A stretch of DNA of 64,000 nucleotides. Origin: Rubrobacter taiwanensis. GTDB lineage: Bacteria; Actinomycetota; Rubrobacteria; Rubrobacterales; Rubrobacteraceae. Positions 1 through 64,000 of this stretch are shown here, in pieces; positions within the stretch are counted from its first letter, which is position 1; every line of letters begins with the position of its first letter. Both the position numbers and the translations under genes were made by a program. The stretch spans positions 186,001-250,000 of the forward strand of contig NZ_SKBU01000006.1 in assembly GCF_004337705.1 (NCBI RefSeq). Direction: 5' to 3'. The notes under the pieces were generated by a model, which made no database searches, had not been told where the DNA came from, and saw only the letters and a program-made list of their open reading frames with translations.

Positions 1-508
1 TGCCGGCCGCCAGCGCAGGGGCGAGACTCCGGCAGACCATGCTCAAGGGCGCGTTCCACGGCACGATGTGGGCGGTTACCCCGAGCGGTTCGCGAACCGT
101 GTAGTTCAAGTAGTCCGGCCCCAGCGGAATGGTCTCACCGTGAATCTTGTCGGCGGCGCCTGCGTAATAGTCGAAATAGCGGACGCAACCGGATATCTCG
201 CTTCGGGAGTGCTGGAGAGGCTTACCCGTGTCCAGCGTCTCCAGTTCGGCGAATTCATCCAACCTGGATTCAAGAACCCGCGCCACGCGGTAGAGGAGCC
301 GAGACCGATCTTCAGGAGTGAGGCGCCGCCAGGGGCCGTTGAAGGCTTCCCTGGCGGCGCCCACAGCGTCGCCGACATCTCCCGCTGTCCCTCGGGCTAC
401 GGTTGCGATCACCTCTTCCGTTGAGGGATCCACAACTCCGAAGGTCTGACCGCTACGGCTGGATGTCCACTCGCCTCCGATAAAGAGGCGGTCACGAATC
501 TCCGGCAT
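1..508 (-). CDS. Aldehyde dehydrogenase, N-terminal part (runs off the window)
   Basis: NAD(P)-dependent aldehyde dehydrogenase of the betaine-aldehyde dehydrogenase type. About 169 residues are present, starting MPEIRDRLFIGGEW from an ATG at 508. The usual N-terminal features are visible: DPSTEEVIATV, the AVGAAREAF stretch, DTGKP, and PLGVTAHIVPWNAP leading into the cofactor fold. The catalytic Cys and Glu lie beyond base 1. It begins 11 nt after the stop of the Rieske oxygenase gene, so it is probably co-transcribed as the last visible gene of the onium operon. It would oxidise an aldehyde produced by that pathway (betaine aldehyde or similar). The substrate is inferred from neighbours only. 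Confidence 0.88.
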   Translation of the reverse strand, partial: MPEIRDRLFIGGEWTSSRSGQTFGVVDPSTEEVIATVARGTAGDVGDAVGAAREAFNGPWRRLTPEDRSRLLYRVARVLESRLDEFAELETLDTGKPLQHSRSEISGCVRYFDYYAGAADKIHGETIPLGPDYLNYTVREPLGVTAHIVPWNAPLSMVCRSLAPALAAG

Positions 509-519
509 TTCTGGGTTTC

Positions 520-1830
520 TCAAGCCAGGTCCGTCTCACCCGATCGAAACATCTGCACCATACCCTCCTCATCTCCCGGCGGAACTTGATCTATCCCGAC
601 CATTTTGTCGACAATCATGTTTTGGTAGCGATGGAGGGTTTCTTCGAACTTGTAGCACATCCGGCCTCCCCGGTATGCCGGATTGGAGATCCCCTCCTGC
701 ACCCGCTCGACGATCTCAATGTCTTGGAGGTTGACAAGGTCCCAGAAGCGCATAAGTTGATTGAGTTTCTCTTCTGCGTCGGGGTCTTCCAAGGACTCTG
801 GATGAGAGAGGATAACAGTCTTTTCTAAAGTTTGATCCGGTCCCACAGGCTTTGCAACGATAACGAAAGCGTGATTCGGCAGCACGGAGATGGCGGTGTT
901 AGGGAACAGCAGAGCAAAGCGCGCGCTCACGGCATCTTCCTCACTCAGAGAACTGAGCGGAGGAAGCCCCTGCCACCCACCAGCCTCACTATTCTGTGAG
1001 ATCGGTGTTGTACAAAATCCAGAGTACATCCCCGGTCCTTGCCAGCGATAGTGGTCTTCCATACGAGAAACCTTCACAAGCTCAGGGTGTACCCATGGCA
1101 AGTGATAGTATTCCAAGAAGTTCTCCCCGACGAGCTTGTAGTTCGCGGCTACATGGTAGCCCTTCTCCCGCACAACCCGCCACTCATCCAGCCGGTGCCC
1201 GGAGAGACGCTCTGGCAAATCACCGAGTTGCTTGGCGAGGGGTTCAGCTTCGGTATCCAGGTTAACGAAGACCAGGAAGCCCCAGTTCTCCACCCTGACG
1301 GGCAAGAGTCCATAATCAGCTTTATCGAACGCTTTGACACCGCTCATGTCGAAAGCCACCTGAGCTTCCTTCGGAATATCCGAACCTTCGAAGAGGGGCG
1401 TGCCCAGACACCGACCTTCGAGATCATAAGTCCAGCTATGGTAAGGACATCTTATTCTGTTGTTGCGCACCATACGGACATCATCATCGAGCAGCTTGGC
1501 GGCTCGGTGGCGGCAGACGTTGTGGAAGGCCCTAAGTTTACCTTGCTTGTCTCTGGCAACGATGATCGAACGTCCGGCGACCTCAGCGACGATCACCTGC
1601 CCCGGCTTCTCTACCTGAGAGGCAAATCCGACCACGACCCAGCTCTTAGCGAACACCCTCTCCCGCTCAATCTCGAAGAACTCGTGAGAAGTGTAGGCGT
1701 CGGGGATGAGAGTCACCGCCAGGTCTACCGGAGCTCGGGTGTGCCTGTAGGTCTCCTCCTTGATGTAGGCTTCGGGCGGTATGGGCCGAGGATTGAGCCG
1801 TGCATAAGGATCGACGCGACTAATGGTCAT
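520..1830 (-). CDS. Rieske non-heme iron oxygenase, alpha subunit (choline monooxygenase / betaine demethylase type)
   Basis: A 436-residue oxygenase subunit. The Rieske [2Fe-2S] ligands are CRH at residues 106-108 and CPYH at 128-131. The mononuclear iron site is seen in ENFLEYYHLPWVH, with E240, H243 and H248, and a later Asp in LQDIEIVE. Relatives hydroxylate or demethylate quaternary amines (choline monooxygenase, carnitine oxygenase CntA, glycine betaine and stachydrine demethylases). The ATG at 1830 is chosen because GGAGGAGAT lies just upstream; an in-frame ATG at 1866 is less likely. No reductase partner gene is visible, so electrons must come from a gene beyond base 1 or elsewhere. 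Substrate unknown; the BCCT transporter in the operon argues for a betaine-like compound. Confidence 0.87.
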   Translation of the reverse strand: MTISRVDPYARLNPRPIPPEAYIKEETYRHTRAPVDLAVTLIPDAYTSHEFFEIERERVFAKSWVVVGFASQVEKPGQVIVAEVAGRSIIVARDKQGKLRAFHNVCRHRAAKLLDDDVRMVRNNRIRCPYHSWTYDLEGRCLGTPLFEGSDIPKEAQVAFDMSGVKAFDKADYGLLPVRVENWGFLVFVNLDTEAEPLAKQLGDLPERLSGHRLDEWRVVREKGYHVAANYKLVGENFLEYYHLPWVHPELVKVSRMEDHYRWQGPGMYSGFCTTPISQNSEAGGWQGLPPLSSLSEEDAVSARFALLFPNTAISVLPNHAFVIVAKPVGPDQTLEKTVILSHPESLEDPDAEEKLNQLMRFWDLVNLQDIEIVERVQEGISNPAYRGGRMCYKFEETLHRYQNMIVDKMVGIDQVPPGDEEGMVQMFRSGETDLA

Positions 1831-1884
1831 ATCTCCTCCCTTCCGAATCGCTTTGGACCTTTGCAATCGAGAACTCCAGTTCCA

Positions 1885-3147
1885 TCAGAGCAACCTTTCT
1901 TCATAAGGGTAGAGGGAAAGCATTACCGAACCCTCTGTGGTGATCCAAACCTCATCTTCCAGCTTCACCCCATCCTGCTCGCCCACTTTTCCTGCGTAGA
2001 ACTCCACGCTCACTACCATGTTCTCCTTGAACTCCCCATCTAGCTTTACGGCTCCGGGATCATCGGGATACGGGAAAAACGGCGACTCATCGTCCATGCC
2101 TACGCCGTGCAACACGAACGAGTAGCGTTGCCCCCTGTAGGCATCCGGGTATTTGGGAAGGGTCTCAGCAAGCTCGGCGTAGCTCAGTCCGGGCTGCAGC
2201 CGTCCGGCAAGCTCATGGATGAACTCATGAGCTACCCTATAGGCCTCCTTCTGCACCGACGTCGGATTCTCCCCGCACAGGAACGTGCGTGAGATGTCGC
2301 AGACGTAGCCTTCGGGCCCTGTCATATCGGTGTCAAAAGCCACAAGGTCTCCGGGACGTACCAGCTTGCTGCCTGCCTCGTGGAACCATGGGTTAGTCTT
2401 GTGCCCCGTGGAGAGAAGCCGCGAGAAGCAGTGCTCGCCACCCAAGGAGAGCATCTTGTGATAGAAGACACCCAGTAGTTCGTGCTCGCTCACTCCGGGA
2501 CGGATAGACTGCTCTAGATCGTACAACGCAGCCTCGCAGACAGCGGCAGATTGCTTTAGAAGCTCGATTTCATCCGCGGTCTTGATGATGCGTGCTGCTT
2601 GTAACGGGTCATCAGCATCTGCAAGCCGAAGCCCTAACTCCCTGAGTGCTGAGAAGCCATGGTAATCGAGGCAGTCTACGCCGAGCTTGGCATCAACTAC
2701 ACCCCACTGCCGAAGAACGTCTTTGATCTCTGCTGCCCACTCACCCGAGCGCTCTGCAGCCATCTCCTCGGCGAAGCGTGCCTGCCAATAATGAGCACTT
2801 CTCACATCAGAAAAGAACTCCTCAGCGCGAAACTTCGCCCGAGCGTACTCGAAGACAACCGGACTTCCCTCGGCAGGTGCCAGTACGTAGTGGGCGAGGT
2901 TAGTAGCCGACCACAGCGGCATCACGCTAATGCCGGTTACGTAGCGGATGTTTATAGGATCTGTCAGGAGAAGGGCTCCTACATCTCGAGCTCGCATCTC
3001 CACCTGCACCTTGCGAAGCCGGTCACCGCGGAGCCGTTCGAGGTCCACCCCCCGCTCCAGTAAGGTGTTCGTCTGGCCCAGAGTTCGACGATCTTTCGGG
3101 ATCGTAGTCCGTCTTGCCCCTGTTTCTATCCGCAGGGAATCTGTCAA
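1885..3147 (-). CDS. M24-fold metalloenzyme resembling DMSP lyase DddP
   Basis: A 420-residue protein with the pita-bread fold of M24 peptidases. Metal-ligand candidates are D272, D284, H347, E382 and E397, all intact, so it is not a creatinase, which lacks metal. Three features match what I remember of DMSP lyase DddP rather than prolidases: FDTD (second Asp D274), TNPWF around 251-255, and HGVGMDDESP, where D353 is six residues after the His, the position of the proposed DddP base. DPINIRY near 63-69 also resembles DddP. DddP cleaves dimethylsulfoniopropionate to acrylate and dimethylsulfide. Here it sits with amine genes, so the leaving group might instead be a trimethylamine-type group (inference). 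The TTG start at 3147 follows GGAGG by 8 nt. Ectoine hydrolase or Xaa-Pro dipeptidase activity is the alternative. Confidence 0.75.
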   Translation of the reverse strand: MTDSLRIETGARRTTIPKDRRTLGQTNTLLERGVDLERLRGDRLRKVQVEMRARDVGALLLTDPINIRYVTGISVMPLWSATNLAHYVLAPAEGSPVVFEYARAKFRAEEFFSDVRSAHYWQARFAEEMAAERSGEWAAEIKDVLRQWGVVDAKLGVDCLDYHGFSALRELGLRLADADDPLQAARIIKTADEIELLKQSAAVCEAALYDLEQSIRPGVSEHELLGVFYHKMLSLGGEHCFSRLLSTGHKTNPWFHEAGSKLVRPGDLVAFDTDMTGPEGYVCDISRTFLCGENPTSVQKEAYRVAHEFIHELAGRLQPGLSYAELAETLPKYPDAYRGQRYSFVLHGVGMDDESPFFPYPDDPGAVKLDGEFKENMVVSVEFYAGKVGEQDGVKLEDEVWITTEGSVMLSLYPYEERLL

Positions 3148-3199
3148 GGATCTGTCCTCCTATCACGTTCGTCCAGTGTTAGCAGAGAAGCGCGCATCA

Positions 3200-4384
3200 T
3201 CAGGCGTGAAACGTCTTCTCAAATGTGCGATCGGTGATGGCCCGGCGTGTGAGCTTGAAAGGCTCGATAGGACAAGTAGAGAAGCCGTCCAGCGCGAGTT
3301 CCGACAAGATCCGACCAATAAGGCTAGCAAATTTATAGGCGTGCCCGGCTCCGATGGCCACTGAAATCTGAGGATGTTCCGGTAGCGTATCTATGACGAA
3401 GTTCTGGTCCGGTGGAATCGTGTACGGGCACGTCTTGGTGTAGAGCTCTGGTCCCAAGAATCCGGGTATATGTCGGCTCAGGAAGTTGCGGTACCGTTCC
3501 TTGCGGACTGGGTCAGGCTCAAAAGTTCTGGTCTCCGGTGTTACCTCGTGTCCTCCCATGTGTTGCCCCAGCTTGGTTGCCACCTCACCGTAGACGGGGA
3601 ACCCATAGAAGTTGTGAGCTCCATGCCACATGAAGACGGGAAAGCGATCCGGCGCAAACTCACGTAGATTTGGTGTGGAATAGTAGGTTATCTGCTCTTG
3701 GGTTATAGTCAGTGGTATCTGTATATCGATCTCCTTGAGTACCTGGTTTGTCCACATGTCGCATGTGACGATAACGTGGTCGGCGAGGAAGGTGTCATGG
3801 TCTGTGATGACCTCAACTCCCCCTCCACTCGGACGTATAGCTTTGACTGGTGTCTCCTCCAGAATATCCGCCCCCCGTGCCCGTGCTAGGGCCACATGGG
3901 TAGCGTTAGCGCGGCGGGCATCTACAATTCCGGTATCTTTTTGGTAAATGGCTCGTTCAGTACCCTTCAAGCGGAACTGTGGCCAACGCCTCATCAGCTC
4001 ATCTGGCTCTAACACCTCATAGTCGAAGCCCTGCTCCTTGAAAGTCGCCACATACCCGTCAACGTTCCGAGTCCCGACTCTGGCCGGATCCCGCTCGTCC
4101 GCAGCTTCTATAACTAGGCCGCCGGTCTTGATCACAAGGCGCTGTCCCGATTCTTCCTCTACCTCGCGCCAGGTTTCGTAGGCCTGTGGGGCGAGGACGG
4201 CGTACTCAGACTGGTGCTGAGCCAGCCGGATGATGCGGGAGTGATCCTGGGAAGCACCGCGTTCGTGACCGAGCTTGAACTGCTCGATGCCAAGCACCGA
4301 GGATCGCATTCTACGAGAGAGCCAGTAGAGTGTGGCGGACCCAAGACCACCGCATCCAACAACGATTGCTCCATAGCAGTTCAT
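3200..4384 (-). CDS. Monomeric sarcosine oxidase / N-methyl amino acid oxidase family flavoenzyme
   Basis: A 394-residue MSOX-family protein that probably oxidises an N-methyl or secondary amine with O2, giving H2O2 and formaldehyde or an aldehyde. The N-terminal dinucleotide motif is VVGCGGLGS (residues 8-16). Cys319 in KTCPYT is at the position of the covalent 8-S-cysteinyl-FAD attachment, and GAGHAYKF near 345-352 is the conserved C-terminal FAD contact. The ATG at 4384 (or 4387) is preferred over 4456 because AGGAG lies directly upstream and the protein then begins just before the FAD motif, as in the family. It lies between the BCCT and DddP-like genes in the same operon. Sarcosine, dimethylglycine or N-methylproline are all possible substrates. 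Confidence 0.85.
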   Translation of the reverse strand: MNCYGAIVVGCGGLGSATLYWLSRRMRSSVLGIEQFKLGHERGASQDHSRIIRLAQHQSEYAVLAPQAYETWREVEEESGQRLVIKTGGLVIEAADERDPARVGTRNVDGYVATFKEQGFDYEVLEPDELMRRWPQFRLKGTERAIYQKDTGIVDARRANATHVALARARGADILEETPVKAIRPSGGGVEVITDHDTFLADHVIVTCDMWTNQVLKEIDIQIPLTITQEQITYYSTPNLREFAPDRFPVFMWHGAHNFYGFPVYGEVATKLGQHMGGHEVTPETRTFEPDPVRKERYRNFLSRHIPGFLGPELYTKTCPYTIPPDQNFVIDTLPEHPQISVAIGAGHAYKFASLIGRILSELALDGFSTCPIEPFKLTRRAITDRTFEKTFHA

Positions 4385-4488
4385 CATGCTCCTTCTATTC
4401 TGTCCTGATGTGTTCCTGCGTTCCGCGTTGGCCGCGCCATCATAGGTCGCAGGCACAGATATAATGGATTCAGCGCCCCGGCATCGCT

Positions 4489-6066
4489 TTATCGGGATGC
4501 TCCATGCCCCTCCGTTACGCTACCCCCATCCTGGGTCGTAGCCGGAACGGCAGGTCGCTCCGGCAGGACTTCTGCCAAAACTGCCTTATACAGAGAGGCG
4601 GCTAAGCCAATCAGAAGGATCGTGAACGGCACCCCCGTTATTATGGCTACCTGCTGCACGGCCTCAAGTCCGCCAGCCAGAAGGAGAACCACTGCGAAAG
4701 AGGCTATAAAGCTTCCCCAGATGACCTTGACCATCGCCGGAGGATTCTGGTGTCCGTTACTCGACAACATCCCGAGAACGAAAGATGCCGAGTCTGCCGA
4801 GGTTATAAAGAACGTAGCGATCAGGATCATGGCCAAAACAGAGACAATAGTCCCCAGAGGAAACTCATTCAGAGTAACGAAAAGGGCCGTGGAGATGTTC
4901 TCCGACACGGCGGCTGTGATGTTTCCTCCACCGAAGAGATCCAGGTTCAACGCCGAGCCTCCCAAAACGGAGAACCATAGAAAGCTTAACAGGCTCGGCA
5001 CGACCAGCACTCCTATGACGAACTCCCGGATCGTCCGCCCTTTGGAGACCCGAGCGACAAAAGTACCAACCCACATCGACCATGTCATCCACCACGCCCA
5101 GTAGAAGAGAGTCCAGCCCTGCAGCCAGGCATCCTCCTGCACGAAAGCCCCTGAAGTGAAGCTCATCGTCACGAAATTCTGTATGTAATTGCCCAACGTT
5201 GCCGTAAAGACATCCAGCATGAAGATCGTGGGGCCCACGATGAGCAGGAAGAGCATGATCCCCATGAAAAGAGTCATGTTGATATGGCTGAGATACCGAA
5301 TACCGCGATGCAGCCCCGATACCGCCGAAGCTACGAACACCGCCGTCACCCCGGCAATGATCAGGATCTGCACGGAGGTGCCCTCCGGAACACCGAACAA
5401 ATAATTTGTCCCGGTATTGATCTGCAGAGCCCCTATCCCGAACGATGTCGCAACGCCAAGGGTAGTGACGAAGATGGCTAGGACGTCTATGGCTTTTCCT
5501 ATCGGCCCGTCGACCCTATCTCCCAGCAGCGGATAGAACGCCGTACTGATTAAACCCTTCTTGCCCCGGCGAAAGGTGAAGTAGGCGATAGCAAGGGCGA
5601 CCACTCCGTATATCGCCCAGGGATGCAGCCCCCAATGGAAGAAAGTGTATTGCATGGCCATCCTACCAGCCTCCATCGAGCCCGGCTCGGCCATGCCGAG
5701 TGGCGGAGCGGAGAGATGAGACATGGGCTCGCCGACACCATAAAAAACAAGACCGATCCCCATCCCCGCGCTGAACAGCATGGCAAGCCATGCCGCAGTG
5801 CTAAACTCCGGTCGGTCGCCGTCCTTTCCCAGCCTTATCCTCCCGAAACGGCTGATGGCCAGAAAGAGCATGAAAACGATAAACAGCGTAGTAGCTATCA
5901 GGTATACCCACCCAAAGGTCTCAGTCACGAACGATAACGCTGCCGCGTTGAACGCGGCCAGACTATCCGTAAAAAACACACCCCACACGACAAATAAGGT
6001 GGCGAGCATTACCGAAGCATAGAATACTGCCCCGACCCGGACCCTAGCCTCTCGCTGCATCTTCAT
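4489..6066 (-). CDS. BCCT-family betaine/carnitine/choline transporter
   Basis: About 525 residues with roughly twelve hydrophobic segments. The BCCT signature is clear in FYWAWWMTWSMWVG, the Trp-rich segment that forms the onium-binding site, followed by ARVSKGRTIREF. The family moves glycine betaine, carnitine, choline, ectoine or DMSP with Na+ or H+ across the cytoplasmic membrane. It is the first gene of the minus-strand onium operon, with a 104-nt gap to the flavoenzyme, and is divergent from the LysR gene. There is no long C-terminal osmosensing tail (the protein ends shortly after the last membrane segment), which fits nutrient uptake rather than osmoprotection. The ATG at 6066 is chosen; the in-frame TTG at 6069 is equally close to the purine-rich upstream stretch. 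Confidence 0.9.
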   Translation of the reverse strand: MKMQREARVRVGAVFYASVMLATLFVVWGVFFTDSLAAFNAAALSFVTETFGWVYLIATTLFIVFMLFLAISRFGRIRLGKDGDRPEFSTAAWLAMLFSAGMGIGLVFYGVGEPMSHLSAPPLGMAEPGSMEAGRMAMQYTFFHWGLHPWAIYGVVALAIAYFTFRRGKKGLISTAFYPLLGDRVDGPIGKAIDVLAIFVTTLGVATSFGIGALQINTGTNYLFGVPEGTSVQILIIAGVTAVFVASAVSGLHRGIRYLSHINMTLFMGIMLFLLIVGPTIFMLDVFTATLGNYIQNFVTMSFTSGAFVQEDAWLQGWTLFYWAWWMTWSMWVGTFVARVSKGRTIREFVIGVLVVPSLLSFLWFSVLGGSALNLDLFGGGNITAAVSENISTALFVTLNEFPLGTIVSVLAMILIATFFITSADSASFVLGMLSSNGHQNPPAMVKVIWGSFIASFAVVLLLAGGLEAVQQVAIITGVPFTILLIGLAASLYKAVLAEVLPERPAVPATTQDGGSVTEGHGASR

Positions 6067-6193
6067 CAAACCCTTTCCCCTTCATTACGTGAAGGCCCTG
6101 AGTTTTCTCTCTCACCACAGACGACTCTAGCACCGGCAATTTTTCTGGTCCAATATATTTTTAAGCCTGTTATTGATATAATTTATAAATGAA
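6067..6193. promoter_or_regulatory. Divergent control region between BCCT operon and LysR gene
   Basis: A 127-bp gap whose right half is very AT-rich. TATAAT at 6177-6182 is a good -10 for the LysR gene and puts transcription start about five bases before its ATG, so that mRNA may be nearly leaderless. TTAT and ATAA half-sites in 6169-6188 are of the kind LysR regulators bind. No convincing promoter for the BCCT side was found by eye. Confidence 0.5.
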
Positions 6194-7129
6194 ATGGAAC
6201 TGCGCCAACTACGATACTTTGTCGCTGTCGCCGAAGAGCAGAACTTTGGCCGCGCCGCTAAGAGGCTGCATATGAGCCAGCCTCCTTTGAGCATGCAGAT
6301 CAGGAGCCTGGAAGAGGAGCTTGGAACTAAGCTCTTGGAACGCAGCACCCGGCGGGTTGTCCTGACCGACGCAGGGCGTGCTTTTCTGGAGCGGGCGAGA
6401 GCGATACTGGGTGCTGTGGAGGAAGCTCGGGAGGTGGCGAGGAGTGCAGAGCAAGGGTTGCGGGGACGACTCGAGGTGGGATTCATAAGCTCTGCTACAT
6501 TGACCTTACTTCCTCCTTCTATACGGCTCTTCCGCAAGCGATTTGGTAGCGTCGAGTTAGATCTCAGGGAGTTAACCAGCGCTCAGCAAATAGATGCCCT
6601 TTATGCAGGTGAAATAAGGACAGGACTGGTACGGCTACCGCTGCGGGCACCTGGCATCCGCCTCGAACCCATCTTCGAAGAGCGATTGGTTGTTGCTCTG
6701 CCCTCAGGACACGAACTAGAAACGTTCGAGCGCGTGCCGCTGGAAGAGATCGCCGATCTGCCTTTGATCTTCTTTACGCGCCAGCTAATCCCTGGTTTTT
6801 ATGCTCAGATCGTCGAGCTATTCCAACGGATCGGCACCTTTCCAAAGGTTGCCCAGCACGCAGTTCACCTTCAAACTATCGTGGGCTTGGTAGCGAGCGG
6901 AATTGGCATTGCAATCCTGCCCGCCTCTGTTAAACGACTCAGTCGAGAAGGCGTCATCTATCGACCCTTAGACGCACCCGATGCCACGAGCTGGATGGGG
7001 TTGGCTTGGGTGGAAGGAGATGAATCGAAGTTGCTGCAGAACTTCGTCCATACGGTACGTGAAGTGGCAGACAATGAGATGCCATCCGCTGCTACAACCT
7101 GGGAAACCGGAACGAGGGATCACGGATGA
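6194..7129 (+). CDS. LysR-family transcriptional regulator
   Basis: A 311-residue LysR-type regulator. The N-terminal winged helix-turn-helix is plain: MELRQLRYFVAVAEE, NFGRAAKRLHMSQPPLSMQ as the recognition region, then TKLLERSTRRVVLT. A periplasmic-binding-protein-like effector domain occupies the rest. It is divergent from the BCCT-led operon across 127 bp, the classical arrangement for a LysR activator of the neighbouring catabolic operon, with the transported compound or a product as co-inducer (inference). Codon use is visibly less GC-rich than in the genes after 7.2 kb. It converges with the GH130 gene at 7196. Confidence 0.9.
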   Translation: MELRQLRYFVAVAEEQNFGRAAKRLHMSQPPLSMQIRSLEEELGTKLLERSTRRVVLTDAGRAFLERARAILGAVEEAREVARSAEQGLRGRLEVGFISSATLTLLPPSIRLFRKRFGSVELDLRELTSAQQIDALYAGEIRTGLVRLPLRAPGIRLEPIFEERLVVALPSGHELETFERVPLEEIADLPLIFFTRQLIPGFYAQIVELFQRIGTFPKVAQHAVHLQTIVGLVASGIGIAILPASVKRLSREGVIYRPLDAPDATSWMGLAWVEGDESKLLQNFVHTVREVADNEMPSAATTWETGTRDHG

Positions 7130-7195
7130 GAGTTTTTATATTCCCGAGATCCCTCAGCTCTCGATACCATAGGCGAGGCGCGAGATAGTAGAGTA

Positions 7196-8143
7196 CTACC
7201 TACCACCATCGCTCGTCCGGCCCTTAAGCCGGCAGGTGGCAACCCCTATCCTGGAATCGGCCATCCCGTAGTAGAGGTAGAGTGCTTCGCAATACTCGAC
7301 GAGTCCCTCGACGAACACCACGTCATCTACCTGACCTGAGATCTCATCCGGAGTCTCCGGCTCGAAGAATGGCTCCCGTGTGCGGCGCAGAACGCGTGTA
7401 GGATCTTCCCGGTCAAGGAGGACCTGGCCTGCAGAGTAGCGAAGACCTCCTCCCATTCTGCGGGCAGCGTTGTAGATGAGCAGGATACCATCCCCGGTCA
7501 GGAGTGGCCGTGGGCCGGGCTCGACGAGCACGCTGTCGAAGGCTGTGGGATCCGGTGAGGGCGAGAGTACCGGCTCGGCTACTGGAGTCCAGGAGATCAG
7601 GTCTCCAGAGTACGCAACCCAGATAGAGGTATCGCCAAAGTACATCACGTACCGGCCGCCTACGGGTTCCTCTAAGATCGCGCCGGATTTGGACCATATC
7701 TTGCCTGCTCCTCCCGTCCACTCGGGGAAGAGGACGCCATGTTTCTCCCACTCCAGAAGGTCGGTGGACGTCGCAAGACAGAGCCGGGCACTCTCACCGT
7801 CGAAGGCCGTGTAGGTCATGTAGTAAGTGTCTCCGATCCGCGAGACCCGAGGATCCTCGCATCCGCCGGGCAGCTCGTATGGTTCGGTGGGAGAGAGGAT
7901 CGGTTCAGGATGGCGCTCGAAGTCGATGCCGTCGTGGCTGACTGCCAACCCGATGCGGGAGGTTCCGTGCCACTCGCCCTCTCCCGCACGGTCTTCTGCC
8001 CGGTAGATCAGGTGCACCCTCCCCTCCCGAACCACTGCCGTCGGGTTGAAGAGATCCTTCGCCTCCCATCCCTCCCCCTGCGAGGCGAGTATCGGGTTTT
8101 TGTCGTACTTCTCGAAAGGTCCCAGCGGATATTTCAGCTCCAT
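7196..8143 (-). CDS. GH130-family glycoside phosphorylase or hydrolase (mannoside-type)
   Basis: A 315-residue five-bladed beta-propeller enzyme of family GH130. Landmarks: FNPTAVV near residue 33, the family hallmark GGCEDPRVS in the middle, and LYYGMADSRIGVA at the C terminus. Characterised members phosphorolyse or hydrolyse beta-mannosides (mannosyl-glucose, mannosyl-GlcNAc, beta-1,2- and beta-1,4-manno-oligosaccharides). No signal peptide, so it acts on imported oligosaccharides. It begins 14 nt after the ROK regulator stop and is probably co-transcribed with it. Start at ATG 8143, with GGGAGTAGGT upstream. A second, only moderately similar GH130 protein is encoded at 14722. Exact linkage specificity cannot be read from sequence. 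Confidence 0.85.
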   Translation of the reverse strand: MELKYPLGPFEKYDKNPILASQGEGWEAKDLFNPTAVVREGRVHLIYRAEDRAGEGEWHGTSRIGLAVSHDGIDFERHPEPILSPTEPYELPGGCEDPRVSRIGDTYYMTYTAFDGESARLCLATSTDLLEWEKHGVLFPEWTGGAGKIWSKSGAILEEPVGGRYVMYFGDTSIWVAYSGDLISWTPVAEPVLSPSPDPTAFDSVLVEPGPRPLLTGDGILLIYNAARRMGGGLRYSAGQVLLDREDPTRVLRRTREPFFEPETPDEISGQVDDVVFVEGLVEYCEALYLYYGMADSRIGVATCRLKGRTSDGGR

Positions 8144-8157
8144 CAATACCTACTCCC

Positions 8158-9366
8158 TTATGCCAGGCTTAACGTCTGCATGCTTGGAGCATACGTGTCG
8201 TGGAGCACCAGCGCGGCTGCCCCGACCGGTCCGGCGTCAGCTCCGGCCGCTGAGAGCTCCACCTTCGGCAGCGGCCGACTCGGCAGCGAGGAAGCGCGGA
8301 GGGCGGCCAGAATCGACTCCCTGAAGAGGTCTCCCAGCATCTCCACCGTCGGGCCGCCCAGCACGATCAGCTCAGGGTCCAGCACTCCTACCATGCCGGA
8401 GATAATCCGTCCGAGCCGCTCTCCTGCAGCTTCCACGACCGAGCGGAACAGCGGTTCTTCACTCGCAACGACATCTTCAAACCTGTCCGGGAAAGAAGCT
8501 CTTGCCACCCGGGGCAGGTGCGAAGTCTGGAGCGCGGCTACTCGCGCCTCACGCAGAACTCCTTGGGGAGAAACATACACCTCCAAACATCCCCGGTTAC
8601 CACAGTAGCACGGTGGCCCGTGTGGCTCGACGGGGATGTGCCCGATCTCACCGCTGTTCCCGCTCGAACCCCGGTAGACTTGATGATTTGCAAAGATTCC
8701 CGCTCCGACACCGCTGCCCAGATACACGTACACGAAGTTCGCCGCATCCGCGGCAACGCCACTCCACCGCTCGCCCAGCGCTGCCGCAGTCGCATCGTTG
8801 TCTACGCAGACCGGCAACCCGAGCTCCCGCTCCAGTTCCTCTTGAAGTGGATACTCTCTCCAACCGAGAAAGTTGGGATCAAGCATCCGGCCGGTTCTGG
8901 GCGTAGGTGGTCCCGGAACACCTATCCCGGCCCCAAGTATCTTATCCCGGAGCACGCCGGCCGCCTCAATGACCCGCTCCGCGTGCTCCCGGATTACCGG
9001 CACGACAGCCGAAGGCCCCTCGGAAGCCGCAACCTCCGCCGACGACCGGGCCAGCACCCTGCCACAGAAATCTGTGATTGCCACCGCAAGCGCCGAGCGG
9101 TTGAGCTGGATCCCGACCGCGTAAGCCGCTTCCTCATTGAGCCGCAGCCGGAGCGATCGCCGTCCTCCCCGAAAGACCCGGGACTCCTCTACCACCACTC
9201 CCGCCTCTCTGAGCCGGTTTGTGATGTTCGAAACAGTCTGAAACTTCAACCCACTCGCCTCGGCTATCTCCCGGCGCGAGACCGGCCCGCGGATCCGGAT
9301 TATGTCCAGCACCCGCGCCTCGTTGTACTCCTTGACCCGAAAGAGATTGGTGCCGGTCTGCGCCAT
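8158..9366 (-). CDS. ROK-family transcriptional regulator (NagC/XylR type)
   Basis: A 402-residue regulator. The N-terminal winged helix (about residues 15-75) contains GPVSRREIAEASGLKFQTVS. The sugar-kinase-like effector domain shows DNDATAAALGE, the GEIGHI segment and the zinc motif CYCGNRGCLE. Such proteins usually repress sugar operons and release DNA on binding a sugar. It is divergent from the secreted protein and ABC importer operon; two 19-bp palindromes between them are probable operators. ATG 9366 is chosen because AAGGAG lies upstream; the longer in-frame start at 9432 would overlap one palindrome. The inducer is probably a mono- or disaccharide released by the locus (inference). 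Confidence 0.88.
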   Translation of the reverse strand: MAQTGTNLFRVKEYNEARVLDIIRIRGPVSRREIAEASGLKFQTVSNITNRLREAGVVVEESRVFRGGRRSLRLRLNEEAAYAVGIQLNRSALAVAITDFCGRVLARSSAEVAASEGPSAVVPVIREHAERVIEAAGVLRDKILGAGIGVPGPPTPRTGRMLDPNFLGWREYPLQEELERELGLPVCVDNDATAAALGERWSGVAADAANFVYVYLGSGVGAGIFANHQVYRGSSGNSGEIGHIPVEPHGPPCYCGNRGCLEVYVSPQGVLREARVAALQTSHLPRVARASFPDRFEDVVASEEPLFRSVVEAAGERLGRIISGMVGVLDPELIVLGGPTVEMLGDLFRESILAALRASSLPSRPLPKVELSAAGADAGPVGAAALVLHDTYAPSMQTLSLA

Positions 9367-9402
9367 CGAATCGCCGCTCCTTCCCGCTAGGCCGCCTCTA
9401 CA

Positions 9403-9421
9403 CCACCTAAATATATAGTGG
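9403..9421. promoter_or_regulatory. 19-bp inverted repeat, candidate ROK operator 1
   Basis: CCAC and GTGG half-sites flank an 11-bp AT-rich centre (CTAAATATATA). It lies 37 bp upstream of the ROK start codon, well placed for autoregulation. Same total length and same outer CCAC/GTGG as the second palindrome at 9471-9489. Confidence 0.5.
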
Positions 9422-9470
9422 TTTTCGTGCATTATGAATCATAGTAGTAAATTCAATTGAAAATCAAGCG

Positions 9471-9489
9471 CCACAAGGAAGGTTTGTGG
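9471..9489. promoter_or_regulatory. 19-bp inverted repeat, candidate ROK operator 2
   Basis: CCACAA and TTGTGG are perfect 6-bp half-sites around a 7-bp centre. It lies 36 bp upstream of the -35 box at 9525. A third, unpaired CCACAA half-site follows at 9501-9506. Centre-to-centre distance to operator 1 is 68 bp. Confidence 0.6.
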
Positions 9490-9524
9490 GCAATATATAG
9501 CCACAATTTTGTTCTTAAAGCGGC

Positions 9525-9553
9525 TTGACATTCACTTCAATTGTATATACGAT
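9525..9553 (+). promoter_or_regulatory. Promoter of the sugar-uptake arm
   Basis: TTGACA at 9525-9530 is a perfect -35, followed by a 17-bp spacer and TACGAT at 9548-9553 (4 of 6 matches to the -10). Transcription would begin near 9560, giving a leader of about 39 nt to the ATG at 9599. Confidence 0.6.
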
Positions 9554-9598
9554 GTGCGCAACTTGGCGCACAAACTGATATTGCGAGGGGTCGAGGGA

Positions 9599-11692
9599 AT
9601 GGTGAGGTGTCTCTGGGGACGCGAAGGAGACCGGAAGACCTGGCGGGGAGTGGCGCTCTTGTGGTTTGCTGTGGTTCCGATCTTCGTGCTGGGAAGCGGA
9701 GCATCCGGAGCGCAGAGCGGTGAACGGCTCACCAACCTGTCTCACCTGGATTTTCTGCGGGACAGTGTAGACCCTCCTGAGCAGGAGGGGCATACCACCT
9801 ACCGCATCCAAGAGGAGCCGGAGATAGGTGTGCTGTGGACCTACGCCGAGCCGGATGAGTTGGGAGAGTATCGCCGGATCGGGGGTGGCAGCTACGACCC
9901 TGAGACGAACACCTACAGCCAGGGGGCGTACAACACCGACGATATGACGCGGGCCGCCATCGTGTACATCCGGCACTGGCAACAGACGGGTAGTGAGGAG
10001 AGCCGCGAGGCGGCCTACGAGCTGCTCAGGGGAGTGGCTTACATGCAGACCCTCTCGCCGGCGGAGCGGCGGGGCAACTTCGTGCTCTGGATGCAGCCGG
10101 ATGGCACGCTCAACCCCAGCGCGGAGCCGAAGGAGCTACCGGACCCTTCGGACTCCGGCCCCTCTTACTGGCTGGCCCGCGGCATCTGGGCTTTCGGGGA
10201 GGGATACGAGGCTTTCGAGGAAGAGGATCCGGGCTTCGCTGCCTTCCTCAAGGATCGCATGCGGCTCGCGCTCGATGCTCTGGAGCGGCAGGTGCTCGTC
10301 AACTACGGGGAGACCAGAATGCTTGACGGCCGGGAGGTTCCGGCCTGGCTCATCTTCGACGGTGCGGATGCCTCCTCGGAGGCCGTCTACGGGCTGGCGG
10401 CGTACGTGCGCGCCACCGGAGACGCCCGAGCCCGGCGCGACCTCGAGATGCTCGCGGAGGGTATCGCGCTCATGCGGGAAGAGGGGTCTCCCGGCGAGTG
10501 GCCGTTCGGGGCGATCCTTCCGTGGGCGCAGTCCCGGTCTGTGTGGCACGGCTGGGGAGACCAGATGTCCGGGGCGCTGTTCAGAGCCGGAGCCATTTTG
10601 GGAGATGAGAAGCTCGTTGCAACCGCCGTGGGTGAGGTCGGAACGTTCACCCCGCACCTGCTAGTGCAGGGCGGCGCGGATCAGGGCTGGCTCCCTGCTC
10701 CGGTGGACCGCGCCCAGATCGCCTACGGGGCGGACGCGACGCTGCAGAACCTGCTGGCGGCGGCTGAGACGACCGGCAAAGACTCTTTCCGGCAGCTGGC
10801 CGGGATCGCCGCCGGGTGGTACTTCGGCAACAACCGGGCCGGGGTGCGGATGTACGATCCCAAGACTGGCCGCACCTTCGACGGTCTGGAGGCCGACGGC
10901 AGGATCAACCGCAACTCCGGAGCCGAGTCCACAATTCACGGCCTGCTTTCCATGCTCGCCCTTGATGCCAACCCGGACGTCCGGGAGCAGGCGCTGGGCG
11001 GCGAGCGCCGGGAGCAGGTGACCTGGCGCCTGGTGGAGGCCGAGGCCGGGAGGCTAAAGGGGCAGGCCCGGGTCGTGACGCCCGAAGAGCCCTGGACGGG
11101 AGAGAGCCTGTGGAGCGGCGGGGCGTATGTGGAGCTTGCTCCGGGAGGTAGCGTAACCGTTGAAGCGGAGCTTCCGGCCCGGGACCGCTACCGGGTGCTG
11201 CCGGTCTTCGACCGGCTCAAGGCCCCGCCGCGCGCGGCCGGCACCCGGCACAAGCTGGGGGCCGTACCGGCTGGCGTCGTCTGGCACGGCGGGGCCGGAG
11301 AACAGGGGATCAGCGCGCGGGAAGGATACCTGGACATCGGCAACACCGGCTCCGGGAAGACCGTGGGCCCTGGAACCGTGGAGGTACTCTCCGCTCACGT
11401 CGGGAGCCGACCGGCGCGGCTGGACGCTCTCCTGTTACAGCCCGAGGTGGAGCGTCTCGTTCTAGTCGGGGAGGAAAGAGTGCAGGCGCTCCTGCGCAGC
11501 TGGTCCGGTGAGCGGAGGATAGAGCGCCTAGATCTCGGGTCCTGCGGGCCCGTGACTGCTTACGCCTACGACGCGCAGGGCGGGCTCGTGGAGACCGCTG
11601 TCGGTACAGGTGGGACGGCAGATGCTCCGGTGGTGCCCGGAGGCTTCACATACGTCGTCTGCAAGGCTATAGAAAAGAAGAGGAGCAAGTGA
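9599..11692 (+). CDS. Secreted alpha-helical (possibly alpha/alpha-barrel) protein of a glycan locus, candidate glycoside hydrolase
   Basis: A 697-residue protein whose exact family I do not recognise. A signal peptide is visible (positive start, hydrophobic VALLWFAVVPIFVLG, cleavage near ASGA/Q), so it is exported. Residues about 60-480 are helical with repeated hairpins and conserved Trp/Asp/Glu patches (NTDDMTRAA, GPSYWLARG, WHGWGDQMSGA), as in alpha/alpha-toroid glycosidases and lyases. The last 180 residues look like beta-strands, perhaps a carbohydrate-binding module. It is the first gene of the operon with a sugar importer and GH130, so a role in trimming an external glycan is likely but inferred. 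ATG 9599 follows GAGGG and puts the signal peptide at the N terminus; the upstream frame is untranslated leader. Confidence 0.7.
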   Translation: MVRCLWGREGDRKTWRGVALLWFAVVPIFVLGSGASGAQSGERLTNLSHLDFLRDSVDPPEQEGHTTYRIQEEPEIGVLWTYAEPDELGEYRRIGGGSYDPETNTYSQGAYNTDDMTRAAIVYIRHWQQTGSEESREAAYELLRGVAYMQTLSPAERRGNFVLWMQPDGTLNPSAEPKELPDPSDSGPSYWLARGIWAFGEGYEAFEEEDPGFAAFLKDRMRLALDALERQVLVNYGETRMLDGREVPAWLIFDGADASSEAVYGLAAYVRATGDARARRDLEMLAEGIALMREEGSPGEWPFGAILPWAQSRSVWHGWGDQMSGALFRAGAILGDEKLVATAVGEVGTFTPHLLVQGGADQGWLPAPVDRAQIAYGADATLQNLLAAAETTGKDSFRQLAGIAAGWYFGNNRAGVRMYDPKTGRTFDGLEADGRINRNSGAESTIHGLLSMLALDANPDVREQALGGERREQVTWRLVEAEAGRLKGQARVVTPEEPWTGESLWSGGAYVELAPGGSVTVEAELPARDRYRVLPVFDRLKAPPRAAGTRHKLGAVPAGVVWHGGAGEQGISAREGYLDIGNTGSGKTVGPGTVEVLSAHVGSRPARLDALLLQPEVERLVLVGEERVQALLRSWSGERRIERLDLGSCGPVTAYAYDAQGGLVETAVGTGGTADAPVVPGGFTYVVCKAIEKKRSK

Positions 11693-12978
11693 TGGTAAAG
11701 CGTGTCGGTGCAATACCCGTCTGGGCGGTAGTGGCGGTGGTTGCGTTATCCGCCTGTGGGGATGGAGGAGGGGCTTCGGATGCGACTTCGGCCACCGGAC
11801 CCATAGACGTCTGGCTCTCCAACAACGAGCAGGAGATCGCGTGGGGCGAGAAGATCATCGAGCAGTGGAACCGGGAAAACCCGGACCAGGAGGTCTCCTA
11901 CCAGGAGATACCGGCCGGTGAGAGCTCTGAGGCCGTGATCCAGGCGGCCATCACCGCGGGCAACGCGCCGTGTCTCATCTGGAACGTCGCGCCGGCAGCC
12001 GTGCCGCAGTTCCAGCGCGCCGGGGGGCTGGTTGCTCTGGACAGCTTCGAGGGCGGCGTGGACTACGCCCGGGAGCGGCTGGGCGGGCGGCTCGACCAGT
12101 ACGTCTCGCCCGACGGCCAGCTCTACCAGATGCCCTGGAAGAGCAACCCGGTCATGATCATATACAACAAAGAGCTCTTCGAACAGGCTGGGATAGATCC
12201 CGAGAACCCGCCGCTCGCCACTTACGAGGAGTTTTTCCGGACCGCGCAGACACTCAATGAGGAGCTCGGTATAGCGGCCATCTGGCCCTCGGCTGACCAG
12301 ACCTTCTTCCAGGCCTGGTTCGATTACTACCCGACCTTCATAGCGGCCAGCGGCGGCGAGCAGCTCGTGGAGAACGGCGAGGCGCAGTTCAACTCCGATG
12401 TCGGCGTGCAGGTGGGCGAGTTCTGGCGCTCGCTGTATGACGCCGGGCTCATCCCGCGGGAGAGCGCCCCGGGGGATGCCTTCGGCGAGGAACAGTCCGC
12501 GATGAGCATCGTCGGCCCCTGGGCCGTGGCGGTCTACGAGGACATAGACTGGGGCGTGGTGCCCGTTCCCACCCCGGAAGGCACGCCGTCAGAGGAGATC
12601 TACACCTTCTCCGACGCCAAGAGCACGGCCATCTTTACCGCCTGCGAGAACCAGAGAACGGCCTTCGAGTTCATGAAGTTCGCCACCTCCGAGGAGGCCG
12701 ACCGGATGCTGCTAGAGGAGACGGGCCAGATGCCGCTGCGCGACGGACTGATGGAGATATACGGGGACTACTTCGATCAGAACCCGCTCTACGCGACATT
12801 CGCCGAGCAGGCTGAGCGCACGGTCGAGGTACCCAACGTCGAGAACTCCATCGAGATGTGGCAGCGCTTCCGCGACGCCTACACGACGGCCGTGATCTTC
12901 GGCCGCGAGCCGGTGTCCGAGGCGTTCTCGGCCGCGGCCAGAGACATCGAGGAGCTGGTGGGGAAGAGCGGGCAATGA
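11692..12978 (+). CDS. Sugar ABC transporter substrate-binding lipoprotein
   Basis: A 428-residue extracytoplasmic solute-binding protein of the carbohydrate (CUT1, MalE/UgpB-like) class. The lipobox is ALSAC after a short hydrophobic stretch, so it is anchored to the membrane by a lipidated Cys. DVWLSNNEQEIAWGEKIIEQW begins the binding domain and IVGPWAV is the usual hinge-region motif. The start codon overlaps the previous stop by one base (TGATG), and its own stop overlaps the next ATG, indicating translational coupling in the importer operon. It should bind an oligosaccharide produced by the secreted protein; which one is unknown. Confidence 0.9.
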   Translation: MVKRVGAIPVWAVVAVVALSACGDGGGASDATSATGPIDVWLSNNEQEIAWGEKIIEQWNRENPDQEVSYQEIPAGESSEAVIQAAITAGNAPCLIWNVAPAAVPQFQRAGGLVALDSFEGGVDYARERLGGRLDQYVSPDGQLYQMPWKSNPVMIIYNKELFEQAGIDPENPPLATYEEFFRTAQTLNEELGIAAIWPSADQTFFQAWFDYYPTFIAASGGEQLVENGEAQFNSDVGVQVGEFWRSLYDAGLIPRESAPGDAFGEEQSAMSIVGPWAVAVYEDIDWGVVPVPTPEGTPSEEIYTFSDAKSTAIFTACENQRTAFEFMKFATSEEADRMLLEETGQMPLRDGLMEIYGDYFDQNPLYATFAEQAERTVEVPNVENSIEMWQRFRDAYTTAVIFGREPVSEAFSAAARDIEELVGKSGQ

Positions 12979-13850
12979 GCGCCGGGACCGTCAGGTACGC
13001 AGGCTACCTCTTCATCCTGCCGTACCTGACATTCCTGGGTCTGTTCATCGCGTACCCTTTAGGGTTTGCGGTGTGGATGAGCTTCTACGACTACTTCTTC
13101 GCCGCGCCCGGAGCCGTAGTGGAGCGGCCGTTCGTCGGGCTGGAAAACTACCGGGCGCTGATTCTGGAGGATGGCATCTTCCACACCACGCTCGGCAACA
13201 TCGCCGTGTTCATCGCGGTCAACGTGCCGCTCACGACGGTGCTGGCGATCGTGCTAGCAACGGCTCTCAACGCCCGGTTGCCGGGCCGGACGTTCTTCCG
13301 CACCTCGTATTATTTGCCGTACGTAACGGCCAGCGTGGCGATCATCGCGGTGTGGGGCTACCTCTTCTTCTCCGATGGTCTGGTCAACCGGGTCCTCGGG
13401 GACCTCGCCCCAGAGCCCTCGTGGCTGGTGAACCGGACCTGGGCGATGATAGTCGTCGCGCTCCTGGTCACCTGGAAGAATCTCGGCTACTACGTGCTGC
13501 TGTACCTGGCAGCGCTCCAGAACATCCCCCGGCAACTGTATGAAGCGGCGGAGGTCGACGGAGCCGGAGTCCTGGCCAAGTTCCGGCACATCACGATCCC
13601 CGGGCTGAGACCGGCGACGGTGCTGGTGGTTATCCTCTCGACCATCATCGGGGCCAACCTGTTTACCGAGCCGTACCTGCTGACCAACGGCGGCGGTCCT
13701 GAAAACCAGACGCTCTCGCCGGTGCTCTACATGTACCAGAAGGGCATCGAACAGGCCGACGCGGGATACGCAGCCGCCATCGGCGTCACGCTCTCCATAG
13801 GAGTGCTCACGATCGCGGCCGTCCAGCGGTTCGCTCTGGAGCGCGACTGA
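12975..13850 (+). CDS. Sugar ABC transporter permease (MalF/UgpA type)
   Basis: A 291-residue inner-membrane permease with six predicted membrane segments, starting at the ATG that overlaps the previous stop (ATGA). The conserved permease loop is seen in YEAAEVDGAGVLAKFRHITIPGLRP, which contacts the ATPase. It pairs with the next gene to form the channel of a CUT1 importer. No ATP-binding subunit is encoded in the window, so a shared MsmK/MsmX-like ATPase encoded elsewhere probably energises it. Longer upstream in-frame starts exist but lie inside the binding-protein gene. Confidence 0.9.
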   Translation: MSAGTVRYAGYLFILPYLTFLGLFIAYPLGFAVWMSFYDYFFAAPGAVVERPFVGLENYRALILEDGIFHTTLGNIAVFIAVNVPLTTVLAIVLATALNARLPGRTFFRTSYYLPYVTASVAIIAVWGYLFFSDGLVNRVLGDLAPEPSWLVNRTWAMIVVALLVTWKNLGYYVLLYLAALQNIPRQLYEAAEVDGAGVLAKFRHITIPGLRPATVLVVILSTIIGANLFTEPYLLTNGGGPENQTLSPVLYMYQKGIEQADAGYAAAIGVTLSIGVLTIAAVQRFALERD

Positions 13851-14725
13851 TGGCAGTGAAGGCGAGAAAGCCCGGTTTCTCCCCGCGCCTGGTACGGGTT
13901 CTCGGGCAAGTGCTGGGGTTCGCCGCTCTGTGCCTGGGAGCGTTCCTCTTCCTGTTCCCCTTCTACTATATGGTGGTCGGCGCGCTGCAGGAGAGGCCGG
14001 ACCCCAGCATTGCGGGGGCGTTTCCTGGCCCGGACGAGCTGTCTCTGGTCAACTTCCAGCAGATCAACGAGCGGGTGCCGCTCCTGCAGGCGCTCCTGAA
14101 CTCGCTCATCTACACAGGCGGCGTGATCCTGGGCACGCTCACCATCGGCATCCTGGCCGGGTACGCCCTCTCGCGCCTGAGGTGGCGGGGGAGGGAGCTG
14201 GTCTTCAACATCGTGCTTCTGACGCTTATCGTCCCGTTCCAGCTGCTCATGATCCCGATGTACGTGATGGTGGTGCGCACCTGGGGGCTCGGGGACACCT
14301 ATCTGGGCATGATCCTGCCTTTTCTGGTTAACTCCACGGCGGTCTTCGTCTTCCGCCAGTTCTTCCTGCAGATCCCCGAAGAGATGTTGGATGCGGCCCG
14401 CATAGACGGGGCAGGCGAGCTCAGGATCCTCACCCAGATCGTACTCCCTCTCTCCAGACCCGCGATCCTGACCGCCGGGCTTATCACGTTTATCGGGCCG
14501 TGGAACGAGTTCCTCTGGCCCTTCCTGGTGACCAAGCAACAGGAGCTGCAGCCGCTGGCCGTTGCGCTGGCCAACTACATCTCGACTGTCGCCGCCAGCA
14601 CCGCCAACCCCTTCGGTGCCATCCTGGCCGGTGCCGTCGTCTTGGCCATACCGGCCGTGGCGCTCTTTGTGATCTTCCAGCGCTACTTCGTGCAGAGCGA
14701 GACCTCGGCGGGGCTGAAGGAATGA
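13850..14725 (+). CDS. Sugar ABC transporter permease (MalG/UgpE type)
   Basis: A 291-residue permease, second half of the importer channel. Six membrane segments are predicted, with the coupling motif LDAARIDGAGELRILTQIVL near the middle and PWNEFLWPFLV typical of MalG-type proteins. The start overlaps the preceding stop by one base (TGATG), and the next gene starts within its last codons, so all four genes after 9599 are coupled. It acts in the cytoplasmic membrane together with the product of 12975. Confidence 0.9.
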   Translation: MAVKARKPGFSPRLVRVLGQVLGFAALCLGAFLFLFPFYYMVVGALQERPDPSIAGAFPGPDELSLVNFQQINERVPLLQALLNSLIYTGGVILGTLTIGILAGYALSRLRWRGRELVFNIVLLTLIVPFQLLMIPMYVMVVRTWGLGDTYLGMILPFLVNSTAVFVFRQFFLQIPEEMLDAARIDGAGELRILTQIVLPLSRPAILTAGLITFIGPWNEFLWPFLVTKQQELQPLAVALANYISTVAASTANPFGAILAGAVVLAIPAVALFVIFQRYFVQSETSAGLKE

Positions 14726-15774
14726 AGGAGCCTGCGATAGAGCGGCTCGGAGTGGTCATGGAGCCTCTGGAGGGCGTGAAACGGGAAGCCGGGGGTGTGC
14801 TCAACCCGGGCGGAGCCCGCGGCCCCGACGGGGAGCTCTACCTCTTCCCGAGGCTCGTTGAAGCCCCGAACTACTCCCGGATCGGGATCGCCCGGGTCGT
14901 CTTCGACGGTGACCGGCCGGTCGGCGTCGAACGGCTCGGCTGCGCCCTGGAGCCCGCCACAACCTTCGAGCGGAACGGTCGCACTGCCGGTTGCGAAGAT
15001 CCACGCGTAAGCTTTATTGCGGAGCTGGGGCTCTACGTCATGGTCTACGCGGCCTACGGTCCCCGCGGCCCCCGGCTGGCGCTTGCCGTTTCGGAGGACT
15101 GTCTGAACTGGCGCCGTCTAGGGCCGGTCCTCTTCGCCTACGAGGAGCGGTGGGAGGCGGACTTCAACCTCTTCGACAACAAAGACGCCTTCTTCTTCCC
15201 GCAGCCGGTACCCGATCCGGACGGGGAGCCCGCGCTGGCCCTGGTGCACCGCCCGGACTTTGACGTTGGAGGCAGCGAGCCGTTCGTGACCCTGCCGCGG
15301 GGGATCACGGAGCAGCGTCCCGGGATGTGGATATCCTACGTCTCCCTGAGAAGCGCCCGTCGAGCCCCCTCCGCTCTGGTGCACGCTCGCAAACATCGTC
15401 CGCTGGCTTTTTCGAAGCACCCCTGGGAGAAGGTGAAGATCGGGGGCGGCACTCCACCCGTACTTACCCCTCACGGCTGGCTTGTTATCTACCACGGCGT
15501 GACCGGCCGTATGGTGCGCAACCTGGACCATCAACCCCGGGTTCGCTACTGCGCGGGCGTCATGGTGCTGGATGTCAGGGATCCGCTCCGGGTGCTCTAC
15601 CGCTCCGAGAAGCCAATCCTGGAGCCTGAAGGCGAGGAGGAGAGTAAAGGCGTTGTGGACAATGTGGTCTTTCCCACGGCCCTTGACCCCCGCAGCGGTG
15701 GGATTATGGACGTCTACTACGGGATGGCTGATACCCGCATCGGTGCGGCCCGTTTGAGGGTTGCCGAAGAGTGA
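14722..15774 (+). CDS. GH130-family glycosidase, second copy
   Basis: A 350-residue cytoplasmic GH130 protein. It has the family hallmark GCEDPRVSF near residue 90 and ends with VYYGMADTRIGAARLRV, the same landmarks as the product of 7196, but it is longer and the sequences differ across most of their length, suggesting a different linkage or acceptor. It starts within the last codons of the permease (ATGAAGG) and is followed by a strong hairpin, so it is the last gene of the importer operon. Together the two enzymes probably break down a mannose-containing oligosaccharide. Confidence 0.87.
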   Translation: MKEPAIERLGVVMEPLEGVKREAGGVLNPGGARGPDGELYLFPRLVEAPNYSRIGIARVVFDGDRPVGVERLGCALEPATTFERNGRTAGCEDPRVSFIAELGLYVMVYAAYGPRGPRLALAVSEDCLNWRRLGPVLFAYEERWEADFNLFDNKDAFFFPQPVPDPDGEPALALVHRPDFDVGGSEPFVTLPRGITEQRPGMWISYVSLRSARRAPSALVHARKHRPLAFSKHPWEKVKIGGGTPPVLTPHGWLVIYHGVTGRMVRNLDHQPRVRYCAGVMVLDVRDPLRVLYRSEKPILEPEGEEESKGVVDNVVFPTALDPRSGGIMDVYYGMADTRIGAARLRVAEE

Positions 15775-15809
15775 GACGTAATCGGAAGTTCAGCTTCCGG
15801 GTACGGAGC

Positions 15810-15841
15810 GCCCTCCTTCCCTGCAAATGAGGAAGGAGGGC
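15810..15841 (+). terminator. Hairpin after the sugar operon
   Basis: An 11-bp perfect stem, GCCCTCCTTCC paired with GGAAGGAGGGC, around a loop of about 10 nt. No U-tract follows, as is common in high-GC genomes. A smaller hairpin (CGGAAG/CTTCCG, 15783-15799) precedes it. It may serve both converging transcripts. Confidence 0.7.
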
Positions 15842-15855
15842 ACCCAAGCGGGCTG

Positions 15856-16206
15856 TCAAGCGGTGTCGTTGAAGGACCGGGAGGCGCGCCTCCCGGCAGA
15901 TTTCCTGGCGCGCTCGTAGTTTCTGCGGAAGAGTTCGACTGCTCCAGGCACGTCCTCCGGCGCTTGGACGTGGTAGCTCACGTATCCGGGAAAACCGGCG
16001 CGGTGCGGGGCCGCTTCGCCGGCCCGGATCAGTTCGTCGTGAACGGTCTTCGGGAACGGAAGGTCGGCCACGCCATCGCGGTGGACGTGTCCGATCTCCC
16101 GCCGTCCGAATCTATACACTGTGCAGCCGGGCCGTCCAGTGTCCTTGCCGACTCCGGGCCATCCGAGCACTTCGCGCTCGACCAACGCCAGAAGGTCATC
16201 TCTCAT
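15856..16206 (-). CDS. DUF5519 (luciferase-domain) small protein
   Basis: A 116-residue cytoplasmic protein matching the small family annotated luciferase family or DUF5519. Visible features are LGWPGV, GRREIGHVHRDG and ADLPFPK, then APHRAGFPGYVSYHV. Conserved His residues in GHVH suggest a metal or acid-base site, but no activity is established. Start at ATG 16206 is chosen because GGAGG lies five bases upstream, and this removes a non-conserved N-terminal extension. It appears to stand alone on the minus strand. Confidence 0.7.
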   Translation of the reverse strand: MRDDLLALVEREVLGWPGVGKDTGRPGCTVYRFGRREIGHVHRDGVADLPFPKTVHDELIRAGEAAPHRAGFPGYVSYHVQAPEDVPGAVELFRRNYERARKSAGRRASRSFNDTA

Positions 16207-16340
16207 TATCGCCTCCATCCCGAACCGCTTCTCACACCTCGAGTATGCGGCGGGAGGGGGTTTGAGCACACCGCTCGGGAGGACGGTTTTCGGGCCTGTA
16301 CGGAGGTACACTCTCCAGAGAGAGCGGAGCCGGCAGCCCC

Positions 16341-16634
16341 CTACTTCAGGGAGAGGTTGTTCGGGTTGCAGAAGAACCCGGGGCTCGGCGGGCCAGACCT
16401 GACTTCGGCCGGCACGATATCTCCTTGCCGGACGTGCTGTCCGTAAGACTGCGTCCGGCCACCCTCGGGGGCGGGAGCGTTCGGATCGTCGTTCAGCCCG
16501 GAGTAGGAGCAGATCGAGCGCGCGTGTTCGGGGCCTCGTTCGACCTGCCCTTGAGCGTACGCCACGCTCCCGCCCGCGCTCGTGAGCGCGATCGTACAGA
16601 CCGCGGCCGCGAGCAATCTCTTCTTCCTGCCCAT
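16341..16634 (-). CDS. Small secreted protein with two Cys residues after the signal peptide
   Basis: A 97-residue protein with a clear signal peptide (MGRKKRLLAAAV, hydrophobic core, cleavage near AYA/Q). The mature part of about 67 residues contains ICSYSGLND and ends in FFCNPNN, so the two Cys may form one disulfide. Short secreted proteins with a CSxSGLND start and a CNP end occur in actinobacteria, but I know of no assigned function. The ATG at 16634 follows GAGGAGGCAGGCG. A further in-frame start at 16667 lacks support. Confidence 0.65.
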   Translation of the reverse strand: MGRKKRLLAAAVCTIALTSAGGSVAYAQGQVERGPEHARSICSYSGLNDDPNAPAPEGGRTQSYGQHVRQGDIVPAEVRSGPPSPGFFCNPNNLSLK

Positions 16635-16735
16635 CGCCTGCCTCCTCGTCGTGTCCACATCCGGCATCTAACGTGGAGCATGCCCCCCTCTGGAGGCAGG
16701 CACATCCCTCAAATGAGCTATTCTCGCCGCCGGCT

Positions 16736-17560
16736 TCAGTCCCACTCGGGTGCGAGTCCGGCGGGGCTGGTGAGCCGGCCGTCCGGGGATCTCAGACCGC
16801 CGATGGTCTCCATCTCCTCTTCGGAGAGCTCGAAGTCGAAGATGTCGAAGTTGGAGGCAGCGCGCTCCCTGCTCGAGGCCTTGGGGATGGCGTTGACCCC
16901 TTCTTGCTGGATGAGCCAGCGCAGCGCAACCTGCGCCGGCGTCTTGCCGTGGCGCTCCCCGATCTCCTGCAGAGTCCTATCCTGCGCGACTTTGCCGCGC
17001 GCCAGCGGGCTGTAGGCGGTGAGCGCCATCCCGTGCTGCCGCACGGCGGCGAGCAGGCGGCTCTGGTCCAGGAAGGGGTGGTACTCGACCTGGTTAGCGG
17101 CCAGCGGCGCTTCTGAGAGCTCCACCGCCTCGGCGAGCAGGCGGGTGGTGAAGTTGCTGACCCCTATGTGGCGGGTCTTGCCCTCCTCCCTCACCCGGTT
17201 GAGCGCCTCCAGCGTCTCGGCGAGCGGCACCTCCGGGTTGGGCCAGTGGAGCAGGAGCAGATCCACGTACTCTGTGCGCAGCTTACCGAGGCTCTCGTCC
17301 ACCGAGTTCGGGAGACTCTTGCGGTCGAAGCTGTCTACCCAGACCTTGGTGGTAAGGAAGACCTCCTCCCGGCTCACGGACGACTCCTCTATGGCCTGCC
17401 CCACGCCGGCCTCGTTCTCGTACACCTGCGCGGTGTCTATGTGCCGGTATCCGATGCCGAGGGCCGCATCCACCATCCGCCGCGCCTCTCGCTCTTCCAG
17501 GCGGAAGGTGCCGAAGCCCAGCACCGGGATGGATGCTCCGTTGGCTTCCACAACCTGCAT
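16736..17560 (-). CDS. Aldo/keto reductase
   Basis: A 274-residue NADPH-dependent aldo/keto reductase of the 2,5-diketo-gluconate reductase type. The catalytic set is seen: Asp and Tyr in HIDTAQVYENE, Lys in LTTKVW, and His in LLLHWPNPE; IGVSNF is the usual strand. It starts 37 nt after the GarR-like gene and is preceded by AAAGGAGG, so it is plausibly the last gene of the sugar-acid operon. It could reduce an aldehyde such as glycolaldehyde from the aldolase step, but this is inferred from position only. Confidence 0.88.
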   Translation of the reverse strand: MQVVEANGASIPVLGFGTFRLEEREARRMVDAALGIGYRHIDTAQVYENEAGVGQAIEESSVSREEVFLTTKVWVDSFDRKSLPNSVDESLGKLRTEYVDLLLLHWPNPEVPLAETLEALNRVREEGKTRHIGVSNFTTRLLAEAVELSEAPLAANQVEYHPFLDQSRLLAAVRQHGMALTAYSPLARGKVAQDRTLQEIGERHGKTPAQVALRWLIQQEGVNAIPKASSRERAASNFDIFDFELSEEEMETIGGLRSPDGRLTSPAGLAPEWD

Positions 17561-17597
17561 CTGCCTCCTTTCTCTCTCTGCACGGCAACCGAGTGTA

Positions 17598-18515
17598 CTA
17601 CAGACCGGGTTCCTCCTGGTGGCCGGAGAGGTCCTCTATGACCCTGAGCAGAGCTGAGTGGTCCTCAGAGGCCCACCCTTTGTTCTTCATGATGAGCAGC
17701 ATCTGATCCACAAGAGCCGTCGCCGGCAACACAACCCCGTACTCCCGGCCGGCAGAGAGAGCTATCCCCAGGTCCTTGTGGTGCAGCTCCGCCCTGAAAC
17801 CCGGCTCAAAGCTGCGGGTTAGAAACTTCTCCCGCTTTACCTCCATGACCTTATTGGCCGCAAGCCCGCCGGAGAGCACCTCCAGAACCTTCCCGGGCTC
17901 AACCCCGCCCCTCGAAGCCAACACCAGAGCCTCGCTCACCGCCTCTATGCTGAGCGCCACAACGATCTGGTTTGCCGCCTTGACCACCTGCCCGGAGCCC
18001 GTGGGCCCTACATGCGTTATGGTCTTGCCCATTACCTCAAAGAGCGGCCTTGCGCGCTCGAAGTCCTCTTCCTCGCCTCCGACCATGATCGAGAGCGTCC
18101 CCTCTCTCGCTCCCACGTCTCCTCCCGAGACCGGAGCATCGAGCATGGAGGCTCCCTTCTCTTCCACTCTTCCGGCAAGTCTCCGGGTCGCAGTGGGAGA
18201 GATGGTGCTCATGTCTATGTAGAGAGCGCCTTCTCTCATCTCTTCAAGCAGGCCGCCCTCCTCGCTCACCACCCGCTCCACGTCCGGGGTGTCCGGGAGC
18301 ATGGTTATTATGATCCCGCTCCTCTTGGCCACCTCACCGGGGCTTCGGACCACCGTTGCAGCGGTGCCCCCCTCCCTCTTTGCTTCTTCGGCGAGCCTCT
18401 CCGCCTTCTCCAGGGTGCGGTTGTAGAGGACGAGCTCATACCCCGCTTCCATGAGGTTCTTCGCCATGGGCATGCCCATGATCCCAAGCCCTATGAACCC
18501 TATCCGCTCTGCCAT
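17598..18515 (-). CDS. 3-hydroxyisobutyrate dehydrogenase family oxidoreductase (tartronate-semialdehyde reductase like)
   Basis: A 305-residue beta-hydroxyacid dehydrogenase. The Rossmann motif GFIGLGIMGMPMAKNL is at residues 6-21, the substrate-binding PVSGGDVGA in the middle, and the catalytic Lys in VKAANQIVV. Members include tartronate-semialdehyde reductase (GarR/GlxR) and L-threonate dehydrogenase (LtnD). It follows the hydroxypyruvate-isomerase-like gene by 36 nt, the pairing found in both the glyoxylate operon (hyi-glxR) and threonate operons (otnI-ltnD). No OtnK kinase or OtnC aldolase is present, which favours the reductase reading, giving D-glycerate. Confidence 0.85.
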   Translation of the reverse strand: MAERIGFIGLGIMGMPMAKNLMEAGYELVLYNRTLEKAERLAEEAKREGGTAATVVRSPGEVAKRSGIIITMLPDTPDVERVVSEEGGLLEEMREGALYIDMSTISPTATRRLAGRVEEKGASMLDAPVSGGDVGAREGTLSIMVGGEEEDFERARPLFEVMGKTITHVGPTGSGQVVKAANQIVVALSIEAVSEALVLASRGGVEPGKVLEVLSGGLAANKVMEVKREKFLTRSFEPGFRAELHHKDLGIALSAGREYGVVLPATALVDQMLLIMKNKGWASEDHSALLRVIEDLSGHQEEPGL

Positions 18516-18551
18516 AGGTCCTTCCCTCCTAGCTTCGCCTTATCTCTCTCT

Positions 18552-19364
18552 TTAGAGCTTCAGCTCCTCGACCCTCACCTCTCTGCCGCGCAGCTCTTCC
18601 GGCAGCCAGAGCAGACTCTCTTCCGTGGTGGAGGCCGTGGGCCTGTACTCGAGCCCCACATACCCCCCATAGCCCAGCTTCTGCAGCTGCTCAAACACAT
18701 AGAGGTAGCGGATCTCCCCCGTGCCCGGCTCCCCTCTACCGGGAGAGTCGGCGATCTGAACGTGGCCTATCTCTGGCATGTACTCTCTGAGGTTAGCTAC
18801 CAGATTGCCCTCCATCCTCTGCATGTGATAGACGTCGTACTGCAGCTTCACGTTGGGACGATTCACGCCCCTCACGAAAGCGGCGGCGTCCTTCGTCGTG
18901 CCGATCAGGTAGGGACCGTTCTCGAAGGTGTTCAGGGCCTCGATCATCACCTGAGCCCCCTGCTTCGCCGCCTCATCTGCGGCGAAGCGCACACTCTCCT
19001 TGGCCAGCTCAAGCTGTTCTTCGAGCTCCATCCCCTCGACCCTGTGACCTACGAGAGCGTTGAGCTTGGTGCACCCAAGCCTTTGAGCAAATTCCAGTGC
19101 TAGAGGCACGTTCTCTCTAAACTCCCCATACCTCTGCGGATCAGAGAGCAGCCCCCGCTCCCCAGATGGCATATCCCCCGCGTAGAAGTTCAGGAGATCC
19201 ACCTCAAGAGTGGCATCTTTTGCAGCCTCTTCCACCTCAGAAAGCTCTTCCCCGAGAGGCCACCAGAACTCAACCGCCGAGAAGCCCGCCCTGCGGGCGC
19301 GTTCGAACCTCTGCAAAAAGGGAACCTCTCCGAACAGGATCGACACGTTAGCGCTGAACTTCAT
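18552..19364 (-). CDS. Hydroxypyruvate isomerase family protein (Hyi/OtnI-like)
   Basis: A 270-residue TIM-barrel protein of the xylose-isomerase-like superfamily. The start MKFSANVSILFGEVPFLQRF and VEFWWP match hydroxypyruvate isomerases. A metal-binding pattern is seen in MIEALNTFENGPYL (Glu), YDVYHMQRMEG (Asp, His) and GLEYRP (Glu near the end). Hyi interconverts hydroxypyruvate and tartronate semialdehyde; OtnI isomerises 2-oxo-tetronate. It lies between the dehydratase and the GarR-like dehydrogenase in the operon, so a three- or four-carbon hydroxy-keto acid is the likely substrate. Confidence 0.83.
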   Translation of the reverse strand: MKFSANVSILFGEVPFLQRFERARRAGFSAVEFWWPLGEELSEVEEAAKDATLEVDLLNFYAGDMPSGERGLLSDPQRYGEFRENVPLALEFAQRLGCTKLNALVGHRVEGMELEEQLELAKESVRFAADEAAKQGAQVMIEALNTFENGPYLIGTTKDAAAFVRGVNRPNVKLQYDVYHMQRMEGNLVANLREYMPEIGHVQIADSPGRGEPGTGEIRYLYVFEQLQKLGYGGYVGLEYRPTASTTEESLLWLPEELRGREVRVEELKL

Positions 19365-19385
19365 CGCCCTCCTTTCGCGCGGTGG

Positions 19386-21113
19386 TTAGTGGATTTCCGG
19401 ATCTGGTATCGCCGCTCCTCTCTCGAGGAAATCGAAGTCGCAACCCCTATCCGCCTGGGTGACGTGTCTGCTGAACACTGCTCCGTAGCCCCGATGGTAG
19501 CGAGGCTCGGGGGGCTCCCACTCCGCTCGCCGGCGTTCCAGCTCCTCGTCGCCAACGTCCAGCCTGATGCTGCGGTTGGGCACGTCTAATTCGATGTAAT
19601 CTCCGGTCTTCACGAGCGCCAGCGGTCCTCCGACGAACGACTCCGGCGCCACGTGCAGCACGCAGGTGCCGTAGCTCGTGCCGCTCATGCGTGCGTCGGA
19701 GATCCGCACCATGTCCCTCACTCCGCGCTTCAGCAGCCGATCCGGGATAGGAAGCATGCCCCACTCCGGCATGCCTGGAGCTCCCAGCGGCCCCGAGTTG
19801 CGCAGCACCAGTACCGAGCTCTCGTCCACGGGCAGCGACTCGTCGTTGATCCGGCGCTCCATGTCGTTGTAGCTCTCGAAGACGACCGCTCGGCCTCTGT
19901 GTTGGAGCAGGTTCGGGTCTGCGGCCCCGTGCTTGATCACACAGCCGTCGGGAGCCAGGTTCCCCCACAGCACCGCCAGACCGGCCTCTTCGGAGACCGG
20001 ATCCTCGCGCCGGCGGATTACGGCGTCGTCATACACCTCAGCCCCCGCTATATTTTCACCCAGCGGGTGGCCGTTAACCGTGAGGCAGCCGGTATGCAAC
20101 AGATCCCGCAGGCGCTCCAGCAGGGCCGGGAGACCGCCCGCGTAGTAGAAGTCCTCCATCAAGTGTCTGCCTCCCGGCCGGATGTCTGCCAGCACGGGGA
20201 CGCGCCGGGAGAACTCGTCGAACTTCCGGAGATCCAGGTCCACACCGCTGCGCCGCGCGAGGGCGATGAGGTGGATTACGGCGTTGGTCGAGCCTCCGAG
20301 CGAGAGGACCGTGGTGACAGCGTTCTCATACGCCTGCTCGGTCAGTATCTCGGACGGCCGGAGGTCTTCCAGGACCATCTCCACGATCCTCCGCCCGCTG
20401 GCTGATGCCATCCTGGGGTGGTTGGAGTCGGCAGCCGGGATCGAGGCCGCGCCAGGGAGCGTCATCCCCATAGCCTCCGCCGCGGAGGTCATAGTGGAAG
20501 CGGTGCCCATCGTCATGCAGTGACCCGGAGAGCGGGCGATGCCGTTCTCGATCTCCTGCCACTCGCGCTCGCCTATCAGGCCGGCGCGCTTGTCCGCCCA
20601 GAACTTCCAGACGTCGCTGCCGCTGCCCAAGATTTGGCCCCTCCAGTAACCGCGCAGCATGGGTCCGGCCGGCACGAAGATAGCGGGCAGATCCATGCTG
20701 ATCGCTCCCATTAACAGGGCCGGGGTAGTCTTGTCGCACCCACCCATCAGGACCGCGCCGTCTATCGGGTGGGAGCGCAGCAGCTCCTCGGTCTCCATCG
20801 CGAGCAGGTTCCGGTAGAGCATGGTGCTCGGTTTCTGGAACGGCTCGGAGAGCGAGATCGCCGGCAGCTCCACCGGGAAGCCACCTGCCTGCCACACGCC
20901 GCGCTTGATCTCCTCCGCCCGCTCCCGGAAATGGGTGTGGCAGGGGTTTATATCGCTCCACGTGTTGATAATCCCGATCACGGGCTTGCCCATGTAGTCC
21001 TCGGAGCTGTAGCCCATCTGCTTGGTCCGGGACCGGTGTCCGAACGAGCGGAGATCCCGGACTCCATACCACTTATAACTGCGCAACTCCTCAGGCGATT
21101 TCTTTCGCCGCAT
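19386..21113 (-). CDS. IlvD/Edd-family sugar-acid dehydratase, pentonate type
   Basis: A 575-residue Fe-S dehydratase. Cluster ligands are C58 (DINPCHTH), C126 (GGCDKTTP) and C199 (GHCMTMGT); this spacing is, from memory, that of the [2Fe-2S] L-arabinonate and D-xylonate dehydratases rather than of IlvD with its longer N-terminal region. It converts an aldonic acid to its 2-keto-3-deoxy form, feeding the HpaI-type aldolase of the operon. The ATG at 21113 follows GGGAAGG; upstream in-frame codons lack this site and are not conserved in the family. It begins 104 nt after the RraA-like gene and ends 21 nt before the Hyi-like one. Which stereoisomer is used cannot be told. Confidence 0.88.
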   Translation of the reverse strand: MRRKKSPEELRSYKWYGVRDLRSFGHRSRTKQMGYSSEDYMGKPVIGIINTWSDINPCHTHFRERAEEIKRGVWQAGGFPVELPAISLSEPFQKPSTMLYRNLLAMETEELLRSHPIDGAVLMGGCDKTTPALLMGAISMDLPAIFVPAGPMLRGYWRGQILGSGSDVWKFWADKRAGLIGEREWQEIENGIARSPGHCMTMGTASTMTSAAEAMGMTLPGAASIPAADSNHPRMASASGRRIVEMVLEDLRPSEILTEQAYENAVTTVLSLGGSTNAVIHLIALARRSGVDLDLRKFDEFSRRVPVLADIRPGGRHLMEDFYYAGGLPALLERLRDLLHTGCLTVNGHPLGENIAGAEVYDDAVIRRREDPVSEEAGLAVLWGNLAPDGCVIKHGAADPNLLQHRGRAVVFESYNDMERRINDESLPVDESSVLVLRNSGPLGAPGMPEWGMLPIPDRLLKRGVRDMVRISDARMSGTSYGTCVLHVAPESFVGGPLALVKTGDYIELDVPNRSIRLDVGDEELERRRAEWEPPEPRYHRGYGAVFSRHVTQADRGCDFDFLERGAAIPDPEIH

Positions 21114-21217
21114 TGCACCTTCCCTTCTGCCTGTCGGGTTCGTTTCTCTGCCCTGTGGCCGCCGGCATCTCGCTCTGATGAGTCCCCAATCACCGCTCGT
21201 GCCCTCTGGAAGACAGG

Positions 21218-21958
21218 TCAAGAGTCTTCGCCGCTCCGCCTGCGCCACTCGGAATATTCGGCCAGAGTCTTCTCGTCGGGCGGATAAACGCCCTTGATGC
21301 TCGACCCGGCCCTTACCTTGGACAAGACGAACTCCTCCAGCAGCTCCTGCTCGAAGGCGTCTTGCGCAACAGACTCCGCAATCCGGGCCGGGATGACTAC
21401 CACGCCCTCGGCATCCCCGACCACCACGTCTCCCGGCATCACCAGAACACCGCCACAACCCACGGGCACGTTCATGTCGACAGGGTAGTGGACCACCGAG
21501 GAAGTGGTTGCGTGCGGGGCCTTGATGTAGGTGGGGAACTCCATCTCCCTGAAGGCGGGCGTGTCTCTCAGGGCCCCGTCACTCACCAGGCCGGCGGCAC
21601 CTCTGTTCTTGATGCGGGTGGCGAGTATGTGGCCGAAGGAGGCGGCTCGGGTCTCTCCGCGGGCGTCTATCACCAGCACCTCGTCTTCCCCGATAGCTTC
21701 CACCGCCAGCCGCTGGACGTTTGTCTCGTTATCGTATTCAACCTCGAACCCGACGTCCTCGCGCGTGGGGGCGTACCGGAGCGTGAAGGCGTACCCGACC
21801 ATGCGCAGGTCCGGCCGGAGCGCCTGCAGGCCGCCGAGGAAAACGTTCCGAAAACCACGCTTCAACAACTGGGAGGTGAGGGTGGCCGTGGAGGTCTGCC
21901 GCAGCTTCTCGAATGTCGCGGGACTCAGGTCGTGAGTGCGGGGCGCTCCGTACGCCAT
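21218..21958 (-). CDS. RraA-family protein (HMG aldolase / oxaloacetate decarboxylase fold)
   Basis: A 246-residue member of the RraA fold family. The divalent-metal and substrate region is seen in GHILATRIKNRGAAGLVSDGALRDT; the Arg-Asp pair in RDT corresponds to the active site of 4-hydroxy-4-methyl-2-oxoglutarate aldolases. VMPGDVVVGDAEGVVVIP is the typical C-terminal motif. Members either cleave or decarboxylate 2-keto acids or bind RNase E; in a catabolic operon the enzyme role is more likely. It could act on oxaloacetate or a branched keto acid here. It is about 30 residues longer than E. coli RraA. Confidence 0.83.
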   Translation of the reverse strand: MAYGAPRTHDLSPATFEKLRQTSTATLTSQLLKRGFRNVFLGGLQALRPDLRMVGYAFTLRYAPTREDVGFEVEYDNETNVQRLAVEAIGEDEVLVIDARGETRAASFGHILATRIKNRGAAGLVSDGALRDTPAFREMEFPTYIKAPHATTSSVVHYPVDMNVPVGCGGVLVMPGDVVVGDAEGVVVIPARIAESVAQDAFEQELLEEFVLSKVRAGSSIKGVYPPDEKTLAEYSEWRRRSGEDS

Positions 21959-22050
21959 ACCGGCCTCCTTTCGAGTAACGACATTATGTGAGTTACAGCA
22001 TTACAGCAGTCCCGGCTGCCTTCCCGGTCGTTGCTCCGCGGATCACGGGG

Positions 22051-23712
22051 CTATCCATCCTGGAACGCCTCCCTGCCTCCCAGAAGCTCCGACATCCGGG
22101 CCTCCGGTGTGATGATGTCCGGGTCTGTCACGACGTCCACCACGGCCACGCCGTCTGACGCGGCAGCGGCCTCCAGCGCCGGGACCAGCTCGCTCCGATC
22201 CTCGACGGTGAAGCCCTCCGCACCCAGGCTCCGGGCGTAGGCTGCGAGATCTACCTCCCCGATCTCGATTCCCGAGGTGCGCCCGAATCCTCGCGCCTGG
22301 TGGTAGGCGATGGTCCCGTAGAGACCGTTCCGGAAGACCACGACCGTTATGTCGGCCCCGGTGCGGACTGCCGTCTCTACCTCCATTCCGGTCATGAGGA
22401 ACCCGCCGTCTCCAGCGAGGGCGACGACCTTCCTCTGCGGCGCGGCGAGCTTGGCCGCAACGGCGGCAGGAACCGCGTAACCCATTGCGCCGCTGGTAGG
22501 AGCGAGCTGCGTTGCAGGATGCCGGAAGCACCGGTGCCGGTGCAGGAAGGCGGCGAAGTTCCCCGCGTCGTTCGTGATGATCGCATCCTCAGGAAGGACT
22601 TCGTTCATGGCCGCGATGACCTGGGCCGGGTCCACGCCCTCCACGGAGCGGTCAGCCGGCACCCTGACAGACTCCTCGTACGCCGTGCGGGCTTCGCTCC
22701 AGGACCGGTTATGCTCCTCTTCGGGCAGGCTCTTGAGCAGCGCCGCAAGAGCCTCGCGGGAGTCCGCGACGATGCCCTGCACTACCGGCACCACGGAGCC
22801 TATGACGGCCGGGTCGGCGTCTATCTGGACCACCGCGCTCTCCGGCCCCGGCAGCCGGTAGCCCTGGGTGGTTATCTCGCTCAGGCGGCAGCCGAGCACG
22901 AGTACGAGGTCCGCCCCCCGCAGAGCGGTGAGCGTCTCCGGCGGCGTTCCCAGCCCCAGGTGTCCCAAGTACAGCGGATGGTCGTTCGGGAAGACATCCT
23001 GCCGCCGGAAAGCGGCGTACACCCCGAGACCCAATCTCTCGGCCGCGGCCACGAGCTCGGCGCGCGCGTGCCGCGCCCCGCCCCCGGCGATAACGACCGG
23101 GCGCCCGGCCCGCCGCAGGCGTGCGGCCAGCTCCCGGACCTCCTCCTCCGAAGGAGCGGGCTTCGGCTGAGGCGGGAAGGAGGTCAGGCGGGCGAGATCC
23201 AGGCTCTCCCGCTCTTCGGCCAGCAGGTCCGCCGGCAGGGCGATCATGACCGGCCCCGGACGGCCCGCGGCGGCCATCCGGAGCCCCCTGTAGACCAGCT
23301 CGGGGACTTCGTCCGCACCGGACGCCGTAACCGCCCACTTGGTGATGGGAGCGTAGAAAGCGGCGAGATCCACCTCCTGAAACGCCTCCCGGTGCAGGTT
23401 GTGCGTCTCCACCTGTCCGAGCAGCACCAGCATCGGGGTCGAATCCTGGCGGGCGGTGTGCACCCCGATGGCCAGGTTCGAGGCTCCCACTCCCCGGGTC
23501 GCCAGCGCCACGGCCGGGGCGCCGCACAGCTTGGCGTCCGCCTCGGCCATGAACGCGGCTCCAGACTCGTGCCGCGTGGAGATAAGCCTCAAGTCCGGGT
23601 GGCGCTCTATGCCGTCCAGGATCTCCAGGAAGCTCTCGCCCGGGACCGTGTAGCAGCGGCGCACGCCGGCGGCCGCCAGAACCTCGACTGCGGCGCTTCC
23701 GATATTCGACAC
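22051..23712 (-). CDS. Thiamine-diphosphate enzyme of the acetolactate synthase family
   Basis: A 553-residue TPP enzyme. The activating Glu is E49 in TRHESGAAFMA; the cofactor motif is GDGGFLMTGMEVETAVRTG; a central FAD/ADP-like domain and a C-terminal PP domain follow the usual order. Beside Hyi-like and GarR-like genes one expects glyoxylate carboligase, but that enzyme has Val instead of this Glu, so the reaction may differ (a 2-keto acid decarboxylase or acetolactate-type ligase). GTG at 23712 follows AAAGGA by eight bases; GTG 23730 is the alternative. It follows TctB by 37 nt (19 nt with the longer start). Confidence 0.8.
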   Translation of the reverse strand: MSNIGSAAVEVLAAAGVRRCYTVPGESFLEILDGIERHPDLRLISTRHESGAAFMAEADAKLCGAPAVALATRGVGASNLAIGVHTARQDSTPMLVLLGQVETHNLHREAFQEVDLAAFYAPITKWAVTASGADEVPELVYRGLRMAAAGRPGPVMIALPADLLAEERESLDLARLTSFPPQPKPAPSEEEVRELAARLRRAGRPVVIAGGGARHARAELVAAAERLGLGVYAAFRRQDVFPNDHPLYLGHLGLGTPPETLTALRGADLVLVLGCRLSEITTQGYRLPGPESAVVQIDADPAVIGSVVPVVQGIVADSREALAALLKSLPEEEHNRSWSEARTAYEESVRVPADRSVEGVDPAQVIAAMNEVLPEDAIITNDAGNFAAFLHRHRCFRHPATQLAPTSGAMGYAVPAAVAAKLAAPQRKVVALAGDGGFLMTGMEVETAVRTGADITVVVFRNGLYGTIAYHQARGFGRTSGIEIGEVDLAAYARSLGAEGFTVEDRSELVPALEAAAASDGVAVVDVVTDPDIITPEARMSELLGGREAFQDG

Positions 23713-23749
23713 CTGAGTATCCTTTCGCACGACTGTCTCTCTGCTGCTC

Positions 23750-24241
23750 TTATGGCAGCGGCATGGTGAATATGTAGGGAATAAAGTAGGCTACCAGCCC
23801 GGTCGCAACGGCCGCGTAGATAAGTATCTGCCAGGGCTTGCCCGCCCGGACGTAGAAGAAGGTTGCCGTGATGAAGAGGAATGTCACCAGCGCGAAGTTC
23901 AAGTACCCGATAGCCGCAACGTAGGCGGTAAGCAGCCCGGTTAGAACAAGCACCCTGCGCGACTCCTGGCTCTTCCGAATCGTCCGGAACCAGTTCCCGA
24001 TCTCACGAATTGCGCCTGCCCGCAGAGCCTTCACCACCATCACGACGCTCAGGATCAGTATAGCTGTGCCGAGCAGCAGCGGGGTGAAGCCCGGGCTGGT
24101 GACGAAGCCCAGCTCTCCCCGGCGCGGCATCCCCACCGCCGCGCCGATCGCAAAGACTCCGAGTGCTGCGAACAGGAGCCCGCCGAACAGGTCTCCGACT
24201 TTTCCTCTGCCGTTCTCTTCGCGCTGTGTGACATCCGTCAT
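23750..24241 (-). CDS. tctB: Tripartite tricarboxylate transporter small membrane subunit
   Basis: A 163-residue protein with four hydrophobic segments (for example LFGGLLFAALGVFAIGAAV and FALVTFLFITATFFYV), the TctB pattern. It partners TctA and the periplasmic TctC in an ion-driven, ATP-independent importer of carboxylates. ATG 24241 follows GGAG; the longer in-frame extension overlaps the TctC gene and is not membrane-like. Together with TctC it lies in the middle of the operon, separated from tctA by three enzyme genes. Confidence 0.82.
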   Translation of the reverse strand: MTDVTQREENGRGKVGDLFGGLLFAALGVFAIGAAVGMPRRGELGFVTSPGFTPLLLGTAILILSVVMVVKALRAGAIREIGNWFRTIRKSQESRRVLVLTGLLTAYVAAIGYLNFALVTFLFITATFFYVRAGKPWQILIYAAVATGLVAYFIPYIFTMPLP

Positions 24242-24299
24242 CTCGCCTCTCCTGCTTGCAAAAGCGGGGCCCGGAGAGGCAGCCCCGGGCCCCTGTCGC

Positions 24300-25406
24300 T
24301 CACCCGCCGCTTGCGGCAGCCTGGACCCCTTCGGGCCACGGCTCGGCCTGCTCGGCCCGCTCGTGCGGCGGCCAGCTCCACTTGGTAATCTGCGGTATGC
24401 CCATCTCTGCGGGGTTGTTTGGGGCCATCCCGAGGTCGTAGAGCGCCCACCCGCGGGCCGACTCGATCTGGGACATGACCTCATCAGCTTCTTGGCCGAC
24501 GGTCGGCTGATGCACCGAGAAGAACTCCTCCTCAAACCACTGTCGGAAACTTTCATCTTCGACCGCTGCCAGAAAAGCCTCGGTGAACCTCTCGACGATC
24601 TCCGGATCAGTCTCGCGGGAAAGGTACATGCCGAACCAGGGATTGATCGCCGTATACGGCTCCAGCTCAGGATAGGAATCTATGATGCTCGGGAATGTGA
24701 GTCCGGCCAACTCCATTTCCTCAGGGAAGAGGTTCCCCAGCGGCCGGATCTGCCCGTCCCGCGCCAGATCTATTACGTCGGCAAGCGTGACGGAGATGAA
24801 GTCCACCTCCCCAGCAGCAAGGAACTGTCCGGCCTCGCTGCCGCCGCCGTAAGGGACATGCTCGGCGGCGTTCTCGGGCAGCCCGGCGACGTCGAACAGA
24901 ACCCGGACCAGGATCTCACCGTTGCTCCCCGGTCCCGGTGTGCCGAACCGCAGCGAGCCCGGATCCTCCTCCATGGCTGCGACGAGATCTTCGATCGTCT
25001 GGTAGGGCGAATCGTCCGCCACGTAGATGGTCGTCGGCGTAAAACCCGCCAGGAAAGCATAGAAGTCCTCCCACCCCACATCGGCCAGATCCATAACCGG
25101 CCACATGCCGTGCACCGACGCACCGGCGAAGACCCGGTAGCCATCGGCTGGGGCGCGGGCGACCTGTCCGGCCCCGATGCCGCCGGTAGCTCCCTCGACG
25201 TTGGTGATCTGCATCGTTACGCCGAGTTCCTCCTCCATCTCCCGGGCGATGGTCCGGGAGATCAGGTCGGAAGACCCGCCCGCCGACCAGCCTACCGTAA
25301 CCTCGATGGGCCTCTGGGGCCAGTCCTCGGCCGTGTCCGCCGCGCAGGCGGACACCACCAGCGTCACCGCCATAAGCCCCGTGATGACTACGAACAACCT
25401 CTTCAT
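24300..25406 (-). CDS. tctC: Tripartite tricarboxylate transporter substrate-binding lipoprotein
   Basis: A 368-residue binding protein of the Bug/TctC family. The lipobox VVSAC follows a hydrophobic N terminus. RPIEVTVGWSAGGSSDLISR is the family's signature carboxylate-binding segment, and VEGATGGIGAGQVARAPADGYRV follows as usual. It is longer than most relatives by about 40 residues, mainly in the C-terminal half. It would capture a carboxylate or sugar acid outside the cell for TctAB. It follows the HpaI aldolase gene by 19 nt. Confidence 0.88.
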   Translation of the reverse strand: MKRLFVVITGLMAVTLVVSACAADTAEDWPQRPIEVTVGWSAGGSSDLISRTIAREMEEELGVTMQITNVEGATGGIGAGQVARAPADGYRVFAGASVHGMWPVMDLADVGWEDFYAFLAGFTPTTIYVADDSPYQTIEDLVAAMEEDPGSLRFGTPGPGSNGEILVRVLFDVAGLPENAAEHVPYGGGSEAGQFLAAGEVDFISVTLADVIDLARDGQIRPLGNLFPEEMELAGLTFPSIIDSYPELEPYTAINPWFGMYLSRETDPEIVERFTEAFLAAVEDESFRQWFEEEFFSVHQPTVGQEADEVMSQIESARGWALYDLGMAPNNPAEMGIPQITKWSWPPHERAEQAEPWPEGVQAAASGG

Positions 25407-25425
25407 GGCATCTCTACCTCCTTGG

Positions 25426-26232
25426 TTAAACTTTCCTGTCTGCTTCTTGCCGGACGCCCTGATAACCGTCTAGCTCTGCCCGGATGACTGCCGCCGCTGC
25501 AGCCGCTTGGTCCACGAGCATGTTCACGTCGCTGCTGAACGATAGGTAGCGCACGCCTTCTTTCACGAGTTCCTTGGCCTGCTCCATGCTGAACACCTGG
25601 ATCCCCGTAGCTACATTGTGGCGCTTGCCGGACTCGATCACCCTGGAGAACACCGCGCGGATGTCCGGGTTCCAGACCTGGCCGGGGATCCCCATGTCTA
25701 CCGAGAGGTCGAACGGCCCTATAAAGATGGCATCCACACCGTCCAGCTGCATCATCTCGTCCACCTGTTTCAGGGACTGGCGGGTCTCGATCTGCAGCAG
25801 CAGGGCCACCTCCTCGTTGACGCGGCGCAGGTACTCCCCGGCCGATACCTGCCGGTAGTCGCTGTGTCCGCGCCGCAGAGCGGTGCCGCGCACTCCGGCC
25901 GGAGGATACTTGGCCAGACGAATCACCTCCCTCGCTTTCTCGACGCTGTTGACCATCGGCACGAGCAGGCCGGCAGCACCTGCGTCCAGCGGCTTGAGTA
26001 CAGCCTCTCGCCGGATCTCCGGGATCCTCACCACCGGTGCCAGACCGGCTCCCCTGGCTACGGCGATCATCGCCGACATGTCCGACCAGTCGAAGGTCCC
26101 GTGCTCCATGTCAATGATCATGGAGTCGAGGCCCGCCGTTGCGAACATGCGAGCCAGGTTCGGGTTCTTCACCTCGGAGACCATCGTAGAGATGCTCAGT
26201 TCGCCACCGGCCAGGCGCTGCTTTAACGACAC
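25426..26232 (-). CDS. HpaI/HpcH-family class II pyruvate aldolase
   Basis: A 268-residue metal-dependent aldolase of the 4-hydroxy-2-oxoheptanedioate / 2-keto-3-deoxy-glucarate aldolase group. Landmarks are IIDMEHGTFDW (base His), VVRIPE (pyruvate Arg region), LLLQIET (metal Glu) and FIGPFDLSVDMG (metal Asp). It cleaves a 2-keto-3-deoxy acid to pyruvate plus an aldehyde, and the dehydratase in this operon would supply that acid. With a pentonate the products would be pyruvate and glycolaldehyde. It overlaps the hydroxyacid dehydrogenase gene by 10 nt. Confidence 0.88.
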   Translation of the reverse strand: MSLKQRLAGGELSISTMVSEVKNPNLARMFATAGLDSMIIDMEHGTFDWSDMSAMIAVARGAGLAPVVRIPEIRREAVLKPLDAGAAGLLVPMVNSVEKAREVIRLAKYPPAGVRGTALRRGHSDYRQVSAGEYLRRVNEEVALLLQIETRQSLKQVDEMMQLDGVDAIFIGPFDLSVDMGIPGQVWNPDIRAVFSRVIESGKRHNVATGIQVFSMEQAKELVKEGVRYLSFSSDVNMLVDQAAAAAAVIRAELDGYQGVRQEADRKV

Positions 26233-27245
26233 TGCTTCACTCCTTTCCTCTGCCTGATCGAAGATGAGAGTTGGTTGTTTACGGGCTGCCAGATACCCGG
26301 CCGGTCCGGACCGAACGGGTCGACTCCAGAGAGAACATCCAGTATGCCGCGCGCGGCGGCCATCGCCATGCGCCGCATGGCCTGCCGAGTGTGCGCCCCG
26401 ATGTGCGGGGTGAGCACCATACTGTTCATGCCGAAGAACGGATGGTCCTCAGGCGGCGGCTCCTGCTCGAAGACATCCACTCCGGCCCCGGCCAGGCGGC
26501 CCTCACGCATCGCGGCGGCCAGCGTCGCTTCGTCGATCACTCCCCCGCGGGAGGTTTGCACCAGCACGGACTCCGGCCGCATGAGGGAGAGCTCGCGCGC
26601 TCCGAGCAGGCCACGGGTCTTCGGGGTGAGGGGTACGTGCACGGTAACGATATCGCTTGTCGAGAGCAGCTTATCCAGATTCTCGGTCGGCTCCGCTCCC
26701 TGCTGCCGGATCTCCTCCGGCGTTAGGTGCGGATCGTAGCCCAGCGCCTGCATGGCAAACCCGCCCCGGGCGATGCGGACTACTTCCGCTCCGATCCTCC
26801 CTATACCGATCACTCCTATTCTCCCCCCGAAGAGTTCTCTCCCGGCCAGCCGGTCCCGCTCGGCGAACCTTCCGGTGCGCACGAAGCTGTCGGCACGCAT
26901 GAGATTCCGGCTCGCTGCCAGCGCCAGGGCGAAGACATGCTCTGCCACCGACCGCAGGTTGGCCTCCGGAGTTATGAGCACGGGGATACACCGGCGGTTC
27001 GCCTCGTCCAGGGCTATGTTGTCCACTCCGACGCCGTGGCGGGCGATGACCCGCAGCGACCTGGCTCGCCGGATCAGCTCCGCCGGCAGAGGATCGGTCC
27101 GCACCAAGATGGCGTGCACGTCCGGCAGAATGGCCTCAATATCCCTCCCTCCGGGTCCGAAACCCAGCACGACTTTGGTGCTGCTGCGCAAAAGCTCTAT
27201 CGCTTCCTCGTGGATTGGCCGCTGAACATAAACCAGATGGGTCAT
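26223..27245 (-). CDS. D-2-hydroxyacid dehydrogenase (hydroxypyruvate/glyoxylate reductase or SerA-like)
   Basis: A 340-residue NAD(P)-dependent dehydrogenase. The Rossmann motif is GVIGIGRIGAEV; catalytic residues are Arg in QTSRGGVID, Glu in the VFEQEPPP region and His in TPHIGAHT. HGVGVDNIALDEA and the following stretch are typical of phosphoglycerate and hydroxypyruvate dehydrogenases. Without an ACT domain it is not full SerA. The start overlaps the Ldh-family stop (ATGA). In this operon it may reduce glyoxylate or hydroxypyruvate, or oxidise the incoming hydroxy acid. Confidence 0.87.
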   Translation of the reverse strand: MTHLVYVQRPIHEEAIELLRSSTKVVLGFGPGGRDIEAILPDVHAILVRTDPLPAELIRRARSLRVIARHGVGVDNIALDEANRRCIPVLITPEANLRSVAEHVFALALAASRNLMRADSFVRTGRFAERDRLAGRELFGGRIGVIGIGRIGAEVVRIARGGFAMQALGYDPHLTPEEIRQQGAEPTENLDKLLSTSDIVTVHVPLTPKTRGLLGARELSLMRPESVLVQTSRGGVIDEATLAAAMREGRLAGAGVDVFEQEPPPEDHPFFGMNSMVLTPHIGAHTRQAMRRMAMAAARGILDVLSGVDPFGPDRPGIWQPVNNQLSSSIRQRKGVKQCR

Positions 27246-28327
27246 GTCCTCCGCGCTCCCTCCTGCAGATCGGCCAAGGGAATCGGCAGCTTTACCCCCA
27301 GTTCTCCGGCCAGCTCGAGAATAGGCTCGTAGATCTGCAACCTGTAGGGGATGCCGTGCTTCATGCGCCTGGCCTGGATGCGAGCCTCAAGCTCTCCCGG
27401 GAGCAATACTTTCTCTACCCCCTCCCGCGTGGGAGTGTTGTAGAACTCGCGGGCCAGCTCCGACATTCGCGCCGTGAAGGTTTCAGGTTCCATGAACCTG
27501 GAGATATTTATGGCGAGGAAGAAGTGGCTGGTGTTCAGGTAACCCGGCTGGTCCAAACGTCTGACTCCGGTTCCGAAACCGCCACCGGAGAGGATGCCGG
27601 AGAGGACATCCATCATCAGCGCCAGCCCCACACCCTTGTGGTCTCCCAGTGGACGCAGCAAGCCCCCGCCCTGGAATGCCGCGTAGGCATCAGTCGTCGG
27701 CTCACCGCGCTTGTCGAAGGCCCAATCCGGCGGGATCTTCTCCCCGCGCTCGGTCGCCATTCTTATGCGCCAGGCGGCTACCGCGCTCATCGCTATGTCC
27801 AGGACTACCGGGAATCCTTCGCCGGAGGGGGCAGCTATGGCGAGGGGATTGTTCCCCACCCGCCGTTCGAGTCCGCCAACGGGAGCTAAAAGCGGAGCGG
27901 AATTGGTAGTAGCGAGCCCCAGGCAACCGGAGTCCGCGGCCAGAATCGCGTAGCTAGCCGCAGCTCCGAAGTGGCTGCTGTTGCGTACGGCCACAGCCCC
28001 GACCCCAATCTCCCGGGCCTTCTCCACCGCGAGGCGCATGGCGAAGTCTCCGTTGACCTGCCCGAGTCCGTGGTGCCCGTCAACCACCGCCGTGGCCGGT
28101 CCATCTTCTACTATCTCTGGTTCTGCCTTCGCGTTGAGGTAGCCGGCCCGGATCCGGTTCACGTAGAGCGGCAGCCGGACCAGCCCGTGGGTCTCCACGC
28201 CTCTCAGGTCCGCTTCCACTAAATGCCTGGCAGCCGTCCTAGAGGCTGCTTCCGGTACCTCCACTACGTGAAACAGTCGCCGGGCAACCTCTTCTGCGGT
28301 TTCCCTGGCAAGCTGTATCTCAGCCAC
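27242..28327 (-). CDS. Ldh-family (malate/L-lactate/ureidoglycolate) dehydrogenase
   Basis: A 361-residue NAD(P)-dependent dehydrogenase of the type-2 malate/lactate dehydrogenase family, unrelated to Rossmann LDH. Landmarks: ADLRGVETHG near residue 45, NSSHFGAAASY with the catalytic His, and NPLAIAAPSGEGFPVVLDIAMS. Members oxidise 2-hydroxy acids such as sulfolactate, malate, ureidoglycolate and 2,3-diketo-gulonate. GTG 28327 is preferred over ATG 28345 because AGGGAGGAGG lies upstream of it. It overlaps the end of tctA. It could be the first enzyme acting on the imported acid, or a keto-acid reductase. Confidence 0.85.
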   Translation of the reverse strand: MAEIQLARETAEEVARRLFHVVEVPEAASRTAARHLVEADLRGVETHGLVRLPLYVNRIRAGYLNAKAEPEIVEDGPATAVVDGHHGLGQVNGDFAMRLAVEKAREIGVGAVAVRNSSHFGAAASYAILAADSGCLGLATTNSAPLLAPVGGLERRVGNNPLAIAAPSGEGFPVVLDIAMSAVAAWRIRMATERGEKIPPDWAFDKRGEPTTDAYAAFQGGGLLRPLGDHKGVGLALMMDVLSGILSGGGFGTGVRRLDQPGYLNTSHFFLAINISRFMEPETFTARMSELAREFYNTPTREGVEKVLLPGELEARIQARRMKHGIPYRLQIYEPILELAGELGVKLPIPLADLQEGARRT

Positions 28328-29858
28328 TGCCCTCCTCCCTCTCATTAGTCTCCCGGGCCTCCTGCCCCCGACCGCTCATCTGCTGCCGGAAAACCAGATA
28401 GAGCACTAGGATCAGCAGCGTGAGCATGACGAGCCCCACCGGTCGGGCGAGCATCTCCATCCAATCTCCTCCGTAGGTCAGAATCGCCCGCCGCAGGGCC
28501 CGATCGGCTATCGGGCCGACGAGTATGCCGAGAACCATCGGAGCGAGCGGATAGCCCCGCCGCCGCATCAGGTAGCCGATCACGCCGAACAGCAACGCAA
28601 CCCAGATATCGAACTTGGTAAATCCGGTCCCCCACGCCCCGATAACCGCCAGGCAGACCGCAGCGGGCAGAATGATCTCGCGCGGTATAGAGAGAAACCG
28701 GATGAAGTGCTGGCTCATGAAGTAGGCGATGGCCCGCGTCCACAGAGCGGAGAACCAGAACATTAGAATCACCTTGCCGATAAATCCCGGAGACTCGACT
28801 ATAAGCAGAGGCCCTGGACGCAGCCCGTAGGCGAAGAGAGCGGCTATCAGCACGGCAGTAGTACCGCTCCCCGGGATTCCCAGCACCATGGCCGGGATCA
28901 GCGACCCTCCGGAGGTAGCGTTGTTGGCAGTCTCAGCAGCGATGATGCCCTCGTGAGATCCCTTGCCGAACTTCTCGGGCTCTCTGGAGCGCCGCCGGGC
29001 TATGTCGTAGGCAGCCCAGGGCGCCGCTGACTCTCCTACACCTGGAACAACTCCCATACCGACCCCGACGAAGGCCGAACGGATGATGTTCCCGACGTTC
29101 CGCTTCAACTCGCGCCACCGGGTTATCGCGCGTCCGGGAGGCTCCGTGAGCGCGTACGGGGTCTGGTGGCGCAGCACGTAGATGACCTCCGCGATCCCAA
29201 ACAACCCGATGAGCGCTGGCAGGAACTGAATCCCCCGCAGCATCTCCGGCGTGTAACCGAAGCGCTCGACACCGTAGATAGGATCCAGCCCGACCATAGC
29301 CACCAGAAACCCGAAGAGACCGGCTATCCAACCCTTGAGCGGGCTCTTGGCCGCCAGCGATCCAGCCAGCGCAAGCCCGATGAGAGCGACCAGGAAGATC
29401 TCCCAATCCCCAAGAAGCAACGCAAACACGGCTATGACCGGCAAAAGCACCAGCGTGATGAACTCCCCGATCACTTCCCCGAAGAAACTGGCCCAGGTCG
29501 CAGACCCGACTGCCTCCCGGGCCTTGCCCTGGCGTGCCAGCGGGAAACCATCCAAAACTGTGGCCGCCGCAGCCGGCGTGCCCGGCATGTTGATCATGAT
29601 CGCCGTGATGCTGCCGGCGTAGATGGCCCCGGTGAAGATGCCTATCAGAAGACCGAGGCCGGCCTCCGGAGGCAATTCAAAGGTGAAACCCAGCAGCAGC
29701 GACATGGCCATTACCGCCGTGAGCCCCGGCATTATCCCGGCGAACACGCCGATGATCCCGCCCACGGCAATACATAGCAGAACGATGGGATCGGTTACGA
29801 GCTCCACAAACCCGGACGGTAAGAGAGACCACTCCTGAACCACCAGATCCCAGTTCAT
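28320..29858 (-). CDS. tctA: Tripartite tricarboxylate transporter large membrane subunit
   Basis: A 512-residue membrane protein with about twelve hydrophobic segments. The TctA signatures are present: VFAGIMPGLTAVMAMSLLLG at the N terminus, NMPGTPAAAATVLDGFPLA, GVVPGVGESAAPWAAYD, and LGIPGSGTTAVLIAAL. It forms the ion-coupled channel with TctB and receives substrate from TctC. It is the first gene of the twelve-gene operon, behind the GntR operator. ATG 29858 follows GGGAGAGGGT, which decides the start over an in-frame ATG at 29954. Confidence 0.92.
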   Translation of the reverse strand: MNWDLVVQEWSLLPSGFVELVTDPIVLLCIAVGGIIGVFAGIMPGLTAVMAMSLLLGFTFELPPEAGLGLLIGIFTGAIYAGSITAIMINMPGTPAAAATVLDGFPLARQGKAREAVGSATWASFFGEVIGEFITLVLLPVIAVFALLLGDWEIFLVALIGLALAGSLAAKSPLKGWIAGLFGFLVAMVGLDPIYGVERFGYTPEMLRGIQFLPALIGLFGIAEVIYVLRHQTPYALTEPPGRAITRWRELKRNVGNIIRSAFVGVGMGVVPGVGESAAPWAAYDIARRRSREPEKFGKGSHEGIIAAETANNATSGGSLIPAMVLGIPGSGTTAVLIAALFAYGLRPGPLLIVESPGFIGKVILMFWFSALWTRAIAYFMSQHFIRFLSIPREIILPAAVCLAVIGAWGTGFTKFDIWVALLFGVIGYLMRRRGYPLAPMVLGILVGPIADRALRRAILTYGGDWMEMLARPVGLVMLTLLILVLYLVFRQQMSGRGQEARETNEREEGSG

Positions 29859-30032
29859 ACCCTCTCCCGAGCACCTCCCGGAGTTGCTCCGAAGAAGCCT
29901 GGTTCCCGGCAGCTGCCCGGCCGGGTAGCCAGCCTCTGGATGACCGCTATACACCCCTCACGATCGAAGGTGCCCGATCCCCTTGGTTCCCCACCCCTAT
30001 TTATCTCACCAACCTCCTCGATAACCGAAAGC

Positions 30033-30055
30033 AATATGCCTTGCTTTGGCATATT
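30033..30055. promoter_or_regulatory. 23-bp palindrome, candidate GntR operator
   Basis: AATATGCC and GGCATATT are perfect 8-bp arms around a 7-bp centre. It lies 3 bp downstream of the operon's probable -10 box, so bound repressor would block initiation; it is 88 bp upstream of the GntR gene. The size and symmetry suit an FCD-type GntR dimer. Confidence 0.7.
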
Positions 30056-30057
30056 AG

Positions 30058-30086
30058 AAAATATATTATCTGAGATACCGAGTCAA
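30058..30086 (-). promoter_or_regulatory. Promoter of the sugar-acid operon
   Basis: On the minus strand, TTGACT (30086-30081) is followed by a 17-bp spacer and TATTTT (30063-30058). A TATATT two bases upstream of that -10 is an alternative. The 23-bp palindrome lies at the expected transcription start. Confidence 0.55.
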
Positions 30087-30097
30087 GGAAATAGGGT

Positions 30098-30103
30098 TAT
30101 AAT
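30098..30103 (+). promoter_or_regulatory. -10 box for the GntR gene
   Basis: A perfect TATAAT 41 bp upstream of the GTG start. No good -35 is seen at the right distance, which may mean an activator-dependent or extended promoter. Confidence 0.4.
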
Positions 30104-30143
30104 TGGGATATGAATAGTGGTTTTTGGCCGGGGGAGGCGGTAG

Positions 30144-30782
30144 GTGCGTGAATCTCTGACGCAACGGTCTTACAATCGGATCAAGGACGACATTCTCAGC
30201 CACCGCCTCCTGCCCCGGCAGCCGCTCGTGGAGGCCGAGCTGGCCGCCAAGTACAACATCTCCAAGACGCCGGTGAGGGAGGCTTTGATCATCCTCGCGC
30301 GTGAGGGGATAGTCGAGATGAACGCGTTCCGCGGTATGCGGGTGCGAGACTTCACGCCGCGCGACGCCCGGGAAATATACGAGCTGCGCGAAATCCTGGA
30401 ACCACTGGCCCTGGAGCGGGCGATACCAAATATGAGCAATGAGGACACAGCGGACCTCCGGAAGATCCTCGACGATGCCTGGCGGGCGGTGGAGAGGGGC
30501 GACCAGCGCGAGCTCTCAAGGCTTAACCGGGCCTTTCACAGCGCGCTGGTGGCCAAGTGCGACAACTCCCGGATCGTAGCTACGCTAAACCAGCTGCAGG
30601 ACCAGATCCGGGTCATGACCCTTCGGTTCTGGAAGGTGCAGGCAACCTACGTGCACGAGGCAAAGCAGCATGAAGCCATCATGGCCGCCGTGGAGGCCCG
30701 TGACGCGAAGCGAGCCGCAGAGCTGCTGAGAGAGCATATAGTAGAGTTCCGGGAGCGGTACGTCAGGGAGTGGGAGGAGTAG
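30144..30782 (+). CDS. GntR-family regulator with FCD effector domain
   Basis: A 212-residue regulator. The winged helix occupies residues 1-72, with LVEAELAAKYNISKTPVREAL as the helix-turn-helix. The FCD domain follows (YELREILEPLALERA, FHSALVAKC, EHIVEFRERY), which binds small carboxylates and often a metal through Asp/His residues. The GTG start follows GGGGGAGGCGG. It is divergent from tctA over 285 bp that holds a 23-bp palindrome, so it is very probably the specific repressor of the sugar-acid operon, relieved by the substrate or a 2-keto-acid intermediate. Confidence 0.9.
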   Translation: MRESLTQRSYNRIKDDILSHRLLPRQPLVEAELAAKYNISKTPVREALIILAREGIVEMNAFRGMRVRDFTPRDAREIYELREILEPLALERAIPNMSNEDTADLRKILDDAWRAVERGDQRELSRLNRAFHSALVAKCDNSRIVATLNQLQDQIRVMTLRFWKVQATYVHEAKQHEAIMAAVEARDAKRAAELLREHIVEFRERYVREWEE

Positions 30783-30955
30783 GCCAGGAGGCGTAGACCG
30801 CCTCGCCGCCCGGGATCGCAGGGCCCACCCTCACCCCTGCAATGCCGTCCTACGCCCCTGGTGCGGGGCCGGCCGTCAGCACGCCGCCGTTCACGAGAAT
30901 CACGTCCCCGGAGCTCGCCCGCCCCTCCTCCTATATAATAACGGTGTTGCGGATT

Positions 30956-31849
30956 ATGCGGAGAGACACCTCGCTCAAGGCGGGCGGCAGGGGAGCGGCG
31001 AGGCTCGCCCTGGGGCTCCCCGCAGGTTTCGCGGCGCTCACCCTGCTCTCGGCCCGGGTAGCGGCCCGGCGCGTGGTGCGCCCGGGGCCTACCGAAGAGC
31101 GCTTCCTCACCCCCTGGGAGTTCGGCATCCCCTACGAGGAGGTCTCCTTCCGGACGCGGGACGGCCTCCGGCTGCGGGGCTGGTGGCTCGGGAGTCCGGA
31201 TGCGCGGCGTACGGTCATAACGCTGGCCGGGTATAAAGGGGCGAAGCATCACACGCTGGGGATCGCGGCCGCCCTCTGGCGAGGCGGAGCCGACGTCCTG
31301 CTCTTCGACAACCGCGGGCGGGGGGACTCAGAGGGCGAGATAACCACCCTGGGCTATCTGGAGCAGCTGGATGCTCTGGCAGCCATTGAGTATGCGCGCA
31401 CCCGCTCGGACGCTCCACTGGGCCTGGTAGGGTACTCGATGGGGGCGGCGGTAGCGATAATGGTCGCCGCCGGAGACGAGCGGGTCGGAGCCGTCGTGGC
31501 CGACTCGCCGTTCGCCTCTCAGCGCGAGCTGCTGCGCGCCCACCTGCGCCGCCGCATAGGGCTCTTCTCCCTCCCGTTCGCGCTCGCGGCCGAGAGGTTC
31601 CTCCCCTACGACGTGCGGGAGGTGGAGCCCATCCGGGAGGTGGAGAGGATCTCGCCCCGCGCCTGCCTCTTTATTCACGGCGGACGGGATACCGTGACGG
31701 ATCCGGAGGACTCCCGCACACTCTACGCGCGGGCCGGAGACCCCAAAGAGCTCTGGATCGTGGAGGAGGCCGATCACTGCGGCTCCTACTTCGCCGACCG
31801 CGCCGCTTATGCCGAGCGCGTGGCCGGATTTCTGGAACGGCACCTCTAG
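30956..31849 (+). CDS. Alpha/beta hydrolase
   Basis: A 297-residue protein with an N-terminal membrane anchor or signal (GGRGAARLALGLPAGFAALTLLSA) and a serine-hydrolase domain. The nucleophile elbow is GYSMGAA, the Asp probably in HGGRDTVTDPE, and the His in EEADHCGSYF. It resembles the YqkD/BEM46-like hydrolases near the membrane. TATAAT at 30934-30939 would start transcription about ten bases before ATG 30956, so the mRNA would have a very short leader. An in-frame ATG at 30842 would lie upstream of that promoter and is rejected. Substrate unknown. Confidence 0.8.
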   Translation: MRRDTSLKAGGRGAARLALGLPAGFAALTLLSARVAARRVVRPGPTEERFLTPWEFGIPYEEVSFRTRDGLRLRGWWLGSPDARRTVITLAGYKGAKHHTLGIAAALWRGGADVLLFDNRGRGDSEGEITTLGYLEQLDALAAIEYARTRSDAPLGLVGYSMGAAVAIMVAAGDERVGAVVADSPFASQRELLRAHLRRRIGLFSLPFALAAERFLPYDVREVEPIREVERISPRACLFIHGGRDTVTDPEDSRTLYARAGDPKELWIVEEADHCGSYFADRAAYAERVAGFLERHL

Positions 31850-32046
31850 CCCTGGAGCAGGCGCCTGAGGCTCTCTTCGAGATACTCGGCGGTCACGCTT
31901 CCCTCCGGCTCGTAGGCCACGGCCTCCCGGCAGAGATGGTAGAGGGCCAGCGAACGGGTCGGGGAGAGCCGGCGGTTGCCGGCCAGCTCCAGCACGAGCC
32001 GCATCAGCTCCAGGGCGACCTCCGCGTCGCTCTTGCGCCGCTCCAC
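31846..32046 (-). CDS. Small helical protein of unknown function
   Basis: A 66-residue, charged, probably all-helical protein (AEVALELMRLVLELAGN, YHLCREAVAYE). No family recognised. It starts 3 nt after the 82-residue membrane protein and its end overlaps the hydrolase gene on the other strand by four bases. Coding character is good, but support is limited to codon bias and arrangement. Confidence 0.5.
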   Translation of the reverse strand: MERRKSDAEVALELMRLVLELAGNRRLSPTRSLALYHLCREAVAYEPEGSVTAEYLEESLRRLLQG

Positions 32047-32049
32047 GGG

Positions 32050-32298
32050 TTAGTTCCCGCGCGACTTCGCGTACAGGTAGCCGCCCGCAAACCCGAGGGC
32101 CAAGATCCCGAGCACCGAAGCGGCGCTCAGGCCGGCGGCGCGGTAGATGGCGGACCGCCGGGCCGCCGAGAGGGAGGCCCCCCTCACCCCGGCGCGCACG
32201 ACGCCCGGAGCCAGCCGGCCGGCAGCCCCGCCCGCCAGCCCGGCGGCTACATCCACTACGCGATCCCCGAAGCTCTTCCTCCTCCTCCTGTGAAACAT
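32050..32298 (-). CDS. Small membrane protein of unknown function
   Basis: An 82-residue protein with a basic N terminus (MFHRRRRKSF), a glycine- and alanine-rich middle and one clear C-terminal membrane segment (SVLGILALGFAGGYLYA). ATG 32298 follows AGGAG by eight bases. It may form a two-gene unit with the 66-residue gene downstream. No function can be assigned. Confidence 0.55.
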   Translation of the reverse strand: MFHRRRRKSFGDRVVDVAAGLAGGAAGRLAPGVVRAGVRGASLSAARRSAIYRAAGLSAASVLGILALGFAGGYLYAKSRGN

Positions 32299-32415
32299 GT
32301 TTCCGGCTCCTCTCATCCGTACCGGGTTCAGATTATACCTCCAGGCGGTGTGGTAAACTCGGAGCGTAGGGTAGAGTCCGTAAGCTGTGGACGGCAGAGC
32401 ACGCAGGGAGCGGGT

Positions 32416-33084
32416 ATGGGAGATGTCAGGCCGATCTACACCCGGTGTCCTCTGTGCGGGCAAGTCTTCCCCCACCTGCCGCCCGGCTCCTACGTGACCG
32501 TCGGGCGGGAGTCGGACCTCTGCCCGCGCTTCCCCGGCCGCCAATCCGACGCCGCGAAGATCCTGCAGCGCGAGGTGACCATGTGCCCGGCCTGCGGGTT
32601 CGCCGCCCCAGAGAACTTCGAGGAGGTGGACCTCAGCTTCGACGAGCGCTACGAGCTCGAAGAGCGGCTGGCCGGAGACGGGATGCTGCGGGTCTTCAAG
32701 AGCAACCCTACCCCCTGGCTGCCGTTCCACGCGGCCGAACTGTGCGGACGGGAGCGGGACTTCAGCCACTTCAGGCTGGGAGACATCTGCCTGCGCGCCT
32801 CGTGGGTCTGCCGCAAGGAACGCCAGCAGCCGTTCGAAAGCTCATTCCAGCACCGGGCCGTGCGGCACTTCATGCGTGCCCTGGACACCGAACCGTTGGA
32901 CTGGCGCGAGCTGCCGCTCACCACCTACCTCATCGGCGAACTGAACCGGCGACTCGGACACCACCGCGACGCCCTGAACTGGTTCGTCAACGCGGAGAGG
33001 ATGATCGGGAACCGCCCCGAACTGGCCTGGCTCAACCGCCTCATCTCCGAGCAGCGCAAGCTCGCCGAGAGCGCCGCGGCGTAG
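32416..33084 (+). CDS. DUF2225 zinc-ribbon protein
   Basis: A 222-residue protein matching DUF2225. Two CxxC pairs, CPLC at residues 11-14 and CPACGF near 60, probably bind one zinc. A helical repeat-like part follows (HFMRALDTEP, NRRLGHHRDALNWFVNAE), resembling tetratricopeptide helices, as is usual in this family. Start ATG 32416 with GGGAGCGGGT upstream. Function in the family is not established. It ends 10 bases before the converging Rrf2 gene. Confidence 0.8.
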   Translation: MGDVRPIYTRCPLCGQVFPHLPPGSYVTVGRESDLCPRFPGRQSDAAKILQREVTMCPACGFAAPENFEEVDLSFDERYELEERLAGDGMLRVFKSNPTPWLPFHAAELCGRERDFSHFRLGDICLRASWVCRKERQQPFESSFQHRAVRHFMRALDTEPLDWRELPLTTYLIGELNRRLGHHRDALNWFVNAERMIGNRPELAWLNRLISEQRKLAESAAA

Positions 33085-33094
33085 AGAGCCCCCG

Positions 33095-33511
33095 CTAGCG
33101 GGAGACGGTGCGGGTTACGAAGTCCGCGAGGGTGTGCTCCGCAAGGTACTCCAGAATTGCCTCCTGCCCCTCCTCCCAGGCCTCATGCATGGCACACGGC
33201 CGCCCCTCCCCGCAGGCGCGCTGCTCCATGATGCACCGGCTTACCTCGAAGGGCCCCTCCGAAGCCTCCACCGCGTCGCGGAGCGTGATCTCCTCCGCAG
33301 CACGGGCCAGACGGGATCCCCCACCCTTGCCCTCCCGGCTCTCCACCAGCCCGGCACGCGCGAGCCGGGCCAGAATACGAGCCAGCAGCCGGCGCGGGAT
33401 CTCTGCCTCTTCCGAGATCCTGGCCGCCGTTACCCGCTCACCCCTCCTCTCCGCCAGATAGACGAGAGCCCGCAGAGCATAGCGCCCCTCGCTGCTGAGC
33501 TCCAACCTCAC
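33095..33511 (-). CDS. Rrf2-family regulator with three-Cys cluster motif (IscR/NsrR-like)
   Basis: A 138-residue Rrf2 protein. The winged helix at residues 1-70 includes LSSEGRYALRALVYLA, RISEEAEIPRRLLARIL and the wing KGGGSRLAR. Three Cys, C93, C100 and C106 (spacing X6 and X5), match the [2Fe-2S]/[4Fe-4S] ligand region of IscR and NsrR, so it probably senses nitric oxide, oxygen or iron-sulfur status. It is divergent from a cupin gene, and the shared element at 33572-33598 lies between them. GTG start at 33511. Confidence 0.88.
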   Translation of the reverse strand: MRLELSSEGRYALRALVYLAERRGERVTAARISEEAEIPRRLLARILARLARAGLVESREGKGGGSRLARAAEEITLRDAVEASEGPFEVSRCIMEQRACGEGRPCAMHEAWEEGQEAILEYLAEHTLADFVTRTVSR

Positions 33512-33571
33512 GCTACCCGCAAGAACATCCTCGTGCCGGCCATTGCATCATGATACCGCCTCAAAGCCCTC

Positions 33572-33598
33572 TTTAACTGCTACATGTTTTGTATTAGT
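33572..33598 (+). promoter_or_regulatory. Conserved 27-bp element upstream of cupin gene 1
   Basis: It agrees with the element at 37242-37268 at 21 of 27 positions without gaps. The common core is TTTAnCT, three variable bases, then ACATnTTnTGTATTAGT. It lies 41 bp before the cupin start and 60 bp from the Rrf2 start, so it may be a promoter with an overlapping Rrf2 site (inference). Confidence 0.6.
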
Positions 33599-33639
33599 CT
33601 ATCCATACGCAACGCACTAAGGGAGAGGAGTTCAGAGAG

Positions 33640-34041
33640 ATGAGTTCGCGTCGGCATCCGGGTTCCGAGAGGCCCATGAGCGCACCGGTACAGAGCTTCA
33701 GGCTGGATGAGGCGGTGTCCCGGCTGCGTGAGGAGAAGGCGTGGCGGGAGGGACGGCGGAACGCGATCACGCTGCGCAAGGGCCAGGGCATGAACGTCGT
33801 CCTGCTGGTGATGAGAGCCGGAGACAAGCTGGAGGAACACGCAGCTCCGGGGCCTATCTCAATTAGCGTCCGGGAGGGCCGGGTGCGGTTCATGACGTCG
33901 GAAGAAACCCTCGAGGCCGGACCCGAGATGCTCATCACCTGCGAGTCCGGCGTGCGGCACAGCGCGGAGGCCCTGGAGGATGCCGTCTGCGTGGTCACCA
34001 TAGCGTCCGGAAAGACCTCCCCCATGGCAACACCAAAGTAA
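33640..34041 (+). CDS. Cupin-fold protein 1
   Basis: A 133-residue single-domain cupin: residues about 45-125 show the alternating short strands (NVVLLVMRAGDKLEEHAAPG, ISVREGRVRFM, GPEMLITCESGVRHSAEAL). Only some of the usual metal His residues are present, so metal binding is uncertain. GGGAGAGGAG precedes the ATG. It is divergent from the Rrf2 gene and shares its upstream element with the cupin at 37290. A stress-response role is inferred from the regulator, not from the fold. Confidence 0.75.
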   Translation: MSSRRHPGSERPMSAPVQSFRLDEAVSRLREEKAWREGRRNAITLRKGQGMNVVLLVMRAGDKLEEHAAPGPISISVREGRVRFMTSEETLEAGPEMLITCESGVRHSAEALEDAVCVVTIASGKTSPMATPK

Positions 34042-34073
34042 GCGTTGTTTGATCCGTAAGCGTTGTTTGATCC
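34038..34073. repeat. Perfect tandem duplication of 18 bp
   Basis: Two identical copies of GTAAGCGTTGTTTGATCC (34038-34055 and 34056-34073). The first contains the stop codon of cupin 1. It lies between that gene and the Fur box, and may be a recent slippage event or a regulator site. Confidence 0.85.
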
Positions 34074-34114
34074 AGATCACTGTCCCCACACTAAACCCCC
34101 TTTAACATTTTAGC

Positions 34115-34133
34115 GTTAATGATAATCATTAGC
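34115..34133. promoter_or_regulatory. Fur box upstream of heme uptake operon
   Basis: GTTAATGATAATCATTAGC matches the classical 19-bp Fur consensus at 17 of 19 positions. It lies 34 bp before the HmuT start codon, so iron-dependent repression of hmuTUV is very likely. Confidence 0.85.
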
Positions 34134-34167
34134 ATGTCCTCGGGAGTTACGTGTGGGAGGTGGTGAA

Positions 34168-35175
34168 ATGACGAGAAGAGGGGGGCTGGCAGTGTTGTGT
34201 CTGGCCCTGGTCTTCTCTGTGGCCTGTGGATCGCGGGGAGATTCCGGGGAGAGTTCGCGGGGCTCTGTTGCTTCGGAGGGGGAACCGGTTCGGAGCGGGG
34301 AGAGGGCGAGTCCTGAAGGGGGTCTGGAGCCGCGGCTACCGGCTACGGTGGCGAGTGCCGATGGGGAGGAGGTGACGGTCGGGGATGTGAGCAGGATCGT
34401 CCCGCTCAACGGGGACATAGCGGAGATTGTGTGGGCTTTGGGGCTTGGGGAGAACGTCGTCGGCACCGACGTGAGCGCGACCTACCCGGAGGAGGCGCAG
34501 GAGCTGCCCAAGTTCGGCTACCAGCGGGAGCTAAACGCTGAGGGGATACTCTCGCTTAACCCCAGCGTGGTAATAGGCACTGAGGAGGCCGGACCTCCGG
34601 AGGTGATAGAGCAGATCCGGGCTTCCGGCGTGCCGGTCGTCATTTTGGAGGACCCGCCGACTCTGGAGGCTCCGGAGCAGAAGATCCGGGGCGTCGCCGA
34701 GGCCTTGGGGGTGCCGGAGAAGGGAGAAGAGCTTGCAACGCGGACCCGGGAGGAGATAGACGAAGCTCTGGAGCTCGCCGGAGAGACCGAGTCCGAACCC
34801 AGCGTGATGTTCCTCTACGTGCGGGGGCAGGGGACGCAGATGATCGGGGGCCGCGGCTCTACCGCCGACACCCTCATTCAGGCCGCCGGCGGCATCGACG
34901 CCGGGACCGAGGCCGGGATAGACGGCTACCGGCCGCTCACCCCGGAGGCGCTCTCCGCAGCCCAGCCGGACGTGTTGCTCCTGCTCTCGGCCGGCCTGGA
35001 GTCCGTCGGCGGCGAGGAGGGGCTGCTTCGGATACCCGGCATCGCCGAGACGCCTGCCGCGCAGGAGGGCCGCATCCTCGCCTACGACGACCTGTACCTG
35101 CTCGGCATGGGTCCCCGTACCGGCCAGGCGCTCAGGGAGCTCGTGCTCGATCTGCACCCCGAACTGGAGGAGTAG
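34168..35175 (+). CDS. hmuT: Heme ABC transporter substrate-binding lipoprotein
   Basis: A 335-residue class III binding protein. The lipobox FSVACG follows a hydrophobic signal. HmuT-type features are VVGTDVSATYPEEAQELPK, the Tyr in FGYQREL (candidate axial heme ligand region), LLLSAGLESVGG, and YLLGMGPRTGQAL near the end. It captures heme or hemin and hands it to HmuUV. The ATG at 34168 follows GGAGGTGG. It is the first gene of the operon under the Fur box. A corrinoid or siderophore substrate is possible but less likely. Confidence 0.85.
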   Translation: MTRRGGLAVLCLALVFSVACGSRGDSGESSRGSVASEGEPVRSGERASPEGGLEPRLPATVASADGEEVTVGDVSRIVPLNGDIAEIVWALGLGENVVGTDVSATYPEEAQELPKFGYQRELNAEGILSLNPSVVIGTEEAGPPEVIEQIRASGVPVVILEDPPTLEAPEQKIRGVAEALGVPEKGEELATRTREEIDEALELAGETESEPSVMFLYVRGQGTQMIGGRGSTADTLIQAAGGIDAGTEAGIDGYRPLTPEALSAAQPDVLLLLSAGLESVGGEEGLLRIPGIAETPAAQEGRILAYDDLYLLGMGPRTGQALRELVLDLHPELEE

Positions 35176-35183
35176 ACGAAGAG

Positions 35184-36299
35184 GTGTTGGGGAGTACCGG
35201 AGCGAGAGCGCTGAAGGCGCTGCGGCGTAAGCGGGAGGTTGCGGGCTGGTTCTCCGGCGCGAGCGGGCGCTTGATCGCCCGGGCCGCGCTCTTCCCGTTG
35301 CTGACGGTGGCGCTGGTCGCGGCGGTGCTGCTGAACGTAGGGCTCGGGGCCGTCGGGATCGGGCCGCTGGAGGTCGTCGCGATCCTGGCCGGAGGAGCAG
35401 GGCTGGACCTCGGGGTCCCGTACACCGAACAGCAGGCGGCGGTGCTGTGGGGGATCCGGCTGCCCCGGGTCGCGTTGGGCGCGCTGGTGGGCGGAGGGCT
35501 CGCGGTGGCCGGAGCCGCGCTGCAGGGTATCTTCCGCAACCCGCTTGCCGAGCCCGGCATCATCGGGGTCTCCAGCGGCGCGGCGCTCGGTGCGGTGGCC
35601 GCCATCGTGTTCGGGATCGCCGCCTTCGGAGGACTCGCGCTGCCGTTCTTCGCCTTCGGCGGCGGTCTTCTCGCCACGCTCACCGTCTACGCCTTCGCCC
35701 GCCACGGCGGCCGGACGGAGGTCGTGACCCTCATCCTCACCGGCATCGCCGTGAACGCCGTGGCCGGCGCGGGAACGGGTCTCCTGACCACGATGGCCAC
35801 CGATGCCCAGCTCCGCAACATCGTGTTCTGGACGCTCGGCAGCCTCGGGGGAGCCACGTGGCCGGCGGTGCTGACCGTTCTGCCGTTCGTCGGAGCCGGA
35901 GCGTTCCTCGCAGCACGCCGGGGCCGGGAGCTGAACCTGATGGTCCTCGGCGAGAGCGAGGCGCAGCACCTCGGCGTCTCCACCGAGCGGGTACGCCTGG
36001 CGCTCATAGCCCTCGCGGCCCTCATCACGGGCGCAGCCGTCTCGGTCTCCGGGATCATCGGTTTCGTGGGGCTGGTGGTGCCGCACCTGATCCGGCTGCT
36101 CTCAGGCCCCGACCACCGCACGCTCCTGCCGGCCAGCGTCCTGGGCGGCGCGGCCCTCCTGCTCCTGGCCGACCTCGCCGCCCGCACCCTGGTCATCCCC
36201 GCCGAGCTGCCCCTGGGAGTCGTCACAGCCTTCGTCGGCGGCCCGTTCTTCCTCTGGCTGTTGCACCGCACCCGCAAGCAGCATGGGGGCTGGGGATGA
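35184..36299 (+). CDS. hmuU: Heme ABC transporter permease
   Basis: A 371-residue FecCD-family permease with about ten hydrophobic segments. Family landmarks are IRLPRVALGALVGGGLAVAG, LQGIFRNPLAEPGIIGVSSG, and GIIGFVGLVVPHLIRLLSGPDHR. Homodimers form the heme channel in the membrane. GTG start nine bases after the hmuT stop, with GGAGG in the last codons of hmuT. Its stop overlaps the start of hmuV. Confidence 0.9.
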   Translation: MLGSTGARALKALRRKREVAGWFSGASGRLIARAALFPLLTVALVAAVLLNVGLGAVGIGPLEVVAILAGGAGLDLGVPYTEQQAAVLWGIRLPRVALGALVGGGLAVAGAALQGIFRNPLAEPGIIGVSSGAALGAVAAIVFGIAAFGGLALPFFAFGGGLLATLTVYAFARHGGRTEVVTLILTGIAVNAVAGAGTGLLTTMATDAQLRNIVFWTLGSLGGATWPAVLTVLPFVGAGAFLAARRGRELNLMVLGESEAQHLGVSTERVRLALIALAALITGAAVSVSGIIGFVGLVVPHLIRLLSGPDHRTLLPASVLGGAALLLLADLAARTLVIPAELPLGVVTAFVGGPFFLWLLHRTRKQHGGWG

Positions 36300-37132
36300 G
36301 ATACGCCGCCCTTCAGGCCCGCGACCTCGGGTACTCCGCCGGAGCGAGCCGCCTGCTCGGCGGCGTCGAGCTGGAGCTCTACCCCGGAGAGCTCCTGGCG
36401 CTCGTCGGCCCCAACGGGGCAGGCAAGACGACCCTGCTGCGGCTGCTCGCAGGGGACGCTGAGCCGGCCGAAGGGGAGGTCCTGCTCTACGGCCGGCCAC
36501 TATCCGATTATGCGGTCCGGGAACTCGCCTTGAAGCGCTCTGTGCTGCCGCAGCAGACGTACCTCCGGTTCGCCTTCACCGCGCTGGAGGTCGTGCTGAT
36601 GGGCCGCGCGCCGCATCTGGGCTTCGGACGGGACGAGGGCCCGGAGGATCTGGCGGTGGCGAGACGCTGCATGGAGCAGACCGACACCCGGCACCTGGAG
36701 GCCCGCAGCTACCCCACCCTCTCGGGCGGCGAGCAGCGGCGCGTCACCCTCGCGCGCGTCCTGGCGCAGGAGGCGCCGGTGATGCTCCTCGACGAGCCGA
36801 CGGCCGCCCTGGACATCCGCCACCAGGAGCTGGTGATGGAGACGGCGCGCGGGCTCGCAGCCGGCGGGGCCGCGGTCCTGGCCGTGCTGCACGACCTGAA
36901 CCTCGCCGCCGCCCACGCCGACCGGGTGGCCGTCTTGAGCGGGGGAGAGCTGGTCGCGCTGGGCCGGCCGGCAGAGGTGATGACGGCGGATTTGCTCTCC
37001 GGAGTCTTCGACTACCCGATCTCCGTCACCGAGCACCCGGCCCGCGGGACGCCGCTGATACTCCCGCTGCCCCGAACCGGACCGGCAGAGGAGAGAACAG
37101 GAATGAGGAACGCAGACCGACATCCAGATTAA
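36296..37132 (+). CDS. hmuV: Heme ABC transporter ATPase
   Basis: A 278-residue ATPase: Walker A GPNGAGKTT, Q-loop in LPQQTYL, signature LSGGEQRRVTLAR, Walker B VMLLDEPTAALD and switch His in LHDLNLA. It energises heme import by HmuU. The ATG at 36296 overlaps the hmuU stop (ATGA). The C-terminal tail of about 25 residues (after LILPLP) is Arg-rich and not conserved in the family as far as I know. Confidence 0.9.
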   Translation: MRYAALQARDLGYSAGASRLLGGVELELYPGELLALVGPNGAGKTTLLRLLAGDAEPAEGEVLLYGRPLSDYAVRELALKRSVLPQQTYLRFAFTALEVVLMGRAPHLGFGRDEGPEDLAVARRCMEQTDTRHLEARSYPTLSGGEQRRVTLARVLAQEAPVMLLDEPTAALDIRHQELVMETARGLAAGGAAVLAVLHDLNLAAAHADRVAVLSGGELVALGRPAEVMTADLLSGVFDYPISVTEHPARGTPLILPLPRTGPAEERTGMRNADRHPD

Positions 37133-37241
37133 CCCCCGGACTCCGGTATCCCGAGCTGGCGCCGCTCAGGGAGATCAAACCCCATCACCCCCCTCTTCCT
37201 CACCAACCGCCCCCATGCCTCAAACCCCCTCAAGGAAGCGC

Positions 37242-37268
37242 TTTATCTATGACATTTTATGTATTAGT
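37242..37268 (+). promoter_or_regulatory. Conserved 27-bp element upstream of cupin gene 2
   Basis: Matches the element at 33572-33598 at 21 of 27 positions. Here the inner part, ACAT-TTT-ATGT (37252-37262), is a perfect inverted repeat. It ends 21 bp before the cupin ATG. Confidence 0.6.
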
Positions 37269-37289
37269 ATGTTTTCATGGAGGTGATAG

Positions 37290-37655
37290 ATGCGCGAGGA
37301 GAGAGGTGATCCGGGTCACGCGGCCGACCTGCGAAAGCTGGCTGCCGGGAGCCGGGGCAGTTTCGGGACGGTCTGGACGCTGGCGGGGAGCGAGGATCTG
37401 AACGCGAACCTCGTGCTCTTTTCGGCCGGAAGCGGTGTCGGGGAGCACGTCAGCGACGAGGTGGACGTCGTACTGGTCGGGGTGGCCGGTTCTGGAAGCG
37501 TCACCGTGGAGGGTAAGGAGCACCCGCTGGCGGCCGGGAGGCTGGTGTTTATCCCGAAAGGGGTCCGGCGTTCGGTGCGCAGCGGTTCGGAGGATTTCGC
37601 TTACCTCAGCCTCCACCGAAGGAAGGGCGCGTTGAAGATCGGCGGGAAGGGGTAG
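37290..37655 (+). CDS. Cupin-fold protein 2
   Basis: A 121-residue cupin (LVLFSAGSGVGEHVSDEVDV, GSVTVEGKEHPLAAGRLVF, IPKGVRRSVRSG). A possible metal site includes His in GEH and in KEH. The ATG follows GGAGGTGATAG. It is followed at once by the remains of a hemerythrin-like gene; cupin plus hemerythrin is a pairing seen in iron and nitric-oxide related contexts (inference). It resembles cupin 1 in size and promoter element but not closely in sequence. Confidence 0.8.
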   Translation: MREERGDPGHAADLRKLAAGSRGSFGTVWTLAGSEDLNANLVLFSAGSGVGEHVSDEVDVVLVGVAGSGSVTVEGKEHPLAAGRLVFIPKGVRRSVRSGSEDFAYLSLHRRKGALKIGGKG

Positions 37656-37660
37656 CGGGC

Positions 37661-37794
37661 GTGAAGCGGCCCTCAGGGAGTTCTCCGACGACCACCACCA
37701 GGGATTGGTGCGGGCGCTGCGGCTGCGGCGGGCGGCCGCAGGCGAAGGAGCGTCCGGGGAGGTGGCGGTGCGAGAGGCTAGCGTTCGGAGCTAG
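37661..37794 (+). pseudogene. Hemerythrin (HHE) domain remnant
   Basis: The frame beginning at 37672 reads LREFSDDHHQGLVRAL followed by LRLRRAA, the start of an HHE hemerythrin domain with its first iron His pair. A GTG at 37661 (MKRP) is in another frame; adding one base at 37671 would join them, so a one-base deletion is likely. The frame then ends at TAG 37792, after about 40 residues, where a complete protein would have well over 100. The rest of the gene is missing and the LCP gene abuts it. Probably a decayed partner of cupin 2. Confidence 0.6.
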
Positions 37795-38660
37795 TCTATC
37801 GTGTTCTCTACGGTCTGCCGGCCGGTGGCGGTGTCGGGGATCCAGTAGGAGATGCCGTCTATGTACTGAGGTGTGCCGGGATAGAGTTCGGCCGTCATCT
37901 CGCCGCGGGCGAGGCTCAGCCGCACGCCGAAGATGGCGAGCTCGACGGGGTTCATGTTCGTCTCGATGCTGTTCCAGGTGGCCCGGATCACGCCCGGCAA
38001 ATCCGGGATGTTCGCCGGCGAGGTGACTTCGGAGAAGGCTGCCTGCAGGAAGCGCTGCTGGCGCTCTATGCGCCCGATATCTGCCGTGGGGCCGCCCCGG
38101 TAGCGGACGTAGGCCAGGGCCTGCTCGCCGTTCAGTGTCTGGAGACCGGGCTGGAGGCTCACGCCGTCTACGTTCAGCGGCTCCTGCACGTCCAACGTGA
38201 TGCCGCCCATGGCGTCCACGATCTCCTCGACGCCCTCGAAGCGGATCACCACGTAGTTCCCGATCGAGCGTCCGGTGAAGCTCTCCAGCGTCTCCACGGT
38301 GAGTTCGGGCCCGCCATAGGCGAAGGCGGCGTTGATCTTATCCTGGCCGTGGCCCGGAATCTCGACCAGCGTGTCCCGTGGCACGGAGAGCATGCCGGCC
38401 CCGTTGTCGGTGCCCACGGCCGCGATCATGATCGTGTCCGAGCGGGAGGCCTCGTCCTCCGGGCGGGCGTCGCTCCCCAGCAGCACGACGCGCTGCGTTC
38501 CGAGGAGCGTGAAGAGGGCGTAGAGGACGAGCAGCGCGAAGAGGGCCAGCAGCGCCAGCGGCACCCAGCGCCGCCGCCTGCGGGGAGCGCTGGGGGGCCG
38601 GCGCTCCTCCGGGGACCGGAGCTCCGTGCGGGGGATGTGGCCGGCCCGGTAGACCCTCAT
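37791..38660 (-). CDS. LytR-CpsA-Psr family cell-envelope glycopolymer transferase
   Basis: A 289-residue LCP protein. A cytoplasmic Arg-rich N terminus is followed by one membrane segment (VPLALLALFALLVLYALFTLL, about 33-53). The catalytic domain shows LLGSDAR, RSDTIMIAAV, LSVPRDTLVEIPG and KINAAFAYGG, with the Arg/Asp residues that bind the polyprenyl pyrophosphate. Such enzymes attach teichoic-acid-like or other polymers to peptidoglycan outside the cell. It is single, divergent from the membrane protein at 38777. Confidence 0.9.
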   Translation of the reverse strand: MRVYRAGHIPRTELRSPEERRPPSAPRRRRRWVPLALLALFALLVLYALFTLLGTQRVVLLGSDARPEDEASRSDTIMIAAVGTDNGAGMLSVPRDTLVEIPGHGQDKINAAFAYGGPELTVETLESFTGRSIGNYVVIRFEGVEEIVDAMGGITLDVQEPLNVDGVSLQPGLQTLNGEQALAYVRYRGGPTADIGRIERQQRFLQAAFSEVTSPANIPDLPGVIRATWNSIETNMNPVELAIFGVRLSLARGEMTAELYPGTPQYIDGISYWIPDTATGRQTVENTID

Positions 38661-38776
38661 GCCCTCTCTATTCCTGCGGCGATCGATGACAACCTCCGGG
38701 AAGTCGTTGTAGAGATCACGTATTTTATCGTCGGGGTGTTCCGGAGCACAGTCCGGAGGCGGGAAATCCGGGTAGA

Positions 38777-39595
38777 ATGGTCTGCGTGAAGAGCCTCAAG
38801 AACAGCGCCCTCGGCCCCGAGGAAGAGCGGCTCGCGTGGGAGGGGCTGGCGAGTGCCTGCTCCGATCCGGTCCGGCGCCTCGGAGCCTTCCTGGTGATCG
38901 GGCTCGTCACCTTCTTCGCCGGCATCAGCGCCGTCGTCCTCTACTACAACTTCTTCGGGGTGCGGGCCGTCCCCCACGCCCTGTTCTACGCGACCATAGC
39001 TTTCGGGCTGCTGGTGGCGCTCGGCGGCTGGAGCATCTGGCTCGCAGGAAGCCTGCGCGACTACGCCTCTTTCCGCCGGGTGCTGGAGCGCAGCGGCCTC
39101 GACGCCCGGCGTCCGACGCTGGATGGCCTGGGCGTCTACTCCGACGAGCAGCTCCTGGCGCTGCGCTCCCGCTACGAGAACGCCCGCAGGCCGGCGGTCC
39201 GCCGGCTCTTTGAGCGGCTCTTCGGCTTCTCGCGCGACGATTCCTTCCGCTCCGGCCCGCTGAACGTCCGTCCCGGCACCTTCGAGATGGACAATCTGCG
39301 CGTCGAGTGGGAAGCGAACCTGATCCTCCTCAACGCCGGTTCGAAGCCACCGGAGGTGGGCTGGTGGCTGGAGAGCCGGATGGAGCTGCTCCCCCGCAAC
39401 CCGGACGAGACGCGCAAGATAATGTTCGCACTCCGCTACACTCGCGACTCCGTGCGCGCGCTCAAGCTGCGCTACGGCATCAGCATCCGGCGCTGGCACC
39501 GCACCGTCCCCGAAGGCCAGCTGTGGGACGCCATGCGCGACTACGACGAGGCCCGCCGCCTGCAGCTGGACCTGCAGCGCAAGATGCGCCGCTGA
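38777..39595 (+). CDS. Membrane protein of unknown function
   Basis: A 272-residue protein with two N-terminal membrane segments (LGAFLVIGLVTFFAGISAVVLYY and ATIAFGLLVALGGWSIWLAG) and a long cytoplasmic, Arg-rich C-terminal region including LRYGISIRRWHRTVPEG. No family recognised. An ATG/GTG ambiguity exists at the start (MVCV). It converges with the ornithine-cyclodeaminase-like gene, the two ends being one base apart. Confidence 0.7.
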   Translation: MVCVKSLKNSALGPEEERLAWEGLASACSDPVRRLGAFLVIGLVTFFAGISAVVLYYNFFGVRAVPHALFYATIAFGLLVALGGWSIWLAGSLRDYASFRRVLERSGLDARRPTLDGLGVYSDEQLLALRSRYENARRPAVRRLFERLFGFSRDDSFRSGPLNVRPGTFEMDNLRVEWEANLILLNAGSKPPEVGWWLESRMELLPRNPDETRKIMFALRYTRDSVRALKLRYGISIRRWHRTVPEGQLWDAMRDYDEARRLQLDLQRKMRR

Positions 39596-39596
39596 C

Positions 39597-40511
39597 TCAT
39601 GCCTCCGCCAGAGCGGCGCGGACGGCCGCGAGATCCCAGAGCGCGTGTCCCACGCTCTTGAAGACGACGGGACCGGCCCCGAACCCGCGGCCCTGCAACA
39701 CCTCCTCCAACTCCACAGCGTCCTCCCAATCGAAGGCCCCAACGTCCGCCGCCCGGATGAGGTCCCCGGCCTCCGCCCGCGCGCCTTCGAGCGTGTCCAC
39801 GACCACAACGGCCCGCGCCACCAGCCCCGGCGGCAGCTCCGCCATCTCCGGCCTGAACGCCCCGACCGCGGCGATGAAGGCCTCCTGAGTAACGCCCTCC
39901 GGCAGCACCGGCTCGGCGCTCGTGGTTGCGGTGACGACGAGCGGCACGTCTCCCAGGACTTCCTCCGGCCCATCCACGGCACGGGCCCGCATCCCCAGCC
40001 CCCGGGCGTGCTCCGCCAACCGCTCCGCAGACTCCCGGGTACGGGAGGCCACGAACGCCTCCCCCACTCCCAGCCCCTCCCGGAACGCTTCGAGGTGAGA
40101 GCGGCCCTGGGTGCCCGCCCCTACCACGAGCAGCGGCCCCTCAGGGTGGCGGGCCAGCTCTCGCGCGGCCAGCAGCGAGAGGGCGGCCGTGCGCCGGGCG
40201 GTGACGGCGGAGCCGTCGAGCAGCGCCAGCCGGCGGCCGGTCGCCGCCTCCATCACCACCACCTCGCCCCTGATGGCGGGGAGGCCGCGCCCCGCGTTCT
40301 CCGGGTGCACGGTGACGAGCTTGGTCATCGCCAGCTCCGCATCCGCGGCGGGCATTACGAGCAGAGTCCCGCCCTCCGGAAGCGGCACCGCCAGGCGCTC
40401 CGGGGCCCGGACGGCACCCCGGCCGCGGGCCAGCGCGACCTCCCGGATGGAGTCCGCCAGCCTAGCGTAAGGCAAGCGCTCGCGCGTCTCTTCGGCTCCG
40501 AGGATCCTCAC
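39597..40511 (-). CDS. Ornithine cyclodeaminase / mu-crystallin family reductase
   Basis: A 304-residue NAD(P)-dependent protein. TKLVTVHPENAGRGLPAI is the substrate-binding region, TARRTAALSLLAARELA follows, and VVGAGTQGRSHLEAF is the nucleotide motif. Family members include ornithine cyclodeaminase, alanine dehydrogenase and the cyclic ketimine reductase mu-crystallin. Its operon (FAD amine oxidase of MSOX type, ALDH7-like dehydrogenase) suggests a piperideine-2-carboxylate reductase of the pipecolate route (inference). GTG 40511 follows a perfect AGGAGG with a 7-nt spacer; its start is three bases from the previous stop. Confidence 0.85.
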   Translation of the reverse strand: MRILGAEETRERLPYARLADSIREVALARGRGAVRAPERLAVPLPEGGTLLVMPAADAELAMTKLVTVHPENAGRGLPAIRGEVVVMEAATGRRLALLDGSAVTARRTAALSLLAARELARHPEGPLLVVGAGTQGRSHLEAFREGLGVGEAFVASRTRESAERLAEHARGLGMRARAVDGPEEVLGDVPLVVTATTSAEPVLPEGVTQEAFIAAVGAFRPEMAELPPGLVARAVVVVDTLEGARAEAGDLIRAADVGAFDWEDAVELEEVLQGRGFGAGPVVFKSVGHALWDLAAVRAALAEA

Positions 40512-40513
40512 AT

Positions 40514-41644
40514 CTACACCTCCTTCAGGAACCGGGCCGGGGAGAAGAGGTCTATCGGGTGGGAGGTTTCGCCTTCGGTGGCGAGGTCGGCCAGGATCTC
40601 GCCGACCACGCTGCAGAACTTGTAGCCGTGCCCGGAGAACCCCGCGGCGACCGAGACGTTCGGGTGCTCGGGATGCGGGGAGAGGATGAAGTGGAAGTCC
40701 GGCGTGTTGGTGTACATGCACGCCGCCGCGTGCGCACAGCGCCCGGCGAGCGCCGGGATGTGTCGCGAGAGGCAGCCGCGGATGCGCTCCACCTCCTCCT
40801 CCTCGCGCACCTCCCGGTCCAGCGTCTCCGGCGTGCAGATCGCTCCGGCCACCCGGTGGAAGGCGGCCTTCACCCCGCCGTAGGCCCCGTCCGGGATGCC
40901 GTAGAACACGTCGCCGCCGGCCGGCTCCCAGATGAAGACCGGGAACCGCCCCAGGCTCTCCTGAGGCTCGAACCAGTACATGACCTGCCGCTCCACCCGC
41001 AGGGGGAGACCCAGATCCCCGAGGAGCTGCGGGGCCCAGGGGCCGGGACAGATCACGAGCCGCCCGGCCTCGTACGCTCCCCGGCCCGTCTCCACCCGCA
41101 CACCGCCACCCGATGCCTTCCACCGCAAGACCGGCTCCTCGAAGCGCAGCTCGGCTCCCCGGGCGGCCGCAAGGTCCAGGTGCGCCCGCACGGATTCCTC
41201 GGGATCGAGGAATCCCGCCCGCTCCTCATACAGAGCGACCGTCTCCGGAGTGGGGGCGAAGGCGGGGAAGCGCTCCCGGATCTCTTCCGCGTCCAGCAGC
41301 TCGTACGGCAGGCCATATTCTTCAGCGCTGCGGACGCTGCCGGAGACCAGCCCGCTCTCCCGGCGCCCGACCATCAGCCCGCCGGTGATGGTGAGCAGGC
41401 TCTTGCCGCACGCCCGCTCCAGCTCCTCCCACAGCTCGTAGGCGCGCAGCAGCAGCGGCACGTAGGCCGGGTCCTCGTAGTACGCCTGGCGGATGATGCG
41501 CGAACGGCCGTGGCTGGAGCCCCGATCGTGGGCCGGGGCGTACATCTCCAGCCCGAGCACCCGCCGGCCGCGGCGGGACAGCTCGCACGCGGCGGCGCTC
41601 CCCATTCCCCCCAGCCCGGCGACTATCACGTCGTAGCGTTCCAA
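40514..41644 (-). CDS. MSOX-family FAD amine oxidase (pipecolate/sarcosine oxidase type)
   Basis: A 376-residue flavoenzyme. The FAD motif [16 protein letters not shown] is next to the N terminus, and the covalent-FAD Cys lies in [12 protein letters not shown], followed by [11 protein letters not shown]. Specificity within the family (sarcosine, pipecolate, N-methyltryptophan) cannot be read directly; the partner genes point to L-pipecolate. TTG 41644 is favoured because GGAGG lies upstream and the protein then starts at the usual place; in-frame ATG 41686 is an alternative without a ribosome site. It lies 134 nt after the aldehyde dehydrogenase gene. Confidence 0.85.
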
Positions 41645-41778
41645 GGCAGGCTCGCCCTCCGGTCTCTGTGGGCTCCGCGGCGGCATTCTACTACCCGGCG
41701 ATACCCGCGGCGAGCGCCGGTTAGAACGAGCCGGGCCGGTGTGGACCCCGATCATCCCGGCCTCGATGCCGGGGAGCT

Positions 41779-43353
41779 CTACGTCTCCAGCCGGAAGTCC
41801 ATATCCGCCGGGAGGTCGATAACGTCCATCTGGGCCTTCTGGAGCTTTCCGGCGTAGTCCCAGTTCATGGCCTGCCAGCGGGTGAACTGGTCCAGCACCC
41901 AGACGCCCGAGAGCCGGCTGCCGTTGCCGCTCTTGCCGTTGCCCCCGAAGGGCAGGTGCGCCTCGGCGCCGCTGGTGGAGTTGTTGACGCTGAGCATCCC
42001 GGCGCTGACGCGCTCCCGGAAGCGGAAGGCGTGCGTGGCGTTGGTGGTGTAGATCGCGGCCGAAAGCCCGTAGCCGTGGCCGTTGGCGAGCTCGACGGCC
42101 TCCTCGAAGTCGGAGAACCTGGCCACCCCCACGATCGGGCCGAAGGTCTCCTTCTTGTAGAGTTCGTCGTCCGGCGTCACGCCGCTCACGATGGCCGGGT
42201 GGCAGTAGAGCCCGGCCTCCGGGTCGCCGACGAAGCCCCGGCGCGGGTTGCCGGAGGTGATGCGGCCGGTCCCGGTGGAGCCGTGGATGCCGTGGTGGTC
42301 TTCGATCAGCTCCAGCCAGCCCAGGAAGCGCTCGTAGAAGCGCTCGCCGAGCATCGGGCCGTAGAGCACGTTCTGCATCGGGTCGCCGATGGGCGCCTCC
42401 TCGACTGCCCGGGCGAACCTGCGCAGGAACTCGTCATATACGGATTTGTGCACGATGGCGGTGCCCAGAGAGGTGCAGCGCTGCCCGGCGGTGCCGAAGC
42501 CGCTGAAGAGCGCGCCCTCCACGGCGAGGTCGAGGTCCGCGTCCGGCATCACCACCAGAGGATTCTTGCCGCCCAATTCCAGGCAGGGCGACTGGTAGTG
42601 CCGGCCGCAGAGCGCCCCGATCTCACGCCCCACCTCCGAAGAGCCGGTGAAGCCGACCTTGTCCACAAGCCCCTCCTCCAGCGCGCGCTCCAGCCCCTCG
42701 AAGGCGGAGGGGCCTTCGGCGTGCACGACGTTCAGCACGCCGTCCGGCAGGCCGCCGCGGATCAGGATCTCGGCGAACGCGTCCGCGACGGCCGGGGAGT
42801 ACTCGGCCGGCTTCCAGACCACCGCGTTGCCGCAGGTCAGCGCCGGAACGATATACCAGGAGGGCACGGCGACCGGGAAGTTACCGGCGGTTATGATGGC
42901 TGCCACGCCGACCGGGACCCGGAAGGTGAAGAGCTGCTTGTCCGGCATCTCGGAGGGGACGGTCCGGCCGTAGAGCCGGCGGCCCTCGCCGGTGAAGAAG
43001 TCGCAGGTGTCTATTATCTCCTGCACCTCGCCCAGAGATTCCGCGTAAGGTTTGCCGATATCGCGGGTCAAAAGGCGCGCCAGCGCCTCCTTGTTCGCCT
43101 CGACGAGGCGGCCGATCTTCTTGATGAGCTGAGAGCGGATCGGGGCCGGGATCGCGGCCCACTCCCTCTGCGCCTCCCGCGCCGCCCGGCAGGCCGCAAC
43201 GAACGTGCCCGCATCGCCCAGCCTGACCTCGGCGACCACCTCGTCCAGGCGGGCCGGGTTGGTGGACTGCATGATCCCGCCCGGCGCATCGTCCAGCCGC
43301 CGGCCGCCTACCAGCGAGGAGACCGGGCGGGCGGTTACGGTGGTATCGCTCAT
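41779..43353 (-). CDS. ALDH7-like aldehyde dehydrogenase (aminoadipate-semialdehyde type)
   Basis: A 524-residue aldehyde dehydrogenase. Catalytic Cys in GTAGQRCTS, Glu in [12 protein letters not shown], cofactor segment [27 protein letters not shown] and the C-terminal [15 protein letters not shown] resemble ALDH7/antiquitin proteins (recalled, not aligned), which oxidise alpha-aminoadipate semialdehyde from piperideine-6-carboxylate. That would complete a pipecolate branch of lysine breakdown with the two genes downstream. ATG 43353 follows GGAGGAGCTT. It follows adk by 66 nt and could belong to the formate dehydrogenase transcript. Confidence 0.82.
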
Positions 43354-43419
43354 AAGCTCCTCCAGTCTCGGAAGACACCCCAAGAAGGCAAGCGTATCTT
43401 ACCACCGCAGCCAGGCGGG

Positions 43420-44067
43420 TCAGCCGACCCTCTCCGGATGCCCCAGGAGCTCCAGGATGCTTTCAGTGACCTCCGGGATGGGCCGGGCGGCGTCCACCTC
43501 CTCGAGGATGCCCTTCCCGGCGTAGAACCGCTTGATGTCCCCGATCTCGCGCCGGTAGATCTCCAGCTGGCGGCGTAACGCTGCCTCGTTGTCGTCCGTC
43601 CGCCGCTCGAACGGGCCGGGGTCCAGGTGCTCCCGCGGGTCTGGGGGAGGATCGTGCTCGACGTGGTAGGTGCGCCCGGTGGAGCGGCTCACCAGCCGGC
43701 CCCGGACGCGCTCCACCAGCACCTCGTCCGGAGCCTCCAGCACGATGACGTGGCTCAGGGAGATCCCCCGCTCCTCCAGCATGCGGTCCAGGACGCGGGC
43801 CTGGTGGATGCTGCGCGGGAAGCCGTCCAGGATCCAGCGCCCCGCCGGCTCCAGGTTCGGCCTGAGCAGCTCCAGGATGAGCTCGTCCGGCACCAGCTCG
43901 CCCCGGTCGTGGTACGCCCGCATCCTGTGTCCCAGCTCGGTTCCGGCCTCTATCTGGGCCCGCACCATGCGCCCGGTGGAGATGTGGAAGTAGGAGAGCA
44001 TCTCCGAGAGCCGCTGTGCCTGCGTCCCCTTGCCCGCGCCGGGAGGACCGAGCAGCACGATCTTCAT
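43420..44067 (-). CDS. adk: Adenylate kinase
   Basis: A 215-residue adenylate kinase interconverting ATP plus AMP and two ADP. P-loop GPPGAGKGTQ at residues 7-16, AMP-site HISTGRMVR and DGFPRSIHQA, and the Arg-rich FERRTDDNEAALRRQ are all present. The lid (about 120-160) has no zinc Cys. ATG 44067 lies one base after the NrfD stop, so it is translationally coupled to a formate dehydrogenase operon, not to secY/infA as adk usually is. It may be a second copy. Confidence 0.9.
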   Translation of the reverse strand: MKIVLLGPPGAGKGTQAQRLSEMLSYFHISTGRMVRAQIEAGTELGHRMRAYHDRGELVPDELILELLRPNLEPAGRWILDGFPRSIHQARVLDRMLEERGISLSHVIVLEAPDEVLVERVRGRLVSRSTGRTYHVEHDPPPDPREHLDPGPFERRTDDNEAALRRQLEIYRREIGDIKRFYAGKGILEEVDAARPIPEVTESILELLGHPERVG

Positions 44068-44068
44068 C

Positions 44069-45046
44069 TCAGCCCTCTTTGCGGGTGTGGCTGAAGGTGG
44101 CCTGCGGGTCGTCGGCGCTCCGCTTGCCGCCCTCAACCATCACATACCGGAAGGCGAGCCCGCCGAGGAGCACGAGAACGGAAGCCAGTATCCCCCGCGG
44201 ACGGCTCTCCCGCCCGGAGAGGAGCGCGAGCGGCGCGAGTATCCCGCCGAGCACCGTGCCGCCGAAGAAGAGCGGCGCGAGCGGCTTTCCGTACAGGGGC
44301 TTCCCGTACTTCCCCATCTTCGCGAGCGAGGCGGCCATAAGCCCGAGCTCGGCCACGAGCGCCAGCCGCTCGGCGCGCCGCAGCGCCGCGTGCGTCCCCT
44401 TCTCCCCCCACCGGCCGAGCTTCAGAGCCAGCGAGAGCGCAGAGAGCCCGGTGGAAAAAGAGGAGGCCAGAAACGTCGGCCCCATCAGGAGCGCGTTGCG
44501 CGCCCACATCGGGACCGCGGTGGCGGCGAGCAGGATACCGCCGTACGACCCCACAAACAGCGCGAACGGCATCGCGAGCGCCGAGAGTATCTGCGCCGGG
44601 ACCGCCCGGGCGAGGCGCGCGGCGGGGTTGCCTCCGCCGAGCAGCCCGTCCTGCGCCGCCTGGGCGGTGGCTATGAGGCCGCTCAGGCTTCCGAACAGAA
44701 ACAGCGACCAGGAGCCCAGAGACATCGGGGAGCGCAGCTTGAGGATACGGAGCATGTTGTAGAAGCGCTCCGGACGGCCCAGATCGCTTATGAGCAGGAG
44801 GGGACTCAGGACCATGCTCCCGAGCGTTATGTACCGGCCCGCGCGCAAGAGCGCCGCGTCCCCATGCCCCAGCAGGCGGGCTATGGTGGTCACGGCGTGC
44901 GCCCCGGCCCCGATGCCCCCGACCCAGAAGTAGACGAAGATCTCCCACGTCCAGTGCGGCCGCTTGATGGGCGGGATGTTGTAGTAGCTGTCGCCCGGGT
45001 GGTGCGAGCTCTCAGAGCCCCGGGCGTGGCGTCCGTTCTCGCGCAT
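44069..45046 (-). CDS. NrfD/PsrC-family quinone-reactive membrane subunit
   Basis: A 325-residue membrane protein with about eight hydrophobic segments, opening with PHWTWEIFVYFWVGGIGAG as in NrfD/PsrC proteins, and DLGRPERFYNML after the third segment. These subunits carry no heme and pass electrons between an iron-sulfur subunit and the quinone pool. With FdhB and FdhA it forms a menaquinone-linked formate dehydrogenase. ATG 45046 follows GGGGGTACG, and it overlaps the 3' end region of fdhB by no bases (14 apart). Confidence 0.87.
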   Translation of the reverse strand: MRENGRHARGSESSHHPGDSYYNIPPIKRPHWTWEIFVYFWVGGIGAGAHAVTTIARLLGHGDAALLRAGRYITLGSMVLSPLLLISDLGRPERFYNMLRILKLRSPMSLGSWSLFLFGSLSGLIATAQAAQDGLLGGGNPAARLARAVPAQILSALAMPFALFVGSYGGILLAATAVPMWARNALLMGPTFLASSFSTGLSALSLALKLGRWGEKGTHAALRRAERLALVAELGLMAASLAKMGKYGKPLYGKPLAPLFFGGTVLGGILAPLALLSGRESRPRGILASVLVLLGGLAFRYVMVEGGKRSADDPQATFSHTRKEG

Positions 45047-45059
45047 CGTACCCCCTTCT

Positions 45060-45899
45060 CTAGCGCCGGAAGGCGAGAGCAACGGCGGCGCTCAACACCG
45101 CTGCGGCCACGGCGCTGGCGGCGACGGCCGGTCCCACCTTCTCCTGCGGCAGCTCCGGGGCGGCGGGCAGGTTGTAGGTCTCCGGCCGGTCCATCAGGAT
45201 GAACTTCGAGTGGTTGCCCCCGATGCCCCCGGTTCCGCCGACCTCTTCGGTGCCGTAGACGTAGGCTTCGGTGTAGCCGCGCTCGTGCAGCTCCCGCACG
45301 CGCTCCTCGGCCCGGCGTTCCAGCTCCTCCACCTCGCCGAAGACGATGGAGTCGGTCGGGCAGGCCTTGGCGCAGGCGGGCTCCAGCCCGTCCTTCTGCC
45401 GGTCGTAGCAGAGGGTGCACTTGAAGGCGCGCCCGTCCTCGGGGACGGAGGTTATGACGCCGTAGGGACACGCCGGGACGCAGTAGCCGCAGCCGTTGCA
45501 TACGTCGGGCTGGATGTAGACGTTGTCGAACTCGTTGCGGATAATCGCGCCCGTCGGGCAGGCCTGCTGGCAGGGGGCCCTGGCGCAGTGCTTGCACACG
45601 TCACTCATGAACGTCCAGCGTCCCAGACCGTCTATCTCCGCTCCCTCCGGAAGTTCCTCTCTTACGCCCTCGGCCAGAGCGACGAGGTCCACATCGCCGG
45701 TCAGCCGCTTCCTTCCGCTCTTCTCGATGAAGGCCACGTGCCGCCAGGTCGAGCCCGAGAGCGTCTGCGTGTTGTCGTAGGAGTCGCCGGTCATCTCGTA
45801 ACCGTCGGCCGGGAGCTGGTTCCACTGCTTGCAGGCCACCTCGCAGGCCTTGCAACCGATGCAGACCGTGGTGTCGGTCAGAAATCCTGTCTTGGCCAC
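45060..45899 (-). CDS. Formate dehydrogenase iron-sulfur subunit
   Basis: A 279-residue ferredoxin-like subunit. Four [4Fe-4S] sites are indicated by CIGCKACEVACKQW at the N terminus, CKHCARAPCQQACP, CNGCGYCVPACP, and CTLCYDRQ with CAKACP. The C-terminal AAVLSAAVALAFRR is a short membrane segment anchoring it to the NrfD-like partner. It passes electrons from the molybdenum or tungsten catalytic subunit towards quinone. It begins one base after the 80-residue gene and is followed by nrfD. Confidence 0.92.
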   Translation of the reverse strand: MAKTGFLTDTTVCIGCKACEVACKQWNQLPADGYEMTGDSYDNTQTLSGSTWRHVAFIEKSGRKRLTGDVDLVALAEGVREELPEGAEIDGLGRWTFMSDVCKHCARAPCQQACPTGAIIRNEFDNVYIQPDVCNGCGYCVPACPYGVITSVPEDGRAFKCTLCYDRQKDGLEPACAKACPTDSIVFGEVEELERRAEERVRELHERGYTEAYVYGTEEVGGTGGIGGNHSKFILMDRPETYNLPAAPELPQEKVGPAVAASAVAAAVLSAAVALAFRR

Positions 45900-45900
45900 T

Positions 45901-46143
45901 CTATCCCCCCATCACCTTGCGCCAAAGTTCTTCGACCGGGGCTCCGGGATCCCCGCTGAGGCGGAAGATCCGGTTACCCAGAGCCACGTGCTGCGGGGCG
46001 TAGATCCGCTCGACCATCCCCGTGCCGCGGTTGTAGTAGACGCCGGGCTTCAGCACCACGCTGCTGCGCACCGGCTTCAGGCGCCTGACCGCCTCGGGAT
46101 GCTCCGCGAGCCAGAGGCCGAGCTCGTTCAGCTCCTGCTGCAT
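45901..46143 (-). CDS. Small protein encoded between formate dehydrogenase subunits
   Basis: An 80-residue protein (MQQELNELGLWLAEHPEAV, then a beta-rich part with FRLSGDPGAPVEELW). No family recognised, no signal peptide and no cysteines. GGAGGCG precedes the ATG, which lies 8 nt after the fdhA stop, so it is translated with the complex. It may be a chaperone, a subunit or an assembly factor of this formate dehydrogenase type. Confidence 0.65.
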   Translation of the reverse strand: MQQELNELGLWLAEHPEAVRRLKPVRSSVVLKPGVYYNRGTGMVERIYAPQHVALGNRIFRLSGDPGAPVEELWRKVMGG

Positions 46144-46151
46144 CGCCTCCC

Positions 46152-49100
46152 TCACAGGCGTCCCCGCTTCAGGTTGGCGGTGAAGGCCTTGGCCTCGTGG
46201 ATGGCGACGTTGGGCTCCAGTGAGACCGGCACGAGATCGTTGACCACATCTCCCTTGACCACGCCGTTCGGCCCCCAGTGGTAGGGCAGCCCTATCTGGT
46301 AGATCTTGCGCCCGTCGAACCTGAAGACCGGCATGCGGTCGCTCACGAGCGCGCGGGCATGGATCTTGCCCCGGCTCGTCTCGATCGTGACCCAGTCGGC
46401 GTTTCGTACGCCCTCTTCCGCAGCGAGCTCGGGCGGGATCTCCGCGAAGAGCTCCGGCTGCAGCTCCCCGAGCCAGGGGATCCAGCGGCTCATGGCCCCG
46501 CTGGTGTGGTGTTCGGTCAGGCGGTAGGTGGTGACCACGTGCGGGAACCGGGGATCCTCCGGCAGGTTGTACGGGTTGTCCGGGCGGAAGAAGAGCCGGG
46601 CGGTCGGGTCGCGCTGCTGCGCGTAGAGCAGGTTCGGGACGGGAGACTCGACCGGCTCGTAGTGAACGGGCAGCGGCCCGTCCTTGAGCCCCACGGGAGC
46701 GAAGAGCCAGCCCTTACCGTCGCCCTGCATGATGAACGGCCCGTCGCCGGGGATGGCGTCCACGCCCCTGTCTTCGGGGCCCGGCCGGTAGGAGGGTGGC
46801 TTGGTCGCCTCGAAGTCCGGCACGTCGCGGCCGGTCCATCGCTCACCATCCCACCAGACGTACCTCTTGCGCTCGCTCCAGGGTTTGCCTTCGGGGTCGG
46901 CGGAGGCCCGGTTGTAGAGGATGCGGCGGTTCATCGGCCACGCCCACCCCCACTCTAAGGCGACGAGATCTTGCCGCTGCCAGGGCTTGCGCCGCCGGGC
47001 CTGGTTGACCCCGCCGGCGAAGACGCCGGAGTAGATCCAGCCCCCACACGCCGTGGAGCCATCGTCTTTGAGCTCGGCGAAGCCGCCGACCGGCTTGCCG
47101 GTGTCCGTCCGGTAGCCGCCGATCTCTTTCAGGATGCTCTCTATGTCCGGCTCGTCGTGCGGCCCCTGCGTCGGGTAGTCCCACTTCAGCGCCTTTATCA
47201 GGGTGTCGCGCGGATCGTCGGAATCCGCGTACAGCTCTTTCAGGCGGCGCCCGAGGTGGAAGACGAACCAGGCGTCGCTGCGGGCGTCACCGGGCGGGTC
47301 CACGGCCTTGTCGTGCCACTGCAGCAAGCGCTGAGTCTGGGTGAAGCTCCCGTCCTTCTCGGAGACGAGCGCCGAGGGCATCAGGAAGACCTCCGTGCCG
47401 CACTCCTCCGGGTCCACCCCGTCCAGCTTCCAGGCGGTGGCGGTCTCTATCTCGAAGGCGTCCAGCACCACGATCCAGTCCAGGTTGCGGATGCCGTCGC
47501 GCGCCAGCTTCGCGTGCGGTCCGCCGACGGCGAAGTTCTGCCCGAAGACGAAGCAGCCCTTAACCTCTCCGTCCTTCATGGCCATGAGGGTCGGGTAGTA
47601 GGAGTGGTCGCCCGAGATGCGGGGGAAGTGGTCGAAGAGCTTACCGTCCTTCGGGTCGAAGTGCTCCCCGTACCAGGCCTTCATCAGGCTGGCCGCGTAC
47701 TGTGGGAAGTAGCTCCACCAGCCGGCCTCCGCCGTCTCGGTCTCTACGTAGTCCCTCCAGGTGTTGTGGTTCTTCGCTACGTCCGGCATGGGTATGTAGC
47801 CGGGCAGAACGTCGTAGAGGGTGGCGATGTCGGTCGAGCCCTGGATGGTGGCGTGCCCCCTGAGCGCCAGCACACCGCCGCCGGGCCGGCCCACGTTCCC
47901 CAGCAAGAGCTGCAGGATGGCGGCGGCTCGGATGACCTGTACCCCCTTGGAGTGCTGCGTCCAGCCGACCGAGTAGACGAACGCGGTCGTCTTGTCCCTG
48001 CCGGAGTTCTCGCAGATGGTCTCCGCGATCTGCAGGAACTTCTCCTTCGGACAGCCGGTTATCCTCTCGACCATCTCGGGGGTGTAGCGGGCGAAGTGGC
48101 GCTTGAGGATCTGGAAGACGCACCGGGGGTGCTGCAGGGTCTGATCGTTCGGACGCGGCCGGCCCGCGTGCAGCTCCCCGGCGTGATCCTCGCCCTCTCC
48201 GGCCTCTCCGAAGATGGCGCCCTGGCTGCCCCCGACCGCGGCGTACCGGAGAGGCATGCCCTCGTAGCGCCAGGAAGTAGGGTCGTACTCCTGCTTCTCC
48301 TCGTCCCAGCCGGAGAAGAGGCCTGCGGGATCGGCATCCCGGAAGTCCTCGGAGATGAGCGTGGCCGCGTTGGTGTAGTTGAGGACGTAGTCCCTGAAGT
48401 ACCGCTCGTTCTCTATGACGTAGTTTATGAGGCCGCCGAGGAAGGCAATGTCGCTTCCGGCCCGGATCGGGGCGTAGATGTCGCACATGGCGCTGGTGCG
48501 CGTGTAGCGCGGGTCCACGTGGATGAGCGTCGCCCCCTTCTCGCGCGCGATCATGGGGTGGCGGAAGCCGACCGGGTGAGCCTCGGCCATGTTGGAGCCC
48601 TGGATGATTATGCAGTCGGCGTTCTGCAGATCCATGAGGTTGGTGGTCGCACCGCCCCTGCCGTACGTGATGCCCAGACCGGGCACCGTCGAGCTGTGTC
48701 ATATGCGCGCCTGGTTGGTAATTCGTACGAACCCTAAAGAGTGGAAGAGCTTGGTGATGAGGTAGTTCTCCTCGTTATCGATGGCCGCGCCGCCGATGGA
48801 GGCTACGGCCATCGAGCGGCTGAGCCTGCGGCCCCGGCCGTCCTCTTCCTCCCAGCTCTCCTCACGCACCTTCTTCACCCGCTCGGCGATCATGTCCATC
48901 GCCGTCTCCAGCGGCAGCTCCTCCCACTCCCGCGAGTAGGGCCGGCGGTACCTGACCTTAGCGAGCCGGTGCGGGGAGACGACCATCCCGTAAGTCGCCG
49001 AGCCCTTGGGGCAGAGCGTGCCGGCGTTGATGGGGCTGTCCGGGTTGCCCTCGATGTCTATGATGCGCCCGTCGCGGTGGTAGACGAGCTGCGAGCAGCC

Positions 49101-49256
49101 CACGGCGCAGTACGGGCAGACGCTCACCGACTTCTTCACGCCGGGATCCTTGATGCGCGCCCGCAGCTCCCGGCCGGCGGGGCTCACGGGATGCTCGACG
49201 GTCGTACCCAAATGGCTCCGGATCTTCCTCCAGAGATCTTTCGGTCTTACGGCCAT
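46152..49256 (-). CDS. Formate dehydrogenase catalytic subunit, selenoprotein
   Basis: A 1034-residue bis-MGD enzyme oxidising formate to CO2. The TGA at 48701-48699 is read as Sec186 in ITNQARI-Sec-HSS; downstream reading continues in the same frame to 46152 with no loss of homology. The [4Fe-4S] ligands are C47, C50, C54 and C82 (CPYCAVGC, LCPKG). TYGRGGATTNLMD and DPRYTRTSAMCD are family motifs. A hairpin with GGTC in its loop follows the TGA. There is no Tat signal (no RR motif), so the enzyme probably faces the cytoplasm. It leads the operon with the 80-aa gene, FdhB, NrfD and Adk. Confidence 0.93.
48669..48701 (-). other. UGA selenocysteine codon and bacterial SECIS hairpin
   Basis: TGA at 48701-48699 is followed 12 nt on by GGTGCCC-GGTCT-GGGCATC (48687-48669), a 7-bp stem with one G-T pair and a GGTCT apical loop. 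The GGTC begins at base 19 after the TGA, the same spacing I count in E. coli fdhF. Confidence 0.85.
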
Positions 49257-49458
49257 ATACCTGCTCCTCCTGGCGAGCGATCAGCTCCGAGCCGCGTCTC
49301 CCGGACCGCACGGCCTCTGAGTCTGGTTTCCCCGGGACTTTCAGTTTCTAACCTGCGCGGGTGCGGTTCAAGGCTCCGGAGAGATTCATGCGGCGCTCCG
49401 GGATCCGCCCCCGGAGATCATCGGGGTCGCCCGGAAGGGTGTTTTAGAATATCCTCGT

Positions 49459-50151
49459 ATGAGCAGCCGGGTACTGCTGATCGAGGACGAGAAGAACCTG
49501 GTGGAGCTGCTGCGCGGATATCTGGAACGCGAGGGTTTCGAGGTGCACGCAGCCTACGAGGGCGACGCGGCCCTGAAGACCGCCCGCGAGCTGAAGCCGG
49601 ACGTGGTGGTTCTGGACTGGATGCTCCCGGGGCTGGACGGGCTGGAGGTTCTGCGCCGGCTGCGGGGTTTCTCGGAGGCGTACGTCATCATGCTCACGGC
49701 GCGCTCGGAGGAGCTGGATAAAATATCCGGCCTCTCCGCCGGGGCCGACGACTACCTGACCAAGCCCTTCTCACCGGGAGAGCTGGTAGCCCGCGTGCGG
49801 GCGATGCTCCGGAGGCCGCGCAGCGGACGGTCTCAGGAACCCGAGGAGCCACCGATAGAACTCGGTGAGCTCAGGATAGATCCGGGCGCCCGGGAGGTGC
49901 GTGTGCGCGGCGAGCCGGTGGAGCTGACGGCGATAGAGTTCGAGCTACTCCGCGTGCTGGCCTCGCGCCCGGGCTTCGTGTTCAGCCGCGCGCGGCTGCT
50001 GGAGCGTGTGTGGGGGGAGAGGTACTTCGGCAGCGACCACGTGGTAGACGTGCACATAGCGAATCTGCGCAAGAAGATCGAGGAAGTGCCCGCGGAGCCG
50101 CGCTACATAGAGACGGTGCGCGGAGTTGGCTACCGCATGGCCCGGAAGTGA
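49459..50151 (+). CDS. OmpR/PhoP-family response regulator
   Basis: A 230-residue regulator. Receiver domain residues 1-120 with acidic ED at 9-10, phosphorylated D53 in VVLDWMLPG, Thr in LTARS and Lys in YLTKPF. C-terminal winged helix (VELTAIEFELLRVLA, DHVVDVHIANLRKKI). TAGAAT at 49445-49450 would start transcription at about the ATG, so the message may be leaderless. Its stop overlaps the kinase start. It probably binds the four TTGA repeats downstream of the kinase gene. Confidence 0.93.
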   Translation: MSSRVLLIEDEKNLVELLRGYLEREGFEVHAAYEGDAALKTARELKPDVVVLDWMLPGLDGLEVLRRLRGFSEAYVIMLTARSEELDKISGLSAGADDYLTKPFSPGELVARVRAMLRRPRSGRSQEPEEPPIELGELRIDPGAREVRVRGEPVELTAIEFELLRVLASRPGFVFSRARLLERVWGERYFGSDHVVDVHIANLRKKIEEVPAEPRYIETVRGVGYRMARK

Positions 50152-51242
50152 TGCCCCTGCGCCGCCTCACCTCCTACAGCCTGCGCACCAAGCTCTTCTT
50201 CTCCCACCTGCTGGTGGCCCTGATCGTGACCTTCACCTTCGTGGCCGCGGCATTCGCCGTTCCCACCCTGCTGGAACGCCAGCCGTTCGTCGCCGCCGGG
50301 CTGGCCGATCTGGTGACGGCCTCCTTCGGCCGGGCCTTCCTCTACCTGACGCTGGCGACCATACTGGCCGTGGTGGTCGCGGCGGTGGCGAGCCTCTTCG
50401 TGGCCGGCAGAATCACAACCCCGGTGCACCGGATGCTGGCGGCCACCCGCCGGGTCTCGGCCGGGCGCTACGAGGAGCGCGTCCCGATCTCCGAAGAGGA
50501 CGAACTGGGCGAGCTCTCCCGGGGCTTCAACGCCATGGCCGCGGCACTGGAGGAGGGCGAGCGCCAGCGGCGCGAGTTCATCGCCGACGTTTCGCACGAG
50601 CTGGGAACCCCGCTCTCCACCCTGCAGGGATACATGGAGGGCCTGATGGACGGCGTGATCGAACCCTCCGAGGAGACCTGGGGCATCCTCTACTCCGAGA
50701 CCGAGCGCATGCGCCGCCTCGTGAACGACCTGCGGCAACTCTCCCGGGTAGAGGCAGGACAGCTGGAGCTGAATATCGGGCCGGCTGCGCCGGCCGCCCT
50801 CGTCCGGCTGGCCACCGAGAGCATGCAGCCGCTCTTCACCGAGAAGGGCGTGCAGCTGGAGAGCCGCCTCCCCCCCGACCTCCCGCCGGTCTCCGCCGAC
50901 CCCGACCGGCTGGTGCAGGTGCTCACTAACCTGCTGAACAACGCCCTGCGCCACACCCCGCCGGGCGGCCGAGTCACGGTGGAAGCCGAACGGCAGCCCG
51001 GACGCGTGCTGCTGAGCGTGCGGGACACCGGAGCGGGCATCGCCCGGGAGCACCTCCCCCACCTCTTCGAACGCTTCTACCGGGTCGAGAAGTCCCGCTC
51101 CCGGGCGGGCGGCGGCTCCGGAGTGGGACTGGCAATCTCCCGGGCGCTGGTGGAGGCGATGGGCGGCGCGATCTGGGCCGAGAGCGCGGGCAAGGGCGAA
51201 GGAGCGACCTTCAGGCTCACACTGCCGGTGGCGGATTCTTGA
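50151..51242 (+). CDS. Sensor histidine kinase
   Basis: A 363-residue membrane kinase. Two membrane segments (about 15-38 and 63-86) bracket a very short extracytoplasmic loop of about 25 residues, so the signal is probably sensed in or near the membrane. HAMP domain about 87-140, HisKA with H149 in DVSHELGTPLST, then the ATPase N box LTNLLNNALRH, G1 DTGAGI and G2 GSGVGLAIS. ATG overlaps the response regulator stop (TGATG). The signal is unknown. Confidence 0.92.
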   Translation: MPLRRLTSYSLRTKLFFSHLLVALIVTFTFVAAAFAVPTLLERQPFVAAGLADLVTASFGRAFLYLTLATILAVVVAAVASLFVAGRITTPVHRMLAATRRVSAGRYEERVPISEEDELGELSRGFNAMAAALEEGERQRREFIADVSHELGTPLSTLQGYMEGLMDGVIEPSEETWGILYSETERMRRLVNDLRQLSRVEAGQLELNIGPAAPAALVRLATESMQPLFTEKGVQLESRLPPDLPPVSADPDRLVQVLTNLLNNALRHTPPGGRVTVEAERQPGRVLLSVRDTGAGIAREHLPHLFERFYRVEKSRSRAGGGSGVGLAISRALVEAMGGAIWAESAGKGEGATFRLTLPVADS

Positions 51243-51282
51243 TCCAATCTTGAACTTCTCTTGACCCGGCCTTGATCTCCCC
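51239..51282 (+). promoter_or_regulatory. Four TTGA repeats with exact 11-bp period
   Basis: TTGA occurs at 51239, 51250, 51261 and 51272, each starting an 11-base unit. The first holds the kinase stop codon. Tandem half-sites one helical turn apart are typical of OmpR/PhoP-class regulators. They lie 64-107 bp upstream of the Crp/Fnr start, so that gene is the probable target. Confidence 0.6.
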
Positions 51283-51345
51283 GCTCTAGCATTGGACGTT
51301 GAGGGAGTGTAAGGAGCGAGCACGTTCCCAGCGAGGTGGATCAGG

Positions 51346-52086
51346 TTGCCCCCAGTTACTATTAGTCCGGCCCCCAAGACGCGCAGAGGAAACGAGCCCA
51401 AAGTCCCCCGCACCACCGCCCAGCCGACGAACCGGCTCCGACTGCAGGAGGCAGAGTGCAAAGAGCTGCTGCGACTGCTCGCCAACACCGGCGTGCGGGC
51501 CGCCGTCCGCCGGTACGTGCGCGGCCAGAGCGTTCTGGATGACGGAAGCGCGAACGCCCTCTACATCCTCACGGAGGGCGCGATTAAGGCCGCCAGATAC
51601 CTGCCCCGGGGCAAGCTGGACCTGCAGCTGCTCGGTCCGTGGGACGCCTTCGGCCGCATGACACCCGCCGGAGAACCCCTGCTGCCAGACGGAGCCGTAG
51701 CCGTGACCGAGACCGAGATAGTCAAGATCCCGGGCATCTTCCTGAAGCGCGCGGCGAAGATGCAGCCGGAGATCGCGCTCCGAATCGCCACCCTGCAGGA
51801 GATCAAGACCCTCGAATATGAAGAACGCGCAACCCGGCTGCTCGCCCGTAGCACCCAGACCCGCCTCGCCGACCTGCTGCTCTGGCTGAACCGTAAGTTC
51901 GGCGACGCCGAACAGCGCATCCCACTGCGCCTCACCCACGAAGAACTGGCAGCCATGATCGGCTGCACCCGCGAATCGGTCAACGAAGCCATGCTCGGCC
52001 TGCGCCGCAGAGGCCTGGTCTCAATCGAGCGGGGCCGTATACAACTCCTCGAACCCACCGCACTCGCCGACCTCCGCAATACCTGA
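51346..52086 (+). CDS. Crp/Fnr-family regulator
   Basis: A 246-residue regulator with an N-terminal cyclic-nucleotide-fold effector domain (YVRGQSVLDDGSANALYIL, GPWDAFGRM) and a C-terminal HTH (LTHEELAAMIGCTRESVNEA), where E..SV suits an FNR/CRP-type TGTGA or TTGAT site. No Cys cluster is present, so it is not an FNR-type oxygen sensor; the cAMP-site PRGELS-like motif is weak. TTG start with AGGTGGATCAGG upstream. It lies downstream of the two-component system and 115 nt before the TauE gene. Confidence 0.88.
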   Translation: MPPVTISPAPKTRRGNEPKVPRTTAQPTNRLRLQEAECKELLRLLANTGVRAAVRRYVRGQSVLDDGSANALYILTEGAIKAARYLPRGKLDLQLLGPWDAFGRMTPAGEPLLPDGAVAVTETEIVKIPGIFLKRAAKMQPEIALRIATLQEIKTLEYEERATRLLARSTQTRLADLLLWLNRKFGDAEQRIPLRLTHEELAAMIGCTRESVNEAMLGLRRRGLVSIERGRIQLLEPTALADLRNT

Positions 52087-52120
52087 GACCCGCCACCCGG
52101 CACATTTTTTACCTCCCCCC

Positions 52121-52149
52121 TTGACTCCCGCCAGCCAGATGGATATAGT
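52121..52149 (+). promoter_or_regulatory. Promoter of the TauE/SafE gene
   Basis: TTGACT (52121-52126), a 17-bp spacer, TATAGT (52144-52149, 5 of 6). Transcription would start near 52156, inside the conserved sulfur element. Confidence 0.75.
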
Positions 52150-52154
52150 CCACA

Positions 52155-52178
52155 AAGTCTAGTTATTAGATAGGCAAA
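52155..52178 (+). promoter_or_regulatory. Conserved 24-bp sulfur operator, copy 1
   Basis: AAGTCTA, then TnAnT-type AT-rich bases, then ATAGGnAAA. It matches the element before the sulfate-binding-protein gene at 18 of 24 positions, and both begin 4-5 bp after the -10 box, a repressor position. Confidence 0.65.
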
Positions 52179-52201
52179 ATTAGGAAAAGGGGTTTTTCGG
52201 G

Positions 52202-53068
52202 TTGCAGAACTTCATACTTCTGGCGCTGATGGGGCTCATCGCCCAGTTGGTGGACGGGTCGCTGGGGATGGCTTACGGGGTCACATCCACGACGCTCTTA
52301 CTTTCTCTGGGGATCACTCCGGCGCTGGCTTCGGCCAGTGTACACATTGCGGAGGTGGGCACGACGTTTGCCTCGGGGGTTTCGCATTGGAAGTTTGGCA
52401 ATGTGGACTGGGTGAAGGTTGGATGGATGGCGGTTCCGGGCGGGATTGGTGCTTTCTTTGGGGCGGCGGTACTGACTTCTGTCTCTGCGGAGGCGGCGGC
52501 TCCGCTGGTGGCGATCTTCCTCTTCTGTTTGGGGGCGTACATTCTGGTTCGCTTCTCCTTCCGGCGGCGGGAGCGGCCGGTTGTGGTCAAGCCGATCGCA
52601 CGGAGGTTTCTTGCGCCGCTGGGGTTCGGGGCTGGGTTCCTGGACGCTGCGGGTGGCGGGGGGTGGGGTCCGATCTCCACGCCCACGCTTCTCTCTTCCG
52701 GGAGGATGGAGCCGCGCAAGGTCGTGGGAACGGTGGACACCAGCGAGTTTGTAGTTGCCTCGGCTGCCAGTGTCGGGTTTCTGCTGGCGCTGAGCTTCAC
52801 CGAAGTTCCCTGGAACATAGTCGGGGCTCTTCTGGCGGGCGGGGTGGTGGCGGCTCCCGTGGCGGCCTGGGTCGTGCGGGTCTTGCCCGCCCGCATCCTG
52901 GGCACGGCAGTCGGGGGGATCATCCTGCTCACCAATGCCCGGACGTTCATGAGCGCGGTGGGGATCGAAGGTATCGCGGCCGATCTCGTCTACGCCGCCA
53001 TAGCCGCCGTCTGGCTGGCTGCACTCGTCCACGCGGTTCTCGTCAACCGGCGGGCTGCGGCTACTTAA
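52202..53068 (+). CDS. TauE/SafE-family sulfite/sulfonate exporter
   Basis: A 288-residue membrane protein with about eight hydrophobic segments, the family repeat GLIAQLVDGSLGMAYGVTST at the N terminus and FGAGFLDAAGGGGWGPI in the second half. TauE/SafE proteins export or import sulfite, sulfonates or related anions. It shares promoter layout with the sulfate importer, so it is probably part of sulfur supply; import of a sulfur anion is as likely as sulfite export. TTG start after AAAAGGGG. Confidence 0.87.
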   Translation: MQNFILLALMGLIAQLVDGSLGMAYGVTSTTLLLSLGITPALASASVHIAEVGTTFASGVSHWKFGNVDWVKVGWMAVPGGIGAFFGAAVLTSVSAEAAAPLVAIFLFCLGAYILVRFSFRRRERPVVVKPIARRFLAPLGFGAGFLDAAGGGGWGPISTPTLLSSGRMEPRKVVGTVDTSEFVVASAASVGFLLALSFTEVPWNIVGALLAGGVVAAPVAAWVVRVLPARILGTAVGGIILLTNARTFMSAVGIEGIAADLVYAAIAAVWLAALVHAVLVNRRAAAT

Positions 53069-53078
53069 GAGAGCGTTC

Positions 53079-54032
53079 TCACGCGAACGTCCGGCTCCGG
53101 GATGCGCGGACGTGGACGCGGTCGCCGGGTTTCAGGTCCAGCTCGCGGGCCGTCCGGCGCGGGATCTGGGCCCAGAGATCTTCCCCGCCGGAGAGGCGCA
53201 GGTGCACGCGCACCTCGAAGCCCAGGTGCAGCACGCCGTCGACGGCCGCCGGCACCGTGGAGTCGTCTCCGTCGAGCAGGATCTCCACATCGTGGGGGCG
53301 GATGAGGGCGTCCCGCATGCGGGTCACCGGGCCGACGAAGCTCATCACGAACTCGCTGGCCGGGCTCTCGTAGATCTCCTCCGGCGTTCCGACCTGTTCG
53401 ACGCGGGCGTGGTTCATGACCACGATCTCGTTAGCGACCTCCATCGCCTCTTCCTGATCGTGGGTGACCAGCACGGTGGTCACCGGCATCTCCTCGTGCA
53501 GCCGCCGCAGCCAGCTCCGGAGCTCCTTGCGCACCGTCGCGTCCAGGGCCCCGAACGGTTCGTCCAGCAGCAGGACCTCCGGCTCGATGGCCAGCGCGCG
53601 GGCCAGCGCCATGCGCTGGCGCTGGCCGCCGGAGAGTTGGGCGGGATAGCGGTGCGCAAACCCTGCGAGCTGCACCAGCTCCAGCAGCTCGCCCACTCTC
53701 TTGCGTATCTGTTCCTTCGGACGCTTGCGGATCTCGAGCCCGAACGCTACGTTCTCCCACACGGTCATGTGCTTGAAGGCCGCGTAGTGCTGGAACACGA
53801 AGCCCACCCCCCGCCGCTGCGGCGGCGTCCGGGTCTTGTCCTCGCCGGAGATGACGACCTCGCCGGCATCCGGCTCCTCAAGGCCCGCGATCACGCGCAG
53901 AAGGGTGGACTTACCGCTCCCGCTCGGTCCCAGCAGGGCCGTCAGCGAGCCGTTCGGGATCTCCAGTGAGACCTCGTCCAGGGCCACGAACTCTCCGAAC
54001 CTCTTGGACACGTTGCGAACGGTGATTCCCAC
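53079..54032 (-). CDS. cysA: Sulfate/thiosulfate ABC transporter ATPase
   Basis: A 317-residue ATPase. Walker [13 protein letters not shown]-loop [17 protein letters not shown] (the HMTV context is typical of CysA), signature [15 protein letters not shown], Walker [13 protein letters not shown], switch His [10 protein letters not shown]-terminal TOBE-like domain about 240-317. It energises the CysTW permease. Its start overlaps the cysW stop by one base; it is the last gene of the sulfate operon. Confidence 0.95.
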
Positions 54033-54826
54033 TACGTCTTCTCCTCCTTCGGTCTTAGCAGGTTCATCGCGAAGAGAGTGCCCAGGGCCAGCAGCGCCAG
54101 CACCACCGAGGCAGCGTACGCTCCGGTCATATCGAACGCCTGGAAGCGGTCCTCCACGTGCAGCGTCAGGGTCTGGGTGCGGCCGATGATCCGGCCCGAG
54201 ACGACGGCCACCGCGCCGAACTCGCCGAGCGCTTTGGCGGTGGTGAGCACGACGCCGTAGGCGACGCCGGGGCGGATGGAGGGCAGCGTAATGCGCCAGA
54301 AGGTCTGCCAGGACGAGGCTCCCAGCGTGGCGGCGGCCTGCTCCTGCTCGGTGCCGATCTCCCGCAGCACCGGGGCCACCTCCCGCACCACGAACGGCAG
54401 CGAGACGAAGACGGTCGCCAGGATTATCCCGGGCAGGGAGAAGATGATGCGTATCCCGTACTCGGCGAGGTGGCTCCCGAACCAGCCGTAGGTCCCGTAG
54501 ACCAGGATCAGGGCCAGCCCCACCACCACGGGCGAGACCGCGAGCGGCAGGTCCACCAGCGCGCTCAGAAGCCGCTTGCCCGGGAAGTCGTGCCGCACGA
54601 GCACGATGGCGCAGAGGATCCCGAAGGCGGTGTTGGCGACCACCGCGACGAGCGCCGCCAGCACCGTGATCCGGAACGCGTTCAGCGCAGCAGGCTCGGC
54701 AACAGAGCTCCAGAAAGGTCCCAGGCCGTCCCGGAAGGTGAGCCAGAACACCGTCGCCACCGGCAGGATTATGAGGAACCCCAGGTAGCCGAGCGCGACG
54801 GACCTCAGCGCCAGCCTAGCCTTCAT
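54032..54826 (-). CDS. cysW: Sulfate ABC transporter permease
   Basis: A 264-residue permease with about six membrane segments. The permease loop is [37 protein letters not shown] in the middle, and [21 protein letters not shown] is characteristic of CysW. It pairs with CysT to form the sulfate channel. It starts within the last codons of cysT (11-base overlap). Confidence 0.93.
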
Positions 54827-55595
54827 GACGCAACCACCTGCCCTGCAGGACGTTCATCCCCACGAGCGCCAGCAGCGAGAACGCGAGCAACACGACCGAG
54901 ACGGCCGCAGCCGCCGGAATGTCTCCACCCTCGATCCGGCCGAAGATGTACACCGAGGCCACCTGAGTCTCGAACGGGATGTTCCCCGTGACCAGCACTA
55001 CCGCCCCGAACTCCCCGATGGAGCGTGCGAAGCTGAGCCCCGCCCCGGAGAAGATCGCCGGCGCCAGATTGGGCAGGATGATGCGCCTGAAGATGGTGAA
55101 CCTCCCGGCCCCGAGCGAGGCCGCAGCCTCCTCCATGTCCGTGTCCAGCTCCATCAGAACCGGCTGCACCGCCCTCACCACGAACGGCAGCGTCACGAAG
55201 AGCAGGGCGACGACCACCGCAACCGGCGAGTAGGCCACGTCTATCCCGACCGGGCTGCCCGGCCCGTAGAGCACGAGCAGCGTCAGGCTCGCCACGATCG
55301 TCGGCAGCGCGAACGGCAGGTCTATGATCGAGTTGACGAGCCCCCGCCCCCGGAACGAGTCGCGCACCAGCACCCACGCTATGAGCGTCCCCATCGCGGC
55401 GTTGATCGCCACCACCGCGAGCGCCGCGCCGAAGGTGAGCCTCAGAGCCGAGAGAGCCTCCGGAGTGGTCACGGCCGACCAGAACTCCCCGGGCCCGCCC
55501 TCGCCCGAGGCCCACGCGACCGCGGCGAGCGGGATGAGCACCACCAGGCTCAGGTAGGTGATCGCAACCCCGCGACCCAGCATACCCCCGCTCAC
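54816..55595 (-). CDS. cysT: Sulfate ABC transporter permease
   Basis: A 259-residue permease. The coupling loop is MEEAAASLGAGRFTIFRRI, and RSIGEFGAVVLVTGNIPFETQ is the CysT/CysU hallmark. About six membrane segments. It starts inside the end of the binding-protein gene (4-base overlap), so the operon is tightly coupled. The protein is somewhat shorter at the N terminus than E. coli CysU. Confidence 0.93.
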   Translation of the reverse strand: MSGGMLGRGVAITYLSLVVLIPLAAVAWASGEGGPGEFWSAVTTPEALSALRLTFGAALAVVAINAAMGTLIAWVLVRDSFRGRGLVNSIIDLPFALPTIVASLTLLVLYGPGSPVGIDVAYSPVAVVVALLFVTLPFVVRAVQPVLMELDTDMEEAAASLGAGRFTIFRRIILPNLAPAIFSGAGLSFARSIGEFGAVVLVTGNIPFETQVASVYIFGRIEGGDIPAAAAVSVVLLAFSLLALVGMNVLQGRWLRHEG

Positions 55596-56596
55596 CGCAC
55601 GCCCCCCGCCTCGCGCAGGATCTGCGTGACGATCCCGTCCTCCGGGTCGAAGAAGCGCTCGTCTGCCGCCTCCCAGCCCCCGAAGTCCTCGATGGTGAAG
55701 AGCTTTTCGGGCTCGGGATAGTCGAACTCCGCCCGGATCTCCGGCACCACGGGCCGGTAGCCCTCCTCCCCGAAGATGCGCTGCGCTTCCGGCGAGTAGA
55801 GGAACTCCAGAAACTCCCGCGCTTTCTCCGGGTTCTCCCCCGTCTCGGTGACGGCGTAGGGGTTCTCGATGAGGATGGTCGCCTCGGGAACGACGTACTC
55901 GACGTCGTAGCCCATCTCGCGGGCGATGATGGCCTCGCTCTCGTAGGCGATCATCACATCCCCCTTCCCCCCGACGAAGGTCTGCAACGACTCCCGCGCA
56001 CTCTTGTCCTGCACCGAAACGTTCTCGAAGAGCCGCCGCACGTACTCCGCTGCCTCCTCCTCAGATCCCCCCCGCGCAAGCTGCGCCCCGTAAGCCGCCA
56101 GCACGTTCCACTTCGCCCCGCCAGAGGTCGCCGGGCTCGGCGTGATCACATCCACCCCCGGCCGGATCAGATCCTCCCACCCCCGGATGCCCTCCGGATT
56201 CCCCCGGCGTACCACCAAAACCACCACCGAGTTGGTGACCATCCCCCGGTACTCGTTCCCGTCCCAGTCCTCGGCTACCACCCCAGCCTCCACCAGCCGC
56301 CGCATGTCCGGCTCCAGCGAAAATCCCACCACGTCCGCCGGTAACCCGGCCTCTACCGCCCGGCTCTGCTCGCCCGAAGCCCCATAGGACATCTCGAACT
56401 CCACCCCCCGCCCCCACTCGGTTCGCTGAAAGGCGTCCATGACCTCCGCGTAAGCCTCGCGCGGCGTAGAATAGGCAGCCAGAAGCAACACCCTATCCCC
56501 GCCGCTCAACGCCACACCACACCCAAACACAGAGAACCCCGTGATAAACAACGCTATCGCAGATGCCAGCCTCAGCACCCAGCCTCCACTCACCAT
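55592..56596 (-). CDS. sbp: Sulfate-binding lipoprotein
   Basis: A 334-residue substrate-binding protein. Hydrophobic N terminus with lipobox FGCG, then LLAAYSTPREAYAEVMDAF, ASGEQSRAVEAGLPADVVGF, and TPSPATSGGAKWNVLAAYGA, which forms the anion-binding site in Sbp/CysP. It captures sulfate or thiosulfate outside the membrane. First gene of the operon; its promoter has the sulfur element at the transcription start. ATG 56596 has only a weak ribosome site. Confidence 0.93.
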   Translation of the reverse strand: MVSGGWVLRLASAIALFITGFSVFGCGVALSGGDRVLLLAAYSTPREAYAEVMDAFQRTEWGRGVEFEMSYGASGEQSRAVEAGLPADVVGFSLEPDMRRLVEAGVVAEDWDGNEYRGMVTNSVVVLVVRRGNPEGIRGWEDLIRPGVDVITPSPATSGGAKWNVLAAYGAQLARGGSEEEAAEYVRRLFENVSVQDKSARESLQTFVGGKGDVMIAYESEAIIAREMGYDVEYVVPEATILIENPYAVTETGENPEKAREFLEFLYSPEAQRIFGEEGYRPVVPEIRAEFDYPEPEKLFTIEDFGGWEAADERFFDPEDGIVTQILREAGGVR

Positions 56597-56603
56597 AGAC
56601 CAC

Positions 56604-56627
56604 TTTACCTATTAATTTAATAGACTT
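56604..56627 (-). promoter_or_regulatory. Conserved 24-bp sulfur operator, copy 2
   Basis: On the minus strand AAGTCTATTAAATTAATAGG then TAAA. The AT-rich centre is nearly palindromic (TATTAAATTAATA). It begins 4 bp after the -10 box. 18 of 24 positions match copy 1 at 52155. Confidence 0.65.
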
Positions 56628-56631
56628 GGTG

Positions 56632-56660
56632 AGGATATTGATATCGGAGGTGGAAGTCAA
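56632..56660 (-). promoter_or_regulatory. Promoter of the sulfate importer operon
   Basis: On the minus strand TTGACT (56660-56655), 17-bp spacer, TATCCT (56637-56632). The same -35 and spacing as the TauE promoter. Confidence 0.7.
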
Positions 56661-56696
56661 GGTTGGGGGATTCGTTCGAAGCGCGTTCATATGTCG

Positions 56697-56725
56697 TTGA
56701 AAAAGCGGGTGGGATGGGTTACTGT
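56697..56725 (+). promoter_or_regulatory. Possible promoter of formaldehyde dehydrogenase gene
   Basis: TTGAAA (56697-56702), 17-bp spacer, TACTGT (56720-56725). The -35 is good (5 of 6), the -10 poor (3 of 6). It would leave a leader of about 145 nt that contains a small ORF at 56781. Confidence 0.35.
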
Positions 56726-56780
56726 TCTGTAGTAGCCATTAGCACATTGGGGAAAGGTTCGTGTTGAGGAGGTGAGTTTC

Positions 56781-56888
56781 GTGGGCTCTCTTGCGGGAGC
56801 TGGGGCGGTTCGTCCTCCGCCGGGGGCGGGGTTGTTCCGGCATTGGGTGAGAAGTGGAGGAAGGAGAGGATCTTCCGATGGCGGATAA
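56781..56888 (+). CDS. Possible 35-codon leader ORF
   Basis: A GTG with a strong GAGGAGGTGA site five to six bases upstream opens a 35-codon frame (MGSLAGAGAVRPPPGAG and an Arg/Gly-rich end) whose TAA at 56886 overlaps the start of the dehydrogenase gene out of frame. It could couple or tune translation of the downstream gene. In GC-rich DNA such frames also occur by chance, so the case rests on the ribosome site and overlap. Confidence 0.35.
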   Translation: MGSLAGAGAVRPPPGAGLFRHWVRSGGRRGSSDGG

Positions 56889-58089
56889 TCGGGTCGTCGT
56901 CTACAAGGGGCCTGGTCAGGTAGCTGTAGAGCCCATCGACTTTCCCAAGCTCGAGGTGCCTGACGACGTAGCCGAGGGGGTTGGGCTCAAGAAGAAGGCT
57001 GAGCACGGCGTCATACTGAAGGTCGTTTCGACCAACATCTGCGGTTCGGACCAGCACATGGTGCGGGGCCGTACGACGGCTCCGGTTGGTCAGACGCTGG
57101 GGCACGAGATCACGGGCGAGATCATCGAGAAGGGCAGCGACGTGCTCTTCTTGGAGGAGGGGGATCTCGTCTCGGTGCCGTTCAACATCGCCTGTGGGCG
57201 CTGCCGGATGTGCATGGAGCGCAAGACCGGGGTGTGTTTGAACGTCAATCCCGCCCGGCCGGGTGCGGCGTACGGGTATGTGGACATGGGCGGCTGGATC
57301 GGCGGTCAGGCCGAGTACGTCATGGTTCCGTTCGCGGACTTCAACTGCCTGAAGTTCCCGGACAAAGAGCAGGCGCTGGAGAAGATCCGGGATCTCACCA
57401 TGCTCTCGGACATCTTCCCCACCGGTTACCATGGGGCGTACACGGCCGGTGTGACGACCGGATCGACGGTGTACGTCGCCGGCGCGGGGCCTGTGGGGCT
57501 GGCGGCTGCGCACTCGGCGCAGCTTCTCGGGGCTGCCGTGGTGATAGTCGGCGACGCCATCCCGGAGCGGCTGGAGCAGGCGCGCAGCTTCGGCTGTGAG
57601 ACCGTAGACATCACGCTGGATACGCCCATCGAGGAGCAGATCGCGGACATCGTGGGTGAGCCGGTCGTTGACGCGGCGGTCGATGCCGTCGGGTTCGAGG
57701 CCCGCGGGCACGGTCCGGAGGCCCATGAGCAGCCCGCGACGGTGCTAAACGACATAATGTCCGTAACGCGCGTCGGCGGGAAGCTCGGCATTCCGGGGCT
57801 GTACGTGACCGGGGATCCGGGCGCGCCCGACCCGGACGCCCGTGAGGGCACGCTGAAGATCCGGATCGGCCTCGGCTGGGCCAAGAGCCACTCGTTCACC
57901 ACGGGGCAGTGTCCGGTCAAGAGGTACAACCGCGAGCTGATGATGGCGATCCTGCACGACAGGGCCCAGATCGCGAAGGCCGTGAACGCCACGGTCATCT
58001 CTTTGGACGACGCTCCTAAGGGCTATCAGGAGTTCGACCGGGGAGCGGCGAAGAAGTTCGTCATCGACCCGCACGGCATGATCAGCTAG
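56878..58089 (+). CDS. fdhA: Zinc-dependent formaldehyde dehydrogenase, glutathione-independent
   Basis: A 403-residue medium-chain dehydrogenase oxidising formaldehyde to formate with NAD+. Catalytic zinc ligands: C55 in STNICGSDQHM and H76/E77 in LGHEITG. Structural zinc Cys are in CGRCRMCMERKTGVC. GAGPVGLAAAHSAQLLGA is the NAD motif, and the insertion after AAYGYVDMGGWIGGQ is typical of Pseudomonas-type FdhA. ATG 56878 follows AGGAGAGGATC. A strong hairpin follows the gene. It supplies formate for the two formate dehydrogenases and removes formaldehyde from demethylation reactions. Confidence 0.93.
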   Translation: MADNRVVVYKGPGQVAVEPIDFPKLEVPDDVAEGVGLKKKAEHGVILKVVSTNICGSDQHMVRGRTTAPVGQTLGHEITGEIIEKGSDVLFLEEGDLVSVPFNIACGRCRMCMERKTGVCLNVNPARPGAAYGYVDMGGWIGGQAEYVMVPFADFNCLKFPDKEQALEKIRDLTMLSDIFPTGYHGAYTAGVTTGSTVYVAGAGPVGLAAAHSAQLLGAAVVIVGDAIPERLEQARSFGCETVDITLDTPIEEQIADIVGEPVVDAAVDAVGFEARGHGPEAHEQPATVLNDIMSVTRVGGKLGIPGLYVTGDPGAPDPDAREGTLKIRIGLGWAKSHSFTTGQCPVKRYNRELMMAILHDRAQIAKAVNATVISLDDAPKGYQEFDRGAAKKFVIDPHGMIS

Positions 58090-58103
58090 CCGGACCGTTC
58101 TCC

Positions 58104-58136
58104 GACGGCCGGGGGATGTGACATACCCCGGCCGTC
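58104..58136 (+). terminator. Rho-independent-type hairpin
   Basis: GACGGCCGGGG paired with CCCCGGCCGTC, 11 bp perfect stem around an 11-nt loop, no U-tract. It ends the formaldehyde dehydrogenase transcript. Confidence 0.8.
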
Positions 58137-58206
58137 CTCTGTCTGCGGGAACCCCCCTCATGCCCGCCCGGGCGTCCCTAAGGTTCGGCGCCGCGACGGC
58201 CGGCGA

Positions 58207-58440
58207 ATGGCGCTACTGCTCCTCCGTCACGCGCCCGACCCTGTAGCCCATCTTTTGCAGCTGGGCGAGCAGCCGGTACTCTGCGGCCTCCGGGTCGGCG
58301 TCGCCGAGGTACTTCAGGGGGACCTCCAGACCCGTGCGGTGCTCGGGGCCGAGGAAGTAGATCTCTATGGCATCCTTCCGCCGCCGGACCGCGGCCTCCG
58401 GGCAGAGCTCCAGGCTCGGCAGACCCATCAGGCGCAGCAC
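58207..58440 (-). CDS. Small unknown protein
   Basis: A 77-residue protein by coordinates, starting with GTG and including AIEIYFLGPEHRTGLEVPLK and ending in MGYRVGRVTEEQ. No family recognised. It begins 138 bp from fdhD on the other strand. Conservation beside fdhD would be the test of whether it belongs to formate metabolism. Confidence 0.45.
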
Positions 58441-58578
58441 CGTGTCGCCCCTTCACCGTCCCGGCGATCCGTCATAAGCCGCACTCCCTCCTCGCCTCCG
58501 TCTCAACACCCCGATTATATGTCTGGTGCCGGATCCCTCATCGGCTGGTAAACTCACGACTGGACCCGGGAGCGGAGG

Positions 58579-59436
58579 TTGCTGAAGAGAGGCGGAAAGC
58601 TAAGGCCCGGCAGCAAGGTCAAGACCCGGATGCGGGTGGTCCGGGACGGGGATGTGCGCCTGCGCTCCGACGTGCTGGCCACCGAAGAGCCGATGGAGAT
58701 CCGGCTCGCGGTCGGCGACGCGAGGCATACCGCCGCCGTCACCATGCGTACGCCCGGCGCGGACTTCGAGCTGGCCGCCGGCTTCCTCCACGGCGAGGGC
58801 ATCGTCGCCGGCCGGGAGGACATACTCAAGATCAGCTACTGCGTAGACCCGGAGGTAGACGCCGAGCAGCGGTACAACATCGTGAACGTGGAGCTGCGCC
58901 CGGGCCGCGAGTACGACCTGCGCTCCCTGGAGCGGCACTTCTACACCACGAGCGCCTGCGGCGTGTGCGGCAAAGCCAGTCTGGAGCAGCTGGAGCTGCG
59001 GGGCTGCCCGGTGATACCGCCCGGCCCGGAAGTTTCAGCGGAGGTCATCTACTCGTTGCCGGAGAAGCTGCGCGAAGCGCAAGCCCTCTTCGACTCCACC
59101 GGCGGCCTGCATGCCGCGGCCCTCTTCGACGCGAGCGGCGAGCTCGTCGCGCTCCGGGAGGATGTGGGCCGCCACAACGCCACCGACAAGCTCATCGGGT
59201 GGGCGCTGCTGGAGGGACGCATCCCGCTCTCAGAGCACATAGTCATGGTCAGCGGCCGCAGCAGCTTCGAGATCATGCAGAAGTGCCTGGCCGCCGGGGC
59301 TCCGCTGGTCTGTGCGGTCTCGGCGCCGAGCAGCCTGGCCGTGGATGTGGCGCGGGAGTTCGGCATGACGCTGGTGGGATTCTTGCGCGGTAACCGCTTC
59401 AACGTCTACGCAGGTTTCGAGCGCGTGGCGGTGTAG
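58579..59436 (+). CDS. fdhD: Formate dehydrogenase sulfurtransferase
   Basis: A 285-residue FdhD. It transfers sulfur from a cysteine desulfurase to the bis-MGD cofactor, an essential step in activating formate dehydrogenases. The key CxxC is in SACGVCGKAS near residue 133; FELAAGFLHGEGIV, LREDVGRHNATDKLIG and SGRSSFEIMQKCLAAG are the family signatures. TTG start with GGAGCGGAGG upstream. It serves both selenoprotein enzymes in the window; the gene lies on the strand opposite to the transporter genes with which it converges. Confidence 0.95.
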   Translation: MLKRGGKLRPGSKVKTRMRVVRDGDVRLRSDVLATEEPMEIRLAVGDARHTAAVTMRTPGADFELAAGFLHGEGIVAGREDILKISYCVDPEVDAEQRYNIVNVELRPGREYDLRSLERHFYTTSACGVCGKASLEQLELRGCPVIPPGPEVSAEVIYSLPEKLREAQALFDSTGGLHAAALFDASGELVALREDVGRHNATDKLIGWALLEGRIPLSEHIVMVSGRSSFEIMQKCLAAGAPLVCAVSAPSSLAVDVAREFGMTLVGFLRGNRFNVYAGFERVAV

Positions 59437-59441
59437 CGCTC

Positions 59442-59582
59442 CTACCCCGCAAACAACGCCATTACCCCGTCGAAGGTCTGGTAGACTCCCCAGGCGAGCG
59501 GGATCATCACGTAAGCCCAGAACAGGATGACCAGGATCCAGCTCCCTCCGGACGGCCTACCGCCGCTCTCCCGGTTCTCCAT
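59442..59582 (-). CDS. Small partner protein of OFA-family transporter
   Basis: A 46-residue protein with one membrane segment, SWILVILFWAYVMIPLAWG, followed by VYQTFDGVMALF. It matches the small subunit found beside oxalate/formate-type MFS transporters. The ATG is five bases after the MFS stop, so it is translated with the transporter. Probably a stability or assembly partner in the membrane. Confidence 0.75.
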   Translation of the reverse strand: MENRESGGRPSGGSWILVILFWAYVMIPLAWGVYQTFDGVMALFAG

Positions 59583-59587
59583 GGCGC

Positions 59588-60982
59588 TCAAGCTGACCCC
59601 TTCCCGGTCGTATCCGGCCCTTCGTACTCCTTCATATGGTACTTCGGGTCTACCGGTCGCATCAGCAGGTTGCAGACGAAACCGATCACCAGCAGCCCCG
59701 CCATGATGAACATGGTGATGTTGTAGGCATCCTGCGGGGCCACGCCGGCTTCGATCTGGAACTCCCGGATATAGTTGACCAGCACCGGTCCCAGGACGCC
59801 CGCGGTGGACCACGCCGTCAGCAACCGCCCGTGGATGCCGCCCACGTACCTGGTGCCGAACACGTCCGCCAGATACGCCGGGATGGTGGCGAACCCTCCG
59901 CCGTACATGCTCATGATCACCCCGAAGGCCAGCACGAACAGGAAGATGCTTCCCAGCCCGGAGCCGACCACGGGGATCGAGACGTACAGCAGCGCGCCGA
60001 GCCCGAAGAAGATGAAGTACGTCATCTTGCGCCCGATGTAGTCCGAGGTAGAGGCCCAGACGATGCGGCCGATCATGTTGAAGATGCTCAGCAGAGCCAC
60101 GAACCCGCCGGCCGCAGCAGCCGTAACCGCGCCGCCGAAGGTCTCCTGGATCATGACCGAAGCCTGCCCCAAAACCCCGATGCCGGCGGTGACGTTGAAG
60201 CAGAGCATCATCCACAGCAGCCAGAACTGCGGCGTTCTGAGCGCCGTGTCTATGTGCACGTTGTTGCGCGTGATCATGGCGCTCTGCTGCTCGCCGTTCT
60301 CCTCCGGCGGGCTCCAGCCCGCCGGCCGCCAGCCCTCGCGCGGGATGCGTACGGTAAACGCGCCGAGGCTCATGGACAGGAAGTAGACGGTCCCCATGAC
60401 CACGAACGTCTCCGCCACGCCGACCGAGGTCTCCGAGGAGAAGAACTCCATCAACTCCACACCGAGTGGAGCCCCGATAATAGCTCCGCCCCCGAAGCCC
60501 ATGATGGCCAGCCCGGTGGCCATCCCGCGCCGGTCGGGGAACCACCGGATCAGGGTCGAGACCGGCGAGACGTACCCAAGCCCGAGCCCGATGCCGCCCA
60601 GCACTCCATATCCCAGATACAGCAACCAGATCTGGTGCGTCACCACTCCGAGCGCTGAGACCAGGAACCCGCCGCCAAAACAGCAGGCCGCCGTGAACAT
60701 GGTGGTTCGCGGTCCCACCCGCTCCAGCCACTTCCCGGCGATCGCTGCCGCGATCCCCAGCACCAGAATGGATATGGAGAAGATCCAACCCACCGTGGTC
60801 AGCCGCCAGTCCTCGGGCGCCGACTCGGTAACCCCTATCACCCGTGTCAACGGTTCGTTGAACACGCTGAACGCGTAGACCTGTCCTATGCACAGATGCA
60901 CCGCCAATGCCGCCGGCGGAACGAGCCACCGGTTGTACTCGCTCCCAGCTGTGATCCTCTCCTTGGAGAAGAAGTCGCGCAC
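59588..60982 (-). CDS. OFA-family MFS transporter (oxalate/formate antiporter type)
   Basis: A 464-residue MFS protein with twelve membrane segments. N-terminal YNRWLVPPAALAVHLCIGQVYAF is a standard OFA opening. A transporter for formate, oxalate or another small carboxylate is likely from its neighbours fdhD and the formate dehydrogenase. GTG 60982 is preferred because a promoter (61023-61051) lies inside the longer in-frame extension to 61072; the true start is uncertain. Confidence 0.85.
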   Translation of the reverse strand: MRDFFSKERITAGSEYNRWLVPPAALAVHLCIGQVYAFSVFNEPLTRVIGVTESAPEDWRLTTVGWIFSISILVLGIAAAIAGKWLERVGPRTTMFTAACCFGGGFLVSALGVVTHQIWLLYLGYGVLGGIGLGLGYVSPVSTLIRWFPDRRGMATGLAIMGFGGGAIIGAPLGVELMEFFSSETSVGVAETFVVMGTVYFLSMSLGAFTVRIPREGWRPAGWSPPEENGEQQSAMITRNNVHIDTALRTPQFWLLWMMLCFNVTAGIGVLGQASVMIQETFGGAVTAAAAGGFVALLSIFNMIGRIVWASTSDYIGRKMTYFIFFGLGALLYVSIPVVGSGLGSIFLFVLAFGVIMSMYGGGFATIPAYLADVFGTRYVGGIHGRLLTAWSTAGVLGPVLVNYIREFQIEAGVAPQDAYNITMFIMAGLLVIGFVCNLLMRPVDPKYHMKEYEGPDTTGKGSA

Positions 60983-61022
60983 CCGTATCCCCACCCCTCC
61001 GTCAGCCTCTCTTACGCATCGT

Positions 61023-61051
61023 ATGCTATAGGGAGTCTGCCGATTCGTCAA
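61023..61051 (-). promoter_or_regulatory. Promoter of the OFA transporter operon
   Basis: On the minus strand TTGACG (61051-61046), 17-bp spacer, TAGCAT (61028-61023). It lies divergent to the formate dehydrogenase promoter, only about 50 bp away. Confidence 0.5.
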
Positions 61052-61102
61052 CACTCCGGAAGGAGTGCGCATCCACCGCGGGCAAAACCGGTGTGTTGGG
61101 GT

Positions 61103-61108
61103 TACAAT
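61103..61108 (+). promoter_or_regulatory. -10 box of second formate dehydrogenase
   Basis: TACAAT (5 of 6), 43 bp upstream of the ATG. No clear -35, so activation by a regulator is possible. Confidence 0.45.
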
Positions 61109-61150
61109 TGGGGATTGAGAAGTTTAGCTACAAAGGGGAGAGGCAGAGCT

Positions 61151-63331
61151 ATGGTTGAGGCTTTGACGACGAACGGCACGCGGGAAGTGAACACCATCTG
61201 CGGCTTCTGCGGTGTGGGGTGCGGCCTGACCGTCAGGGTTGAGGACGGCGTGATCCAGAAGGTCACGGGGCAGAAGGACAACCCGTCGAGCAAGGGGGAG
61301 GCGTGCATCAAGGGCCGCGAGGGCTGGCGGCACCTCTACAGCAAGAAGAGGCTTACGCAGCCTCTCATCCGCAAGGAAGGAGAGCTGGTTCCGGCGTCGT
61401 GGGACGAGGCTCTGGATCTGGTTGCAGGCCGCTTCTCGGAGATAAAGGAGGAATACGGGCCGGACGCCTTCGGGATGTTCAGCTCCTCGCGCTCGACCAA
61501 CGAGCTGAACTACCTGGCCGGAAAGTTCGCACGCACGGTATTTGGCAACTCCAATATAGACTCATGTAACCGCGCCTGACACGCCGCCAGCGTCACCGGT
61601 CTGGTGGCAACGTTCGGAGCGGGTGGGGCGACCACTTCCTACGAGGAGCTCGAGAACACCGACCTCATAATCTGCTGGGGCTCCAACACCATGGAGTGCC
61701 ATCCCATCATCTACAACCACATGCGCCGGGGCATAAAGAACGGCGCGAAGATGGTGGTCGTGGATCCCCGGAAGATAGACCAGGTCAAGAAGGCCTACAA
61801 ATGGCTGCCGGTCAACGTCGGTACGGACATAGCGCTCGCCAACGCGCTGGCGAACGTGATCATCTCCGAAGACCTGCACAACAAGGAGTTCATCGAGCGG
61901 GCCACGGAGAACTTCGAGGCGTACAAGGAGAAGGTCGCCGGCTACACGCCCGAGCTCGCCGAAAAGATCACGGGCGTCCCGGCCGAGGACATCCGGGAAG
62001 TAGCCCGGATGTACGCCACGGCGGAGAAGGCCATCCTCAACTGGACGCTGGGCGTCACCGAGCACCACAACGGCGCAGACGCGGTCTTCGCGCTCATCAA
62101 CCTGGGGCTCCTGACCGGCCACGTCGGCAAGTACGGCAGCGGCCTCAACCCGCTGCGCGGCCAGAACAACGTGCAGGGCGGCGGAGACATGGGTGCTCTC
62201 CCGAACCGCATGGTCGGCGGCTGGCAGTGGGACGACCCGGAGGCACGCGAGCTCTTTGAGGAGGTCTGGGGTGTGCCGCTGCCGGAGAAGGTCGGCAAGA
62301 ATCAGGCCGAGATGATGGAGGCCGTGGAGGCCGGTGAGATCCGGTGCATGTACGTCATCGGCGAGAACCCGGCCCAGTCCGACGCCGACGAGAATAAGCA
62401 CGAGCGGCTCTTCCGGAGCCTGGACTTCCTGGTAGTGCAGGACATCTTCCTCACCAAGACGGGCCGGCTGGCCGACGTGGTGCTGCCGGCGGCCGCGAGC
62501 TGGGCCGAGACCGAAGGTACGGTCATCAACAGCGAGCGCCGGGTGCAGCGTGTGCGGCGGGTTGTGGACCCGCCCGGCGAAGCGCGGCCGGACGAGTGGA
62601 TTCTGCAGGACATCGCCAACCGTATGGGTGCGAACTGGAACTACGAGACGGCGGAGGACGTCTGGAACGAGGTGCGCCGGCTCGCCCCCAACTTCTCCGG
62701 CATCACCTACGAGCGGCTGGAGAGGTACGGAGGCATCCAGTGGCCCTGCCTGGACGGGAGCTTCGAGGAGATCTCAGACAACACCCCCAAGGAGCAGCTC
62801 GCAGCCGGAACCAAGGGAGCCGAGACCGGCAAGGGCACGACGCTCACTACCGACGTGGTGGAGAAGCGAGACCTGGGCACCAAGTTCCTGCACGTCGAGC
62901 TGTGGGCGGAGGAAGTCAAGAAGCGGGCCCCGTTCCACCCGGTGGACCACGCGGGGCCGGTCGAGATGCCGGACGACGAATACCCATTCCAGCTCACCAC
63001 GGGCCGCCGCCTGGCCTTCCACAATACGGGCACGATGACCCAAGACTACAAGAAGGTCAAGGATCCCGAGGAGCTGATCGAGATCTCCCCCGAAGACGCC
63101 GAAGCCCTCGGCATCGAGAACGGAGACTTCGTGCGGGTCAGCTCCCGGCGCGGCACCGTGCCCAGAGTCAGGGCCCGGGTAACCGACCGGGTACGCCCCG
63201 GACTGGTGTTCATGGGCTACTCGTTCCCCGACGAGGTGCCCACCAATGTCCTGACCATAAACGCGGTCGACCCGCAGTCCGGCACCGCCGAGCTGAAAGC
63301 CTGCGCCGTCAGGGTAGAGCCGGCAGCGTAA
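61151..63331 (+). CDS. Formate dehydrogenase catalytic subunit, second selenoprotein (FdhF-like)
   Basis: A 726-residue enzyme; the in-frame TGA at 61577-61579 is Sec143 in DSCNRA-Sec-HAASVTGL. N-terminal [4Fe-4S] ligands are C17, C20, C24 and C52 (CGFCGVGC, ACIKG). Downstream motifs are CWGSNTMECHP, DPRKIDQVKKAY and QNNVQGGGDMGALPN. Compared with the 46152 enzyme it is shorter and resembles the cytoplasmic FdhF type. No iron-sulfur partner is encoded beside it, so its electron acceptor is unknown. GGGGAGAGG precedes the ATG. A hairpin ends the gene. Confidence 0.93.
61577..61608 (+). other. UGA selenocysteine codon and bacterial SECIS hairpin
   Basis: After TGA at 61577-61579, GTCACC-GGTCT-GGTGGC (61592-61608) forms a 6-bp stem with one G-T pair and the same GGTCT loop. 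The GGTC starts at base 19 after TGA, exactly as in the first formate dehydrogenase. Confidence 0.85.
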
Positions 63332-63350
63332 CGGGCTCAACCGCCGGGCC

Positions 63351-63378
63351 GGGGACCGCCTCCGCGGAGGCAGTCCCC
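63351..63378 (+). terminator. Hairpin after the second formate dehydrogenase
   Basis: GGGGAC paired with GTCCCC outside GCCTCC/GGAGGC, interrupted by single-base mismatches. A likely terminator without U-tract. Confidence 0.65.
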
Positions 63379-63573
63379 TGGCTCATGCCGGAAGAAGGCG
63401 CAACAGACCCCCGCCGACACAGCCGCAGATCCTTTAGGTAAGGCATTACAAACTTTGATATATAAGATTAAGGAATTCTATGCAACGCCGGGTTGCCCGA
63501 TCTGAATTACCGTATCTATAATGCGGGAGAGGCAAGAGGGGATAACGACACCGATTTCAAGAAGGAGCCGGCT

Positions 63574-63891
63574 TTGAGTGTCAATCAATGGGAAAGGGCA
63601 GCCCAGACATCGGCTTTCCATGAGCTGATGCGTAGCAAGCGCAATTTCATAATTCCGGCGACCATATTCTTCATGGCTTTCTACTTCGGGCTACCGACTC
63701 TGGCGGCGTTCACCGACCTGCTGGACGTTCAGGTCATCGGGGTGCTGAGCCTGGCGTATATCTATGCTTTCGCGCAGTTTGCGATGACCTGGATTCTCTG
63801 CCACCTGTACCTCTCGCGGGCCAACAGGTGGGATGACATCGTCGAACGGATAAAGCGGGAGACCGCCCGGAAAGGAGCTGAGAGCCAGTGA
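63574..63891 (+). CDS. DUF485 membrane protein
   Basis: A 105-residue protein with two membrane segments (IIPATIFFMAFYFGLPTLAAF and VLSLAYIYAFAQFAMTWILCHLY). DUF485 proteins are partners of acetate/pyruvate-type sodium symporters, and one follows here with a 4-base overlap. TTG 63574 follows AAGGAG by six bases, giving the usual family length. Confidence 0.78.
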   Translation: MSVNQWERAAQTSAFHELMRSKRNFIIPATIFFMAFYFGLPTLAAFTDLLDVQVIGVLSLAYIYAFAQFAMTWILCHLYLSRANRWDDIVERIKRETARKGAESQ

Positions 63892-64000
63892 ATCCCGTTG
63901 CATTCGCGTTCTTTCTTGCAGTAATCGCTCTCACCCTCCTGGTCACCTACTGGGCCTCGCGCCGCAACGTGGGGGCGAGCACGCATTATGTGGCGGGCGG
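63888..64000 (+). CDS. Sodium:solute symporter (acetate permease type), N-terminal part
   Basis: A GTG at 63888 (overlapping the preceding stop) opens a frame reading MNPVAFAFFLAVIALTLLVT, then YWASRRNVGASTHYVAGG, to the end of the window. This is the start of an SSS-family symporter, with the first membrane segment and the YWASRR motif of ActP-like proteins. It should import acetate or a short monocarboxylate. About 37 residues are visible. Confidence 0.8.
   Translation, partial: MNPVAFAFFLAVIALTLLVTYWASRRNVGASTHYVAG

Follow-up and report, generated by a model that had tools for sequence, protein, structure and literature searches.

The 64,000-nucleotide stretch of Rubrobacter taiwanensis DNA analysed here (the window) encodes an M24 "pita-bread" protein, the product of the open reading frame running from 3147 to 1885, that is built to the plan of DddP and yet by score and tree falls outside DddP proper. 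Two points stand out: a betaine operon contains an active site of DddP type, and the family to which DddP proper belongs, as a single twig, is much wider. A literature search, which covered few subscription papers, found no paper that places an M24 protein in betaine clusters or that treats the cleavage of beta-alanine betaine. The reading that we put forward, tentatively and short of an even chance, is that the protein is a two-metal enzyme of DddP type acting by beta-elimination, in an operon that would import and degrade an N-methylated zwitterion.

The open reading frame carries the Pfam domains Peptidase_M24 (7.9e-33) and Creatinase_N (1.2e-9). Orthologues in two other Rubrobacteraceae genera are 88% and 84% identical, and the dN/dS of 0.05–0.06 between the window gene and these two orthologues indicates strong purifying selection and rules out a chance reading frame; this is a real gene. 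It is present in five of the 40 genomes of its own family. In one of these (G003) a stop or frameshift interrupts the copy, at L018:9350-10600, although the operon around it looks intact; this would reflect either decay or an assembly error.

Table 1. Features of the M24 locus, in window positions except where a contig is named.
Feature	Position	Strand	Basis
Aldehyde dehydrogenase (ALDH), betaine-aldehyde-dehydrogenase-like; cut by window edge, 489 aa in genome	2..523	minus	homology
Rieske oxygenase alpha subunit	520..1866	minus	CntA 127 bits, GbcA model 174 bits
M24 enzyme gene, DddP-type, 420 aa, TTG start at 3147	1885..3147	minus	ORF + homology
Codons of Y342 (= Y366), H347 (metal) and D353 (= D377, proposed base)	2089..2124	minus	alignment
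Codons of the metal-binding stretch D272-T-D274, with the sixth ligand typical of DddP (RlDddP D297)	2326..2334	minus	alignment
Codons of TNPWF (residues 251–255); where DddP has this stretch, M24 peptidases have a substrate-binding His	2383..2397	minus	alignment
Shine-Dalgarno AGGAGG, 8 nt upstream of the M24 TTG	3156..3161	minus	read directly
Monomeric sarcosine oxidase / N-methyltryptophan oxidase (SOX) type flavoenzyme	3200..4456	minus	PRK11259 303.8 bits, cut-off 257
BCCT transporter	4489..6069	minus	NF047988 glycine betaine type 664 bits, cut-off 650
LysR-type regulator, divergent; also adjoins the operon of G003 and of G019	6194..7129	plus	homology
MDR-family dehydrogenase, end of operon, left of window	G000:C49:183926-184972	outside window	genome contig

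Alignment with RlDddP (4rzy) shows that its six metal ligands, D295, D297, D307, H371, E406 and E421, are all identical in the window protein, as D272, D274, D284, H347, E382 and E397; a preliminary description, made from the DNA alone, had called the metal ligands intact. Its residue numbers D274 and D353 also prove exact. The TNPWF stretch is unbroken, and D353 lies six residues past the metal ligand H347. Y342, D353 and W79 correspond with Y366, D377 and W95 of RlDddP, and both substrate-binding histidines of the M24 peptidases are replaced, at D353 and in TNPWF. The metal ligands and Y366 and D377, the two residues proposed for catalysis, serve as criteria for DddP (PMC4108388). DddP has the sixth ligand, with Asp and Phe in place of the two peptidase histidines; it lacks Val-Pro activity and acts by beta-elimination, the loss of peptidase activity being ascribed to the replacement of both histidines (PMC5395565). 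The residues of the window protein thus support an active site of DddP type, unlike that of the peptidases.

The fold is consistent with this. Among solved structures, sequence comparison puts RlDddP (200 bits) and RdDddP (4b28) first, far ahead of the best prolidase at 71 bits, and an AlphaFold2 model of the window protein (pLDDT 87.9) superimposes on both DddP structures with a TM score of 0.89, compared with about 0.6–0.7 for prolidases, creatinase and DoeA. The window protein has the pita-bread fold in common with prolidases, aminopeptidase P and creatinase, and with prolidase also five of the metal ligands, but it has the sixth ligand and has lost the peptidase histidines. The ectoine hydrolase DoeA/EutD has the same overall fold and acts on an osmolyte-derived compound, but in the alignment it lacks the DddP-type motif residues.

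Likeness to DddP stops short of membership. The window protein is about 30% identical to DddP and scores 265.6 bits on the NCBIfam DddP model NF043017, whose cut-off is 600; on the DoeA models TIGR02993 and NF038259 it scores 32.4 and 33.9 bits, against cut-offs of 613 and 575. In the phylogenetic tree the DddP-type proteins form one clade (34 rows, support 99/99); DoeA, the genome's prolidase-type paralogues and creatinase-like M24 proteins fall outside it. Inside this clade the window protein groups with L024, L053 and L147 in a branch that splits off early (98/94), whereas DddP proper (RlDddP and Roseovarius L104) is nested deep elsewhere. AU tests rejected a clade of the window protein with RlDddP and L104 (p = 1.2e-4), its grouping with the wider DddP clade (p = 9e-40), a clade with DoeA (p = 1e-6) and one with L002 and L004, the long-branched prolidase-type paralogues of its own genome (p = 6e-5). 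The earlier assignment to a DddP-type M24 protein stands for the active site, the protein not being DddP proper, and the phylogenetic check proposed with it places the protein outside the DoeA and prolidase clades.

These results also bear on whether the protein is a true DMSP (or DMSOP) lyase, with DMSP imported by the BCCT or ProVWX systems and the amine genes serving other osmolytes of the same transporter. BCCT carriers import DMSP, and the operon BCCT matches DddT at 234 bits. Every DddP-defining residue is present, and DMSP was still cleaved thanks to a DddP from a fungus that shares only 32% identity with RdDddP (PMC4108388). The sub-threshold score and the rejected groupings with DddP stand against this, as does the fact that the operon encodes N-demethylation while the Roseovarius DddP locus has none of the N-demethylation neighbours described below. 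We consider a true DMSP lyase less likely, and indeed improbable.

A scan with a family alignment found at least 579 relatives of the DddP-type M24 protein in the genome collection; among the matches listed, most are from Mesorhizobium, Pseudomonas, Roseibium, Paraburkholderia and uncultured Proteobacteria. NIRY and TNPW were part of the patterns used for the scan, so that conservation of these stretches in the set is partly enforced, whereas D297, Y366 and D377 were not used. The viral contigs searched contained no relative. These sequence comparisons show a large family, in which DddP proper makes up no more than a small twig. In a sister group of the window protein (L021, L053, L086, L144, L145, L146, L148, L150 and L152), two metal ligands have been lost (D307 to Cys, E421 to Gly) together with a change of D377 to Glu; the active site has apparently been remodelled or altered in its metals, with the protein conserved.

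The M24 gene stands third in an operon with the order BCCT, SOX-type oxidase, M24, Rieske, ALDH and MDR, preceded by the divergent LysR gene. Intergenic gaps are about 20–80 nt, and the Rieske and ALDH genes overlap by 4 nt. Profile and structure matches agree with the original view of the Rieske oxygenase, N-methyl oxidase, BCCT and ALDH neighbours as quaternary-amine genes; a divergent LysR gene and, just outside the window, the MDR gene are further neighbours. The best PDB relative of the Rieske protein is the carnitine monooxygenase CntA (127 bits). Against the GbcA model it is far under the cut-off (174 against 670 bits), yet it is still the best GbcA-like match in the genome. The flavoenzyme matches monomeric sarcosine oxidase at 187 bits. 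GbcAB and the roseobacter MtgBCDE system (PMC12478193) represent the same enzyme classes as those found around M24 family members; an M24 protein is not mentioned in that roseobacter glycine-betaine paper.

Two simple assignments of the operon were rejected. A plain glycine-betaine operon is disfavoured by the GbcA score and by the substrate itself, since glycine betaine, like dimethylglycine and sarcosine, has no beta carbon; all three are thereby excluded as substrates of an eliminating M24 step. An acrylate route through the operon MDR was set aside as well, since by model score the operon has no clear acryloyl-CoA reductase: the MDR protein reaches 147 and 44 bits on the acryloyl-CoA reductase models, whose cut-offs are 500 and 440. 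Nor did the operon show an acryloyl-CoA ligase. A YhdH-family protein over its cut-off is encoded elsewhere in the genome (G000:C7), but the family is common in bacteria and this copy is weak evidence for an acrylate route. Relatives of the MDR protein that are ∼61% identical occur in rhizobia, at other locations; on S. meliloti pSymB the gene lies beside an aminotransferase, near ectoine genes.

The operon, with Rieske, SOX-type oxidase, ALDH and either BCCT or ProVWX, is found in three further Rubrobacteraceae genera and in part in a fragmented fourth. G010 and G003 retain the SOX-M24-Rieske-ALDH core, with LysR adjoining it in G003, and the MDR gene is retained in G010, G019 and the fragmented G035 (locus L026). 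In G019 a ProVWX-type ABC importer and a 251-residue protein take the place of BCCT. The exchange of transporter around a conserved core argues for one pathway. The 251-residue protein (L017:4634-5389, plus strand), which heads the G019 operon with LysR on one side and the importer on the other, has no match in Pfam or NCBIfam. Public annotation names homologues of the M24 protein "Xaa-Pro peptidase family protein", in keeping with an Xaa-Pro-type peptidase, or a housekeeping M24 enzyme, that lies in the operon by chance. With the operon kept in four further Rubrobacteraceae genomes, its linkage recurrent, the DddP-type residues present and the prolidase-type clade rejected by the AU test, this explanation is very improbable.

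Elsewhere, and across phyla, members of the family adjoin several unrelated N-demethylation systems. M24 loci of Pseudomonas, Oceanospirillum and Oceanimonas have Rieske, ALDH, reductase, DAO oxidase, cupin, BCCT and LysR genes, and by composition these sets are the counterpart of the Rubrobacter operon; the P. oligotrophica locus even includes an MDR protein 50% identical to that of the window. In Mesorhizobium, Aminobacter and Roseibium the M24 gene is accompanied by MttB and a DMGDH-like protein, often with betaine-homocysteine methyltransferase, and in other loci of Pseudomonas and in Paraburkholderia by an OYE/FadH-type flavoenzyme. The actinobacterial locus L158 brings together MttB, DMGDH, M24 and a Rieske protein 45% identical to that of the window. 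Within the retrieved flanks, homologues of Rieske, MttB, DMGDH or OYE occur at 27 of 60 family loci, reduced by genus although genera are only partly independent, compared with 4 of 60 control windows that were spaced evenly over seven genomes, either the same ones or related (Fisher 9e-7). The neighbour reference proteins were taken from the case loci themselves, and the counts rest on homology-based calls. A link of the family to the catabolism of N-methyl amines or betaine-type compounds is well supported by these sequence data. The enzyme is a distant relative of DddP among genes for the breakdown of N-methylated amines, and many unrelated bacteria show the same pairing; for the wider family, nitrogen compounds are therefore more probable substrates than DMSP.

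In the fetched set, N-demethylase genes adjoin 54 of 76 loci with a full active site and none of 23 with lesions (D377G, D377E with loss of two ligands, and others). On the tree, the correlation of active site and context comes down to only four independent contrasts, none opposing, and is not significant. Members from S. meliloti pSymA and Shinella have D377G, yet among their neighbours are MttB and a DMGDH-like protein as well as a glycine-betaine ABC importer. The pattern was dropped as proof in view of this counterexample and the weak contrast test, and the neighbourhood alone is no proof of a lyase mechanism. The pSymA cluster itself (L239:9251-19714), which is kept in Shinella, encodes an MttB-family protein, a GlxA-type regulator, the D377G M24 protein, an isochorismatase-family hydrolase, the importer, and mandelate-racemase family and Ldh-family proteins. 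The set has the look of a betaine pathway, so far uncharacterised, in an organism that serves as a model. At five other loci (L076, L096, L153, L157 and L159) the M24 gene lies beside a HalD/BesD-like 2-oxoglutarate dioxygenase, those from Pseudomonas also having Dpp-type uptake genes and a porin; this may be a separate pathway common to Pseudomonas and actinobacteria.

The retention of betaine neighbours by members with Gly at the D377 position suits a different chemistry, in which the M24 protein would be a C-N hydrolase that, in the manner of creatinase or prolidase, cuts an amide- or amidine-like bond of a conjugate and frees an N-methylated amino acid for demethylation by the Rieske and SOX-type enzymes. 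Most M24 relatives are C-N hydrolases, and a pathway is known in which creatinase acts ahead of sarcosine oxidase. The isochorismatase-family hydrolase in the S. meliloti cluster and the Dpp-type peptide-uptake genes beside the Pseudomonas D377G members also fit. However, D353 and TNPWF stand in place of both peptidase histidines, a replacement to which DddP is held to owe its lack of peptidase activity, and the window protein lies outside the DoeA and prolidase clades. We regard such a hydrolase as possible, though rather unlikely.

For the beta-elimination that we tentatively favour, DddP provides the model. The substrate carboxylate would bind to the metal pair and the positively charged onium group would be held by W79, W254 and Y342; D353 would take the alpha proton and the amine at the beta carbon would leave, as dimethylsulfide does in DddP. 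Either ahead of the cleavage or following it, the Rieske and SOX-type enzymes would strip off N-methyl groups, and ALDH would oxidise the aldehyde formed. C-N cleavage by the window protein through beta-elimination is plausible by this comparison, and we infer that the substrate would be a beta-ammonio acid, such as beta-alanine betaine or a demethylated form of it; by analogy with DddP, elimination from such an acid is the most economical reading. Amines are poorer leaving groups than dimethylsulfide, which counts against it, as do the operon's want of an acryloyl-CoA ligase and of a recognised acryloyl-CoA reductase, the D377G members with betaine neighbours and the small number of independent contrasts. 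Since glycine betaine and its demethylated products could not be eliminated, either the operon substrate would be another betaine or the M24 step would be a hydrolysis feeding the demethylases.

Of the genes for DMSP cleavage in the ocean, that of DddP ranks with the most abundant, yet the enzyme has a millimolar Km. A broader and more doubtful proposal is that the DddP-type M24 proteins are a broad family, for the most part not DddP, of onium-acid lyases, C-N eliminases for N-methylated betaines, of which DddP would be a late recruited offshoot and the window gene an early-branching member with a full active site. If true, descent of DddP from betaine lyases would explain its millimolar Km for DMSP. 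If the wider family does act on N-methylated compounds, the automated labels "DddP" and "Xaa-Pro peptidase" on soil and rhizobial genomes would be wrong, a step of betaine degradation would have been overlooked in S. meliloti, Mesorhizobium and Pseudomonas, caution would be called for in scoring distant DddP homologues as producers of DMS, and the origin of DddP would become directly testable.

Follow-up and report, generated by a model that had tools for sequence, protein, structure and literature searches.

Among the closest described systems are the regulons of NsrR, an Rrf2 protein which, in the part of the published account considered here (PMC1274295), controls dnrN/ytfE, and in which an Rrf2-family regulator and RIC (dnrN/ytfE) genes lie near nitrogen-oxide respiration genes. 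Rubrobacteraceae genomes likewise carry an Rrf2-family regulator and, in some members, a RIC gene (RIC/YtfE/ScdA, TIGR03652) near cupin-hemerythrin genes and sharing their operator-like site, here with three invariant cysteines in Rrf2 and with the putative site TTACTATnnTnGTAATAGTA, which differs from the gATGyAT-N5-ATrCATc reported for NsrR in the same part of that account (PMC1274295). The hemerythrins of this group are single-domain proteins encoded beside a second cupin gene, cupin 2 (PF01814; L041, L030 and L133). A literature search found no paper joining hemerythrin, cupin and an NsrR/Rrf2 regulon; for hemerythrin in Rubrobacter it gave a paper on globins. We analyzed a 64,000-nucleotide stretch of the Rubrobacter taiwanensis genome (hereafter, the window), in which a hemerythrin sequence sits directly 3' of cupin 2. 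It resembles the single-domain hemerythrins in place, strand and start context and is not a RIC; unlike them, it is cut short at ~39 codons and no longer in frame. Very probably it is the stub of a dead cupin 2-paired hemerythrin of an Rrf2 regulon, cut at the edge of a block that lies between a DUF2225 gene and a LytR-CpsA-Psr (LCP) gene (Table 1).

Table 1 Features of the hemerythrin remnant and its surroundings, in window positions.
Feature	Position	Strand	Evidence or remark
DUF2225 gene (start uncertain)	31936..33084	+	convergent with LCP and usually next to it in relatives
Rrf2-family regulator, invariant Cys93, Cys100, Cys106 and His109	33095..33511	-	PF02082, E 8.9e-39
Operator-like site between Rrf2 and cupin 1	33580..33599	+	matrix rank 3/127,962
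Cupin 1	33640..34041	+	59-71% identity to relatives' cupin 1
Fur-box-like palindrome, 5' of ABC operon	34115..34133	+	2 mismatches to the consensus
Iron-type ABC operon between cupin 1 and cupin 2	34153..37132	+	absent near the cupins in the relatives' loci examined
ABC binding protein	34153-35175	+	
ABC permease	35184-36299	+	named by sequence and neighbours
ABC ATPase	36296-37132	+	
Operator-like site 5' of cupin 2	37250..37269	+	matrix rank 1/127,962
Cupin 2, intact, 121 aa	37290..37655	+	Cupin_2, E 6.4e-7
Hemerythrin (HHE) pseudogene remnant	37660..37767	+	profile, single-protein and DNA alignment evidence
Old GTG start and site of 7-nt loss relative to relatives	37661..37672	+	DNA alignment
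Right border of putative inserted block: hemerythrin homology ends, LCP 3' spacer begins	37768..37790	.	
LCP gene, complete	37791..38660	-	alignment with the best orthologues reaches residue 284-289 of 289

A preliminary description of this DNA had reported a truncated, frame-shifted HHE start after cupin 2, and this sequence proved to be real. A profile of eight intact Rubrobacteraceae hemerythrins matched 37660-37767 and no other place in the 3.0-Mb genome up to E 10 (45 bits, E 1.7e-11), and one relative's hemerythrin used as the query returned the same sole place (E 5.2e-8; 72% over residues 3-34). The window has 1414 stop-to-stop frames of ≥20 aa, of which the remnant frame scored E 3.9e-14 and the runner-up E 1.1. 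The match corresponds to about residues 3-39 of a hemerythrin of ~150 residues and is off-frame relative to the old GTG start; its frame translates from 37660 to 37791 as REAALREFSDDHHQGLVRALRLRRAAAGEGASGEVAV... and closes with TAG at 37792-37794. The 52-aa remnant frame had no Pfam match, residues 3-39 being seen by the close-family profile only. The remnant thus falls outside the HHE-domain profile (PF01814) and represents a piece of a hemerythrin gene rather than a protein of the family.

Two separate lesions were found. Alignment of the DNA with six relatives showed the same GTG start context, followed by 7 nt fewer between GTG 37661 and a conserved Leu codon, a gap that shifts the frame of the remnant. 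Homology then stops at about codon 39, so that about 110 C-terminal codons are gone. Both lesions are inactivating, as expected of a pseudogene, and they contradict the earlier idea that one base is missing and might be recovered by resequencing. Five residues that are invariant in the intact hemerythrins (H53, E57, H85, H119 and E123), which we take to be the likely di-iron ligands, have no counterpart in the remnant; instead of His/Glu ligands on four helices it keeps the first helix (D-H-H) alone. The assembly is a 57-contig draft, in which an intact hemerythrin might in principle be hidden by a sequencing or assembly error. This is very improbable, as it would require two independent lesions, the C-terminal two thirds of the gene are nowhere in the 57 contigs, and the junction enters a complete LCP gene inside a 350-kb contig.

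The surviving residues are still very near those of the relatives: 16-20 of 22 are identical between the remnant and intact hemerythrins, the same range as among the relatives themselves (16-20, mean 17.4), so the decay is recent. Together with the preserved GTG and its context, this closeness could be taken to mean that the stub yields a short functional peptide, alone or via frameshifting. Against this, no ATG, GTG or TTG was found before 37705 in the remnant frame, leaving the HHE helix without a start codon, and the frame is out of phase with both cupin 2 and GTG 37661. Reading from that GTG gives 121 Arg/Cys-rich residues running antisense into LCP, with no Pfam match, and a hemerythrin requires the ligands that are missing. 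We therefore regard a functional peptide as scarcely credible. As read from the DNA, the remnant is the 5' stub of a genuine, ordinary pseudogene, from which no di-iron protein can be made.

The expectation in the preliminary description that a partner hemerythrin should lie 3' of cupin 2 was borne out by related strains, where intact pairs, rather than a lack of hemerythrin neighbours, were found. Of 21 cupin-2 loci examined in Rubrobacteraceae, 8 have an intact hemerythrin directly after the cupin, so that intact orthologues of the remnant exist in the same gene order. These loci, which include Rubrobacter marinus, comprise 13 strong cupin-2 loci from 12 genomes and 8 further Rubrobacter or Rubrobacteraceae-like loci, with possible species overlap between the two sets. 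Seven of the strong loci have the intact neighbour (G020, G003, G009, G004, G001, G013 and G022), and five lack a downstream hemerythrin (G005, G023, G019, G008 and a second G020 copy); the thirteenth is the window. In G008 and G019, a hemerythrin adjoins RIC elsewhere in the genome. Among the further loci, L133 alone has a downstream hemerythrin and seven have none. The order Rrf2 - cupin 1 - cupin 2 - hemerythrin was seen in G009, G003 and L133, and the genes are dispersed in G004. Among solved structures, YtfE comes closest to an intact hemerythrin of the remnant's kind, with a weak match (E 0.019).

We also considered whether other relatives hold remnants. For the 15 cupin-2 loci lacking an intact neighbour (window included, two loci outside the family), the 1.5 kb that follows was searched in three frames. 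No remnant but that of the window was found (E 5.5e-14; next 0.63), and this idea was rejected.

The gene order around the remnant points to how the gene was probably lost. In the window, DUF2225 and LCP are split by a ~4.7-kb block (33085-37790) holding Rrf2, cupin 1, the ABC operon, cupin 2 and the remnant. The two flanking genes are adjacent and convergent in 23 of 28 LCP loci of relatives, with a gap of ≤59 bp in 12, 163-417 bp in 3 and 0.67-1.3 kb in 8; the last group indicates that the site is variable anyway. No cupin, Rrf2 or ABC gene was found at the 28 LCP loci, several of which end at contig ends, and no LCP gene in the 13 relatives' cupin stretches examined. The 23 bp between the end of hemerythrin homology (37767) and the LCP stop resemble the native DUF2225-LCP spacer, which measures 13-31 bp in 11 relatives, and this places the hemerythrin break at the edge of the block. 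A simple deletion in place, independent of the arrival of the block, is an unlikely though serious alternative: many cupin-2 loci of the family are without hemerythrin (5 of the 13 strong loci and 7 of the further ones), suggesting that its loss may be common and proceed without rearrangement, but the break lies at the block edge, with a spacer much like the native one. No transposase or mobile-element gene was seen at the block edges. A 7-mer occurring near both edges was rejected as a target-site duplication; it is not significant, since a second 7-mer is also common to both and such sharing is within chance.

Under the truncation by block movement that we favour, the hemerythrin would once have been the partner of cupin 2 in a stress regulon controlled by Rrf2. 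The 5' part of its gene would then have moved between DUF2225 and LCP in one block with Rrf2 and the two cupins, the right edge of the block cutting the hemerythrin with ~39 codons left, and the loss of 7 nt beside the start codon probably came later. The iron-type transporter operon now lies inside the block, and Rrf2, both cupins and the operator-like sites are still present. The locus shows a clean and recent loss of a gene, the likely cause of which can be read from the gene order, although the event can be neither dated nor polarised within the genus because the window genome is its sole member in the set.

In relatives, the palindrome-like site TTACTATnnTnGTAATAGTA is located 5' of cupin 1 (G003, G009, G005, G001, G013, G022 and G047), 5' of cupin 2 (G020), 5' of RIC (G008, G019 and G020) and between Rrf2 and cupin 1 (G004). 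A weight matrix built from ten relatives' sites, none from the window, was used to score 127,962 window positions, and ranked the cupin 2 promoter first and the cupin 1 promoter third. The two matches reached 19.9 and 15.1 bits, below all ten training sites (27.5-40.3), and 1 of 10 one-strand shuffled windows scored as high as 17.4 bits. A local variant pattern, derived from the cupin 1 and cupin 2 sites, matched those two sites alone in the genome. Across 39 genomes, the operator pattern gave 73 matches versus 19 for its reversed control (summed by eye), and its two matches in the window genome are on other contigs. Three Cys and one His of Rrf2 are invariant in 8/8 sequences, a pattern compatible with an Fe-S Rrf2 protein, and the structures of CymR, IscR and NsrR match it at similar scores. 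We infer that Rrf2 binds the operator-like site and that the regulon responds to nitrogen oxides or related iron-sulfur stress. The conserved neighbourhood and shared operator link a di-iron protein with a cupin not yet characterised, from which we propose that the cupins act with hemerythrin/RIC in a nitrogen-oxide response.

The suggestion in the preliminary description that an iron protein was lost from this regulon is supported by these operator ranks and by the rest of the genome, where no PF01814 match above the Pfam cut-off and no ScdA_N (RIC) gene were detected. A sub-threshold hemerythrin Pfam match (16.1 bits versus a cut-off of 25.3) lies in a 315-codon frame on contig C39 (L160).

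Cupin 2 tracks the nitrate reductase (nar) gene narH in the family: it was present in 11 of 12 genomes with narH above cut-off versus 1 of 13 without (25 family genomes; Fisher p 3.3e-5, kinship uncorrected). G047, outside the 25-genome panel, has cupin 2 and no narH match above cut-off. Sites of the form TTACTATnnTnGTAATAGTA cluster near nar, RIC, a Crp/Fnr-like regulator and cupin-hemerythrin genes in G020 (L151-L153; narH, narJ and narI) and G003 (L028-L029; narH and narI). The window genome retains narH (E 1.0e-247) and narI on another contig, and loss of nitrate respiration was accordingly rejected as the cause of the hemerythrin loss.

A broader reading is possible, and we offer it tentatively. 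Rubrobacteraceae may have an undescribed Rrf2 regulon for nitrogen-oxide/iron-sulfur stress that comprises cupin 1, cupin 2, hemerythrin and RIC, uses TTACTATnnTnGTAATAGTA and often lies beside nar; in the window genome it would have left the nar genes as a block and settled at the DUF2225-LCP junction, with an iron importer under Fur control acquired in its middle, both di-iron proteins lost and nitrate reductase retained. If so, the window cupins may now do the job of the regulon alone or with iron import. An ABC operon near the cupins was not found in the relatives' loci examined, and no Fur-box-like palindrome of the quality of that preceding the operon arose in 100 shuffles. A further cupin gene adjoins the retained nar operon of the window genome (L159:6756-7193, contig C6).
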